Shown: positions 1 to 47,927 of the stretch, piece by piece
Layout of the letters: each line of letters starts with the position of its first letter
Numbering within the stretch: position 1 is the first letter of the stretch
Source: Bacteroidales bacterium
GTDB lineage: Bacteria > Bacteroidota > Bacteroidia > Bacteroidales > Tenuifilaceae
NCBI GenBank assembly: GCA_011045955.1
Contig: DSBV01000034.1
Coordinates: forward strand, 1 to 47,927
DNA: 47,927 nucleotides
Direction: 5' to 3'
Program-made: the position numbers and the translations under genes
Notes under the pieces: generated by a model
Database searches by the model: none
Seen by the model: the letters and a program-made list of their open reading frames with translations, nothing else
Told to the model about the DNA's origin: nothing

Positions 1-47
1 CAGTTTGTTGCGAACAGAATTAACAGCAGGCCAAGGAAGCGGTATAG

Positions 48-1411
48 CTATAAAAGTCCTATATTTGTAAAAAACCAATTATTAACAAAGACAAAAGTTG
101 CATTTGTGACTTGAATCTTGCATATAATTGAAATTACTGTAACCAGGATACCATATAGCACTTCCGACGTCCAAACTAAATTTAAGGATTTACCTAAAGC
201 TATTGCAATAAAGTAAGCCCAGCCTAGATATATTGTCAGTGTGAACACCTCAATAGCAAACGATACCTTAGTACTGCCTGTACCTGATACACCATTGAAA
301 CTGATAAAAGCTGAAGCCATCGTTAAGGCAGCTACTGCGATTACTCTAATAACCGGCAGGGTGGCTTTGATTATGTGCTCATCGTGAGGGTAAATCTTAA
401 TAATGCTATCTCCCAGCAGAAGAATCAGAACCAAAAGGGCAAGTACTGAACCCAAAGTAATGACCATTACTTTTACAACCAGCATTACTACCTGATCCGA
501 TTTACCATTCCCAATATGTTGGCTTACAAACGAATTAGTGGCCGAAGCATATCCCCAAATGGGAATCATAAGAATAATGTAAATGCTTCGAACAATATTG
601 GATGCAGCAAGGGGTATTTCGCTCACTTTTTCAATGATCAGGAAAAAAACAAACCAGACAAAAATTGAAAGTGAAAATTGAAGCATCAGTGGCCAGGATA
701 TATCCAGTATTGACTTCAGCAACCTTTTTGAAAACGACGAAAATTTGAAAAGCTTACACTTTCCAACATTCATCCTGCTAATGTAAGCTAGCAAGAATGT
801 GGCACCACAAATCTCGGTAATTACCGATGCAAGGGCAGCGCCCCGAATCCCCATTGCAGGCAGTCCAAAGTTACCAAATATCGATCCGTAATCCAGAACT
901 ATGTTCACGCTTACTGTAATGAAAGATGTAAGCGTAATCACCTTTGTGCGTGTAATTCCAATTAGGAATGCGTTCAATGAGTATGTGAGAAAAGCAAATG
1001 GCAACCCAAAGAGCCTATACCCAAAAAAAGAACTTGCCGAATTGCATACAAAATTCGACCTAACGGCAATACTAAAAAGAGCAGGATGAAAAGTATATGC
1101 AACTAGTATTATTAGAAAAGCAAAAGCACCAAGGGTAAAAAGCAAATGCTCAACCACACGGCCAACAGCCTCGTATGCACCCTCGCCTACACGCCTTGCC
1201 ACAATGATTTGCCCACCCATGACCATCCCCCAGCCCAGCATGAGCAATACATGGTAAAGCAGCCCCCAAGAACACCTCCACCTAATGCAATCTCACCAAC
1301 CCGTCCCAGAAAAGCGGTATCGGTAATGTTCAGGATATTTTGGGCAACACTCCCTAAAATTATGGGATATGCCACCCTCCAAATTTCCCTGTAGGAAATA
1401 TCGAGTTTCAT
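48..1411 (-). pseudogene. MATE family efflux transporter, frameshifted
   Basis: Two overlapping minus-strand frames together make one MATE (multidrug and toxic compound extrusion) protein of about 453 residues, the usual family length. The first frame starts at 1411 with a typical MATE beginning (MKLDISYREIWRVAYPIILG, then NITDTAFLGRVG). The second carries the rest, including LMLGWGMVMGGQIIVARR and about ten hydrophobic segments. The frames join at a run of five C (1263-1267). A sixth C would restore GVLGG-LLYHVLLMLGW, so one base is missing. The family exports drugs or cations in exchange for Na+ or H+; the substrate here is unknown. As written, translation would stop after 74 residues. It could be a true pseudogene, a phase-variable tract, or a sequencing error in the homopolymer. 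Confidence 0.85.
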
Positions 1412-1440
1412 TGGAAAATATTTCTGTAAAAATACAAAAA

Positions 1441-1457
1441 GGCAGGGAACCCCTGCC
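1441..1457 (-). terminator. Rho-independent terminator after the S9 peptidase
   Basis: A perfect 7-bp stem (GGCAGGG/CCCTGCC) with a 3-base loop lies just past the stop codon of the minus-strand peptidase. Read on the minus strand it is followed by a T-rich tract. It separates the peptidase from the downstream MATE gene. Confidence 0.8.
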
Positions 1458-1479
1458 TTTTATTATCGAATCCCTTGCA

Positions 1480-3609
1480 CTATAAATTGTCGTCGAAGTA
1501 ACGTATTATTTTATCAATCAGATGCACCCTATCCTTGCCTATTACATTATGGTCGTGTTGGGGATACATAAAGAAATCGACCTGAACCCCATTTTTAATA
1601 AATTCATGGATTAAGGTGAGACTATGCTGTGGAACAACCGTTTTATCCATATCGTCATGGATGATAAGAAGTTTGCCTTTCAGATTTGTTACATAGTTCT
1701 TAAGATCAGCCTCCCTGTATCCATCTGGATTCTCATTGGGGGTATCCATGTAACGCTCACCATACATCACTTCATAGAACCTCCAGTCGGTAACCGGTCC
1801 ACCGGCAACACCAACCTTAAAGTGCTCAGATGCTCTAAGCATCATGGTTATTGTCATAAAACCGCCAAAACTCCACCCATGAACTCCTATGCGAGTAGTA
1901 TCAATAAATGGTAACGATTTTAGGTAATTTACGCCTACCAGCTGATCGCTGAGCTCTGCGGTACCCAACTGTCTATGGATAACCTGCTCAAACTGAGCAC
2001 CCCTATTGGCAGTACCACGATTATCGAGTGTGAAAAGAATATAGCCTTTGTTAGCCATGTAGCACTCCCAAAGCCTTGCACCACCCATCCACCTGTTGGT
2101 TACCAGCTGCGAATGTGGGCCCCCATAAACGTATATTACAACAGGATACTTTTTAGTCAAGTCAAAATTGATTGGTTTAATCATTCTACCATAAAGAGGG
2201 GTTCCATCATTTGCTTTAAGGGTAATTAGCTGTGGCAAGGGAACATTATATCCGCTATAAGGATTTGGGGCATCAATGAGTTGTTTAACCCATTTACCCT
2301 TAGTGGTATGCAAGGCTACTCGGTTTGGAATTGTAATAGAGCTATAAAAATCAACAAAATGCTTATGGCTTGGACTAACGAGGCAATAATGAAATCCGGA
2401 ACCCGATGTTAACCGGGCAATAGTCCCATCTTTTATTCTTACCGAATACAGGTGCCTTTCCAAAGGACTTTCCTTGGTTGATGTAAAGTAAACTATTCCA
2501 TTTTTAGCATCGACAGCATCGATACTTGTAACCTCCCAATCACCCCGGGTAAGCTGTTTACCTGATTCACCATCAGCCCTATACAGATAAATATGATTCC
2601 AACCATCGCGTCGGCTTAGCCATAGAAATGAGTTGTTATTAATGAACAGAGGTGGTGTAAGCGGTTCAACATACTTACTGCTGGTCTCCTCAAACAGGGT
2701 TAACTCAAAATCGCCAGTGGTTACGTTGTAACGATTCATGCGCATATGATTTTGCTTCCTAGTGAGAACAGCAATCAGTATTGAACTCTCATCTGGAGTC
2801 CACGCAATGTTGGTCAAATACTGTTCACGTGGCTCGCCAGTATTAAGCTCTACTGTTGAGCCTGTTTGAGTATCGTATACCCTAACGGTAACCATATGGC
2901 TTTGCATGCCAGCCATGGGGTAGCGGATGCTCACCAGCTCACCAACACGCTTTGAGATATCAACTAAAGGATATTTGGTAACCATACTCTCATCCATGCG
3001 GTAATATGCCAAGTATCGACCAGAAGGCGACCAAAATGTACCCTTATTAATTCCAAACTCGTTTCGATAAACGCTTTGCCCGTTAACAATCCCATCAGTA
3101 GTATCGTTAGTTACGACAATAACCTCACCCTGAGCGTTTGCAAGAAATAGGTTGCTACCAACGGTATACGACATCCAAGTGCCGTCAGGGCTGAACTCAT
3201 GATTTTCAGAATTATCGACCACTGGAAACTTGGAAGTTATGCTTTGGGTTACGGGATTATATAATACAAAATAGTTACCAGTTAGGAAGCGAAGCTGCTT
3301 ACCATGAACCCAAACCGATGGCACCCATTTAAGTGACTTAAGACCGGTGGCCTTAAGAACCTCGTTTACTTCTGATAAGGTTACAGCTCTGTTTTTCTTT
3401 GAATCTGCAACATTAACAATCACTAGGCTGTCGTTACCAATAAAGGAGTACTCATCGGTGGTTCCGGGCAACCAGCTAAAACCAGGAAGGGTTTTAGGTC
3501 GGAACTCCGAGCCCTGACGTAATACAGCCTGCTCCAGGGTTAGTTCCTTTTGTCCAAAAGCTGTAAGTACTAAGGCTATAATCAAAAAGATAGAAAAAAA
3601 TCTTTTCAT
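1480..3609 (-). CDS. Secreted S9 family dipeptidyl peptidase IV-type serine peptidase
   Basis: A 709-residue protein that likely removes N-terminal dipeptides from proline- or alanine-containing peptides outside the inner membrane. The start at 3609 is chosen because it gives a clean signal peptide (MKRFFSIFLIIALVLTAFG); the longer frame adds 38 residues with no signal character. The N-terminal two thirds is a beta-propeller-like DPPIV_N region with RNEFGI and RMDESMVTKYPLVD. The C-terminal alpha/beta-hydrolase domain has the nucleophile motif GWSFGG (Ser near 580), an acid in DDMDKTVV (near 655) and a His in HDHN (near 688), so the triad looks complete. The exact substrate preference cannot be read from sequence. 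It ends in a terminator and appears monocistronic. Confidence 0.93.
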   Translation of the reverse strand: MKRFFSIFLIIALVLTAFGQKELTLEQAVLRQGSEFRPKTLPGFSWLPGTTDEYSFIGNDSLVIVNVADSKKNRAVTLSEVNEVLKATGLKSLKWVPSVWVHGKQLRFLTGNYFVLYNPVTQSITSKFPVVDNSENHEFSPDGTWMSYTVGSNLFLANAQGEVIVVTNDTTDGIVNGQSVYRNEFGINKGTFWSPSGRYLAYYRMDESMVTKYPLVDISKRVGELVSIRYPMAGMQSHMVTVRVYDTQTGSTVELNTGEPREQYLTNIAWTPDESSILIAVLTRKQNHMRMNRYNVTTGDFELTLFEETSSKYVEPLTPPLFINNNSFLWLSRRDGWNHIYLYRADGESGKQLTRGDWEVTSIDAVDAKNGIVYFTSTKESPLERHLYSVRIKDGTIARLTSGSGFHYCLVSPSHKHFVDFYSSITIPNRVALHTTKGKWVKQLIDAPNPYSGYNVPLPQLITLKANDGTPLYGRMIKPINFDLTKKYPVVIYVYGGPHSQLVTNRWMGGARLWECYMANKGYILFTLDNRGTANRGAQFEQVIHRQLGTAELSDQLVGVNYLKSLPFIDTTRIGVHGWSFGGFMTITMMLRASEHFKVGVAGGPVTDWRFYEVMYGERYMDTPNENPDGYREADLKNYVTNLKGKLLIIHDDMDKTVVPQHSLTLIHEFIKNGVQVDFFMYPQHDHNVIGKDRVHLIDKIIRYFDDNL

Positions 3610-3739
3610 AACAAAATTTTTAGGAATTACACTATTGAAATTTAAGCTAAAATAGTTAACTTTATTGTTTAAACTGATACCAAAACCTTTGTAAGGTTTA
3701 AAAAGTAAAGCAGAAACCTGCAAATTTCACCATTTGTGG

Positions 3740-3747
3740 TATTTTTG
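3740..3747 (+). promoter_or_regulatory. Possible -7 element (TATTTTTG) for the lipoprotein/ABC operon
   Basis: TATTTTTG matches the Bacteroidota -7 consensus TAnnTTTG and lies about 50 bases before the chosen lipoprotein start, in a divergent intergenic region. No well-spaced -33 TTTG was found, so this is tentative. Confidence 0.35.
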
Positions 3748-3800
3748 CTAGTAAATATTTGGTTAAAAAGCTTTTTTCTTTTATGATTGAAACGTTGACA

Positions 3801-4691
3801 ATGAACTTACGATCACCCAAATCAAGACTAGTACTATTACTTATAAGCGCTTTTTTAGCATCCTGTAAACTCACCACCAAACAGGATAACGAAACCACCC
3901 AACTGGCAGCTGATACCCTATCGACACTGGTTAAGGTAGAAAATGCCATTTTCCCAATCCCCTCGCCCTGGCAGGTGGCAAGCCTGATACAAAAGAACAA
4001 TATACCATTCAATGAATTATGCATAAATAGTACAAAAAATTATCAGCGCTACACTACCTCATTTAAGCAAGCGGTAAACCTTGGCATTTATGGTACCGAT
4101 TTAAGCTACCTAAACATACATGACAAAACTCAGGAGTCGCTCCAATACCTTGGTGTAATAAAAAAGCTAAGTGAGCAGCTAAGGATTACCGAATCGTTCA
4201 ACGAAAAGATTTTTGAAAGGATTGAGAACAATATTGAGAATAAAGACTCATTGATTAAAATAATATCGGACACCTACGCAAGTTCCGATTTGTACCTGAA
4301 GAAGAATGAGCGTTACGATATAAGCGCATTGGTTGTGGCAGGCTGTTGGGTGGAAGGCCTTTTCATCATGACAAAAATTGTACAGGAGCACAACGATAGA
4401 AAGATTATTAACCGAATTGGAGAGCAAAAACACCCGCTCGATAACCTGGTTGAACTGCTTACACCATTCTACTATAAATCGACTGAATTTGCCAATTTGC
4501 TCGACAGACTAATTGACCTTGCCTATGAGTTTGATGGGATTATTTACTCATACACATACCGCGAACCAATTGTTGATGAAGCCAATAGGGTTATTACAAT
4601 TAGAAGTCAGTCGCGGGTGGTAATGTCAGAATATCACCTAAAAATTATCAACAAAAAGATTGAACAAATACGCTCTTCGCTAACCGAATAA
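3801..4691 (+). CDS. Uncharacterised lipoprotein, first gene of a three-gene operon
   Basis: About 296 residues. An N-terminal signal with lipobox LASC (hydrophobic stretch LVLLLISAFLASC) predicts lipidation and anchoring in the envelope. Starts at 3759 and 3783 are also open; 3801 is preferred because it puts a short basic segment directly before the hydrophobic core. The mature part looks mostly helical and has no motif I recognise. It is followed after about 10 bases by a small secreted protein and then by a large ABC fusion, so it probably acts as an envelope partner of that transporter-like protein. Function unknown. Confidence 0.8.
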   Translation: MNLRSPKSRLVLLLISAFLASCKLTTKQDNETTQLAADTLSTLVKVENAIFPIPSPWQVASLIQKNNIPFNELCINSTKNYQRYTTSFKQAVNLGIYGTDLSYLNIHDKTQESLQYLGVIKKLSEQLRITESFNEKIFERIENNIENKDSLIKIISDTYASSDLYLKKNERYDISALVVAGCWVEGLFIMTKIVQEHNDRKIINRIGEQKHPLDNLVELLTPFYYKSTEFANLLDRLIDLAYEFDGIIYSYTYREPIVDEANRVITIRSQSRVVMSEYHLKIINKKIEQIRSSLTE

Positions 4692-4701
4692 ATATTCCGA
4701 T

Positions 4702-5112
4702 ATGCAGCGCATAGTTATCATATTAACCCTAACACTTTTCAGCCTGAACTCATTTTCACAGATTGAGCAGCTAAAAAAAACATGCTCTATCAACTTCCCA
4801 TCGAACTACATAAGCGATGGACAGGAATACTTTGCCGCCCTTAAACCTGACCAGCGGATTGAGTTTAGAACAACCTTTTACGCCGATAACACCTATAGGA
4901 TATTGGCGTGCACCAATGCCAAAAAGGGAAAACTGGTTTTTACCGTATACGATACTGAAAAGAACCTGCTGTTTACCAATAAAAGTTTCAACTACTCGCC
5001 ATACTGGGATTTTCGGTTTACGTCAACAGTAACCTGCATAATTCAGGTAGATGTTAAAAACCCCCAATTCGTTCCAGGTTACGTAATGCTACTAATTGGC
5101 TTTAAGCAGTAA
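4702..5112 (+). CDS. Small secreted protein, second gene of the operon
   Basis: 136 residues with a signal peptide (MQRIVIILTLTLFSLNSFSQ). The mature region of about 116 residues is rich in aromatic and beta-prone sequence, which suggests a beta-sandwich-like domain, but I do not recognise the family. It sits 10 bases after the lipoprotein and 12 bases before the ABC fusion, so co-transcription is very likely. No catalytic motif is visible. An accessory or ligand-binding role for the ABC system is only an inference. Confidence 0.75.
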   Translation: MQRIVIILTLTLFSLNSFSQIEQLKKTCSINFPSNYISDGQEYFAALKPDQRIEFRTTFYADNTYRILACTNAKKGKLVFTVYDTEKNLLFTNKSFNYSPYWDFRFTSTVTCIIQVDVKNPQFVPGYVMLLIGFKQ

Positions 5113-5124
5113 ATCCCGTAAACC

Positions 5125-8100
5125 ATGAGCGAGTCCATTCTAAAAGCTCTTATGCAACTTTTTGCAATTATTGCCCGCCCGGTTTCCCTGGACGAGAAGG
5201 AGAATAACGATTATGCCGACAGGCGGAAGGTTGTAGAAGAATTCTTGAGGAATCAGTTGAATATCGACCTGGTTAAGGAGTACCTAAAGGTTTTTGATTA
5301 CTACTACAACCTTTACCAGGAAAAACAAAGCGAGAAAAGCAAGTCAAAAAAAAGAACATCATCCAGCTCGGTTAGGGTACTTAAAATATGTTCCCAAATA
5401 AACGAGGAGCTCCAGCAACAACAAAAGATTGTTGTACTAATCAGGCTACTTGAATTTGTTAAACCTGACGAAGGCGAGGTTACTGAACAGGAAATGGCTT
5501 TTATAAGCACTGTGGCCGAAACCTTTTACGTTCCTGAGAACGAGTTTCAAAACCTTAAGAATTTTGTACTCTCTGGTTTCGATTCAATAATCCCACACCA
5601 AAATATCTTGCTCATAAACGACTCCAAAGAGCCTCCCTACGACAATTTGAGGCACTTTTACGCCGAAGGCCTTCATGAACCCATAAAAATTCTTTTTGTT
5701 GAGTCGGCAAATATTTTTTTCCTACGCTACAATGGCTTACACGAGCTTTACCTCAATGGTCACTTACTGGTAAAGGATAAAATTTTTGTTTTAAATAACG
5801 GCTCATCAATCCGTAACTCCAAGATAAAGCCAATATACTTTAGTGATATTGTTGGTCGCTTTGTACAGGATAAAATCAAGGAAAAGATTGTTTTTGAAGC
5901 CATTGATATTGAATACCGTTTCAAAAGTGGCAAGATTGGGTTGCATCCCATGTCGTTTGTTCATGAGAGTGGGCACCTGGTTGGGATAATGGGTGCATCG
6001 GGCGCTGGCAAAACCACATTGCTCAACGTTTTGAACGGAAGTGAGAAGCCTCCCAAAGGCAATATCTTAATTAATGGTATTGACATACACAACCAGAAGG
6101 AACTAGTTGAAGGACAAATAGGATTTGTATCGCAGGACGATTTACTGATAGAGGAGCTAACCGTTTACCAAAACCTATACTTTAATGCCCGCCTTTGTTT
6201 TGATAACTATACCCATGAACAGCTGGAGGCTACTGTAAACCAGACCTTACAAAACCTTGGCCTATATGAAATCAAGGATATGCGGGTGGGCTCACCCCTA
6301 AACAAAAAAATTAGTGGTGGGCAACGCAAGCGACTAAATATTGCACTGGAACTCATCAGGGAACCGGCAATCCTTTTTCTCGATGAGCCTACCTCGGGAT
6401 TAAGTTCAAGGGACTCCGAGAACATTCTTGACCTACTCAAAGAGTTAACGCTTAAAGGAAAGTTAGTTTTTGTGGTCATACACCAACCCTCGTCGGAAAT
6501 TTTCAAGATGTTCGACAGGTTACTTATTCTGGATACAGGTGGATACCTTATATACAATGGCGATCCCATTGAGTCAATTATCTACTTTAAATCCCGTGTA
6601 CAGCAGGCAAACTGGAACGAGAGCGAGTGCCCCGTTTGTGGCAACGTAAACCCCGAACAGATATTCAACATCGTTGAATCGAATGTGCTCGATGAGTACG
6701 GGAACCCAACTAGAGCCAGAAAGATAAGCCCTTTTGAGTGGAACGAATACTTTAAGCGATTTGCCCCTGAAAACCCCACCCCTATCGCACAGCCAAAGTC
6801 GCTCCCTCAAATTCACTTTAAAATTCCCAACTGGGTTAAGCAGCTTCGAATATTTGTAAAGCGCGACATATTAAGCAAGTTGGCCAACAGCCAGTACATG
6901 ATAATCAATATCTTTGAAACACCTTTACTTGCTTTGCTTTTAGCCTATATCATTAAGTACTACAATGTTGATGTTTCAAACAAACTTGGCTACACCCTTC
7001 TGGAAAACAGCAACCTGCCAGTTTACCTGTTCATGTCGGTTATAGTAGGGATTTTTGTTGGCCTAACGGTTAGCGCTGAGGAAATAATAAAAGATAGAAA
7101 AATACTGAAACGCGAAGCGTTCCTGAACCTAAGCTGGTCCAGCTACCTAATGTCCAAGGTTACCATACTGTTAGGAATATCAGCCTTTCAGGCTTTGATG
7201 TTTGCAGCTATTGGTAACAGTATAATGGAAATTAAAGGAATGTACTTTGAGTACTGGCTAGTTCTTTTCAGCACTTGGTTCTCCGCCAACATGATGGGGT
7301 TAGTGATATCGGATAGCTTTAAAACGGTTGTCACCATATACATTCTTATACCATTCCTTGTAATACCACAAATTATACTTAGCGGTATCATTGTTAAGTA
7401 TGAGAAACTAAACCCAACCATCTCCTCCCCGAGTAAAATTCCTATTTACGGAGAGTTAATTGTATCCCGCTGGGCCTATGAAGCCCTGGCTGTATACCAA
7501 TTCAAGGAAAACAGGTACATGAAACCGCTTTACCGTTTCGATGAGGCAATGAGCTTATCGGACTACAAGCGTAACTATTGGCTCAAATCAATTCAGAATA
7601 AAGTTGATTTTTGTATCCGTAACCTTGACGATAAGGAAAAGAAAACCGAGATAAGGAATGCGCTGGAGCTGATTAGGAATGAGTTAATAAAGGAAATGAC
7701 TGCTGCCAGAGCCTCGCATCTTATTTTTAGCAAGTACACCATGCTAACCCCGGATGAGGTAAACGCTGATATTCTTAAAGAGCTTAACGATTTTCTTGAA
7801 CAGCTCCGTAAGCACTACGTTAAGCTATATAATAAAGCAAGTGCGGAAAAGGATAGATATATTACAACTTTCCAGAACAGCCAACCCAACGGACAGCAGC
7901 TGTTTGTAGAGCTAAAAAGGCGTTACCACAACGAAAGCTTAAGTGAGTTTGTACGAAACTCAGGCGAGGTTGAACGAATCATTGAGTATAAAAATCAACT
8001 AATCCAAAAGATTGACCCCATATACCAGTTCCCCGAATCAAAATTCCTGCGGGCACACTTTTACGCCCCGGTAAAACCATTCTTTGGAAACTATTTCGGC

Positions 8101-8226
8101 ACTATGTGGGTTAATGTAATTGTGATTTGGATATCGAGCATTCTGATGTACTTGGTACTTTATTACCGGCTCCTTAAACGTTTCCTTGAGTGGTTGGAAA
8201 GCATGGGAGGGGAAACCGAGAGTTAA
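5125..8226 (+). CDS. TerB-like / ABCG-type ABC transporter fusion protein
   Basis: A 1033-residue protein in several blocks. Residues 1-150 are a charged helical region resembling TerB (RLLEFVKPDEGEVTEQEMAF). Residues 150-250 are a beta-rich linker that could be a ligand or FHA-like module. An ABC ATPase follows with Walker A GASGAGKTT (near 290), signature ISGGQRKRLN (near 395) and Walker B ILFLDEPTSG (near 415). CPVCG near residue 501 is an isolated Cys pair. About five membrane segments span 590-760, then a soluble insert of roughly 230 residues, then a last membrane segment near 995-1015. The ATPase-before-membrane order and EPTSGLSS match the ABCG/WHITE subfamily. The substrate is unknown. 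Co-transcription with two envelope proteins suggests export or envelope stress work. Confidence 0.88.
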   Translation: MSESILKALMQLFAIIARPVSLDEKENNDYADRRKVVEEFLRNQLNIDLVKEYLKVFDYYYNLYQEKQSEKSKSKKRTSSSSVRVLKICSQINEELQQQQKIVVLIRLLEFVKPDEGEVTEQEMAFISTVAETFYVPENEFQNLKNFVLSGFDSIIPHQNILLINDSKEPPYDNLRHFYAEGLHEPIKILFVESANIFFLRYNGLHELYLNGHLLVKDKIFVLNNGSSIRNSKIKPIYFSDIVGRFVQDKIKEKIVFEAIDIEYRFKSGKIGLHPMSFVHESGHLVGIMGASGAGKTTLLNVLNGSEKPPKGNILINGIDIHNQKELVEGQIGFVSQDDLLIEELTVYQNLYFNARLCFDNYTHEQLEATVNQTLQNLGLYEIKDMRVGSPLNKKISGGQRKRLNIALELIREPAILFLDEPTSGLSSRDSENILDLLKELTLKGKLVFVVIHQPSSEIFKMFDRLLILDTGGYLIYNGDPIESIIYFKSRVQQANWNESECPVCGNVNPEQIFNIVESNVLDEYGNPTRARKISPFEWNEYFKRFAPENPTPIAQPKSLPQIHFKIPNWVKQLRIFVKRDILSKLANSQYMIINIFETPLLALLLAYIIKYYNVDVSNKLGYTLLENSNLPVYLFMSVIVGIFVGLTVSAEEIIKDRKILKREAFLNLSWSSYLMSKVTILLGISAFQALMFAAIGNSIMEIKGMYFEYWLVLFSTWFSANMMGLVISDSFKTVVTIYILIPFLVIPQIILSGIIVKYEKLNPTISSPSKIPIYGELIVSRWAYEALAVYQFKENRYMKPLYRFDEAMSLSDYKRNYWLKSIQNKVDFCIRNLDDKEKKTEIRNALELIRNELIKEMTAARASHLIFSKYTMLTPDEVNADILKELNDFLEQLRKHYVKLYNKASAEKDRYITTFQNSQPNGQQLFVELKRRYHNESLSEFVRNSGEVERIIEYKNQLIQKIDPIYQFPESKFLRAHFYAPVKPFFGNYFGTMWVNVIVIWISSILMYLVLYYRLLKRFLEWLESMGGETES

Positions 8227-8241
8227 TGAACCTGATATAAA

Positions 8242-8265
8242 AAGGGGCAACTTATATTGCCCCTT
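8242..8265. terminator. Bidirectional terminator between convergent genes
   Basis: The stem GGGGCAA/TTGCCCC, extended by A-T pairs, has a 6-base loop, with an A-run on the left and a T-run on the right. It lies between the end of the ABC operon and the end of the SiaC gene and could terminate both. Confidence 0.8.
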
Positions 8266-8286
8266 CTTTTTTAAACAAAAACCTTA

Positions 8287-8667
8287 TTAATCCACTATTT
8301 GAATCATCTTAAAGGGAACTTTAATAATCGACTCGTAATCCTCCCCTGCTTCAAGCATGTCCTCATCGTCCTCCTCATAGTACCAGTTGATAATTACATC
8401 CTTCTTGTTTTTCTTTAAAACCTCAAGCTTTTTAAAAACATCAAGAACACACTTAGATGAGGAAGTATTGAAATACTCCAGCTGCACGTTAACAACTGTA
8501 TTTGGCTGGGGATTTTTTATATATTCATCGAGCCATTCCACAACAGGGCGATAGAATTCAATTGAATTCTCAGGGATCGATCGTCCCTTTATTTCAATTA
8601 CTCCGGTGCTAGGGTTAAGTATAACTGTCGGAGTTTTTGGCGTTCCCTCAATGTTCAGTAATTCCAT
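8287..8667 (-). CDS. SiaC family regulatory phosphoprotein (DUF1987)
   Basis: A 126-residue cytoplasmic protein of the DUF1987/SiaC family. In Pseudomonas, SiaC is phosphorylated on a Thr by the kinase SiaB and dephosphorylated by SiaA; in its unphosphorylated form it activates a diguanylate cyclase. The family hallmark LEYFNTSSSKC is present, so the Thr in this motif is the probable phosphosite. The fold resembles STAS antagonists. The kinase gene lies immediately upstream on the same strand (16-base gap), making a minimal partner-switch pair. No SiaA phosphatase or GGDEF output gene is in the window, so the output target here is unknown. Confidence 0.88.
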   Translation of the reverse strand: MELLNIEGTPKTPTVILNPSTGVIEIKGRSIPENSIEFYRPVVEWLDEYIKNPQPNTVVNVQLEYFNTSSSKCVLDVFKKLEVLKKNKKDVIINWYYEEDDEDMLEAGEDYESIIKVPFKMIQIVD

Positions 8668-8683
8668 AATATTGTAGTTTTAA

Positions 8684-9256
8684 TTATTCACTTATCAATA
8701 CACTCAAATTAAAAAAAGAGTACTCATCGTTATAGGGAGTAAACTCATAATTCAACCTATTACCCGTTTTCCTGGCAATATCAATAAGACCTAAGCCACC
8801 CCCACCTTTTTCGGAAAACGTCTGATTATTCAGAACAAATTTATAAAATTCTTTCAACTCTTCCTTTGAGAGGGAATTAATCTTGTCGATTTTTTCTTTA
8901 AGGAGATTACTTTTTTTATCGTTACGTACAAGGTTCCCGGTGGCAATTCTGTACCCATCGTTTGTTTTGGAAAGGATAAATGCACCAATTTTTGGCTCAT
9001 TCTCTGAGAGCGATACTTTATCAATGTGATGAAATAGATTTTGGAGGCACTCCACCATTACATTGTAAAGTTTTTTCCGAACCAAATTTTCAAGCATCTC
9101 GTGCGATAGTCTTGCTTCAACCAATCCAAGTGTATCGGCAATGATATTTGCATTGATCTCACCTTTATAGGCTACAATCACATCACCACTATGCATCTTG
9201 GCATAGCATTTTGAAATAAACTCGCTCATAGAATGGTTTGTACTTGATTCAAGCAA
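8684..9256 (-). CDS. SiaB family protein kinase (GHKL-type)
   Basis: A 190-residue GHKL ATPase-like kinase predicted to phosphorylate the adjacent SiaC protein. Visible motifs are the N-box-like segment VECLQNLFHH and the Gly-rich ATP lid GGGGLGLIDIARK near residue 155. A shorter start nine codons in (MSEFISK) is also plausible. No sensor domain or membrane segment is attached, so the signal must arrive through another protein. Gene order (kinase then substrate) and tight spacing support a functional unit. Confidence 0.87.
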   Translation of the reverse strand: MLESSTNHSMSEFISKCYAKMHSGDVIVAYKGEINANIIADTLGLVEARLSHEMLENLVRKKLYNVMVECLQNLFHHIDKVSLSENEPKIGAFILSKTNDGYRIATGNLVRNDKKSNLLKEKIDKINSLSKEELKEFYKFVLNNQTFSEKGGGGLGLIDIARKTGNRLNYEFTPYNDEYSFFNLSVLISE

Positions 9257-9333
9257 TGCCTATGTAATTTATATTTAAACAAATATAATAAAATTTTAAC
9301 TGATTCATGCAAGAATGTACGCACGATTTTTAA

Positions 9334-9362
9334 ACAAAAAAAGCCGTATTTAAATACGGCTT
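9334..9362 (-). terminator. Terminator after the rRNA methyltransferase
   Basis: A perfect inverted repeat (AAGCCGTATTT paired with its complement) at 9341-9362 overlaps the stop codon of the minus-strand methyltransferase. On that strand it is followed by a run of seven T (9334-9340). Confidence 0.8.
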
Positions 9363-10515
9363 AGCTCTGCTTTGATTTTAAACTTCCCTTATACATTGAA
9401 AATCGCTGGTACTTACACTCCAAAGCTCCATTGAGTAAGTTGATTTTTTTTGAGGGACGAAGTCCAAAGCTTTTGAGCGCCTCCTGGTTTGAACTTATTA
9501 TCCAAACATCGTACCCTGCATACTTATTTTTAAAAACATCGGAGAGCTGCTTATAGAAATTTTCAATCTGCTCCTTCTTTAGCCTTTCGCCGTAAGGTGG
9601 GTTGGTTATAACAATCCCCTTCTCCACCTTTGGAGGATTATAATCGAAAATAGAGGCAGCCCCCAAATCGATTTTTTTATGTAACCCTGATTCTTTGATA
9701 TTTTCCATGGCCGAGGCAATAGCCTGCTTTGATATGTCGCGGCCTAATATAAGGTACTCAAAATCGCGCTCCCTGCTGTCGTCGTTATAAATGGATTGCA
9801 GAAGCTGCTCATCAAAGTCGAGCCAGTTCTCAAACCCGAAATGCTGGCGGAAGATACCCGGAGCAATACCATAGGCAATAAGCGCCGCTTCAATTAGAAT
9901 GGTGCCAGAACCACACATGGGGTCGATAAATACGGAATCGCCATTCCAACCCGAAAGTTTTATAAGCCCGGCAGCGAGAACCTCGTTAATTGGAGCTACA
10001 TCCTGTGCCACCCGGTACCCTCGCCTGTGCAACGACTCGCCCGATGAATCGAGCGATACGGTGCATACATCGTTATTCACATGGATATGAAAGGTGATGT
10101 GAGGTTTCTTGGGATCGACAAAAGGGCGTTTGCCAAACCTATCGCGGAACTGGTCGGCTATTGCATCCTTCAACTTTAACGCAATGTACCGTGAATGTGG
10201 GAATAACTCCGAATTTACCACACTCTCCACGGCAAATTTGTGGGAAAGTTCCATTACTGAAGTCCAATCGAACTTACGGGCATTCCCATATAACTCATCA
10301 ATTGTACGGGCATTGAAAACATAAATAGGCTTTAAAACTCGCAGGGCGGTTCGTAGCCAAAAATTTGATTTATAGAGAGTTTCCTTGGTTCCGATGTAGG
10401 AAACTGAACGGCAACCAACCTCAATGTTTTCAGCGCTAATTTCCTTAAGCTCTTCGGCCAATACTTCTTCCAAACCCTGAAGGGTTTTGGCTACCATTTG
10501 AAATTTCTCGGTCAT
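9361..10515 (-). CDS. THUMP-domain class I SAM-dependent RNA methyltransferase (RlmL N-terminal-like)
   Basis: A 384-residue enzyme expected to methylate a guanine N2 in 23S rRNA, like the first half of E. coli RlmL or Bacillus YpsC. The first ~160 residues form a ferredoxin-like/THUMP RNA-binding region. The Rossmann domain has the SAM-binding segment DPMCGSGTILIEAAL (near 200) and the catalytic motif ITNPPYGERL (near 310). It is the single-domain version; the RlmK half of the E. coli fusion is absent. It lies 12 bases after the DEAD-box helicase on the same strand, a sensible RNA-metabolism pair that is probably co-transcribed. Confidence 0.9.
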   Translation of the reverse strand: MTEKFQMVAKTLQGLEEVLAEELKEISAENIEVGCRSVSYIGTKETLYKSNFWLRTALRVLKPIYVFNARTIDELYGNARKFDWTSVMELSHKFAVESVVNSELFPHSRYIALKLKDAIADQFRDRFGKRPFVDPKKPHITFHIHVNNDVCTVSLDSSGESLHRRGYRVAQDVAPINEVLAAGLIKLSGWNGDSVFIDPMCGSGTILIEAALIAYGIAPGIFRQHFGFENWLDFDEQLLQSIYNDDSRERDFEYLILGRDISKQAIASAMENIKESGLHKKIDLGAASIFDYNPPKVEKGIVITNPPYGERLKKEQIENFYKQLSDVFKNKYAGYDVWIISSNQEALKSFGLRPSKKINLLNGALECKYQRFSMYKGSLKSKQS

Positions 10516-10527
10516 GACAAAAACTAT

Positions 10528-12105
10528 CTACTTCTTGGGTTTTGCTTTAGTTACCAAAGGTTTTCCATCCTGGGTTCTATTTGAAAATGCTGTGAGGATT
10601 TTCTCGGCATTAGTAAACGGCACTGTGATAAAGGAAAAGTCATCGCGAACCAGTATATCGTCGATATTCCTATCGGGTATTTTTACCTCCTTGCGGATGA
10701 ACTCTGAAATCTTCCTGGGAGTCATACCGTCCTTTTTGCCAAGTCCAATAAACAAACGGGTTGTTCCTTTGGTATCGACACGGAAGGTTCTTATTTCAGT
10801 GTAGCTCGACACATCGAGCTGGCTTTTAAAGGCAAGCTTTAGCAGGGCTGCAAGTGCCACTTCGGGGCTGTTAGTTTCAATAAGATCATCAGCCATTCCA
10901 AGGTAATCCATGTAATTGCCCTGGTTTATAATTTCAAACAACTCTTCTTTAATCTTCTCGCGCTTAACTGCCACAATATCCTCAGCCGTTGGGAGCAACT
11001 CTTTCCGAATATTAACCTTTGTGGCTTTCTGGAAATAGTTCAGCTTACGGTATTCCTCGGTCGAAACAAATGTAATGGCTGTTCCTTGCTTTCCGGCACG
11101 TCCGGTACGTCCTATGCGGTGAATGTATGATTCGGGATCCTGTGGGAGGCTGTAGTTAATTACATGGGTTAAATCAACAATGTCTATACCCCTTGCAGCC
11201 ACATCGGTAGCAATAAGAATATTTATTTGCTTTTTACGGAAACGAATCAAGGTTTTTTCACGCTGTGCTTGCGAAATTTCACCATGTAATCCCTCAGCAG
11301 CATAACCCCGTTCAATTAGCTTTCCGGTAACTACATCCACATCGTTGCGGGTACGACAGAACACCAGCCCGTAAAATTCAGGTTCAATATCAATAATACG
11401 GGTAAGCGCATCAAACTTATCGCCTTCACGAACCTCAAAGTAAATCTGATCCGTTAAACCAGTGGTGGGTTTTGCTTTGTCAACCTCAAACCGCTTAGGC
11501 TCCTTCATGTAATTTTTGGCCAACTTCACAATACGATCGGGCATTGTGGCCGAGAATAGCAGCACCCTTTTCTCCTTAGGGGTGTGACGTATAATCTCCT
11601 CAATATCTTCAATAAAGCCCATGTTGAGCATTTCATCAGCCTCGTCGAGCACGAAAATCAGGAGTTGGCTAAAGTCGAGATCGCCACGGTTGATTAGGTC
11701 GAGAATGCGACCGGGTGTACCAACCACCACGTCAACTCCTTTTTTAATACGGCGCTGTTGCTCCGAGATTGATTGTCCACCGTAAACAGCGGTAATGATA
11801 ATTCGCTTATCGGCAAGCGACAGCATCTCGTCGCAAACCTGAAGTGCGAGTTCGCGGGTTGGCACAAGAACTAATGCCTTTATTCCCTTGGGTTGACCAT
11901 CGAGTAAATCGATTATTGGTAAGCCAAAGGCTGCTGTTTTACCGGTACCTGTTTGAGCCTGGGCTATTATATCGCAGCTTTCATTCAGCAATACCGGAAT
12001 GGTTATTTTCTGGATAGGCGATGGTTGCTCAAAACCCTTTTTCTTAATTGCTAGAAGGGCTTTTTCCGATAAACCCAACTGCCTGAATTCATTATTTATC
12101 TCCAT
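10528..12105 (-). CDS. DEAD-box RNA helicase with DbpA-type RNA-binding domain
   Basis: A 525-residue ATP-dependent RNA helicase likely involved in ribosome assembly or cold-related RNA unwinding. The motifs are complete: AQTGTGKT (I), PTRELALQ (Ia), TPGRILDL (Ib), DEAD (II), SAT (III), ARGIDI (V) and HRIGRTGRAG (VI). The C-terminal ~80 residues (RLFIGLGKKDGMTPRKISEF) match the DbpA RNA-binding domain, placing it in the DbpA/CsdA group. A Lys-rich tail closes the protein. It is upstream of the rRNA methyltransferase in the same direction, which supports a role in 50S maturation. Confidence 0.93.
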   Translation of the reverse strand: MEINNEFRQLGLSEKALLAIKKKGFEQPSPIQKITIPVLLNESCDIIAQAQTGTGKTAAFGLPIIDLLDGQPKGIKALVLVPTRELALQVCDEMLSLADKRIIITAVYGGQSISEQQRRIKKGVDVVVGTPGRILDLINRGDLDFSQLLIFVLDEADEMLNMGFIEDIEEIIRHTPKEKRVLLFSATMPDRIVKLAKNYMKEPKRFEVDKAKPTTGLTDQIYFEVREGDKFDALTRIIDIEPEFYGLVFCRTRNDVDVVTGKLIERGYAAEGLHGEISQAQREKTLIRFRKKQINILIATDVAARGIDIVDLTHVINYSLPQDPESYIHRIGRTGRAGKQGTAITFVSTEEYRKLNYFQKATKVNIRKELLPTAEDIVAVKREKIKEELFEIINQGNYMDYLGMADDLIETNSPEVALAALLKLAFKSQLDVSSYTEIRTFRVDTKGTTRLFIGLGKKDGMTPRKISEFIRKEVKIPDRNIDDILVRDDFSFITVPFTNAEKILTAFSNRTQDGKPLVTKAKPKK

Positions 12106-12177
12106 AACATTATTTATTGGTCAAAAGACGACCTGTGAAAAGTATTAAAAACACCTAGATTAAAAAAACTGAAAAAA

Positions 12178-13770
12178 TTATTGTACTAAATGCTTATATC
12201 GAGTCCAATTTTTAATTACCTCAAGGCTTTTGATGAACGATTCATTGCGCTCATTGGTAACCTGATAATAAAAACCTGAACCAAAAAGCGATTGGGCAAA
12301 CAAACCTTTTAGCTGGAGTTTCAGTTCAGCTTTGGAGGTTTGAATACCAGTGTTATCGCGTGCTATTTGCCGGGACTCGGCATAGGTAAAGAGTTCTTCC
12401 AGTATCGTGTCGGTAACCTCAAAGTTTTTGTTGAAGGCTTCAAACTTTGAATATTTCTTCTTAAGCAATTCGCGGTTAGCATCAACCCATGTTAGGGCAA
12501 ACTGATTAATTATACCCGAACGAACAAGTTTACCATAGTAATCAGAGTAGTAGGCTGTATCGAGTGGAACAAAAACATCGGGCATTATTCCACCACCACC
12601 ATAAACAACCTTCTTTTTAACCAGGGTGGTGTACTTAAGGGAGTCGGGGAAATGGACACTATCCTGATTAAAAAGTTCACCGTTATAATACCTTTTTTCC
12701 AAATCGGAGTAGTAATCCTTTACATCACCCATTTTGTATGGTTTCTGGATGGCTCGGCCAGTAGGAGTAAAGTATTTGGCCACGGTTAACCGGATCATAG
12801 AGCCATCGGGCAAGGGGAGCTGATTCTGGACAAGTCCTTTGCCAAAAGTTCTGCGACCAACAACTATACCACGATCCCAGTCCTGAATTGCACCAGCAAG
12901 AATCTCGCTTGCCGAGGCTGAACCCTCGTCGGTTATTATCACAAGCCGGCCCTTAAATGGCTTACGGCCTCGGAAGTGTGAGAAGTAGTCCGTTCTGGGG
13001 CTATTTCTACCCTGAGTATAAACCACTAACTTTCCGGGTTCCAAAACGTAACTAGCCAACTCGTATGCCGAATTAAGGAATCCTCCTCCGTTATTTCTTA
13101 AATCGATTATTAAGTCGACCATTTTCTCCTTCTCAAGTTTCTCCAAAGCCTCAACGAACTCTTGTTCGGTTGTAGCAGCAAATCGATTTATTTTGATATA
13201 CCCAATACTCGGGCGAGCCATGTATGCAGCATCAATACTGTATATGGGAATTTTATCGCGGATTATGGTGAAATCGAGTAACTGGGAAAAGCCCTTACGT
13301 AAAATTTTCACATCAACCCTAGTGCCTTTGGGGCCTCTAAGCAACTTATGCACATCGGGGATTTTTAGCCCGATATTGGTTATTGGCTTTCCGTCAATTT
13401 TAACAATCCTATCGCCGGCCATAATGCCAACACGCTCCGATGGGCCACCGGAAATGGGATTAACCACTATTAAGGTATCGTTTAGAATATTGAACTCAAC
13501 ACCAATACCTTCAAAGTTTCCCTCAAGGGGTTCGTTCATGGCCTGAACATCTTCCTTTGAGATATAAATTGAGTGGGGGTCGAGCTGTCCCAGTATTTCA
13601 ATTATGGCATCGTCAACCAGCTGATTTACGTTGATGGTATCAACGTAGTTTCCTGATAAATACTGTATAAAGCGAACAAACTTATAAGCGCTAAAACTAG
13701 AATTGTTTTGAGCACCTGCCGAGAGAAACAGGGCAAAAACCAAAAGAAAAAATGACATTAGTTTTTTCAT
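12178..13770 (-). CDS. Periplasmic S41 family C-terminal processing peptidase
   Basis: A 530-residue carboxyl-terminal processing protease. The start at 13770 gives a signal peptide (MKKLMSFFLLVFALFLSAGA) and avoids overlap with guaA; a start at 13800 would overlap it. Order: a short helical N-terminal region, a PDZ domain (EGIGVEFNI to GPSERVGIMAGDRIVKIDG) near 70-170, then the S41 core with DLRNNGGGFLNSA and the catalytic Ser in DEGSASASEI, and a Lys in RTFGKGLVQ. The active-site Ser/Lys dyad looks intact. About 100 extra C-terminal residues follow the core. It lies 16 bases after guaA on the same strand. Confidence 0.92.
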   Translation of the reverse strand: MKKLMSFFLLVFALFLSAGAQNNSSFSAYKFVRFIQYLSGNYVDTINVNQLVDDAIIEILGQLDPHSIYISKEDVQAMNEPLEGNFEGIGVEFNILNDTLIVVNPISGGPSERVGIMAGDRIVKIDGKPITNIGLKIPDVHKLLRGPKGTRVDVKILRKGFSQLLDFTIIRDKIPIYSIDAAYMARPSIGYIKINRFAATTEQEFVEALEKLEKEKMVDLIIDLRNNGGGFLNSAYELASYVLEPGKLVVYTQGRNSPRTDYFSHFRGRKPFKGRLVIITDEGSASASEILAGAIQDWDRGIVVGRRTFGKGLVQNQLPLPDGSMIRLTVAKYFTPTGRAIQKPYKMGDVKDYYSDLEKRYYNGELFNQDSVHFPDSLKYTTLVKKKVVYGGGGIMPDVFVPLDTAYYSDYYGKLVRSGIINQFALTWVDANRELLKKKYSKFEAFNKNFEVTDTILEELFTYAESRQIARDNTGIQTSKAELKLQLKGLFAQSLFGSGFYYQVTNERNESFIKSLEVIKNWTRYKHLVQ

Positions 13771-13786
13771 ACACAATATAAAAATT

Positions 13787-15316
13787 TTACTCCCACTCAA
13801 TAGTGGCAGGGGGTTTGGAACTAATATCGTAAACCACTCTATTAATGCCTTTTACCTTATTAATAATCTCGTTTGAAAGACGAGCTAGGAATTCGTGGGG
13901 GAAATGGAACCAATCGGCGGTCATACCATCGGTAGAGGTAACAGCACGTAGGGCTACCACAAATTCGTATGTACGCTCATCGCCCATTACTCCTACCGAC
14001 TGGACAGGAAGTAGAATGGCACCGGCTTGCCAAATTTTTTCGTGCAGTCCTGCTTCACGTAATCCCTGGATATAAATACTATCGGCCTCCTGGAGAAGTT
14101 TTACCTTATCGGGGGTAACCTCACCCAGTATTCTTATCCCAAGGCCTGGGCCCGGGAAAGGGTGGCGGTTAAGAATACCACCTGGCAAGCCCAACTCCTT
14201 ACCCACCCTGCGAACCTCATCCTTAAAAAGTAGGCGCAATGGCTCTACTACCTTAAGGTTCATTTTCTCAGGCAATCCTCCCACGTTATGATGCGACTTT
14301 ATGGTTGCCGAAGGGCCAATAACCGAAACCGATTCAATAACGTCGGGATAAATAGTGCCTTGGGCAAGCCACTTTACATCCTTTATCTTGTGGGCCTCTT
14401 CATCAAAAACCTCAATGAATATTCGCCCTATAATTTTACGTTTTTGTTCGGGATCGGTAACCCCTTTGAGCTCACTGTAAAACTTTTGGCTGGCATCAAT
14501 CCCAATTACATTGAGACCCAGGTTCTGATACGACTCCAACACCTGAGAGAACTCATTCTTACGAAGCAATCCGTTATCGACAAAAATACAGGTAAGGTTA
14601 GCGCCAATGGCCTTATGTAGCAGCATGGCTGCTACCGACGAGTCAACTCCACCCGATAAACCAAGAATTACCCTATCGTTCCCTATTTGTTCCCTGAGCT
14701 TTGAAACGGTTTCGTCGATAAACGAAGCAGGTGTCCAGTCCTGATTGCAACCACAAATATCAACTACAAAATTCTTCAGAAGCCTTGCTCCCTCAACGCT
14801 ATGGTAAACTTCAGGATGGAACTGTATTCCGTAGGTTTGCTCACCAATTACGCTAAAAGCGCCAACTTTAACATCGGCGGTGCTGGCAACAACCTTAAAG
14901 TTTTCGGGAATCTTTGCTATTGTATCACCATGTGACATCCAAACCTGCGATTTTGCTGACAAGCTTGTGAATAAGGGGCAATTGCTGTCAACAACCTCAA
15001 GGGTTGCACGGCCATACTCCCTTATTGCCGAAGGCAAAACCTTTCCACCATTTGTATGCGACAATAGCTGTGCGCCGTAGCAAATCCCCAGCAAAGGGAA
15101 CCTTCCTCTTATTGCGGACAAGTCGGGCATAGGAGCATTCTCATCCCTTACGGAAAATGGGCTGCCAGAAAGGATTACACCTTTCACCGTGTTGTCGAGG
15201 CTTGGAATTTTATTAAAGGGATGAATCTCGCAGTAAACGTTGAACTCTCTAATTCGTCGAGCAATTAATTGGGTGTACTGAGACCCAAAATCGAGTATCA
15301 AAATTTTTTGATGCAT
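13787..15316 (-). CDS. guaA: GMP synthase (glutamine-hydrolysing)
   Basis: A 509-residue enzyme that converts XMP, ATP and glutamine to GMP, the last step of GMP synthesis. The start at 15316 ([17 protein letters not shown]) matches the conserved family N-terminus; the longer frame adds nine unrelated residues. The class I amidotransferase domain has GICYGAQ (Cys near 80) and the FHPE His-Glu pair near 170. The ATP pyrophosphatase domain has the PP-loop LSGGVDSS near 222, and the C-terminal dimerisation domain ends KPPATIEWE as in other GuaA proteins. A -7-like TACCTTTG lies about 25 bases upstream. Confidence 0.97.
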
Positions 15317-15340
15317 GGTAATTACAAACACTTTGAATTG

Positions 15341-15348
15341 CAAAGGTA
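15341..15348 (-). promoter_or_regulatory. Possible -7 element (TACCTTTG) for guaA
   Basis: TACCTTTG fits TAnnTTTG and lies 24 bases before the guaA start on the minus strand. A correctly spaced -33 TTTG is not obvious, so this rests on one half of the promoter only. Confidence 0.4.
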
Positions 15349-15422
15349 AGAAAATAGAACAAATTAATGGCCGATTTGCTCGCAGGTTTTATTATTTATG
15401 ATTAAATAGCTCAAATAATTGA

Positions 15423-16352
15423 TTAATAGGTTGATTTTGGTTCAACCGAGAATGTGTTGCCGTCGTTGACAATTTCTGTAAGCGGAAATATTTCCTCTGC
15501 TTCCTTGAGCAAATCCTTTTCATTTTTGTACCGCGATGAGAAATGCCCAATTATCAATTTCCCAACGCCTGCCTTAAAGGCAACAGTTGCTGCTTGTTTT
15601 GCGGTACTATGGCCGGTCAACCGGGCAAGCTTTAAGTGTGAGTGCAGAAAGGTGGCCTCGTGGTAAAGTAAGTCAACATTTTTCACCAATCCAACAAGCC
15701 TTTCGCTGTAAAGTGTATCGGAACAATAGGCATATGAACGTGGTAAGCTTGCAATATAGGTAAATTCCGAGTTTGGGATTACCTCACCCTTTGGGGTAAT
15801 GTAGTCCGAACCATTCTTTATTTCAACAATTTCCGAGAGCGAAAGGTTATACTTAGCAATTAACTCTTTCCGAATATTTAGTGGCTTAGGTGCCTCACGG
15901 AATAGGTATCCCACTGCAGGAACACGATGGCGTAAGGGTAAAGTTGACACTACTACATGCCTATCGGTATAAATCTGTTCAACCTTAAAGGGATCAACAA
16001 CGTGGTAAATGACCTTAAATGACATCTGGTCAGTAAAGTAGTCGATATTTTTATAGAATATATCCTCAAAATCGGTTACGCCGTAAACATGTAAATCGGC
16101 TTTGCGCCCTAAAAGATTGAAGGTTGAAATTAACCCGAATATGCCTAGCACATGGTCGCCATGGGAATGGGTAAGAAAGATATGGTTGATGCGGTTTATT
16201 GGGAGCTTAAACCTGCGAAGTTGGATTTGGGTGCCCTCGCCGCAATCAATTAAAAACAACCGCTCATGTACATTGAGCACATGAGCGGATGGAAAACGTT
16301 TAGATGTAGGTAATGCTGAACTACTACCCAAAATGGTAACTGAAAAAGTCAC
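15423..16352 (-). CDS. rnz: Ribonuclease Z
   Basis: A 309-residue metallo-beta-lactamase-fold endonuclease that trims the 3' end of tRNA precursors. It shows the Zn ligand motif LTHSHGDHVLG near residue 58, the substrate-binding LGSSSALPT at the N-terminus, DCGEGTQIQLRR, and later conserved segments CSDT, HEATF and GHS. The length matches the short RNase Z form. Translation begins at GTG, which overlaps the stop of the upstream STAS gene as GTGA, implying translational coupling. Confidence 0.94.
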   Translation of the reverse strand: MTFSVTILGSSSALPTSKRFPSAHVLNVHERLFLIDCGEGTQIQLRRFKLPINRINHIFLTHSHGDHVLGIFGLISTFNLLGRKADLHVYGVTDFEDIFYKNIDYFTDQMSFKVIYHVVDPFKVEQIYTDRHVVVSTLPLRHRVPAVGYLFREAPKPLNIRKELIAKYNLSLSEIVEIKNGSDYITPKGEVIPNSEFTYIASLPRSYAYCSDTLYSERLVGLVKNVDLLYHEATFLHSHLKLARLTGHSTAKQAATVAFKAGVGKLIIGHFSSRYKNEKDLLKEAEEIFPLTEIVNDGNTFSVEPKSTY

Positions 16353-16717
16353 TTTTTGGCTTCGTTTTCGGCCTTTTCAATAATTTGCACTGCCTCATCC
16401 TTTGAATAGGCAATATTAAGCACTGTATCGAGTTGCGAAATGGTAATTAAACGTTCAACGGCATCGGTAAGGCCAGTAAGAACAAATGTGCCACCGGCAT
16501 TCTTACAAAGTCTATTTGCAACCAGAATAGCACTTAACCCTGAAGAATCGCAGTAACGGCAACTGCTCAGATCGAGTACAATGTTTTGTTCACCATTGCC
16601 CGAGATTAAAACTAACTCAGACTTTAAGTTGGGTGCAATATTGGTATCAAGTTTTTCCTCAAGCACCTCTATCTGGGTGAACTTCTCGAATTTCTGAATT
16701 TTGAATTCCATCTTCAT
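16349..16717 (-). CDS. STAS domain protein (anti-sigma factor antagonist type)
   Basis: A 122-residue single STAS domain of the SpoIIAA/RsbV type. The conserved LDLSSCRYCDSSGLSAIL places the usual phosphorylatable Ser in DSSGL near residue 58. Such proteins bind anti-sigma kinases or act in partner-switch signalling. A start two codons in (MEFKI) is also possible. No anti-sigma kinase or sigma factor is adjacent. The nearest kinase of related logic is the SiaB-like gene 7 kb away, and a link is only a guess. Its stop overlaps the GTG start of rnz. Confidence 0.88.
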   Translation of the reverse strand: MKMEFKIQKFEKFTQIEVLEEKLDTNIAPNLKSELVLISGNGEQNIVLDLSSCRYCDSSGLSAILVANRLCKNAGGTFVLTGLTDAVERLITISQLDTVLNIAYSKDEAVQIIEKAENEAKK

Positions 16718-16753
16718 TCAGGATTAAATGGTTAAACATTCGCAACTCAAATA

Positions 16754-18589
16754 CTACTCTTCACTCTTGGCATCAGATTTTTTCTGATTTGCCTCGAATT
16801 CGGATTTCAAAGCTTGCAGCTCAGAAATATCCCCTAAGGTAGTCTTTTCTATGTTAGAATTCAACTTTTTTACAACTTTTTGTGTGGAGGAGGCCTTAGA
16901 TTTTTTTTCTACCTTCTCTTCAACCTTCTTCTCATCCTCAAAAGTACGGCTGTGCGAAACGATTATACGTTTAGCGCTCTTGTTGAATTCAAGAACCTTA
17001 AAGGGTAGTTTCTCGTCGACCTTAGCAGTTGAACCATCTTCCTTAACTAAGTGCTTAGGAGTAGCAAAACCTTCAACACCATATGGTAAGGCAATTACAG
17101 CGCCTTTGTCGAAAATTTCAACTATTGTTCCTTCATGAACTGAGTCAACGGTGAAAATGGTCTCAAAAACATCCCAGGGGTTTTCCTCAAGCTGCTTGTG
17201 GCCAAGACTTAAGCGACGGTTTTCCTTGTCGATTTCAAGAACAACAACCTCAATTTCATCGCCAATGTTGGTAAATTCAGCGGGATGCTTAATCTTCTTG
17301 GTCCAGCTAAGGTCAGAAATGTGGATTAAGCCATCAACACCTTCCTCTAACTCAACAAATACACCAAAAGTAGTGAAATTGCGAACTCTTGCCTTATGCT
17401 TGGAGTTAACAGGGTACTTCTCTTCAATGCTTGTCCAGGGATCTGGTTTAAGCTGTTTGATACCGAGCGACATCTTGCGCTCATCACGATCGAGGGTTAG
17501 GACAACAGCTTCAACTTCGTCTCCTACATTGAGGAACTCCTGTGCGCTGCGTAGGTGCTGGCTCCACGACATTTCAGAAACGTGAATTAAGCCCTCAACG
17601 CCTGGGGCGATCTCAACGAATGCACCATAGTCGGCAATAACAACCACCTTACCTTTAACCTTGTCGCCAACCTTAAGGTTTGGATCGAGCGAATCCCAAG
17701 GGTGTGGAGTAAGCTGCTTGAGACCAAGTGCAATGCGTTTCTTATCGTCGTCGAAATCGAGAATAACCACATTCAGCTTCTGATCGAGCTGAACAACCTC
17801 TTCGGGGTGGTTAATGCGACCCCACGAAAGGTCAGTGATGTGAATAAGTCCGTCTACGCCACCAAGGTCGATGAATACACCATAGCTGGTAATATTTTTA
17901 ACGGTTCCCTCAAGAACCTGACCCTTTTCGAGCTTAGCAATAATATCTTTCTTTTGCTGTTCGAGTTCTTCCTCAATAAGCGCCTTGTGCGATACTACAA
18001 CATTCTTGTACTCGTGGTTGATCTTTACTACCTTGAACTCCATTACCTTTCCTACAAATACGTCGTAGTCGCGGATAGGTTTAACATCAATTTGCGAACC
18101 GGGGAGGAATGCTTCAATTCCGAATACATCCACAATCATACCGCCCTTAGTGCGGCACTTGATGTAACCCTTAATAATTTCATTTTTATCAAAGGCCTCG
18201 TTAACACGTTCCCACGAACGCATTACACGGGCTTTCTTGTGCGATAGCACAAGTTGGCCTTTTTTATCCTCGGAGCTTTCTACGTAAACCTCAACCTTAT
18301 CGCCAACCTTCAAATCGGGGTTGTAACGGAATTCGCTGATGCTTATTACCCCTTCGGACTTGTAGCCAATGTTTACAAAAACTTCACGTTTTGTGATGGC
18401 AACTACAGTGCCTTCAATAACCTCATTCTCGGCTACGGTTGAAAGGGTTTGGTCGTAAACTTTTTCAAGTTCTTCACGCTGGTTTTGATCATAGGCATGA
18501 TCGTCAGCGTAGGATGTCCAATCAAAATCGGGAATCCCTGCTTCTTGATTTTTTAAGGCCTCTTTGGCCATTTCGTCATTCATTGTCAT
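16754..18589 (-). CDS. rpsA: 30S ribosomal protein S1
   Basis: A 611-residue protein with six S1 (OB-fold) repeats, which helps mRNA bind the 30S subunit. The repeats are visible as segments such as EGTVVAITKREVFVNIGYKS, LEGTVKNITSYGVFIDLGGV, and KARVRNFTTFGVFVELEEGV, with VDGLIHITDLSW-type endings. An acidic N-terminal extension and a Lys/Glu-rich C-terminal tail of about 80 residues are typical of Bacteroidota S1. A promoter-like pair lies upstream on the same strand. S1 is probably important here, because most genes in this phylum lack strong Shine-Dalgarno sites. Confidence 0.96.
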   Translation of the reverse strand: MTMNDEMAKEALKNQEAGIPDFDWTSYADDHAYDQNQREELEKVYDQTLSTVAENEVIEGTVVAITKREVFVNIGYKSEGVISISEFRYNPDLKVGDKVEVYVESSEDKKGQLVLSHKKARVMRSWERVNEAFDKNEIIKGYIKCRTKGGMIVDVFGIEAFLPGSQIDVKPIRDYDVFVGKVMEFKVVKINHEYKNVVVSHKALIEEELEQQKKDIIAKLEKGQVLEGTVKNITSYGVFIDLGGVDGLIHITDLSWGRINHPEEVVQLDQKLNVVILDFDDDKKRIALGLKQLTPHPWDSLDPNLKVGDKVKGKVVVIADYGAFVEIAPGVEGLIHVSEMSWSQHLRSAQEFLNVGDEVEAVVLTLDRDERKMSLGIKQLKPDPWTSIEEKYPVNSKHKARVRNFTTFGVFVELEEGVDGLIHISDLSWTKKIKHPAEFTNIGDEIEVVVLEIDKENRRLSLGHKQLEENPWDVFETIFTVDSVHEGTIVEIFDKGAVIALPYGVEGFATPKHLVKEDGSTAKVDEKLPFKVLEFNKSAKRIIVSHSRTFEDEKKVEEKVEKKSKASSTQKVVKKLNSNIEKTTLGDISELQALKSEFEANQKKSDAKSEE

Positions 18590-18643
18590 TAACTCTCAGA
18601 TTGTTAATTTGTTAGACATTATTTATAGATAAAATTCAACTTG

Positions 18644-18676
18644 CAAAAATACATAACTTTCTAAAACAAAATCAAA
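18644..18676 (-). promoter_or_regulatory. Candidate Bacteroidota promoter of rpsA
   Basis: On the minus strand, TTTG (18673-18676), a 21-base spacer and TATTTTTG (18644-18651) match the TTTG/TAnnTTTG promoter pattern of this phylum. The -7 box lies about 55 bases before the rpsA start. Confidence 0.6.
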
Positions 18677-18746
18677 TTTACCCAATTATTTTCAAAAGCA
18701 TATCAACAAATTTGGGTGATTTATATCAGATTTAGCCTAAATAGAT

Positions 18747-18754
18747 TACTTTTG
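18747..18754 (+). promoter_or_regulatory. Possible -7 element (TACTTTTG) for the UDP-glucuronate decarboxylase gene
   Basis: TACTTTTG fits TAnnTTTG and lies 21 bases before the preferred ATG. No well-spaced -33 element was seen. Confidence 0.4.
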
Positions 18755-18775
18755 GTAAAGTAAATGCTTTTAAAC

Positions 18776-19714
18776 ATGCGAAAACGAGTATTGGTAACGG
18801 GTGGTGCAGGCTTTATTGGTTCACACCTTTGTGAGCGGTTGCTATCCGAAGGTAACGAAGTGATTTGCCTCGATAACTACTTCAGCGGAAACAAGCAGAA
18901 CATAGTTCATTTGCTGGCTAACCCATACTTTGAGCTGGTAAGGCACGATGTTACTGTCCCCTACTACGCCGAGGTTGACGAGATTTATAATCTGGCCTGC
19001 CCGGCCTCGCCAATATACTACCAGCAAAATCCCATAAAAACCATTAAAACATCGGTGATGGGTGCAATAAACATGTTGGGACTTGCCAAGCGTGTGAAAG
19101 CAAAAATATTGCAGGCATCAACCAGCGAGATTTACGGCGACCCTGAGATACACCCCCAACCAGAGCATTACTGGGGCAATGTAAACCCCATTGGGCCAAG
19201 GGCCTGTTACGATGAGGGCAAACGCTGCGCCGAAACCCTTTTTGTTAACTATCACATGCAAAATAATGTAAATATTAAAATTGCTCGTATTTTCAACACC
19301 TACGGCCCAAGAATGAGCCTTACCGATGGCAGGGTTATATCAAACTTTATTGTGCAAGCCCTTACAAACCAAAACATCACCATTTATGGCGATGGCTCTC
19401 AAACCCGCAGCTTCATGTATATTAATGACCTTATTGACGCCCTGATAATGCTGATGAATACCCCTGATAATGTAACAAGCCCTGTGAACATCGGCAACCC
19501 CGAAGAGTATAGAATTATTGATTTGGCTAATAAAATTGTAGAGTTCACAGGAAGCAAATCGGTAGTAACCTTCAAACCCACCCCACCCGATGATCCAAAG
19601 CAACGTAAACCTGATATCGAAAATGCGAACAAAATTCTACCAATGTGGAAACCCATGGTAAACATAGATACAGGACTGAGAAAAACCATTGAATATTTTA
19701 AACAACAGCTATAA
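18776..19714 (+). CDS. UDP-glucuronate decarboxylase (UDP-xylose synthase), SDR family
   Basis: A 312-residue short-chain dehydrogenase that converts UDP-glucuronate to UDP-xylose with bound NAD+. The dinucleotide motif [16 protein letters not shown] is at the N-terminus. The UXS signatures [20 protein letters not shown], the Thr/Ser region [10 protein letters not shown] and the catalytic YDEGK (Tyr near 144) are all present. The ATG at 18776 is preferred over 18764 because it leaves the normal [10 protein letters not shown] start. It occupies the place where rfbB would be expected in an rfb cluster, but its signatures are those of UXS. Downstream are rfbA, rfbC and rfbD. Confidence 0.9.
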
Positions 19715-19719
19715 ACTGT

Positions 19720-19751
19720 TTTGGTTAAAGAAAGCCCAATACCTAACTTTG
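19720..19751 (+). promoter_or_regulatory. Candidate promoter of the rfbACD genes
   Basis: TTTG (19720-19723), a 20-base spacer and TAACTTTG (19744-19751) match the Bacteroidota promoter pattern well. It lies about 55 bases before rfbA and just after the decarboxylase gene, so the rfb genes may be transcribed on their own. Confidence 0.65.
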
Positions 19752-19805
19752 TGGGTCATTAAAAGTGAAATGATAATCAACCTGAAATAAACAAAACCAT
19801 AACCA

Positions 19806-20684
19806 ATGAAAGGAATAATCTTAGCAGGGGGAGCAGGAACACGTCTTTACCCCATCACAAAAAGCATTTCAAAGCAAATCATCCCCATTTACGATAAACC
19901 AATGATATACTACCCCCTGTCGGTGCTAATGCTGGCCGGAATTAGGGAAATACTAATAATATCAACCCCAAAAGATATTCACTTATACCAAGACCTTTTT
20001 GGCGATGGCTCACAGTTGGGTTTAAATATTCAGTATGCCATACAGCCATCACCCGATGGTTTAGCTCAAGCTTTTATCATTGGTGAAGATTTTATTGGCA
20101 ACGACAGCGTGTGCCTAATACTTGGCGACAATATCTTTTATGGTGGTAACCTTAGCGAACTGCTAAAGGAAAGCGCAAAACTTAATGATGGAGCTATTGT
20201 TTTCGGATACTACATTAATGACCCCCACCGTTATGGAGTTGCTGAGTTTGATGAAACCGGTAAGGTAATTAGCTTAGAGGAAAAACCTGAGAATCCAAAA
20301 TCAAACTTTGCCGTTACAGGTCTTTACTTTTACAGCAACGACGTGGTTGTAAAGGCAAAATCGCTCAAACCGTCGCCAAGGGGTGAACTTGAAATAACCG
20401 ACCTGAACAGGTTATACCTGAACGAGGGACGGTTAAACCTAAAAATCATGGGGCGAGGCATGGCCTGGCTCGATACCGGAACCCACGAGAGCCTTCTTCA
20501 GGCATCAAATTTTATTCAAACCATTGAGGATAGGCAAGGTTTGAAAATTGCATGCCTTGAAGAAATTGCCTTCCGCAACGGATTTATTTCAAAGGATCAG
20601 CTCCTAAAACTTGCTGAAACCCTTGCAAAAAACCAGTACGGCCAATACCTTTACAGAATTGCTAACGAAAAAGTTTACCTTTAA
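19806..20684 (+). CDS. rfbA: Glucose-1-phosphate thymidylyltransferase
   Basis: A 292-residue enzyme that makes dTDP-glucose from glucose-1-phosphate and dTTP, the first step of dTDP-L-rhamnose synthesis. The nucleotide-binding start [18 protein letters not shown] and the substrate segment [16 protein letters not shown] are classic RmlA features, followed by [17 protein letters not shown] and [10 protein letters not shown]. The length is normal for the family. It is followed by rfbC after 11 bases. Its substrate could be supplied by the phosphohexomutase encoded three genes downstream. Confidence 0.96.
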
Positions 20685-20695
20685 AATAATACCGT

Positions 20696-21262
20696 ATGAC
20701 TATTGAACCATCCCAAATTCCTGAAGTATTAATTATTAAACCTAAGATTTTTACTGACCACAGGGGTTACTTTCTTGAAAGCTATAATGCAGAAACCTTT
20801 AAGAGATTAGGAATAACAATTAATTTTGTTCAGGATAACGAGTCATACTCAAGGAAAGGCGTAATACGTGGGTTGCATTACCAGCTATCGCCATACGCTC
20901 AAACCAAACTGGTAAGGGTGGTAAGCGGTAGAATATTCGATGTGGCCGTTGATATCCGCAAGAATTCGCCCACCTTTGGGCAATGGGTTGGTATTGAACT
21001 ATCCGATGAGAACAAGAATCAACTTTTAATACCAAAGGGGTTTGCACACGGTTTTGCCGTGCTGAGCGATTATGCCATTGTGAATTACAAATGCGATGAA
21101 TACTACAAACCCGAAGCCGACAGGGGAATTCGCTACAGTGACCCCGAAATTGGAGTTGATTGGCATGTTTCGACTGAACAAGCCATTGTATCGGCTAAGG
21201 ATAATGTCCACCCGGCACTAAAAGATGCCGAACTTAACTTTGTTTTTGGTTCAACATACTAA
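20696..21262 (+). CDS. rfbC: dTDP-4-dehydrorhamnose 3,5-epimerase
   Basis: A 188-residue cupin-fold epimerase, third step of dTDP-L-rhamnose synthesis. It shows DHRGYFLESYN, FVQDNESYSRKGVIRGLHYQ (with the catalytic His region), GRIFDVAVDIRKNSPTFG and PKGFAHGFAVLSD, and a Tyr-containing YKCDEYY near 130, all standard RmlC segments. It is 11 bases from rfbA and 6 bases from rfbD, so the three are co-transcribed. Confidence 0.96.
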   Translation: MTIEPSQIPEVLIIKPKIFTDHRGYFLESYNAETFKRLGITINFVQDNESYSRKGVIRGLHYQLSPYAQTKLVRVVSGRIFDVAVDIRKNSPTFGQWVGIELSDENKNQLLIPKGFAHGFAVLSDYAIVNYKCDEYYKPEADRGIRYSDPEIGVDWHVSTEQAIVSAKDNVHPALKDAELNFVFGSTY

Positions 21263-21268
21263 TTAACC

Positions 21269-22126
21269 ATGAGAGTTCTTATTACCGGATCAAACGGTCA
21301 ACTAGGGAGGGCTATTAAAAAGGAATCCCAGAATTTTGAGTCCTTAAAGCTTTACTTCACTGATATTGAGGAAACCGATATCTGCAGTAAAGAATCGGTT
21401 AAAGCAGCCTTTGAAAAGTATACGCCAAATATAGTGGTTAACTGTGCTGCATACACAGCAGTGGATAGTGCTGAAGATGAAAGGGAGAACGCCTATGCGC
21501 TCAATGCCCAAGCGCCTGCCAACCTGGCTGAACAATGTGTAACAAAGAATATCAAGTTAATACACATTTCGACCGATTATGTTTTCGATGGCAAGGGCAA
21601 TACACCTTACTTGGAAACCGATAAGGTAAACCCACTCTCGGTTTACGGCCAAAGTAAGCTTAAAGGCGAGGAACTTGCTATGGCTATTGGTAATACCATG
21701 GTAATCAGAACATCGTGGCTATACTCGGCTTACGGGAACAACTTCATGAAATCCATTCTAAAATACGGACAGGAGCGCCCGGAACTTAGAGTAGTATTTG
21801 ACCAAACTGGAACCCCTACGCTTGCCAACGACCTTGCCATTGCCATTCTTCAAATCGTTCAAAAAACGGATAAGCTGTTTGTTCCTGAAATTTTTCATTT
21901 CTCAAACCAAGGGGTTTGCAGCTGGTTCGATTTTGCATACGAGATCATCAAGCAGGCTGGGTTAAGCACAAAAATTATTCCCATTACAACAAATGAATAC
22001 CCAACCAAGGCTATTCGTCCCCAGTATAGTGTGCTGAATAAGCAAAAAATCAGTAACTTGCTGGAAATGGGAATACCCCACTGGAGACAAAGCTTAGTGA
22101 AATGCTTACAGGAATATTTAAGGTAA
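21269..22126 (+). CDS. rfbD: dTDP-4-dehydrorhamnose reductase
   Basis: A 285-residue NAD(P)H-dependent reductase that yields dTDP-L-rhamnose. The Rossmann motif ITGSNGQLGRAI is at the N-terminus, followed by NCAAYTAVDSAEDE, the STDYVFDG segment and the catalytic YGQSKLKGE (Tyr/Lys near 127-131), then RTSWLYS. The set rfbA-C-D is complete, but rfbB (dTDP-glucose 4,6-dehydratase) is not among these genes and must be encoded elsewhere. Confidence 0.95.
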   Translation: MRVLITGSNGQLGRAIKKESQNFESLKLYFTDIEETDICSKESVKAAFEKYTPNIVVNCAAYTAVDSAEDERENAYALNAQAPANLAEQCVTKNIKLIHISTDYVFDGKGNTPYLETDKVNPLSVYGQSKLKGEELAMAIGNTMVIRTSWLYSAYGNNFMKSILKYGQERPELRVVFDQTGTPTLANDLAIAILQIVQKTDKLFVPEIFHFSNQGVCSWFDFAYEIIKQAGLSTKIIPITTNEYPTKAIRPQYSVLNKQKISNLLEMGIPHWRQSLVKCLQEYLR

Positions 22127-22147
22127 AACACTAAAAAATACTACAAT

Positions 22148-23881
22148 ATGGTTGAAAAGGAAATAATGGAAAAAGCCAAGCAATGGCTTAATCCACCTTT
22201 CGATGAGGAAACCAGAGTAAAAGTAGCTCAGCTGATAGAGCAAGACCCCAAGGAGCTCACCGAATCGTTTTACTGCGATTTGGAGTTTGGTACCGGAGGT
22301 TTGCGCGGCATTATGGGCGTTGGCACAAATAGAATGAATATTTACACAGTTGGCATGGCCACTCAGGGCTTATGTAACTACCTGAAAACGAATTTTAAGC
22401 ATCTGCCTGAAATACGAGCTGCAATTGCACACGACTCACGCAACAATAGCACCCTATTTGCCAATGTGGCAGCACAGGTTCTTAGTGCCAACGGAATAAA
22501 AGTTTACCTGTTCGACGCCCTGAGGCCAACCCCTGAGTTAAGTTTCGCAATTAGAACGTTCAAGTGCCAGTGTGGTGTTGTAGTAACTGCATCGCACAAC
22601 CCCAAAGAATACAACGGATATAAGGTTTACTGGGAGGATGGCGGACAAATTGTTCCACCCCACGACAAGGGAATAATCAATGAAGTTAAGAAGATTTCAA
22701 GCATTGAGCAGGTTAGCTTCAAGGGCAACGACAGCTTGATTGTTAAAATTGGTAAAGAGATTGATGAAATCTACCTGAACACCCTTTCAACACTATCGCT
22801 ATCGCCCGATATTATTGAAAAGTATAGCGATATGCCCATTGTTTACACCCCAATTCACGGAACTGGCGTAAACATAGTACCCATGGCACTCCGGAAGTTC
22901 GGTTTTAAGAACATTATTACAGTTGATGAGCAATGCGTGGTTGATGGTGATTTTCCTACGGTTGAATCGCCTAATCCCGAAGAACGTGCCACTATGCAAA
23001 TGGCAATTGACAAAGCCATTGCAACAAATGCCGAGATAGCTATGGCCACCGACCCCGATGCCGACCGGGTGGGAATAGGTATCCGAAAACCCAATGGCGA
23101 GTTTATCCTGCTCAACGGCAACCAAGCAGCTTCAATTCTTATTTATTACATACTCAAAAAATGGCATGAACATAACCGCATTAACGGCAATGAGTTTGTG
23201 GTTAAAACAATTGTAACTACTGATCTAATTAGTTCTATTGCTCATGGATTTGGGGTTGATTGCTACGAGGTGCTAACCGGATTCAAGTATATTGCCGAGA
23301 AAATTCGTGAATACGAAGGTATTAAAAAATTTATTGCCGGAGGAGAGGAAAGTTACGGTTACCTGTATGGCGATTTTGTACGCGATAAGGATGCGGTAAT
23401 CAGTTGCGCCTTGTTCGCCGAGATTACGGCTTGGGTTAAAAGCCAGAACAAAACCCTATACGATATTTTGAGCGATATTTACAGGGAACATGGCCTGTAC
23501 AAGGAGCATTTGATTTCACTTACCCGTAAGGGAATAGATGGCTTAGCAGAGATTAAAGCGATGATGGAAGCATTTCGCAGTAAACCACCACAAACCATTG
23601 GCGGTTCAAAGGTAACATCCATTATCGACTATCAAAATCAAGTTTTCGTAGATGTTCATACCGGAAAGGAAAAGCCTACCAACCAGCCAAAATCCGATGT
23701 AATGCAGTTCATCACTGCCGATGGCACTAAGATATCGGTTCGTCCTTCAGGTACTGAACCCAAAATCAAGTTCTACCTTAGCGTGAAAGACAATATGGAT
23801 GCCAGCGATAACATTGATACGGCATTGGAGAAACTTGATAAAAGAATTGAAGCCATTGTAGCTGAGCTAAACCTGAAATAG
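22148..23881 (+). CDS. Phosphoglucomutase/phosphomannomutase (alpha-D-phosphohexomutase)
   Basis: A 577-residue phospho-sugar mutase interconverting hexose 1- and 6-phosphates. It has the phosphoserine loop [15 protein letters not shown] (Ser near 148), the metal loop [10 protein letters not shown] (near 303), the sugar-binding [12 protein letters not shown] and the phosphate-binding [14 protein letters not shown]. The length and motifs fit the PgcA/PGM2-like group, so glucose and possibly mannose or ribose phosphates are candidate substrates. It starts 21 bases after rfbD and probably feeds glucose-1-phosphate to RfbA. Confidence 0.93.
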
Positions 23882-23883
23882 CC

Positions 23884-24300
<417 letters not shown>

Positions 24301-24304
24301 TTAA

Positions 24305-24329
24305 AAGGCAGTTAGTAAATGACAGCCTT
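24305..24329. terminator. Weak hairpin between convergent genes
   Basis: An 8-bp stem with one mismatch (AAGGCAGT / ACAGCCTT) and a 9-base loop lies between the end of the YjbQ gene and the end of the aminopeptidase gene. The following tract is only moderately T-rich, so a terminator role is possible but not firm. Confidence 0.35.
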
Positions 24330-24338
24330 CGTTATTTC

Positions 24339-26120
24339 TTATAAGGGTTTGGTGATTTTCTTAAGCCATTTTTCATGCTCTGTTGCCAGGTGTGGCGACA
24401 ACTTTAAGTAAACCAGCTGATGGTAATGATTTAACCATTCTCGCTCCTGAACGGTTAACATATCAAGGTCAATGGCATTGGTATCAATTGGACAGAGGGT
24501 AAGAGTTTCGAAACGCAGAAATGATCCAAAATCGTTGGTTTCATCATCAACACATACGACCAGGTTCTCAATCCTTATACCATAAGCATTGGGCCTGTAA
24601 AGGCCAGGCTCATTGGACATAACCATGCCGGGCTCAATGGGAAGATGATTTTCCGGTCGTATCTGTTGAGGCCCTTCATGAACGTTCAAAAAGTAACCAA
24701 CACCATGGCCTGTTCCATGTCCATAGTTCAAACCTTGGCTCCACAATGCCATACGGGCGAAGGTGTCGAGTTGAGAGCCTCGCGTTCCTTTGGGAAATCG
24801 GGCCATAGAAAGGCGTATCATTCCCAGCAAAACCAAGGTATAATCGCGTTTTTCTTCAGCGGTTGGTTTGCCCAGATGAATGGTACGGGTAATATCAGTA
24901 GTGCCGGTAAGGTACTGCCCACCGGAATCTACTAACAGAAAACCTTCGGGTTTTACAATATAATTAGTTTCGGGGGTTGCGCTGTAATGCACAATAGCTG
25001 CATGATCGGCATATCCTACAATACTTCCAAAACTCTCACTGACAAAATTCTTCCGTTTGCTCCTGAATTCCAATAGCTTTTTGGCAACAATAATCTCTGT
25101 AACTTTACCCGATGTAACATTCTGTTCCAACCAGTACAGGAATTCAACCATGGCAATACCATCCTGCACCATCGCATCGCTAATGCCTTCAACCTCAACA
25201 GGCTGTTTTCTTGCCTTGATCAGGGTTGCCAAACCGGTTGTTTCAATAATTTTAATGTTACTGGGTATTGTAGAGTAAATGGAGTAGTTAACCTTGGCAG
25301 GGTCTAATACCAGTACATCCTTCTTTTTAAGTTTGGCTAACTTGTCGAATATTTTATTGTAAGGCTTCACAGCGACCTGCTCATTGGTAAGGAATTGCAG
25401 AACCTCATCGGTTAGCTTGTTTTCATCAACATATAGCGTTGCTTTATCATCATCAACTAATGCGTATGCAAGGAAAACAGGATTATACAAAATATCGGAT
25501 CCCCTAAGATTAAATGTCCAGCATATCTCATCGAGCGCGCACATCAGGTAAGCTGTAGCGTTTCGAACCATCAACTCCTTCCTTATTCTTCCCAGTTTCT
25601 CCTGTACCGAAACCTTGGCGAACTCAGCGGGATGAATAAAAACCTTTTGCTGTGGTACTGGAGGCCTATCGTCCCATATTTTACAAACTAAATCGATATC
25701 AAACCTAACCTTGAACTTTTTTTCATTTAAGTTTTCGCTAAGGGCTCTTTGGTTTGAAAGGGAGATTAGCAACCCATTGCAAGCAACTGTAGAGTTTTGC
25801 TTGATGTTAAGCGCCAACCACGATTGAATGTCGGGTGTTTCGGGCATGCCAATTTTACACAGTTCGATGCCAGAGTCGCGCAGTTGCATTTCGGCCTGGA
25901 TAAAATACCTTGAGTCAGTCCACAAGGCTGCGTTTTCCTGGGTAACCACTAAGGTGCCAGCAGAACCTGTAAACCCCGACAGCCATTCGCGCTCCTTCCA
26001 GTAGTCGGGAATATACTCACTAAGATGTGGATCGCTATGGTGAACAATGTAGGCATCTACATCAGCCTTTTTCATTTGTTTTCGGAGTAGGCTTAATCTC
26101 TCCTGAGTGGTTAAAGTCAT
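24339..26120 (-). CDS. Xaa-Pro aminopeptidase (M24B family)
   Basis: A 593-residue metallopeptidase that removes N-terminal residues preceding proline. It has the three-domain layout of eukaryote-like aminopeptidase P: two creatinase-N-like domains (HHSDPHLSEYIPDYWKEREW at the start, about residues 1-300) then the pita-bread catalytic domain. Metal ligands are visible in LVDSGGQYLTGTTDITRT (two Asp), GHGTGHGVG (His), NEPGLY (Glu) and YGIRIENL (Glu). There is no signal peptide, so it is cytoplasmic and probably completes peptide breakdown begun by exported peptidases such as the S9 enzyme at 1480. Confidence 0.93.
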   Translation of the reverse strand: MTLTTQERLSLLRKQMKKADVDAYIVHHSDPHLSEYIPDYWKEREWLSGFTGSAGTLVVTQENAALWTDSRYFIQAEMQLRDSGIELCKIGMPETPDIQSWLALNIKQNSTVACNGLLISLSNQRALSENLNEKKFKVRFDIDLVCKIWDDRPPVPQQKVFIHPAEFAKVSVQEKLGRIRKELMVRNATAYLMCALDEICWTFNLRGSDILYNPVFLAYALVDDDKATLYVDENKLTDEVLQFLTNEQVAVKPYNKIFDKLAKLKKKDVLVLDPAKVNYSIYSTIPSNIKIIETTGLATLIKARKQPVEVEGISDAMVQDGIAMVEFLYWLEQNVTSGKVTEIIVAKKLLEFRSKRKNFVSESFGSIVGYADHAAIVHYSATPETNYIVKPEGFLLVDSGGQYLTGTTDITRTIHLGKPTAEEKRDYTLVLLGMIRLSMARFPKGTRGSQLDTFARMALWSQGLNYGHGTGHGVGYFLNVHEGPQQIRPENHLPIEPGMVMSNEPGLYRPNAYGIRIENLVVCVDDETNDFGSFLRFETLTLCPIDTNAIDLDMLTVQEREWLNHYHQLVYLKLSPHLATEHEKWLKKITKPL

Positions 26121-26174
26121 ATCTTTTTTAGATTAAACACGGAATGAGTTACAAAAATAGTATAATGCAATGAT

Positions 26175-28655
26175 TCAGGCTAAATACATTTCGAAAACAT
26201 GATGTAAAATGTTAGGGTCAATAGGTTTTGTGATGTAACCATTACATCCGGCCGCCTGAGCTTTTAGTCGCTCCTGGGGTGCGGAGAAGGCCGTTTGGGC
26301 CACAACAGGAATGGCTGGATTAACTTGTTTTATTTCCATGGTTGCAGCATAACCATCCATTACCGGCATCCGAATATCCATAAGGATAAGGTTAATGCCT
26401 TGGTTAAGCGAGCTTACTAAATCCACAGCTTCTCTACCATTTTTAGCCCAAATGGTTGATATCCCCCATGCCGTTAGAAGTTCGTTTAGGATTAAATAGT
26501 TAACCTCTTCATCTTCAACAATCAAAACTACATTATTCTTAAAATTGGCTTTTTTAATTACTTGCTCATCGCTTAATTCTTCGGCAAATGGTTGTTCATC
26601 GTTAGCTATTAAGCCCAACTTAACCTCAAACTTTAGTTTACCGTCGTTGTAAATTGTTGCCTCACCGCCAAGCAAGGTTAATAGCCTATTTGCTAACAAT
26701 ATGTTGAAATGCGATGAGTGAGTATAGTTGCTGTTTAGCAAGGCATTCAAATCCTCATTTACTAAAGCTCTGATTTTTGAATCGATTGCCGATTCATCTT
26801 CGTAAATAAAAATATGGATGGAATCGTTGTCAATAGTATAGCCTATTGAAATACTGCCAGTTTGAACGAATTTAATGAACTGGTTACAATAAATGGTTAA
26901 AGCTTGCATCAACCTACCCGAATCGGTATAAAATTCTAAAAAGTCGGTATTTACTGGAATAGTAAAGTTAACCTTAAGATTGTAGTACTCCAGTAATCTT
27001 AGCTTAGTGTTAACCGTGGCTTTAAACTCATCGAAAAAGTTGTTAATACTCTGCTTTGCTTTGATAATGGTAAGTGAACCTGTGCTAATTCGTATAAAAT
27101 CCTGGAGCTCATTAGTGAGGTCTAAAAGCCATTTGCTTTGATTCTGAATGACTCTAAGGTATTCGGTTTGCAGCGACTTGTCGAGTTCCGTAAAATCGAG
27201 CATACTGCTAAACCCAATAATTGAGTTTAGTGGTGTTCTTATGCTGTGATTGATATATGAAAGCAGCTCATACTTTTCCGATAACTGTTTTTTGAGTTCA
27301 TCAACCTTTTGGTTCAATGCCTGATTAGTTTTACTGAATTCGATAGCAGTGGCAGCAAATGATGATACTCTAATTAAAAACTTCGAATCAATAGGCTCTG
27401 ACTCATGGGTTTGAACTACAATTATTCCTCCAAAAAGATTATCATCCTTAAAAATTCCAACAAGGTGGCTATTGCCAACCCTAAAAGTCCGTTCAAAAAC
27501 CTTATACGAGGTTGCAGATATTATTCCATCTATTTGTTCGTTCAAGGGCAACTCGGTTTCAATCACCTGAGAGGAAAGCAAGCCTTTTAATTTATCTTTT
27601 TCGATATAAAACCTCCGGCCAACAGGGTTCCAACCCAGCTCATCGATAAAGGTTTCCCAGGTTTTAGATTTTATTCCATGAATTGACTCTAACGTAACAA
27701 AACTATCGTCGGCACTGTAAGAAAAGACAATGGATATTGATTTTGGGAAAGCCTTTTCGAGGGTTTGGCCAAGCAGTAGGAAAACCTCATCAGGTGTTAT
27801 TTGTCCTTTAATCTGAGAAAAGAACACATCTATTACCTCATTCTGAAAATCAAGTCTTTTGATTTGGTTTTGAAACTCAACAAGCTGACTAACATCGCGA
27901 ACTGCGACTATAAATCTTTTTTTATCTTGAGGATCATCAGCTAGTTTTGACCAGTTAAGATATAACTCGTTTCCATTGATATTTTTATATATTGTGGTAA
28001 AAGGCTTACCTGAACCACTCAACAACCATTCCTGAATCTTTTTCCAGGTTTCATCGGCAAAGCCTTCCCTAAGCGATACTGATTGGGTACTTGCTGAATC
28101 GAACTGAAAAAGCTTTACGGAACTTTTATTCCAGTTTAAAATTACTCCATTTGAGTCTATCTCAAGCAAAGCTAGCTGATGCTTATTCAACAACCGGGCA
28201 AAGCGATCAAAGGACAATGCTTCGCCATTAGAATCTGTGGTAATCCTGTTCGGAATAATATTTTTAAACTGTCCAATAATATAGTATTTACTTGCCGATG
28301 GCTCGTGTTTAGCAGCAAAAGCAATGATGTGTTTCCACTGCCACTCATTCTGCACCTTTATTCTGAATTCTACCTCCTGATATAGGGTATTATTCTCACT
28401 TAAACGGAGAAACGACTTCACCAAAACCTTTTTATCATCTTTATGAATTAGATCGAGAAACTCATCAAGCAATATGTCGTCAGTTGAATCCTTAAACCCT
28501 AACTCGGAAATGGTTTTCCTGCCTAAATGGATTTTATTCGACTCAGAATCCCAATACCAAAATCCAGCCTTATAGTATCGGTTTTGGTTCAATAAAAAAT
28601 GCTCAATGTTTAAAGGGTATCCTAAACTATGACTACTTTTATGGTTCTGCGGCAT
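26175..28655 (-). CDS. Hybrid sensor histidine kinase-like protein with degenerate ATPase domain
   Basis: 826 residues from the preferred start at 28655 (MPQNHKSSH). A longer frame to 28721 adds 22 unlikely residues. There are no membrane segments. The order is PAS (about 15-130), PAS (about 150-265), a GAF-like region (about 270-440), a coiled coil, a HisKA dimerisation domain with NHSIRTPLN (His near 470), an HATPase-like region, and a C-terminal receiver. The receiver is intact: VEDEE, phospho-acceptor Asp in LMDIRMPVMDG, AQTAFS and TKPID. In the ATPase-like region the N-box Asn survives (YCNQFIKF), but the G1 box that should read DxGxG is DESAID and the Gly-rich G2 lid is missing. It may not bind ATP and could act as a phosphatase, scaffold or acceptor. 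Confidence 0.85.
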   Translation of the reverse strand: MPQNHKSSHSLGYPLNIEHFLLNQNRYYKAGFWYWDSESNKIHLGRKTISELGFKDSTDDILLDEFLDLIHKDDKKVLVKSFLRLSENNTLYQEVEFRIKVQNEWQWKHIIAFAAKHEPSASKYYIIGQFKNIIPNRITTDSNGEALSFDRFARLLNKHQLALLEIDSNGVILNWNKSSVKLFQFDSASTQSVSLREGFADETWKKIQEWLLSGSGKPFTTIYKNINGNELYLNWSKLADDPQDKKRFIVAVRDVSQLVEFQNQIKRLDFQNEVIDVFFSQIKGQITPDEVFLLLGQTLEKAFPKSISIVFSYSADDSFVTLESIHGIKSKTWETFIDELGWNPVGRRFYIEKDKLKGLLSSQVIETELPLNEQIDGIISATSYKVFERTFRVGNSHLVGIFKDDNLFGGIIVVQTHESEPIDSKFLIRVSSFAATAIEFSKTNQALNQKVDELKKQLSEKYELLSYINHSIRTPLNSIIGFSSMLDFTELDKSLQTEYLRVIQNQSKWLLDLTNELQDFIRISTGSLTIIKAKQSINNFFDEFKATVNTKLRLLEYYNLKVNFTIPVNTDFLEFYTDSGRLMQALTIYCNQFIKFVQTGSISIGYTIDNDSIHIFIYEDESAIDSKIRALVNEDLNALLNSNYTHSSHFNILLANRLLTLLGGEATIYNDGKLKFEVKLGLIANDEQPFAEELSDEQVIKKANFKNNVVLIVEDEEVNYLILNELLTAWGISTIWAKNGREAVDLVSSLNQGINLILMDIRMPVMDGYAATMEIKQVNPAIPVVAQTAFSAPQERLKAQAAGCNGYITKPIDPNILHHVFEMYLA

Positions 28656-28889
28656 AACGTATAAAGTGACTAAGTTTATGTTAATAAATCCTAAATTTAA
28701 AACGTTTTCGGTAATAATCAAAATATATCAGTGTGAGTTACATGACAAAAAGAAACCAATTTACTACAACCTAAAGTATTAAGAAGGTTTACATATAGTA
28801 GTTGTTAAAAACTTTTTGATAACTGTTAGAATCAATAATGAAAACCCAGAAAAAAAGTTGGTTTATTTGCAAAAAAAGTCATTAAGCCG

Positions 28890-29093
28890 ATGAATAGCCG
28901 ACGTAGAGGGTTCAATACCGAAAAGCTAAAACGGGTTCATAGAAAAGAGATACTATTTAACACCAGCGAGTTAGAAGCCATTAACCACTACTGCAAGCGT
29001 TATAAGGTAAGGAACAAGTCCAAATTCTTGCGTGAGGCAATCATCTCAAAAATTCTTAACAAATTCGATCAGGACTACCCCCGCTTATTCTAA
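28890..29093 (+). CDS. Small ribbon-helix-helix-like protein
   Basis: A 67-residue basic protein. The segment FNTSELEAINHYCKRYKVRN-then-SKFLREAI has the beta-helix-helix pattern of Arc/MetJ-type DNA-binding proteins: a short strand, then an amphipathic helix, then a helix opening with Ser-Lys-Phe-Leu. This pattern is seen in antitoxins, mobilisation accessory proteins and small repressors. No toxin or relaxase gene is next to it, and it sits alone between the sensor kinase and a TonB receptor. Calling it a DNA-binding regulator is an inference from the fold pattern only. Confidence 0.6.
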   Translation: MNSRRRGFNTEKLKRVHRKEILFNTSELEAINHYCKRYKVRNKSKFLREAIISKILNKFDQDYPRLF

Positions 29094-29099
29094 TGCAAG

Positions 29100-31556
29100 T
29101 TAAAAATTCATTTGAACCCTAACATTAACTCTGCGCGAAGTAAGATAGTTGGGCACGGCAAACCGATATGAGTTACCTTCCTGGTTAGCCAGAGTTTGCA
29201 CCCACAAATAGGAAACCGTATTGTTAAAGTTGAACAGATTAAAAATATCGACCCCTACTGAGAGGTTAGCAACTTTTAAAATACCCACCAGCCATTTCCC
29301 ATTATCGATAAAGGATTTTGTGAATCCAACGTCAATCCTCTTGTACGATGGCATCCTAAAACTTCGTTGATCAGGAACAGTGCTATCTATCATTGGCAAT
29401 CCACTGCCGTAAACCCCGGTAAGGTTAACCCTAAAACTTTTATCGCCAGGCAGGTAATCCTGTAAAAACAAGCTAACGGAAAAGGTTTGATCGGTCGGGC
29501 GGAAATAGTACCCGGGGTAAACGGCATTTCCTCCTTCATCGGTATAAAAATCGTAAAGGTTATCTTCCTTGGTTCTAAGAACCGATAGGCTGAGCCACGA
29601 TTCGGCACCAGGAACCAGTTCACCATTTAGCTTTAGGTCAGCTCCTCGTGCGAATCCCCTTGCCAAATTTTCGCCGGAGTAACGTATACGAACGTTATCA
29701 ATTGAGTATGGAATTAAGCGGTTTAGCCACTTGTTGTAGAACTCCAAGCTCATTCGGAATGGTCGGTTCCATGCTTTAAAGAAATACTCGGCCCCTAAAA
29801 GTGCATGTTTGGATTGTTGCGCTCTGATACTCTTATTTATCTCACCGCTTGCCAAGCGAATCTCCCTATAAAAGGGTGGTTGATAGTAATACCCAAACGA
29901 AATGTGATACTGTAAGTTTTTATAGTTTGAATGATTAAAACTCAGTGCCAAGCGAGGACTAAAAAGAGTCTCCTCATTAAAACTCCAGTGGCTTACCCTG
30001 AATCCAACATTAGCTCTATACTGCCAATTTCCGGCATTAAAGTTTAAATCGGTTTGAGCAAAACCCAATAAACGGAACGACTCAATTGTAGATGCAGCCC
30101 AAAAAAATCTATCCAGCCCCACCTGTGTTCCTGTGTAGGGTATTGCGTATCCCGAAGAATCAACCAATCCCCATTCCAGCAACTCATCGCTTAAAACTTG
30201 GTGCTGAAACTGCACACCCCATTTGGTTAGGCTTTTCCCGAGCCATATATCGCCAAGCAGATTTATGTTTTGAACCTTTAGGTTGATATGGTTGCGGGCA
30301 TGATCCAGAAATCCTCCAATCCCAACATTTATCAAACTATCGCCATACGTTTTCGACCCCATGAAGTTGTCGAGCTCATTCAGAAAATACTGCCCAAGTA
30401 AATCGTAGGTTTCCCGTTCGTTTGAGTAATACGATGACCCAATTACCTTGATATTAAAGTTAGAAGTTACCCTGAAATCAGTGATTATTGCAGCCATTGA
30501 GGATAAATACCTGTCTTTCTCCTGTCCATCGTAGTATATTTTTAGCTGAAGGGTATTGTTAAAAACACCAAAGCGGGTTTCACGAACCCTAGGTTGAAAA
30601 TCGAAACGGTTTATGGCCATATTGCCCAACAGCCCAATGGTAATCTTCTCTGAAAGTTTATAGTTAACTACGCCTTGCCAGTCGAAGAACGAAGGGGTAT
30701 AATCGCCTTTGGTTTCCAGCGAGTTGAGTATATAACGCGATGTTTTATAGCGCATCCCTGTCATGTAGGTAAGGGAGTTACCATTGGCAACTCCTTCCAG
30801 TGTTGCCGAGACGCCCAGTAAACCAGCGCTAACCCTCAATGCATTTGCCTTAGGCTCACGGTAGCGAACATTAAGTACCGACGACATCTTGTCGCCAAAT
30901 TCCGCTGTAAACCCTCCGGAAGAGAACTCAACCGCCCCAACCATATCGGGGTTTATGAAGCTCAAACCCTCCTGCTGAGCCGACCGAATCAGGAATGGCC
31001 TGAAAACCTCAACATTGTTAACGTAAACAAGATTCTCATCAAAATTACCACCCCTTACGCTATACTGAGAGCTCAGCTCATTGGACGATGCCACCCCGGG
31101 CAAAAGCTTTACCAACGACTCCAGCCCTCCCAAAACATTCGGGGACGCTTTAAACCCATCAATTCCTATGCGCTCAAGGTTTCCCACTTTACGTTGCTGC
31201 GAACGAACGTAAACCCCTTCAATATGCTCTTCCGAGGGTTTTAAAATTACCTCAAGGAACCTACCCCTTTCAGCTTTAACATTCACTACCTGTGTTTGGT
31301 AACCCAGACACGAAAACCTAATGGAAATAGTATCAACATCGTTTACAGTAATTGAAAACCACCCCTCATCGTCAGTTGAAACCCCCAAAGAACTTCCTAC
31401 AACAATTACGCTTGCCGATGAAATAGGCGCATTAAGTGTATCCTTAACTATGCCGGAAATTGTCACCCTCCGTTCCTGAGCATGAAGCGACATAAAACCG
31501 GTGATAAATATCACCAATACACACAGAAATATACAATTTAGCGATTTTACGCTCAT
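29100..31556 (-). CDS. TonB-dependent outer membrane receptor with CarboxypepD_reg-like domain
   Basis: An 818-residue outer membrane protein with a signal peptide ending near residue 26 (SLHAQ). An N-terminal carboxypeptidase-regulatory-like beta domain (ISGIVKDTLNAPISSASVIV) spans about 30-115. The plug domain follows, with LVKLLPGV, YSVRGGNFDENLVYVNNVEV and EFSSGGFTAEFGDKMSSVLN, then a 22-strand-type barrel that ends in an aromatic residue (QMNF). No SusD partner is adjacent, so it is not a standard SusCD pair, and the substrate is unknown. Confidence 0.9.
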   Translation of the reverse strand: MSVKSLNCIFLCVLVIFITGFMSLHAQERRVTISGIVKDTLNAPISSASVIVVGSSLGVSTDDEGWFSITVNDVDTISIRFSCLGYQTQVVNVKAERGRFLEVILKPSEEHIEGVYVRSQQRKVGNLERIGIDGFKASPNVLGGLESLVKLLPGVASSNELSSQYSVRGGNFDENLVYVNNVEVFRPFLIRSAQQEGLSFINPDMVGAVEFSSGGFTAEFGDKMSSVLNVRYREPKANALRVSAGLLGVSATLEGVANGNSLTYMTGMRYKTSRYILNSLETKGDYTPSFFDWQGVVNYKLSEKITIGLLGNMAINRFDFQPRVRETRFGVFNNTLQLKIYYDGQEKDRYLSSMAAIITDFRVTSNFNIKVIGSSYYSNERETYDLLGQYFLNELDNFMGSKTYGDSLINVGIGGFLDHARNHINLKVQNINLLGDIWLGKSLTKWGVQFQHQVLSDELLEWGLVDSSGYAIPYTGTQVGLDRFFWAASTIESFRLLGFAQTDLNFNAGNWQYRANVGFRVSHWSFNEETLFSPRLALSFNHSNYKNLQYHISFGYYYQPPFYREIRLASGEINKSIRAQQSKHALLGAEYFFKAWNRPFRMSLEFYNKWLNRLIPYSIDNVRIRYSGENLARGFARGADLKLNGELVPGAESWLSLSVLRTKEDNLYDFYTDEGGNAVYPGYYFRPTDQTFSVSLFLQDYLPGDKSFRVNLTGVYGSGLPMIDSTVPDQRSFRMPSYKRIDVGFTKSFIDNGKWLVGILKVANLSVGVDIFNLFNFNNTVSYLWVQTLANQEGNSYRFAVPNYLTSRRVNVRVQMNF

Positions 31557-31676
31557 TTAACTACGGAAAATTAAACCCCAAAGGTAGTAATCGAACCAAA
31601 CATCGTAAACCATAAACTCAAAATCTTTACCTTTATTGTGTTTTTATTTAGTTCGAAAAATCATAAGTAAAAAAGG

Positions 31677-32102
31677 ATGAAGGAAATACTAATAGTATCA
31701 CAGAACAACGCCTGCCGTTCGGCCATAGCCGAAGGTTGGTTTAAATACTATGCGCGGGGTGCAGCAAATGTAACCAGCGCAGGAATTGAACCTACTCAAC
31801 TTGACCTCAACGCAGCCCAAAGTATGATGGATGCTGTAATTGATATTACCAAGCACCAACCCCAAAACCTTAAATCGTTTACCGAGAAAGAATTCGACAT
31901 TGTCCTGGTTTTGGATAACAACGTAGCAAAAACTGCAAGCAGCTGCTTGCGATATAAAAACCTATATGTATTTCATTTCGATAGCCCCAAAGTTTCTGAA
32001 AATGATGATTCACTTACGCGAAAAGTATACGATAGCCTGAGGGATGACATTGAGAACTGGGCTTTTGATTTCATTAACCAGAACCTTAAACGATTAATTT
32101 AA
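31677..32102 (+). CDS. ArsC/low-molecular-weight phosphatase-like protein lacking the nucleophilic Cys
   Basis: 141 residues with the LMW phosphatase/arsenate reductase fold. The N-terminal P-loop should read C-x5-R; here it is VSQNNACRSAIAEGW, so the catalytic Cys is Ser8 while Cys13, Arg14 and Ser15 remain. TSAGIEP and the later LVLDNN segment match the family. The protein is unlikely to be a normal phosphatase or arsenate reductase. It may bind a phosphorylated or anionic ligand without turnover, or use Cys13. It overlaps or nearly abuts the YjbQ paralogue that follows (1-base gap), so the two probably work together. Confidence 0.8.
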   Translation: MKEILIVSQNNACRSAIAEGWFKYYARGAANVTSAGIEPTQLDLNAAQSMMDAVIDITKHQPQNLKSFTEKEFDIVLVLDNNVAKTASSCLRYKNLYVFHFDSPKVSENDDSLTRKVYDSLRDDIENWAFDFINQNLKRLI

Positions 32103-32103
32103 T

Positions 32104-32511
32104 ATGGCAAAACAGGTTGAGATACAATTAAAACCTTACCCCCAAGGTTTTCATCTGGTAACCACTGAAATAGTAAACCAGCTGCCAGAATTACCCCAGG
32201 CAGGGTTGCTTCACCTATTCATTAAGCATACATCAGCAGCACTAAGTATCAATGAGAATGCCGACCCCAGCGTTAGAACCGACCTAAATGCGTTCTTTAA
32301 CAGGTACTACCCCATGGAGCCATACTTCAAGCACGACCTGGAAGGCGATGACGATATGCCAGCACACATAAAAACTACAGTTGTAGGAACATCGATATCG
32401 ATACCCATAACTCACGGAAAGCTAAACCTGGGGACCTGGCAAGGAATATTCCTTTGCGAATTCCGAAAACACGGAGGAAGTCGAAAAATTATTGCAACAA
32501 TAATAGAATAA
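32104..32511 (+). CDS. YjbQ family protein (secondary thiamine-phosphate synthase type), copy 2
   Basis: A 135-residue UPF0047/YjbQ protein. The family hallmarks FIKHTSAALSINENADPSVR, HDLEGDDDMPAHIK and ITHGKLNLGTWQGIFLCEF are closer to the canonical family pattern than those of the copy at 23884. It is translationally close to the upstream LMW-phosphatase-like gene. The molecular function in vivo is not settled. Confidence 0.9.
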   Translation: MAKQVEIQLKPYPQGFHLVTTEIVNQLPELPQAGLLHLFIKHTSAALSINENADPSVRTDLNAFFNRYYPMEPYFKHDLEGDDDMPAHIKTTVVGTSISIPITHGKLNLGTWQGIFLCEFRKHGGSRKIIATIIE

Positions 32512-32545
32512 ACCTTTAATTACAATATTTTATATTTTTAAACAT

Positions 32546-32581
32546 TTTGCTTCATTGCGATAGCTGTTTTTTGTATTTTTG
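32546..32581 (+). promoter_or_regulatory. Candidate promoter of iorAB with a long leader
   Basis: TATTTTTG at 32574-32581 matches TAnnTTTG. TTTG at 32546 (24-base spacer) and TTG at 32555 (16-base spacer) are possible -33 boxes. The implied untranslated leader is about 205 bases and includes a perfect hairpin (32728-32746: GATTAAAA, loop TCC, TTTTAATC) with no T-run after it. Confidence 0.45.
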
Positions 32582-32792
32582 CTAACAACATTAAATTGAT
32601 TAACCAGTATCAATTGCAAATTGTAAATTTAATGGATGTTAGTTTTATTTACTACCTGCATAATGTTGCATTGAATGTTGGCTTTTTAAAGCGTTTTGGC
32701 GGTCTATGAGTTTTTTTACCTCAACCGGATTAAAATCCTTTTAATCACTCAAAATATCAACCTAAATAAGAAACTAGAAACACTGTAAAAAC

Positions 32793-34409
32793 ATGAATAA
32801 TAACAAGTTACTACTATTAGGCGACGAGGCCATAGCGCAAGGTGCAATTGATGGAGGTCTTTCAGGGATATACGCCTACCCTGGCACCCCATCAACCGAA
32901 ATAATGGAATACGTGCAAGGCTCAAAGCAAGCAGCAGAGTTGAATATTCACAGGCAATGGTCAACTAACGAGAAAACTGCCATGGAGGCCGCCATTGGGA
33001 TGTCGTATGCCGGGAAAAGGGCCATGGTATGTTTTAAGCATGTTGGGCTTAACGTAGCCGCCGATGCTTTTATTAACGCCTCCATTACCGGGATTAACGG
33101 GGGGCTAATTGTGGTTTCAGCCGATGACCCTTCGATGCACTCCTCGCAGAATGAGCAGGATTCACGCTTCTACGGGAAATTTTCAATGATTCCTATTCTG
33201 GAACCGTCGAACCAGCAGGAAGCCTACGATATGGCATACTTCGGGTTTGAACTGTCGGAAAAACTTAACGTTCCAGTTTTAATGCGGATTACAACCCGCA
33301 TGGCTCATTCAAGAGCAGGTGTTCAGCGTCGCGAGGTTAAGCCACAAAATCAACTCCGACTGCCATCGGATCCGCGTCAGTTTGTTTTGCTTCCCTCCAT
33401 TGCACGCAAGAACTACAAGAAACTGCTGGTATCTCAATCGGCCATGGAATTGGAATCGGAAAAATCGGCATATAACCAGTTAATTCCCGGAACCGACAAG
33501 AGTTTAGGTATTATCACTACAGGCATTGCCTACAATTACCTTATTGAAAACTTCCCCAACCACAAATGCCCCTACCCTGTTCTTAAAGTTTGTCAATACC
33601 CAATTCCTCGCAAGCAGGTTACCGAGCTTTATAACGATTGCGAAAAACTCTTAATAATTGAGGAAGGATATCCCATTGTAGAAGAAATGATTAAAGGTTT
33701 TTTGAACATAGGAAAAACCATTCACGGGCGCTTAGACGGTACATTACCCCGCGACGGCGAACTAAACCCCAATATTGTTGCCAAAGCTCTTGGTTTACCG
33801 GTTACTGAGGGTGAGCCTATGCCAGTGGTTGTAAAAAACCGTCCCCCTTCACTCTGTCCGGGTTGTGGGCATAGGGATGTTTATGAAGATCTGAATGAGG
33901 CGATGAAAGAATATGGAACAGGCAGAGTTTTTTCCGACATAGGTTGCTACACCTTGGGTGCCCTACCACCATTCAATGCTATTAACTCCTGCGTTGATAT
34001 GGGAGCCTCCATTACCATGGCCAAAGGCGCTGCCGATGCAGGCCTTGTTCCTGCCGTTGCCGTAATTGGCGATTCAACCTTTACACATAGCGGTATGACA
34101 GGGCTTTTAGATGCAGTTATTGAGAATTCACCTATCACCGTTATTATTTCGGACAACTCAACCACCGGCATGACAGGGGGCCAGCACTCCTCGGCCACCG
34201 GACGAATTGTTGAAATATGCAAAGGCATTGGCGTTCACCCTGACCACATCAGGGTTGTTACCCCCTTAAAGAAAAATCACGAGGAAAACGTGAAAATTAT
34301 TAAGGAAGAACTGGCATACCATGGCGTTTCGGTAATCATTCCCCAACGCGAATGTATCCAAACCTTTGCCCGACGCAAAAAGGCTGAGAAGAAAAAGAGT
34401 AATGAGTAA
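32793..34409 (+). CDS. iorA: Indolepyruvate:ferredoxin oxidoreductase, alpha subunit
   Basis: A 538-residue thiamine-pyrophosphate enzyme subunit that oxidatively decarboxylates aryl-pyruvates (from Trp, Phe, Tyr) to aryl-acetyl-CoA, reducing ferredoxin. The pyruvate-binding N-terminal domain starts GDEAIAQGAIDGGLSGIYAYPGTPSTE. The TPP-binding domain has CPGCGHRDVYE (near 355) and GDSTFTHSGMTGLLDA through NSTTGMTGGQ (near 426). Many archaeal IorA proteins carry a C-terminal 2x[4Fe-4S] ferredoxin domain; this one ends in a Lys-rich tail without it. The beta subunit gene follows after 18 bases. Confidence 0.93.
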   Translation: MNNNKLLLLGDEAIAQGAIDGGLSGIYAYPGTPSTEIMEYVQGSKQAAELNIHRQWSTNEKTAMEAAIGMSYAGKRAMVCFKHVGLNVAADAFINASITGINGGLIVVSADDPSMHSSQNEQDSRFYGKFSMIPILEPSNQQEAYDMAYFGFELSEKLNVPVLMRITTRMAHSRAGVQRREVKPQNQLRLPSDPRQFVLLPSIARKNYKKLLVSQSAMELESEKSAYNQLIPGTDKSLGIITTGIAYNYLIENFPNHKCPYPVLKVCQYPIPRKQVTELYNDCEKLLIIEEGYPIVEEMIKGFLNIGKTIHGRLDGTLPRDGELNPNIVAKALGLPVTEGEPMPVVVKNRPPSLCPGCGHRDVYEDLNEAMKEYGTGRVFSDIGCYTLGALPPFNAINSCVDMGASITMAKGAADAGLVPAVAVIGDSTFTHSGMTGLLDAVIENSPITVIISDNSTTGMTGGQHSSATGRIVEICKGIGVHPDHIRVVTPLKKNHEENVKIIKEELAYHGVSVIIPQRECIQTFARRKKAEKKKSNE

Positions 34410-34427
34410 CATAAAACGATTTCAATC

Positions 34428-35009
34428 ATGAAAAACGACATAATAGTTGCAGGCGTAGGCGGACAGGGAATACTTTCAATTGCAGCAGCCATTGGACTTG
34501 CCGCTGTAAATAGCAACCTTTACATAAAGCAATCAGAGGTGCATGGCATGAGCCAACGTGGCGGCGACGTACAGTCGCACTTTCGAATATCCGATAAGCC
34601 TATTGCCTCCGACCTCATTCCGGCCGGCAAAGCCGATATGATTATATCCGTTGAGCCCATGGAAGGGCTCCGTTACCTGCCTTTTTTGGCACCAACTGGC
34701 TGGTTGGTAACCAACGTTACCCCCTTTAACAACATTCCCGATTACCCCAATATCGACGATATCCTATCCGAAATAAAGGCTGTGAAAAACCACATTGCTA
34801 TTGATGCCGATGCTATTGCTAAGGAAGCAGGCTCAACTAAGGCCTCAAACATAGTAATGCTTGGTGCTGCATCGCTATTTCTTGATATACCCTTTGAAAG
34901 GATAGAGGAGGGAATTCGCCAGCTTTTTGGTAAAAAGGGCAACGATGTGATTCAGCTTAACCTTAAGGCACTACGGTTAGGACGCGAGTTTAGCAAAAAA
35001 AACAGATAG
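34428..35009 (+). CDS. iorB: Indolepyruvate:ferredoxin oxidoreductase, beta subunit
   Basis: A 193-residue gamma-domain-type subunit of 2-oxoacid:ferredoxin oxidoreductases. It has IVAGVGGQGILSIAAAIG at the start and SEVHGMSQRGGDVQSHFR near residue 40, both standard IorB segments. It pairs with iorA to make the complex. Together they indicate strictly anaerobic, ferredoxin-linked amino-acid metabolism. A strong terminator follows. Confidence 0.94.
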   Translation: MKNDIIVAGVGGQGILSIAAAIGLAAVNSNLYIKQSEVHGMSQRGGDVQSHFRISDKPIASDLIPAGKADMIISVEPMEGLRYLPFLAPTGWLVTNVTPFNNIPDYPNIDDILSEIKAVKNHIAIDADAIAKEAGSTKASNIVMLGAASLFLDIPFERIEEGIRQLFGKKGNDVIQLNLKALRLGREFSKKNR

Positions 35010-35022
35010 TTAACCATAATTA

Positions 35023-35048
35023 ATGCCGCCCTTAGGCGGCATTTTTTT
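35023..35048 (+). terminator. Rho-independent terminator after iorB
   Basis: A perfect 8-bp stem with a CTTA loop (GCCGCCcttaGGCGGC core) is followed by seven T, 13 bases after the iorB stop codon. Confidence 0.9.
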
Positions 35049-35089
35049 CGTCATTTTTTATTTATGCAAAAATAAACCCAAAAAAAGAA

Positions 35090-35962
35090 ATGGAAAGTTC
35101 AGGGTTTCATCTCCCTATTAGTGAGCCTATCTCAGTTTTTTGAATTACCCTTTTAGCATTATTTATTATCCCATTAGTTATCATAATTAAAACTTCTGGG
35201 CATTATTGGCTTTTTTATCACCTTACTTAGGTTGTGAAAGACGAGAATGAAACTTCCAGAGTTAACGACCTTGCTGCTAAAGCGGAAGAAATTAGCCATA
35301 GCTTAGGTATTGATACGGAGTGGGCTGTTCGGGTTGATATCAGCATCTCCTCAGGAATTGTGAGAGCAGCAAAGGAAATGCTTGCATCTAAAATTATAAT
35401 GGGGTGGTTGGGTAAATACATTTCATCGCGCCGATGGATTTTTGGAACAATACTGGAAGGAGTGCTTGATGATGTCAAGCAGCCCGTTTACATCTGTAGC
35501 CTTAAATAGCCCATTGAGCAACTTTCGCAAGTCCATATTTTAATCCCCAGCAATGCCGAGTTTGATTCCGATTTTAAGAACTACATGAAAAGTATTGAGA
35601 GAATTTTAAAGAAAACTCATCGGAAGATAACCCTGATTGTTGATAGAATTCATTCCGAGAACGTATTGGCTGAACTGCCTTCTACATTCAGTAAGCTAAA
35701 ACCAACCGTAAAGGAAATACGGAAATGGGAGGAAGGGTTTAACCGCCTAAAAGATATCGATACTAACGCACTAGGAATTATAATATCTGCCTGTAAAGGA
35801 ACAGTAGCCTACAACAGCGATATACAGAATACCCTTTTGCTTACCAGTCAAATTATCTCCGATAAAAATGTTGTAATTATCTACCCTGCTATTCATGGAA
35901 CATCAATAATCGATTCCCGAACACTGCTATTGGGAACCGGACGCATGATAACTGAGAACTAA
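35090..35962 (+). pseudogene. Relic of a cation:proton antiporter (CPA2 type) with universal stress domain
   Basis: One plus-strand reading frame holds both ends of an antiporter gene but not its middle. From an ATG at 35090 it reads MESSGFHLPISEPISVF, a TGA stop (35141), then ITLLALFIIPLV; a +1 shift then gives LKLLGIIGFF, the usual first membrane segment. After a TAG at 35228 the original frame resumes with the cytoplasmic universal-stress-like region (SLGIDTEWAVRVDISISSGI, ASKIIMGWLGKY). It meets another TAG (35507) and continues PIEQLSQVHILIPSNAEF and on to 35962. About 300-400 residues of membrane domain are missing. Three stops, a frameshift and a large deletion make this a true pseudogene. 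Its tail overlaps the end of the opposite-strand NTPase gene by 36 bases. Confidence 0.82.
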
Positions 35963-37600
35963 GCTTTTAATGCTATGAGCAGTATCGTTTACACTAACTT
36001 TATTAATATCAAATACGTAGGCATCGTTTAGCTTCCACCGTTCAGCAACATGCATTAGGTTTTCGCGCCTTACCGTTAGTATTAAGATATTCAGAGTTTT
36101 AGTAAGATGATATTCTACTAGTTCGGCCCATACCTCGCCATAGAGTTCCATTCGGCCTACCTCATCAATTACAAGTATATCATCAGCTTTAATTGAAACA
36201 AGTTCGGTAGTTAGCCCCTTAATAACCTCATCATTAAACTCGAATGATTTATTTGGCAGGCCACAAGCACCAATACGGTGGCACAACATCATTTCTTTAC
36301 CATCTGGAATTATCCGTAAATTATATCCCTCTCGTAGTGGAGGCGCACCTATACCTCTGGCGATAAATCCTCTAAAGTTTATCGCTTTATCCTTTCCCAA
36401 AATTTTCAGTAGATTTTCAAGGTAGGTTGATTTTCCCTCGCCTAACCCGCCTGTAATAATTATAATTGGTCGATTACCACTCCAACTGGGATTTTTTATT
36501 ACTCCCTGAATATCCTTAATAGCGTTTGATGCTGACAAATTGATGTTTTGGAAAACATTCAGATAAATAGGCAATGCATTGAATGCCATACTTGAAGCAT
36601 AGTAAACCGGAGTAAAAAAGCCCCTGTTAAAAAACTGGCTAACCGCTGGTTTTGCAAGTTCAGTACCAATAGCAGCCAACGTAACCACAACAAAAATAGC
36701 CCTCACAAAAATATAGGTGCCATACGCTGGCACTAAAGCAACCTTGGTTGTAAAAAGTGGAATTAGGAAAGAAAAAAACAAAACAGGCACAACAAAAAAA
36801 GGTTTCAACAGCATTCTTCGTGGTCTTTCGTAAAATAGGACAATTAACAAAGCATACCCTACCCCACTCAAAATTGCAGTAGCAATGGGCATAGTTGAAG
36901 CATAAGTAAGGTATACAACCAGGGCAGCAAGATGAATAATCAGTAGAAAATAATTTCTAAAATCTATCTTTCCACCCTTCTCCCCAAAAATAGTCAGCTC
37001 AATTTGACTTGAAGCAAAGGTGGAATTATTTTTTCCTAAACTAAACCCGATTATTGCCGAAAGTATGCCTAAAATAAAGTAGATAGCTAATAACGTATAA
37101 ACTAATGAGCTGGTAATAACAATGGTATTACTTTTGGATAATTGAGAAATTAAACCCATAAAAAAATCCACAATTCCTTGGCCATAAAGCATATAAAGTC
37201 GAACTGCTTTAAAAAGCGGTACAGCGATCAAAGCCAAACCGCCGCCCAAGGCCAGCCCCAAAGCATTTGTTCCCAAAACAAGCACCCCTGCCTCAATCAA
37301 TAGCCCTTCAACCAATATTCCCACCATAGGCTGTAAAATAACAGCGCTTGGCGATACCGACTTCAGTAAGGCACAAATTAGTGCAGCTCTCCAAAAAAAT
37401 CCTCGCTGAATGCCGTTAGCCGAAATAACCGAAACGATAAAAACGCCAAGAAAAGCCAGTAATGTTCCGGCCACCATGGGAATCATCAGGTTGTGTAATG
37501 CCGAACCCAAGGTGATTTCCAGTGCGCCCCAAATGCTACCACCAATAATAGCCATTTGCCACAATGGGCTAAGCTTGTATGCCACTCTATTCCATTCCAC
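35927..37600 (-). CDS. ECF-transporter-like membrane protein fused to THEP1-family NTPase
   Basis: 557 residues. Residues 15-200 contain about five hydrophobic segments that resemble an ECF S-component-like bundle. Residues 215-375 contain further segments, and VRAIFVVVTLAAIGTELAKP through NALPIYLNV recall the EcfT/CbiQ transmembrane family. The last ~180 residues are a THEP1-like (NTPase_1) P-loop domain: Walker A TGGLGEGKST (near 386), RGFIARG, and the diagnostic Walker B ILVIDEVGRMEL (near 472). THEP1 enzymes hydrolyse nucleoside triphosphates, but their role is poorly known. The membrane assignment is weaker than the NTPase one. It follows a small membrane protein, overlapping it by 14 bases. 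Confidence 0.82.
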   Translation of the reverse strand: MEWNRVAYKLSPLWQMAIIGGSIWGALEITLGSALHNLMIPMVAGTLLAFLGVFIVSVISANGIQRGFFWRAALICALLKSVSPSAVILQPMVGILVEGLLIEAGVLVLGTNALGLALGGGLALIAVPLFKAVRLYMLYGQGIVDFFMGLISQLSKSNTIVITSSLVYTLLAIYFILGILSAIIGFSLGKNNSTFASSQIELTIFGEKGGKIDFRNYFLLIIHLAALVVYLTYASTMPIATAILSGVGYALLIVLFYERPRRMLLKPFFVVPVLFFSFLIPLFTTKVALVPAYGTYIFVRAIFVVVTLAAIGTELAKPAVSQFFNRGFFTPVYYASSMAFNALPIYLNVFQNINLSASNAIKDIQGVIKNPSWSGNRPIIIITGGLGEGKSTYLENLLKILGKDKAINFRGFIARGIGAPPLREGYNLRIIPDGKEMMLCHRIGACGLPNKSFEFNDEVIKGLTTELVSIKADDILVIDEVGRMELYGEVWAELVEYHLTKTLNILILTVRRENLMHVAERWKLNDAYVFDINKVSVNDTAHSIKSLVLSYHASGSQ

Positions 37601-37928
37601 TCGTTACCCTTGGATTTTGTACAACAATCAAGTAGTCAATGGCCAGAACAAAAAGCAAAACAAACTCTACATCCTGAAACCCTATAAGGTTTAGAATAAT
37701 AGTAGTAATAATAAATCCCAAAGTGAACCGCCTATACCTGTCAGCTTTATAGAGTTTTTGCCTATTCCTGATATAAATACTCAACCTATGCAAAATCATT
37801 GGCACAAATGCCAAGTAGAATAGCAATACCCCCACTTTATAGAATCCCAATCGAACTAATCCAGCCACTATGAGCAAACCCACCGTAAAAAGGATTAGCT
37901 TTCGCTCAGATATTCTGATTTTTCCCAT
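37587..37928 (-). CDS. Small four-helix membrane protein, partner of the NTPase fusion
   Basis: 113 residues with about four hydrophobic segments (ILFTVGLLIVAGLVRLGF, VGVLLFYLAFVPMIL, FTLGFIITTIILNLIGF, VEFVLLFVLAIDYLIVV) and basic loops. I do not recognise the family. Its 3' end overlaps the start of the NTPase fusion by 14 bases, so the two are translationally coupled and likely act in the same complex. Confidence 0.8.
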   Translation of the reverse strand: MGKIRISERKLILFTVGLLIVAGLVRLGFYKVGVLLFYLAFVPMILHRLSIYIRNRQKLYKADRYRRFTLGFIITTIILNLIGFQDVEFVLLFVLAIDYLIVVQNPRVTSGME

Positions 37929-37989
37929 TGTATTAAAATTGGTACTAAAATTGAAAGCAATAATAAAAAAATTAGTTGATGAATTAAGC

Positions 37990-37997
37990 TATATTTG
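37990..37997 (+). promoter_or_regulatory. Possible -7 element (TATATTTG) for the M28 peptidase
   Basis: TATATTTG fits TAnnTTTG and lies about 35 bases before the peptidase start. No -33 at the usual distance was found. Confidence 0.4.
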
Positions 37998-38031
37998 AAT
38001 TCTATTGTTAACAATACAAATTTTCGTTATC

Positions 38032-39738
38032 ATGCAAAGGATTATAGTTGTTTTTTTGATACTCGTTTCATCAGCCCTATTCGCCCAGATTAAACGAAAT
38101 GCCAATATCACCAATGACGAACTTTTATACCATGTAACCTTTTTGGCTTCCGATAGCTTAAAAGGGCGACAACCAGGAACAGTTCAGGACAAAATAGCTG
38201 CAAAGTATATAAGAGATGAGTTTCGTGAGTATGGCCTAACCCTATTAGGCAAAAAAGGGTATCAATTCTTTGACTTTAAGAGTTTCAATCCTGAGTTCGA
38301 AAAGGTTACCAGCTTAACGAAAAATGGTGAAAGGCTTCAGCTGGGTCGCGATTTTTCAGCCCCCACAGTTAATGGTTCCGATTCCCTTTGTGCCAAAGCC
38401 ATTTTTGTAGGAAAAGGCGATGAAACTTCATACCAAAATGTAAAAGTTCGCAGGAAATGGGCTGTTATTTACTATCCTCTTGACCAGAAATATGAGTATT
38501 TAAACCCTAGACCTTTAGAGATAGCCAAAAAACGAGGTGCTGCGGGAATAATCATTGTCAGCAACGATACTTTAAGTAAATATATTGATGTTGATTTCCG
38601 AACCCTGCCAAGCTTACCTATTTTCATTCTCTCGCCCGATGCATCGGCTAAACTACTCAAACCTATTGGTTTGCTTTCCGATATAACAAAAAAGATCAAC
38701 GAAAGCAGCATAGTGTCGCAACCCTTGGGGATTAATGTTTGCGGCATGGTAGCAAAACTATACAACCTTACTGAAACCCAAAACGTGGTGGCCATGCTTC
38801 GTGGTTCTGACCCAAAATTAGCAGACGAGTATATTGTAATTGGTGCTCATTACGACCATTTAGGCATGGGAGAGATGGGCGGGAGTAGATCGCCAAATCA
38901 ATTGGCTATCCATAATGGTGCCGACGATAACGCTTCAGGCGTTGCGGCCATGCTCGAAATAGCCCAAAAACTGGCATCGGATCCGAAAAAGATTAAACGA
39001 AGCATTATGTTTGTAGCTTTTGGAGCCGAAGAGAAGGGGCTCATCGGCTCCCAGCGATTTGTCGATTCTGCTTTAATCCCTATAGAAAACATCAAGGCTA
39101 TGATTAACCTCGACATGGTTGGACGATTGCGCAACCGTGAACTTGAGGTACATGGGTCAAAAACTTCCCTCGAAGCCGATTCCATTCTCAACGCACTAAA
39201 CTCCGATAGCCTATTTTACCTAAAACTGGTTCCCGATGGGTTTGGCCCTTCCGACCATGCCTCGTTCTACTCCAAGAACATACCTGTTTTCTTTTTTCAC
39301 ACCGGGCTACATGAGGATTACCATACTCCAAACGATGATGTAGCACTCCTAAACATTGATGGAATGCAAAATGTTTCCGATTATGTTTTCCGCCTAGCCT
39401 TAGAGCTGGCAACCATGCAAAAGCCTCTTACCTTCTCAAAATCAAGCACCCGTTCACTTTCCTCATCACGCACACCAAAAATTAAAGTCAGATTAGGTAT
39501 AATGCCTGATGTAAGCGGAGTTTCAGACGATGGTCTTAAAGTTATTGGCGTTACCGCAGGTAAACCAGCCGATATTGCTGGTATTCAGATAGGCGATTTG
39601 ATTATTGCCATAAACCAGAAACCCATAAAAAATATTTACGATTACACACAAGCCCTTTCATCCCTTGAACCAGGAACCAAAGCAAGTGTAAAGGTACTAA
39701 GAGACAAAGTGGAGATAGAGTATACTGTTGAACTTTAA
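38032..39738 (+). CDS. Secreted M28 family zinc aminopeptidase with PA and PDZ domains
   Basis: A 568-residue exported metallopeptidase. The start at 38032 gives the signal peptide MQRIIVVFLILVSSALFA. A protease-associated (PA) region covers about 110-230. The M28 catalytic domain has the di-zinc ligands and acid in GAHYDHLG (near 270), GADDNASG (near 295), FGAEEKGLIGS (near 329), LDMVGR (near 360) and the final His in HEDYHTPND (near 430). A C-terminal PDZ domain (VIGVTAGKPADIAGIQIGDL) ends the protein. It likely trims N-terminal residues from peptides in the periplasm or outside. The following gene starts 15 bases later. Confidence 0.93.
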   Translation: MQRIIVVFLILVSSALFAQIKRNANITNDELLYHVTFLASDSLKGRQPGTVQDKIAAKYIRDEFREYGLTLLGKKGYQFFDFKSFNPEFEKVTSLTKNGERLQLGRDFSAPTVNGSDSLCAKAIFVGKGDETSYQNVKVRRKWAVIYYPLDQKYEYLNPRPLEIAKKRGAAGIIIVSNDTLSKYIDVDFRTLPSLPIFILSPDASAKLLKPIGLLSDITKKINESSIVSQPLGINVCGMVAKLYNLTETQNVVAMLRGSDPKLADEYIVIGAHYDHLGMGEMGGSRSPNQLAIHNGADDNASGVAAMLEIAQKLASDPKKIKRSIMFVAFGAEEKGLIGSQRFVDSALIPIENIKAMINLDMVGRLRNRELEVHGSKTSLEADSILNALNSDSLFYLKLVPDGFGPSDHASFYSKNIPVFFFHTGLHEDYHTPNDDVALLNIDGMQNVSDYVFRLALELATMQKPLTFSKSSTRSLSSSRTPKIKVRLGIMPDVSGVSDDGLKVIGVTAGKPADIAGIQIGDLIIAINQKPIKNIYDYTQALSSLEPGTKASVKVLRDKVEIEYTVEL

Positions 39739-39753
39739 ATAAATATCTAAGCT

Positions 39754-40584
39754 ATGAAAAAATATCTTATTTTCTTTTTAGCACTCCTGATAACCCTAAC
39801 CGCTGCAATCTTTCAGCGCCTTACAGGGCCAACCCACCCAATGAGGTTTAACTACACTATTGATAACATTGAGTATAAATCGAAGCTTATCCGCAGCGGC
39901 GACAGCGATAAGGACACCAGAATTACCCTTAATTTGCCGATCAATGCTATTGCAACCCTTTACTACAAGAAATACAAGGTAAATGAGGATTTTACTGCTT
40001 TACCCTTCTTGGCAGTTGATGAATATAAGCAAGAAGCTTACCTACCCAAAATGCCTGCTGCTGCCAAACTTGAATACTACATCGAAATACTTGATGGCAT
40101 TGATACTAAACATTTTTTCAAAGAAAATCCCATCATCATTAGGTATAAAAATCCTGTACCAGCCTGGGCCTTAATCCCTCACATTTTAATAATGTTTCTG
40201 GCAATGCTTTTTTCAAATCTAACCGGCTTGCAGGCTGCATTCAATATGCCCTCGTTCAAACGGAATATAACAATAAGCCTTGCCCTGCTATTTTTGGGTG
40301 GCTTAATCCTAGGCCCCATTATCCAAAAGTATGCATTTGGTGCTTACTGGACAGGATTCCCTTTGGGTTATGACCTTACTGATAACAAAACCCTTATTGC
40401 TTTTGCAGTATGGCTAATAGCCTACTTAATTAACCGTAAAAGCAATAGGCCTGCAATTGCAATATTTGCCTCCATTGTAACTATCATTGTTTTCTCAATT
40501 CCTCACAGCCTTTTGGGTTCGGAACTCGACTATGAAAGTGGAAAGGTTGTTACAGGATTCATTAACTCCATAATCCTATTCTAA
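39754..40584 (+). CDS. Membrane protein with an extracytoplasmic N-terminal domain
   Basis: 276 residues. A signal-anchor-like start (KKYLIFFLALLITLTAAIF) precedes about 120 beta-rich residues outside the membrane, then five hydrophobic segments (ALIPHILIMFLAMLF, ISLALLFLGGLILGPII, LIAFAVWLIAYLI, AIAIFASIVTIIVF and the C-terminal tail). I do not recognise the family. It lies 15 bases downstream of the M28 peptidase and is probably co-transcribed, but no functional link is apparent in the sequence. Confidence 0.75.
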   Translation: MKKYLIFFLALLITLTAAIFQRLTGPTHPMRFNYTIDNIEYKSKLIRSGDSDKDTRITLNLPINAIATLYYKKYKVNEDFTALPFLAVDEYKQEAYLPKMPAAAKLEYYIEILDGIDTKHFFKENPIIIRYKNPVPAWALIPHILIMFLAMLFSNLTGLQAAFNMPSFKRNITISLALLFLGGLILGPIIQKYAFGAYWTGFPLGYDLTDNKTLIAFAVWLIAYLINRKSNRPAIAIFASIVTIIVFSIPHSLLGSELDYESGKVVTGFINSIILF

Positions 40585-40604
40585 CCAAGTCAGAGCACAG
40601 AAAA

Positions 40605-40636
40605 ATGAAGGCCGTCGTTATTACGAAGGCCTTCAT
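40605..40636 (-). terminator. Terminator after the Cys-rich lipoprotein
   Basis: A 9-bp stem (ATGAAGGCC/GGCCTTCAT) with further pairing inside the loop lies just past the lipoprotein stop on the minus strand and is followed there by a run of T. Confidence 0.75.
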
Positions 40637-40639
40637 TAG

Positions 40640-40912
40640 TTAATACATCTTTCGATTCGTGCTTGTGCTCACATGGTTTATCGCAGGGCTCTTTATGCTC
40701 CTTACCGTTGCAGCAGCATCATTCTTGGTGCTACTGGCAAGTGAGTTAACCTTTGTTGAATCGCAGCAATCCTTGCTTTCAGCCTTGCCATGATCGCCAC
40801 AACATTCAGTTTTTGCCTGGTTGTTATTATCACTTGCCTTTGAACCGCATGACATTAATGCAATGCTGCCAACAAACAAAAGCGCTGATACAATTAATAC
40901 TACCTTCTTCAT
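40640..40912 (-). CDS. Small Cys-rich lipoprotein, probably frameshifted
   Basis: 90 residues as annotated. A signal with lipobox ALMSC predicts a lipid-anchored protein; the mature N-terminus has ECCGDHGKAESKDCCDS, a likely metal-binding segment. After residue ~65 the frame turns into unlike, low-information sequence (AAATVRSIKS to NRKMY). The frame shifted by one base, from about 40720, instead reads CCCNGKEHKEPCDKPCEHKH and ESKD, continuing the Cys/His-rich theme. That frame runs on through the terminator to a stop at 40590. A missing base near the GCTGCTGC tract is therefore suspected. It sits 18 bases downstream of a TonB-dependent receptor and is likely co-transcribed with it. Confidence 0.7.
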   Translation of the reverse strand: MKKVVLIVSALLFVGSIALMSCGSKASDNNNQAKTECCGDHGKAESKDCCDSTKVNSLASSTKNDAAATVRSIKSPAINHVSTSTNRKMY

Positions 40913-40930
40913 TTTTTACTGTTTTTGGTC

Positions 40931-42967
40931 TTAATTTGCATATAAATCAAATCTATAATTAATTCCAAGCCCAATCCATCGTCCTGGCTGTTTCACATTG
41001 TCTATGTCAACATATTGACTATCAAACAGATTATTAACATCAAAATAGATATTTACTTTTTTGAAAACATATCCAGCCCTTACATCCATCAGGAAAACAT
41101 CGGGATATGAAGTAGGGATAGACGTATTTGAATCGGTATATTTTAAATACTCTCCATTTCTGTCCTGATACCTTAGGTTCCAATTCAGGTATAGGTTTTT
41201 AAAGGCATGCTGTATATTCAATGTTACACAATGCCTTAGGTAATCGAGCACATAGTATGAATCGAGTTCGCTTTTATCTTTTTCACTTTCGATATAGGCA
41301 TACGATAGTGTAATCCTATCGGTGAAAATATTCAGGCTTTTAGTATTCACACTCAGGTTAATATTTGAACCCCACGCGTTAAGTTTAGTATAGTTCACAG
41401 TTGTCCAAACCGTTTCGTTTGCCTTTTTTACCCAGTCGATGATGTCGGTACCCTGCCTGTAAAATAGAGCAACCTCGGCAGTCAAGCTATTTTGGTTCAA
41501 TCTTAGACCCAATTCATAGGTAGTAGCAAACTCTGCATGCAGGTAAGGGTTGCCCATATTGGTTGGCCCCTGGTAGTATAAATCGGTAAATGTTGGCAAC
41601 CTGAACGATCGATTTACCGAAGCAAAAGGCCTGATTTGTTGATACAAATCGTACGATAAATCGGCTCCCCAGGTCCAGATGTCGCCAAACTTATTGGAAT
41701 GATTAAATTGCCCACCAACCGAGAAAGAAAATTGCTTAAAAAAGAAATTTTGGCTGGCATAAGCCATAAGATGATTACGTGAATCGCCTTTTGTGTAGTA
41801 AACATCATCACCCCGAACCTTAACGGAATCGATTAAAGGACTTCCGAGTTTATTGCTCAGTAATTCCTCTCGCCTTAACTCAACGCCTACATCGGTTTTA
41901 CCCCACTGGTAAAAACGACTTAACGATAGCTTTGATCCGTACACATCGGTAGCATGGTAGTTATGCCCGGAATACCACTCGGCTAGATTGGTTCGGAAAA
42001 GTTCAAATCTATCGGTATGTTTACGGTAGTAAGTTGCCGCTTTAACGGTAAAATTTTTCCAGATTTTATCATAACTAAGCGAACCTAAAATGGCCCTGGT
42101 TGCCTCATACTGATTGGGATACTTGGGGGTATAAAAACTGTTAGCGCCAAATCCTTTATCCTGATACCCCGTAAATAAATTAAGCTCTGCTTTGTTGAAT
42201 GAATAAGATGAATGAAGGTAGATGTTCAGAATTTTGAAATCGGTATTTTCAATAAACCCATCGCTCTTGTCGTACGAAGTTGCTAGGAAAGTACGAAAAT
42301 TTTTACTGCCAATGTGTTGCGAAATGGAAACCTTGGTTAAACCATACTCCCCAGCAAAAAGCGAAAGTTCACCCCTACCACTGCCATCGGGTTTTGTGAT
42401 AATGTTAATTGCTCCGGCAAAAGCGCCAACACCAAACTCCCTAGCCCCAGGGCCTTGCAGTATTTCGATTCGATCTACTGCATCAATATTAATGGGAATG
42501 TTTAAGTTGTGATGGCCGGTTTGCGGATCGGAAACGTTGACACCATTCAGCAAGACCATTACCTGATCGAACGAGCCACCCCTTAAATTAATATCAGCCT
42601 GAACACCATGGGTTCCGCGCTGCCTGATATCAATAGCCGCCACCTGCTCGAGTAACTCTCCAAGCGCCATGGCCTTACGTTGCCCCAGCTCATCGCGGTT
42701 AACAACCCTTACTACCCTGGTAAGCTCCGAATAGGTGCTCGCTTTCTTACGAGCATTTACCACAACCTCTTCGATATCGACATTTTTTGTTATCGCAACG
42801 CTATCGGACTGGGCAAAGGTTGCCATTGGCATGGCCAACAAACAATAAGAAAAGGGCAATACCCCAATGGTTACCACTGTTTTAAAACTCTCAAAAACAC
42901 CGTAACCCTTGTGCGACCATTTTGTAAATCGCATTACCATATTACTGAAAAACATTTTTTTACGCAT
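40931..42967 (-). CDS. TonB-dependent receptor (BtuB/siderophore-type, 678 residues)
   Basis: An outer membrane receptor of classic length with a long, basic N-terminus before its hydrophobic signal segment (VLPFSYCLLAMPMATFA). Next is the TonB-box/plug region: VDIEEVVVNARKKAS, LGELLEQVAAIDIRQRG, INLRGGSFDQVMVLLNGVNV and IEILQGPGAREFGVGAFAGAINIITK. The barrel ends in RFDLYAN. There is no CarboxypepD-reg domain, unlike the receptor at 29100. It resembles cobalamin/metal-chelate receptors in layout, but the ligand cannot be read from sequence. No cobalamin riboswitch was recognised upstream. The downstream Cys-rich lipoprotein hints at a metal. Confidence 0.9.
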   Translation of the reverse strand: MRKKMFFSNMVMRFTKWSHKGYGVFESFKTVVTIGVLPFSYCLLAMPMATFAQSDSVAITKNVDIEEVVVNARKKASTYSELTRVVRVVNRDELGQRKAMALGELLEQVAAIDIRQRGTHGVQADINLRGGSFDQVMVLLNGVNVSDPQTGHHNLNIPINIDAVDRIEILQGPGAREFGVGAFAGAINIITKPDGSGRGELSLFAGEYGLTKVSISQHIGSKNFRTFLATSYDKSDGFIENTDFKILNIYLHSSYSFNKAELNLFTGYQDKGFGANSFYTPKYPNQYEATRAILGSLSYDKIWKNFTVKAATYYRKHTDRFELFRTNLAEWYSGHNYHATDVYGSKLSLSRFYQWGKTDVGVELRREELLSNKLGSPLIDSVKVRGDDVYYTKGDSRNHLMAYASQNFFFKQFSFSVGGQFNHSNKFGDIWTWGADLSYDLYQQIRPFASVNRSFRLPTFTDLYYQGPTNMGNPYLHAEFATTYELGLRLNQNSLTAEVALFYRQGTDIIDWVKKANETVWTTVNYTKLNAWGSNINLSVNTKSLNIFTDRITLSYAYIESEKDKSELDSYYVLDYLRHCVTLNIQHAFKNLYLNWNLRYQDRNGEYLKYTDSNTSIPTSYPDVFLMDVRAGYVFKKVNIYFDVNNLFDSQYVDIDNVKQPGRWIGLGINYRFDLYAN

Positions 42968-43026
42968 GGTTTGTTTAATTTATTGGTTAAACATTAATTA
43001 CGTTGAGCTCATGAACTCAACGCCAG

Positions 43027-43034
43027 CAAAGGTA
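43027..43034 (-). promoter_or_regulatory. Possible -7 element (TACCTTTG) for the TonB receptor
   Basis: TACCTTTG on the minus strand fits TAnnTTTG and lies about 60 bases before the receptor start. The 43001-43022 hairpin would fall near the 5' end of the transcript. A clear -33 box is missing. Confidence 0.4.
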
Positions 43035-43145
43035 ACCAATAAAAAAGTTTGCGAGACTCTAGGTAAATGTGTAACAACAAGCCCCAAAATAATCGTAGGG
43101 ATGTTCGTGAATTGAAAACGGAACACTGATGATGCAGATGATTTT

Positions 43146-43173
43146 GTTGTTCGTTGTTCGTTGCTCGTTGCTT
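43146..43173 (+). repeat. Four-unit heptamer tandem repeat
   Basis: GTTGTTC, GTTGTTC, GTTGCTC and GTTGCTT follow one another without gaps. It lies in the gene-free stretch upstream of the TonB receptor. Confidence 0.85.
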
Positions 43174-43283
43174 ATGAATTGGAATGAAAAAGTGTTGACG
43201 CAGGTTAAAGGTTGTTAAGCAGTTTAATCTTGAATTCCACTTTGCGGAACATTTTCTGGAATCTGGAATTAGAAATTTTGAAT

Positions 43284-43316
43284 CGGGACAGGTTCCCGCT
43301 AATGCGGGACAGGTTC
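43284..43316. repeat. 12-base direct repeat around a small hairpin
   Basis: CGGGACAGGTTC occurs at 43284-43295 and 43305-43316, 21 bases apart. The bases between include CCCGC-TAAT-GCGGG (43295-43308), which can fold. Such compact intergenic elements may recur elsewhere in a genome. Confidence 0.7.
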
Positions 43317-43344
43317 TTGAATCTTTAACCTTTATCCTTTATCC

Positions 43345-44367
43345 TTATATTCCCCTCACCCTCTTCTCCCAATTCCAGGCGGTAAGCAGCGCTTCTTCAA
43401 GTGTGCTTTGGGCCCTCCAACCCAATTCCTTTTGAGCCAAGGTGGTATCGGCCCAAACCTTTTCAATGTCACCAACTCTGCGCCCCACAATCTCATAGTT
43501 CAACTTAACACCGGTAACATTCTCAAAAGCTTCAACTATTTCAAGCACAGTAATCCCCCTGCCAGCACCAACGTTAAACACCTCATAGGGTTCCTTGCTT
43601 TTCCCCTCAATCATTCGTTGTAAGGCAAGCACATGCGCACGAGCCAAATCTACCACATGGAAATAATCGCGAATGGCTGTGCCATCAGGGGTATTATAAT
43701 CACTTCCAAAAATTTGCAGTTTTTCGCAGATACCTGCTGCGGTTTGGGTAATAAAAGGGACAAGGTTATCGGGCTTGCCAAGTGGCAGCTCGCCAATTTC
43801 AGCCGACGGATGAGCACCAATGGGATTGAAATACCTTAAAGCAATGGCAAAAATTCCATTTGTGGATTGAACGGTATCCTGAATAATATCCTCGCCCACC
43901 CTTTTGGTATTACCATAGGGTGACATGGCTGGCTTACGTGGAGTTTGCTCGGTTACCGGCAAAACATCGGGTTGACCGTAAACCGTACAGGAACTCGAGA
44001 ACACCATATACTTTCCGCCAAAATCCTTGAGCATCTGCATCATGTTGATGGTTGATAGCAGATTATTCCGGTAGTAGTCGAGGGGCTTATCAACGCTTTC
44101 GCCCACTGCTTTTAACGCAGCAAAATGGATAATTCCAGCGATATCGCCCTCAGCAGAAAAAAGGCTACGCATGGCAACTAAATCGGAGCAATCGGCCTCA
44201 ATATGCCTAGGACGAATGCCGGTTATCCTTTCAATGCCATCAACTGACGCAGGGGAAGAGTTTGAAAAGTTGTCAACTATCACTACCTCAAAACCGGCAT
44301 TAATAAGTTCAACCACAGTGTGTGAGCCAATATATCCAGCTCCACCGGTAACTAAAATTTTTGTCAT
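43345..44367 (-). CDS. galE: UDP-glucose 4-epimerase
   Basis: A 340-residue SDR enzyme interconverting UDP-glucose and UDP-galactose. The start at 44367 (MTKILVTGGAGYIGSHTV) is the standard GalE N-terminus; a longer open frame to 44472 adds 35 non-homologous residues. Also visible are VDNFSNSS, IIHFAALKAVGESV, the catalytic region SSSCTVYG and YGNTKRVGE (Tyr/Lys), and the sugar-binding NPIGAHPS. It likely supplies UDP-galactose for surface polysaccharide, given the Wzz-like and O-antigen genes next to it. Confidence 0.95.
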   Translation of the reverse strand: MTKILVTGGAGYIGSHTVVELINAGFEVVIVDNFSNSSPASVDGIERITGIRPRHIEADCSDLVAMRSLFSAEGDIAGIIHFAALKAVGESVDKPLDYYRNNLLSTINMMQMLKDFGGKYMVFSSSCTVYGQPDVLPVTEQTPRKPAMSPYGNTKRVGEDIIQDTVQSTNGIFAIALRYFNPIGAHPSAEIGELPLGKPDNLVPFITQTAAGICEKLQIFGSDYNTPDGTAIRDYFHVVDLARAHVLALQRMIEGKSKEPYEVFNVGAGRGITVLEIVEAFENVTGVKLNYEIVGRRVGDIEKVWADTTLAQKELGWRAQSTLEEALLTAWNWEKRVRGI

Positions 44368-44393
44368 TGCTAAAAAAATTTGCCCAAAAGTAA

Positions 44394-44401
44394 TATTTTT
44401 G
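44394..44401 (+). promoter_or_regulatory. Possible -7 element (TATTTTTG) for the Wzz-like gene
   Basis: TATTTTTG fits TAnnTTTG and lies about 40 bases before the start codon. TTG at 44367-44369 (24-base spacing) could be its -33 box, but this is weak. Confidence 0.4.
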
Positions 44402-44442
44402 TTCTTTGATAAGGAAAGTAACCTAACAAAACTTTTAATAAT

Positions 44443-45429
44443 ATGAACAAAGAACCAAACACGCAGCAGCAAACCTCCGACGAAATCGATTTGCTTGAAC
44501 TATTTAGTAGAATGTGGCGGGGTTTTAAAAATGCCATTAACTGGATTATCAATCTAATCGTTAAGTTTTTTCTCCTCCTAATTCGGAAATCGCTTTGGAT
44601 AATATCCTTCGGAATTATTGGATTAGTTGTTGGATATATCTTTTATACCCTTTCTAAGCGATTTTACTCCTCCGAAATGACAGCCATTTCGAATTCAATC
44701 AACAATACTTATATTGTTACCTCCATAAACTTGCTTAACGATTTGTTCAAACAAAAGAATTACTCAATTGCCGCTAACTCCCTGAATATCGACATTAATC
44801 GGGTACAAGAAATTAAATCGATTGAAGCCTTTTACACCATTGATATTAACAAAGACGGTATTCCGGATTACATCGATTATAAAAGGGAATATGATCCCAA
44901 AGATACGTTAGTAAAAAGACTCGATAGTCCCTTTGTAATCCGCGTGGAGGTATACAATGAAAGCGTATTTGATGAGGTACGCGATGGTATTAAAAATTAC
45001 ATTTACAAGAATAAATTTGTGGTAGATAACAACAACGAACGTATTAGGCAGAATAAAGCACTTATTGAAACCATTGAAAAAGAAATACGTAAGTTAGACA
45101 GCCTGCAAAACGTTGAATATTTTGAGTTACCTCAAATACAGAGAGCAACCTCAAACCAAATGGTGTTACTTAACGAGAAAGAAAGAAAGTTATACCATAG
45201 CCAGAAATTAGCCCTCGAAAGGGAAAAATTACAACTTGAAAAAATTCAAAACATTAACAGTGAGCCCATTACAGTGGTTCAGGATTTTACTCCGCTTTCA
45301 AAGGCCGAAAATCCATACACAATGTACGCTATAAACTATGGTTTGCTTTTTGCAGCATTAGGATTTGCCATTTCAATTTTTTGGCAGTATAAAAGGGATA
45401 TTTACAATCTTATATCCAACCGAGATTAG
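44443..45429 (+). CDS. Wzz-like polysaccharide chain-length determinant protein
   Basis: 328 residues. An acidic cytoplasmic N-terminus (EIDLLELFSRMWRG) precedes a membrane segment near 50-70 (WIISFGIIGLVVGYIFYTL). A periplasmic region of about 220 residues with a coiled coil near 190-285 follows, and a second membrane segment near 295-316. This two-membrane-helix, coiled-coil layout is that of Wzz/PCP proteins, which set the length of O-antigen or capsule chains. The N-terminal motif IDL is typical. The nearby O-antigen ligase-like and glycosyltransferase genes support the role. Confidence 0.82.
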   Translation: MNKEPNTQQQTSDEIDLLELFSRMWRGFKNAINWIINLIVKFFLLLIRKSLWIISFGIIGLVVGYIFYTLSKRFYSSEMTAISNSINNTYIVTSINLLNDLFKQKNYSIAANSLNIDINRVQEIKSIEAFYTIDINKDGIPDYIDYKREYDPKDTLVKRLDSPFVIRVEVYNESVFDEVRDGIKNYIYKNKFVVDNNNERIRQNKALIETIEKEIRKLDSLQNVEYFELPQIQRATSNQMVLLNEKERKLYHSQKLALEREKLQLEKIQNINSEPITVVQDFTPLSKAENPYTMYAINYGLLFAALGFAISIFWQYKRDIYNLISNRD

Positions 45430-45624
45430 TCAATATGAACACAAAAAATACATAAACACCTTGTTTCTATTGACTTACTTGAGGTAACCCCGATTTATCA
45501 AAATCTTTCATTCAGAGTTTTCGGAATGAATAGATTATGTAGTCGATTTGTCTATTGTTTTTTTCTATTGACGGATTGGGGTTCAAGAAAAACTACTTAC
45601 ATCGAATAATATGATACAAAAAAG

Positions 45625-45641
45625 GCCAGGAAACACCTGGC
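45625..45641. terminator. Bidirectional terminator
   Basis: The stem GCCAGG/CCTGGC with an AAACA loop has an A-run on the left and a T-run on the right. It lies between the convergent Wzz-like and O-antigen ligase-like genes and could serve both. Confidence 0.8.
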
Positions 45642-45669
45642 TTTTTAATTATAATTTACATAGTGAAGA

Positions 45670-46944
45670 TTAGGCAGCTCGATTCTTTTGCTCTTTCGTA
45701 AAGTTTGAAGTAAGAAATAAAAGAAAAAAAGCAAAGAAGATCACACCAAAAACTCGTTCAAGCATGGATTCAAACATAAAATTGATAAAAATGATTAACA
45801 TGAAGAGCAACAAAACCATATCCCTATTCTTATATGAAAGCCAAAATGCATAGCCAATAATTGTTAACAAAAACAGTAGCCCTAAAATACCACAAGCCAC
45901 AAGAGTTTGAATGAATTGGTTGTGGGCATTCAGTTGCTTTTGATAAGCAAATTCAATCCCTTTCTTTTCGTACACCCGAGCAAGAGCCCGTTTAACACCG
46001 CCTACACCAACACCAGTAAATATACTATTATCCTGAAAAACATCAGGAAAAGTTCGCCAAATATCAAACCGAACAAGGTTATTCCTTGCTAACTCATTTT
46101 CAATTTCCTTCCCTTGAAAATATTGATATATCTGGTTAATTGTTGACCTAACTCTTTCATTTTTAAGAATAATTTGACCTCCAACAACAGTAAAAAATGT
46201 CAAAACAACTGCAAGCACAAACTTTCCTCTTCTTTTTATAATCCAGAAAGTAGTAATTAATGAAACCAGTGCAGAAACGAGAATACCAATCTTTGAAGAT
46301 GTAAGAAAAACTATAACAAGCAAGAATATCCAAGCCAAATCATAAAGTACTTTTGACCTAATTTCTTTTATTTTCTTTACATAGCTGGCAATAAAAGCAA
46401 TACCCAGCGATAAGTACATTGAAAAATAGGTGGGGTGAAACGGCTCAACGAAACGTTCATAAAAGAAATGGTTTTCCCAGGGAGCTCCGAACGGATTTGG
46501 TTTAAAGAAAATCCCAACGGGAGTAAAATAGGTTGAATGAATGAGAGCACGAACCAAAAAGAAAAATGAGATACCAAACAAACCTACCAAGAACCATTTC
46601 TTTATGCGTTCATTCACTTGCTCTTCAGGTACAAAGGGCAAAAAGATAAAAGGGAGCAAACCCATTGATACCTTCTGAAAAACATCGGTTAACCCATAGT
46701 TCAAATCTGAAGAATAGGTTAGACTGACAGCATGGATAAGCCAAAACAGGATAAAACCCAAATTAATCTTATTCTGTAAAAGCGCTCTTAATTTCCCCGA
46801 AATGGAAAAGATAAAAACAGATAAAACCAAGGCCAGGCCTAACACGTACAACGAAAGCCTATAACTTACAGGAATAGAAAACGCTAAAAGGCATAATGAA
46901 AAGTAGTATAGTTGACTCAGAATTTCCTTATATTTTTCCTTCAT
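45670..46944 (-). CDS. O-antigen ligase/polymerase family membrane protein
   Basis: 424 residues with roughly ten to twelve membrane segments and a large periplasmic loop near 270-330 (GVGVGGVKRALARVYEKKGI, then NAHNQFIQTLVACGILGLL). The H-N-x-F/Q-x-x-x pattern after the loop is characteristic of the WaaL/Wzy superfamily. Ligase and polymerase cannot be told apart by sequence alone. It overlaps the upstream glycosyltransferase by 4 bases (ATGA), so the two are coupled. Confidence 0.85.
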   Translation of the reverse strand: MKEKYKEILSQLYYFSLCLLAFSIPVSYRLSLYVLGLALVLSVFIFSISGKLRALLQNKINLGFILFWLIHAVSLTYSSDLNYGLTDVFQKVSMGLLPFIFLPFVPEEQVNERIKKWFLVGLFGISFFFLVRALIHSTYFTPVGIFFKPNPFGAPWENHFFYERFVEPFHPTYFSMYLSLGIAFIASYVKKIKEIRSKVLYDLAWIFLLVIVFLTSSKIGILVSALVSLITTFWIIKRRGKFVLAVVLTFFTVVGGQIILKNERVRSTINQIYQYFQGKEIENELARNNLVRFDIWRTFPDVFQDNSIFTGVGVGGVKRALARVYEKKGIEFAYQKQLNAHNQFIQTLVACGILGLLFLLTIIGYAFWLSYKNRDMVLLLFMLIIFINFMFESMLERVFGVIFFAFFLLFLTSNFTKEQKNRAA

Positions 46945-47927
46945 CCTAACACCTCACTAAACATTGACAAATAATTTTTTAAACCGTTTTCAATGGTATA
47001 GCTATTTTCAAATGCCACCCTTGAATTAATAGCCATCTGTTTGCGCTTTTCAGGATTGTCCTTCAGAAACATAATGGCAGAAACTAAAGCTTGTACATCG
47101 CCAGGTTCAACCACAATACCGCACTCCGACTCGTTAACAATCAAGGCAATCTCAGAATTCTTAGGGGCTACTGCTAATACCGGTATGCCAGCGGCCATAA
47201 TGCCAAATATTTTGCTGGGAACACCCATTCCAACGGCTTCGTGCCTCAATGTAACCAAGCCACAGTGGCAAGCCGTAACCGAATGAGCATACTCTTGATT
47301 ATCTAAAAATGGGAAAAACATACTATCATTAATACTATTACCCATTGCACTAACCAATTCTCGCATCCGAACTCCATCGCCAATAAAAACAAACTTAACC
47401 CCATCAATTCCTTGGGCAGCCACCTTTCCAATAGTTTCCAAATCGTTCCAAAGCCCCATATTGCCCGAAAACTGTACCACAAAATAATTAGAAAGGTTAT
47501 GCTTAAGCACAAAGGGATTGTTTGAAAAATTACCCGGAGAAATGAGTTTCTCGTCCTGCCATAAAGGAATAACCCTTAACTTATGGTCGGGTAAATTTGG
47601 CACCTCACCCTTAACCCAATGGGCCATATCACGGCCAATGGTAATTACCCTATGGCTGCCAATCAATGCTTTCCGATGAAAATTTTTCCAAAGCCTAATA
47701 AACGGATTCTTAGGAGAAACTTTGCCTAATCGAATTAAACCATCAGGGAAAATATCCATTAAAATATATACTACTTTCTCCCTCTTAAGCTTTGCAATAC
47801 CAACTACCAGAATTGCGAGCAAAGGAGGCGTGGTATGTATTACGATTAAGTCGCCTGTTTTCATAAATATTAACCTTAACATCACACTAATTGAAAACGA
47901 AGCGATATTAAACATACGTCCTAAAAA
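46941..47927 (-). CDS. Glycosyltransferase family 4 protein (partial, runs off the right edge)
   Basis: At least 328 residues; the frame is still open at the window end, so the true N-terminus (probably 70-90 residues more) lies outside. An internal Met at 47915 should not be taken as the start. It has VIHTTPPLLAILVV, the linker RVITIGRDMAHW, VVQFSGNMGLWNDLET and the donor-binding segment MGVPSKIFGIMAAGIPVLAV, typical of GT4 enzymes (WbuB-like). It probably transfers a sugar or aminosugar to a lipid-linked polysaccharide intermediate. It overlaps the ligase-like gene by 4 bases. Confidence 0.85.
   Translation of the reverse strand, partial: FLGRMFNIASFSISVMLRLIFMKTGDLIVIHTTPPLLAILVVGIAKLKREKVVYILMDIFPDGLIRLGKVSPKNPFIRLWKNFHRKALIGSHRVITIGRDMAHWVKGEVPNLPDHKLRVIPLWQDEKLISPGNFSNNPFVLKHNLSNYFVVQFSGNMGLWNDLETIGKVAAQGIDGVKFVFIGDGVRMRELVSAMGNSINDSMFFPFLDNQEYAHSVTACHCGLVTLRHEAVGMGVPSKIFGIMAAGIPVLAVAPKNSEIALIVNESECGIVVEPGDVQALVSAIMFLKDNPEKRKQMAINSRVAFENSYTIENGLKNYLSMFSEVLG

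Follow-up and report, generated by a model that had tools for sequence, protein, structure and literature searches.

ECF transporters are defined by their ABC ATPases. Which function, then, can be expected of a gene that joins two hydrophobic blocks, described in the initial annotation as resembling the S- and T-components of these transporters, to an NTPase of the THEP1 type? This question is raised by a locus on contig DSBV01000034.1 (assembly GCA_011045955.1) of a Bacteroidales bacterium belonging to the Tenuifilaceae. The DNA analysed, here called the window, covers positions 1-47,927 of this contig. The gene and its domains are located as follows:

35927-37600, minus strand: fusion gene with S-like and T-like membrane domains and THEP1 NTPase (557 amino acids, GTG start)
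37016-37567, minus strand: S-like membrane domain, residues 12-195, six predicted helices (from an alignment of 34 sequences)
36473-36973, minus strand: T-like membrane domain, residues 210-376, CbiQ/EcfT-related by hhalign, Ala-Arg-Gly signature missing
35951-36472, minus strand: THEP1/NTPase_1 domain, residues 377-550 (PF03266, PDB 1ye8)

Layout and distribution of the fusion gene

The chain comprises about ten predicted membrane helices followed by the C-terminal NTPase_1/THEP1 domain. Six helices in residues 12-190 and four in residues 214-315, predicted with a low-confidence model, correspond to the two hydrophobic blocks described previously, and the loop charges of the membrane part are consistent with an N-in/C-in orientation. 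AlphaFold2, applied to the window protein and four close relatives, gave a mean pLDDT of 41.4, with values below 50 throughout the membrane part.

Matches to the fusion were detected in 36 of 60 relative genomes, indicating that the fusion is not a chance event. Leaving out G008 (a fragment with three stops) and G045 (a weak match to the NTPase only) reduces this number to 34, comprising 22 genomes of the same family and 12 of other families. One reading frame encodes the whole protein in 31 of these. Contig ends truncate the copy of G015, and G033 and G040 each encode the membrane part and the NTPase as two genes, located on different contigs. In a wider survey of 296 genomes, with scoring restricted to the four best candidates of each, 102 genomes showed a match at E <= 0.001, mostly weak P-loop matches. 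The best E-value was 2e-14 or lower in 25 genomes, and the neighbourhoods were examined in 20 of these, including the window. Among 30 pattern matches on viral contigs there was no relative of the fusion.

The NTPase domain

Residues 380-538 match Pfam NTPase_1 (PF03266) with an E-value of 3.9e-16 and 59.8 bits, above the cut-off of 23.9. The THEP1 signatures noticed before are indeed present in the form of both Walker motifs, the Walker B reading VIDEVG:

36428-36454, minus strand: Walker A motif TGGLGEGKS, residues 383-391
36158-36178, minus strand: Walker B motif, residues 475-481, including D479 and E480

A PF03266 match (E <= 1) was found in 32 of the 34 aligned relatives, the exceptions being two membrane-only genes (L066, L067), and all 32 rows containing the NTPase domain retain G389, K390, D479 and E480. 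The structure of Aquifex THEP1 (PDB 1ye8) was matched with E 2.9e-4, and with E 4e-17 if the family profile was used. Thus the domain shares with THEP1/NTPase_1 proteins (Aquifex 1ye8, human NTPCR 2i3b) Walker A, a Walker B with the ASCE-type glutamate and a match over the whole domain. THEP1 proteins are soluble and have solved structures and no known cellular role, according to the relevant passages of PMC1079890. Unlike these soluble proteins, the NTPase described here is fused to, or encoded together with, membrane parts.

The ABC signature [LIVF]SGG[QEKR] was present in 0 of the 34 members, a count which covers the members themselves. The joining of a THEP1-type NTPase to membrane components in one chain, proposed in the initial annotation, is therefore real. 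It differs from ECF transporters (S, EcfT/CbiQ and EcfA/EcfA') in that the ABC ATPase with its signature is replaced by a THEP1-type NTPase and all three parts are located in one chain. No system combining THEP1 with ECF components was found in the literature searched, and PMC11109136, a paper about the S-component fold, makes no mention of an NTPase.

The two membrane halves

For comparison with CbiQ, 30 loci were collected, of which L079, L080, L094 and L096 were removed as being ended by contig ends, leaving 26 sequences. Against this set the T-like half (A3 set) reached E 5e-4 in hhalign. Five free-standing T-like proteins reached E 1.9e-5 over 178 columns (controls E >= 0.11), and all 53 T-like sequences E 2.3e-4, with the neighbour family c5 as a control reaching E 0.013 over 78 columns. 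Across four query sets the E-values ranged from 1.9e-5 to 1.2e-3, with forward controls of at least 0.013 and low hhalign probabilities of 8-54%. Single members matched Pfam CbiQ weakly (4 of 34, best 0.18; elsewhere 0.038 and 0.49), and EcfT in the PDB gave E 3.8 only. Taken together, the profile comparisons support a relationship of the second membrane half to CbiQ/EcfT. No CbiQ was found in the window's own genome. The pattern A..RG, the Ala-Arg-Gly coupling signature, is present in 25 of the 26 CbiQ sequences and in 3 of 53 T-like sequences; unlike EcfT, 50 of the 53 thus lack it.

Matches to TgpA_N (9e-5) and DUF2339 (1e-4) were rejected as identities of the T-like half and are regarded as an effect of composition, because the partial support from the split genes and the CbiQ profile fit better. 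They are as strong as the Pfam matches to S-component families described below for the first half, which indicates that such matches are unsafe in membrane proteins.

In the S-like half, W14, G21, W24, E28, G32, S33, H36, N37, P41, G67, R71, K80, S83, P84, S85, P91, Y139 and G140 are invariant in the alignment of 34. Its first helix contains a pattern comparable to one of S-components:

37526-37552, minus strand: small-xxx-small-xxx-small pattern of helix 1 (A17, G21, G25), like the S-component Ala-X3-Ala

At positions 17, 21 and 25 of 54 aligned S-like sequences, 80, 87 and 100% of those rows that have a letter there show G, A or S. The Ala-X3-Ala motif and its role in S-components are treated in passages of PMC3246461 and PMC11109136. 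Such patterns are common in membrane helices, and this one is hence weak evidence for an S-component. Sub-threshold matches to Trep_Strep (3 of 34 members, best 0.003; 3 of 31, 0.015) and ABC_cobalt (2 of 31, best 3.2e-4) did not include the window protein. With hhalign no match was obtained to ECF_trnsprt (PF12822-type), BioY and CbiM sets, which were small (4, 6 and 4 sequences): nine of the 25 ECF_trnsprt loci (L102-L126) were left out, and 14 of the 16 kept were placed in the three sets. PDB sequences gave no match either, and PF09605, sought in the phylum as a source of S-family sequences, was found in 1 of 198, below the cut-off.

The idea of ECF-S and ECF-T components combined with THEP1 is thus supported for the T part and the NTPase, and the membrane region does not resemble an unrelated permease; S-component identity of the first half is only weakly indicated. 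Shared with ECF transporters are the order of an S-like before a T-like part, the relation of the latter to CbiQ, small residues at i, i+4 and i+8 of helix 1 and a micronutrient context.

Association with molybdenum genes

A link of the fusion system to molybdenum, which is new beyond the initial annotation, was observed in gene neighbourhoods and in co-occurrence. Genes for MocA, XdhC, ModE, XDH-type and DMSO-reductase-type enzymes, MoeA or MogA lie near the system in 25 of 54 loci (raw count, up to 10 kb examined), some MocA, XdhC and ModE neighbours being annotated by similarity below the NCBIfam cut-offs. The 54 loci are partly dependent (L065 represents a further piece of G015; L163 and L179 belong to one genome), and the NTPase genes of G040 and G033 (L068, L069) are not part of them. 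No molybdenum genes were found near the fusion in the loci of any of the 10 genomes of genera g1 and g4.

In genome-wide searches of the 60 genomes, which covered MoaA, MoaC, MoeA and XDH-type enzymes, molybdenum traits were present in 30 of 34 genomes with the system and 6 of 26 without it (p 5.2e-7, relatedness not removed). Outside the family, with one genome per family, the values are 10 of 12 and 3 of 21 (p 1.6e-4). Six genomes (G008, G016, G025, G028, G042, G058) have molybdenum traits yet no usable copy of the system.

The C-terminal domain of MoaA was discarded as sole marker of cofactor synthesis. Its matches were short, with 13 of 27 over the cut-off, and MoaC was added for this reason; both were found in the identical 27 genomes. 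Among the 33 genomes lacking MoaC, the system occurs in 8 of 9 having an XDH-type enzyme or MoeA compared to 4 of 24 others (p 2.8e-4), and at a completeness of at least 90% in 7 of 7 compared to 3 of 20. Of the 12 genomes that have the system and lack both MoaA and MoaC, 9 encode molybdoenzymes or MoeA. G033 has a DMSO-reductase-type enzyme gene next door, too.

Split loci and TonB receptors

Five split loci outside the order (L160-L164) carry S-like, T-like and TonB receptor genes consecutively in all five cases, followed by THEP1 in three, and all of them adjoin genes for DMSO-reductase-type molybdoenzymes. BtuB and BtuCDF are an example of an outer-membrane TonB receptor paired with an inner-membrane importer. 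Similar to such pairs, a TonB receptor gene adjoins the inner-membrane parts in 8 of the 54 loci; unlike BtuB-BtuCDF, neither a periplasmic binding protein nor an ABC module was recognised in the loci examined. In a tree of 19 receptors, one clade (support 1.0) unites the receptors of L160-L164 with those adjoining the fused forms in L051 and L064. The window contains a receptor gene at some distance:

40931-42967, minus strand: TonB-dependent receptor, same strand as the fusion, past two opposite-strand genes

This order is repeated in all five other g1 loci reaching so far and in L041. The receptor is a possible but unproven outer-membrane partner in the window's genus.

A putative importer and its cargo

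We tentatively regard the fusion as a putative ECF-like importer for molybdenum cofactor or molybdopterin, driven or gated by THEP1. Transport, its direction, NTP use and cargo are what we infer here. The S-like domain would bind the cargo and the T-like domain would serve as membrane scaffold, while the THEP1-type NTPase would stand in for the ABC ATPases, driving or gating release of the cargo into the cytoplasm. In loci that encode a TonB-dependent receptor alongside, this receptor would carry the cargo across the outer membrane. The cargo would most likely be molybdenum cofactor, molybdopterin or its pterin precursor. Somewhat more doubtful is the extended proposal that TonB receptor, ECF-like S/T parts and THEP1, without ABC ATPases, might constitute a so far unrecognised kind of importer for this cofactor.

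Orphan molybdoproteins without a complete cofactor pathway are noted for several hundred prokaryotes in the pertinent part of PMC6147048, which gives no explanation there; an importer would be a directly testable answer. The fusion may supply the cofactor or a precursor also to cells seemingly unable to make it. In relatives without MoaA and MoaC import would be the only source, and in the window's genome a salvage source beside own synthesis. As MoaA, MoaC, MoeA and two XDH-type enzymes are encoded there, the latter genome need not salvage, which counts against cofactor import. If the proposal is true, it explains the cofactor supply of bacteria with orphan molybdoenzymes, an S/T membrane engine can run on a P-loop enzyme other than an ABC ATPase, and bacterial THEP1 proteins gain a cellular role. 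No bacterial importer of molybdenum cofactor or molybdopterin was named in the literature searched, at the level of titles and abstract openings; dietary molybdenum cofactor in a nematode is the subject of PMC9793310.

Alternatively, the same machine might import molybdate, tungstate or a chelate (molybdophore), the pterin being obtained or made otherwise in cells without MoaA and MoaC. ModABC, TupABC and WtpABC are molybdate/tungstate ABC importers with a binding protein which serve molybdoenzymes; the fusion would by our proposal do the same, and no sequence relation to them was seen. ModE and MocA genes beside the fusion agree with such a cargo, a TonB receptor suits a chelate, and DUF364, which directly adjoins the system in 12 of the 54 loci, is tied to metal chelation and to genes for the transport of tungstate, vanadium and molybdate in the relevant passages of its structure paper (PMC2954201). 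Against this stands the gene row of G046 (TonB receptor, DUF364, fusion, MoeA, MogA), a genome in which MoaA and MoaC were not found, so that MoeA and MogA would be idle without supplied molybdopterin. Furthermore, molybdenum enzymes or MoeA occur in the absence of both MoaA and MoaC in eight genomes that carry the system and are at least 90% complete. We consider a molybdate or chelate cargo the foremost alternative, yet rather unlikely.

The location of the system inside XDH maturation clusters (TrsS, DVU_1553, DVU_1556, DVU_1557, XdhC, MocA) in L050, L052 and L057 might instead indicate a membrane assembly factor without transport function, in which an S/T-like scaffold and a MobB-like THEP1 chaperone hand the cofactor to enzymes. 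Weak MobB matches in 15 of 34 members (best E 0.0014) and an NTPase adjoining MocA without the membrane part (L175) would fit, but the CbiQ-related T-like half and the consecutive TonB receptor genes of L160-L164 point to import, making such a factor improbable.

Equally hard to favour, if not slightly harder, is an ECF-like importer of another micronutrient, e.g. a corrinoid, with an indirect link to molybdenum. The closest PDB entry to the window's receptor is BtuB (E 3.5e-13), and three system-bearing genomes (G018, G022, G039) showed no molybdenum trait in these searches. However, this receptor lies outside the clade of receptors directly adjoining the system elsewhere, and molybdenum co-occurrence and gene neighbourhoods argue against another cargo.

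The small neighbouring gene

Both open reading frames of the presumed two-gene module were confirmed at their positions, including the 14-base overlap at 37587-37600:

37587-37928, minus strand: small membrane protein of 113 amino acids, a neighbour by position and judged to lie outside the system

A dedicated complex of the fusion with this small four-helix protein, suggested by the overlap and by adjacency in 10 of the 22 fusion-bearing genomes of the family (genera g1 and g4), is highly improbable, since all 27 genomes of the family carry the small gene, including four that lack the fusion (G014, G016, G019, G025), while it is absent, beside the fusion and elsewhere, from the 12 genomes of other families that contain the system. 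The survey of adjacency proposed in the initial annotation thus speaks against such a complex. At the one other site examined (G018, L193) the small gene precedes a different block, made up of EamA, UPF0029 and pyrBI genes. In two genus g4 genomes it is the fusion that has this block behind it, so that the fusion looks inserted between the small gene and the block.

Domain structure and distribution of the fusion

The fusion protein probably belongs to an ECF-like system with a THEP1 motor that serves molybdenum-cofactor supply. The genes discussed are:

35927-37600, minus strand, fusion ORF, 557 aa
37587-37928, minus strand, small ORF, 113 aa, overlapping the fusion ORF by 14 bases
40931-42967, TonB receptor

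The THEP1-type C-terminal domain proposed in the initial annotation was confirmed, as residues 380-538 match NTPase_1/THEP1 (PF03266, E 3.9e-16); the nearest solved structures are Aquifex THEP1 (1ye8) and a human NTPase (2i3b). The membrane part of the window protein had no match in Pfam or NCBIfam. Among 60 relative genomes, 36 gave matches. After exclusion of G008 (a fragment with stops) and G045 (a weak match to the NTPase only) 34 genomes remained, 31 of them with the complete fusion in a single frame. The fusion is cut by contig ends in G015, and NTPase and membrane part are separate genes in G033 and G040. An alignment of 34 sequences (the window protein, 31 other fused proteins and two membrane-only genes) exhibited the best conservation in the membrane part, and W14, G21, W24, E28, G32, S33, H36, N37, P41, G67, R71, K80, S83, P84, S85, P91, Y139, G140, R300 and E314 were invariant.

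The decayed fragment of G008 (G008:C100:193-495) contains three stops; this genome retains MoaC, MoeA and two XDH-type enzymes. At locus L031 a fusion 86% identical, in the window's gene order, lies on a contig titled Bacillota bacterium, probably owing to a binning error. In the window, 35090-35962 (plus strand) is a remnant of a 683-aa transporter gene (cluster c21), intact in L035, L036 and L038; it matches residues 1-29 and 441-683 only (80-83% identity) and is split into short ORFs.

Relation to ECF transporters

The two membrane blocks had been likened to S- and T-components. For profile-profile comparison by hhalign the membrane part was divided into residues 12-195 (S-like) and 210-376 (T-like). 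With 26 CbiQ proteins from the phylum as target, the T-like half gave an alignment of 184 columns (score 21.0, E 5e-4). Forward controls of this run, made with reversed profiles, S-type sets and membrane families of neighbouring genes, gave E values of at least 0.1. Query sets of 53 sequences and of 19 new ones gave E 2.3e-4 and 1.2e-3, respectively, and five free-standing T-like proteins E 1.9e-5 (score 28.9, columns 1-181 versus 26-238). In the extended comparison the strongest control came from a single neighbour family, against the set of 53 (E 0.013, 78 columns). Since hhalign probabilities were only 8 to 54%, the relation to CbiQ suggested by these profiles is rated as distant, though reproducible. 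Pfam CbiQ matched 4 of 34 members (best 0.18), L162 (0.038) and L161 (0.49).

For the S-like half the evidence is weaker. Sub-threshold Pfam matches were found to Trep_Strep (3/34, best 0.003; 3/31, 0.015) and ABC_cobalt (2/31, 3.2e-4), presumably both S-component families. These scattered matches weigh little alone, because unrelated families score equally in the T-like half, e.g. TgpA_N (15/34, best 9e-5). No profile match appeared among the three S-type sets tried, nor among PDB sequences. Helix 1 carries small residues at 17, 21 and 25 (80, 87 and 100%, respectively), a pattern comparable to the Ala-X3-Ala of S-components.

According to PMC3246461, Ala-Arg-Gly signatures couple EcfT to its ATPases. 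The A..RG pattern is present in 25 of 26 CbiQ versus 3 of 53 T-like sequences, and none of the 34 members contains the ABC signature. Differing thus from ECF transporters in two defining features, the fusion may function in an ECF manner, yet is not classed as an ECF transporter. CbiQ had no match in the window's own genome.

Split and permuted forms

Searching 296 genomes of the phylum with the family profile yielded 25 with a best E of 2e-14 or lower; surroundings were examined in 20. In L160-L164 separate genes encode the S-like (198-217 aa) and T-like (181-202 aa) proteins and a TonB-dependent receptor (639-664 aa). A THEP1 gene (155-206 aa) follows immediately in L160-L162 and is missing at that place in L163-L164. 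These system genes come after DMSO-reductase-family molybdoenzymes, of which that of L161 exceeds the NCBIfam DMSO_red_II cut-off and that of L162 is NapA/Fdh-like. In L161 a gene for a TatA-type protein (E 4.5e-16) directly precedes the S-like gene. A 355-365-aa membrane gene followed by a 152-158-aa NTPase characterizes L165-L167, L178 and L179; this pair has both NrfD and molybdoenzyme-type genes as neighbours in L166, L178 and L179, but in L167 only NrfD and the iron-sulphur subunit. In L168-L171 the fusion is permuted, starting with the NTPase and continuing with the S-like domain; three of the four have no reported T-like match. Because the three regions occur as split, modular genes, we read them as putatively separate functional parts, and this modularity is the best evidence.

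L164 also has another stand-alone S-like gene, divergent in sequence and close to the first one (L164:16888-17469, minus strand, genome G110), beside a 538-aa gene and with the NTPase not adjacent. In L175 a stand-alone THEP1 gene overlaps a MocA-type gene; membrane parts are not adjacent, and a membrane gene lies elsewhere in the genome (G121:C35).

Link to molybdenum

By raw count, 25 of 54 loci have one or more genes for MocA, XdhC, ModE, an XDH-type or DMSO-reductase-type enzyme, MoeA or MogA within 10 kb or as much sequence as examined. TrsS, DVU_1553, DVU_1556 and DVU_1557 exceeded their NCBIfam cut-offs; MocA, XdhC and ModE stayed below. No such molybdenum neighbour was found in the loci of the window's genus, the window's included, and of another genus of its family (g4). 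DUF364/DUF4213 adjoins the fusion in 12 of 54 loci; the paper on the structure of this family proposes a role in the uptake of heavy metals and points to a derivative of flavin or pterin (PMC2954201). Most of the family's genomes also have a single gene of a second, shorter DUF364 type (about 236 aa), distant from the fusion (window genome, contig C41, L190:6671-7378, plus strand).

Irrespective of gene neighbourhood, 30 of 36 genomes with MoaC, MoeA or XDH-type enzyme carry the system, versus 4 of 24 without (p 5.2e-7, shared descent ignored); outside the family, with one genome per family, the counts are 10 of 13 versus 2 of 20 (p 1.6e-4, shared descent ignored). Six genomes with such a trait have no system. 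Carriers G018, G022 and G039 showed none of these traits in the genome-wide searches, which covered MoaC, MoeA and XDH-type enzymes.

MoaA and MoaC occur in an identical set of 27 genomes, MoeA in those plus G046 and G056, and XDH-type enzymes in 28. Among 12 carriers without MoaA and MoaC, six encode XDH-type enzymes (G012, G017, G026, G036, G038, G040), two encode MoeA (G046, G056), and in G033 a DMSO-reductase-type enzyme adjoins the system. Eight of these nine genomes are at least 90% complete. The GEPP segment, which we take to contain the catalytic glutamate, is retained by the XDH-type enzymes of G012 and G038. G046 encodes consecutively on a single strand a TonB receptor, DUF364, the fusion, MoeA and MogA. 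Both MoeA and MogA work on molybdopterin that is already complete, so G046 must obtain it from some source. The window genome has MoaC, MoaA and MoeA side by side (L180), so that a single MAG gap could delete all three; individual absences of MoaA/MoaC could stem from such gaps. PMC6147048 reports several hundred organisms of this orphan-molybdoprotein kind and assigns no cause.

The small overlapping gene

The initial annotation had also proposed a complex with the small overlapping gene, which the survey of related genomes argues against. All 27 genomes of the family have this gene, including four that lack the fusion. It adjoins the fusion in only 10, and the 12 system-bearing genomes of other families gave no match to it. 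In G018 it lies upstream of EamA, UPF0029 and pyrBI genes, a block that comes after the fusion in L041 and L042. The 14-base overlap is therefore a local arrangement. G059, without the system, gave one weak match.

TonB receptors and possible mechanism

Of 54 loci, 8 have a TonB receptor gene next to the system, no more than 1.1 kb away and with the same strand orientation (L051, L056, L064, L160-L164). In a tree of 19 receptors with a small background, those of L051, L064 and L160-L164 group as a single clade (support 1.0), whereas the L056 receptor lies apart. The window's receptor, with BtuB as closest PDB match, forms a different clade with receptors of its genus, so it is only a possible component of the system. 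Charge and an even helix count predict a cytoplasmic THEP1 domain (C-in). Beyond the domain assignment we infer that cargo would reach the periplasm via receptor and TonB and be bound by the S-like domain, the T-like domain fused behind it would act as scaffold, and the THEP1 domain would spend NTP on cargo release or on resetting the S-like domain.

After the window's receptor, 40640-40912 (minus strand) encodes a small, Cys-rich, secreted-looking protein (CCGDHGKAESKDCC), with relatives at the same place in four other genus-mates with sequence there.
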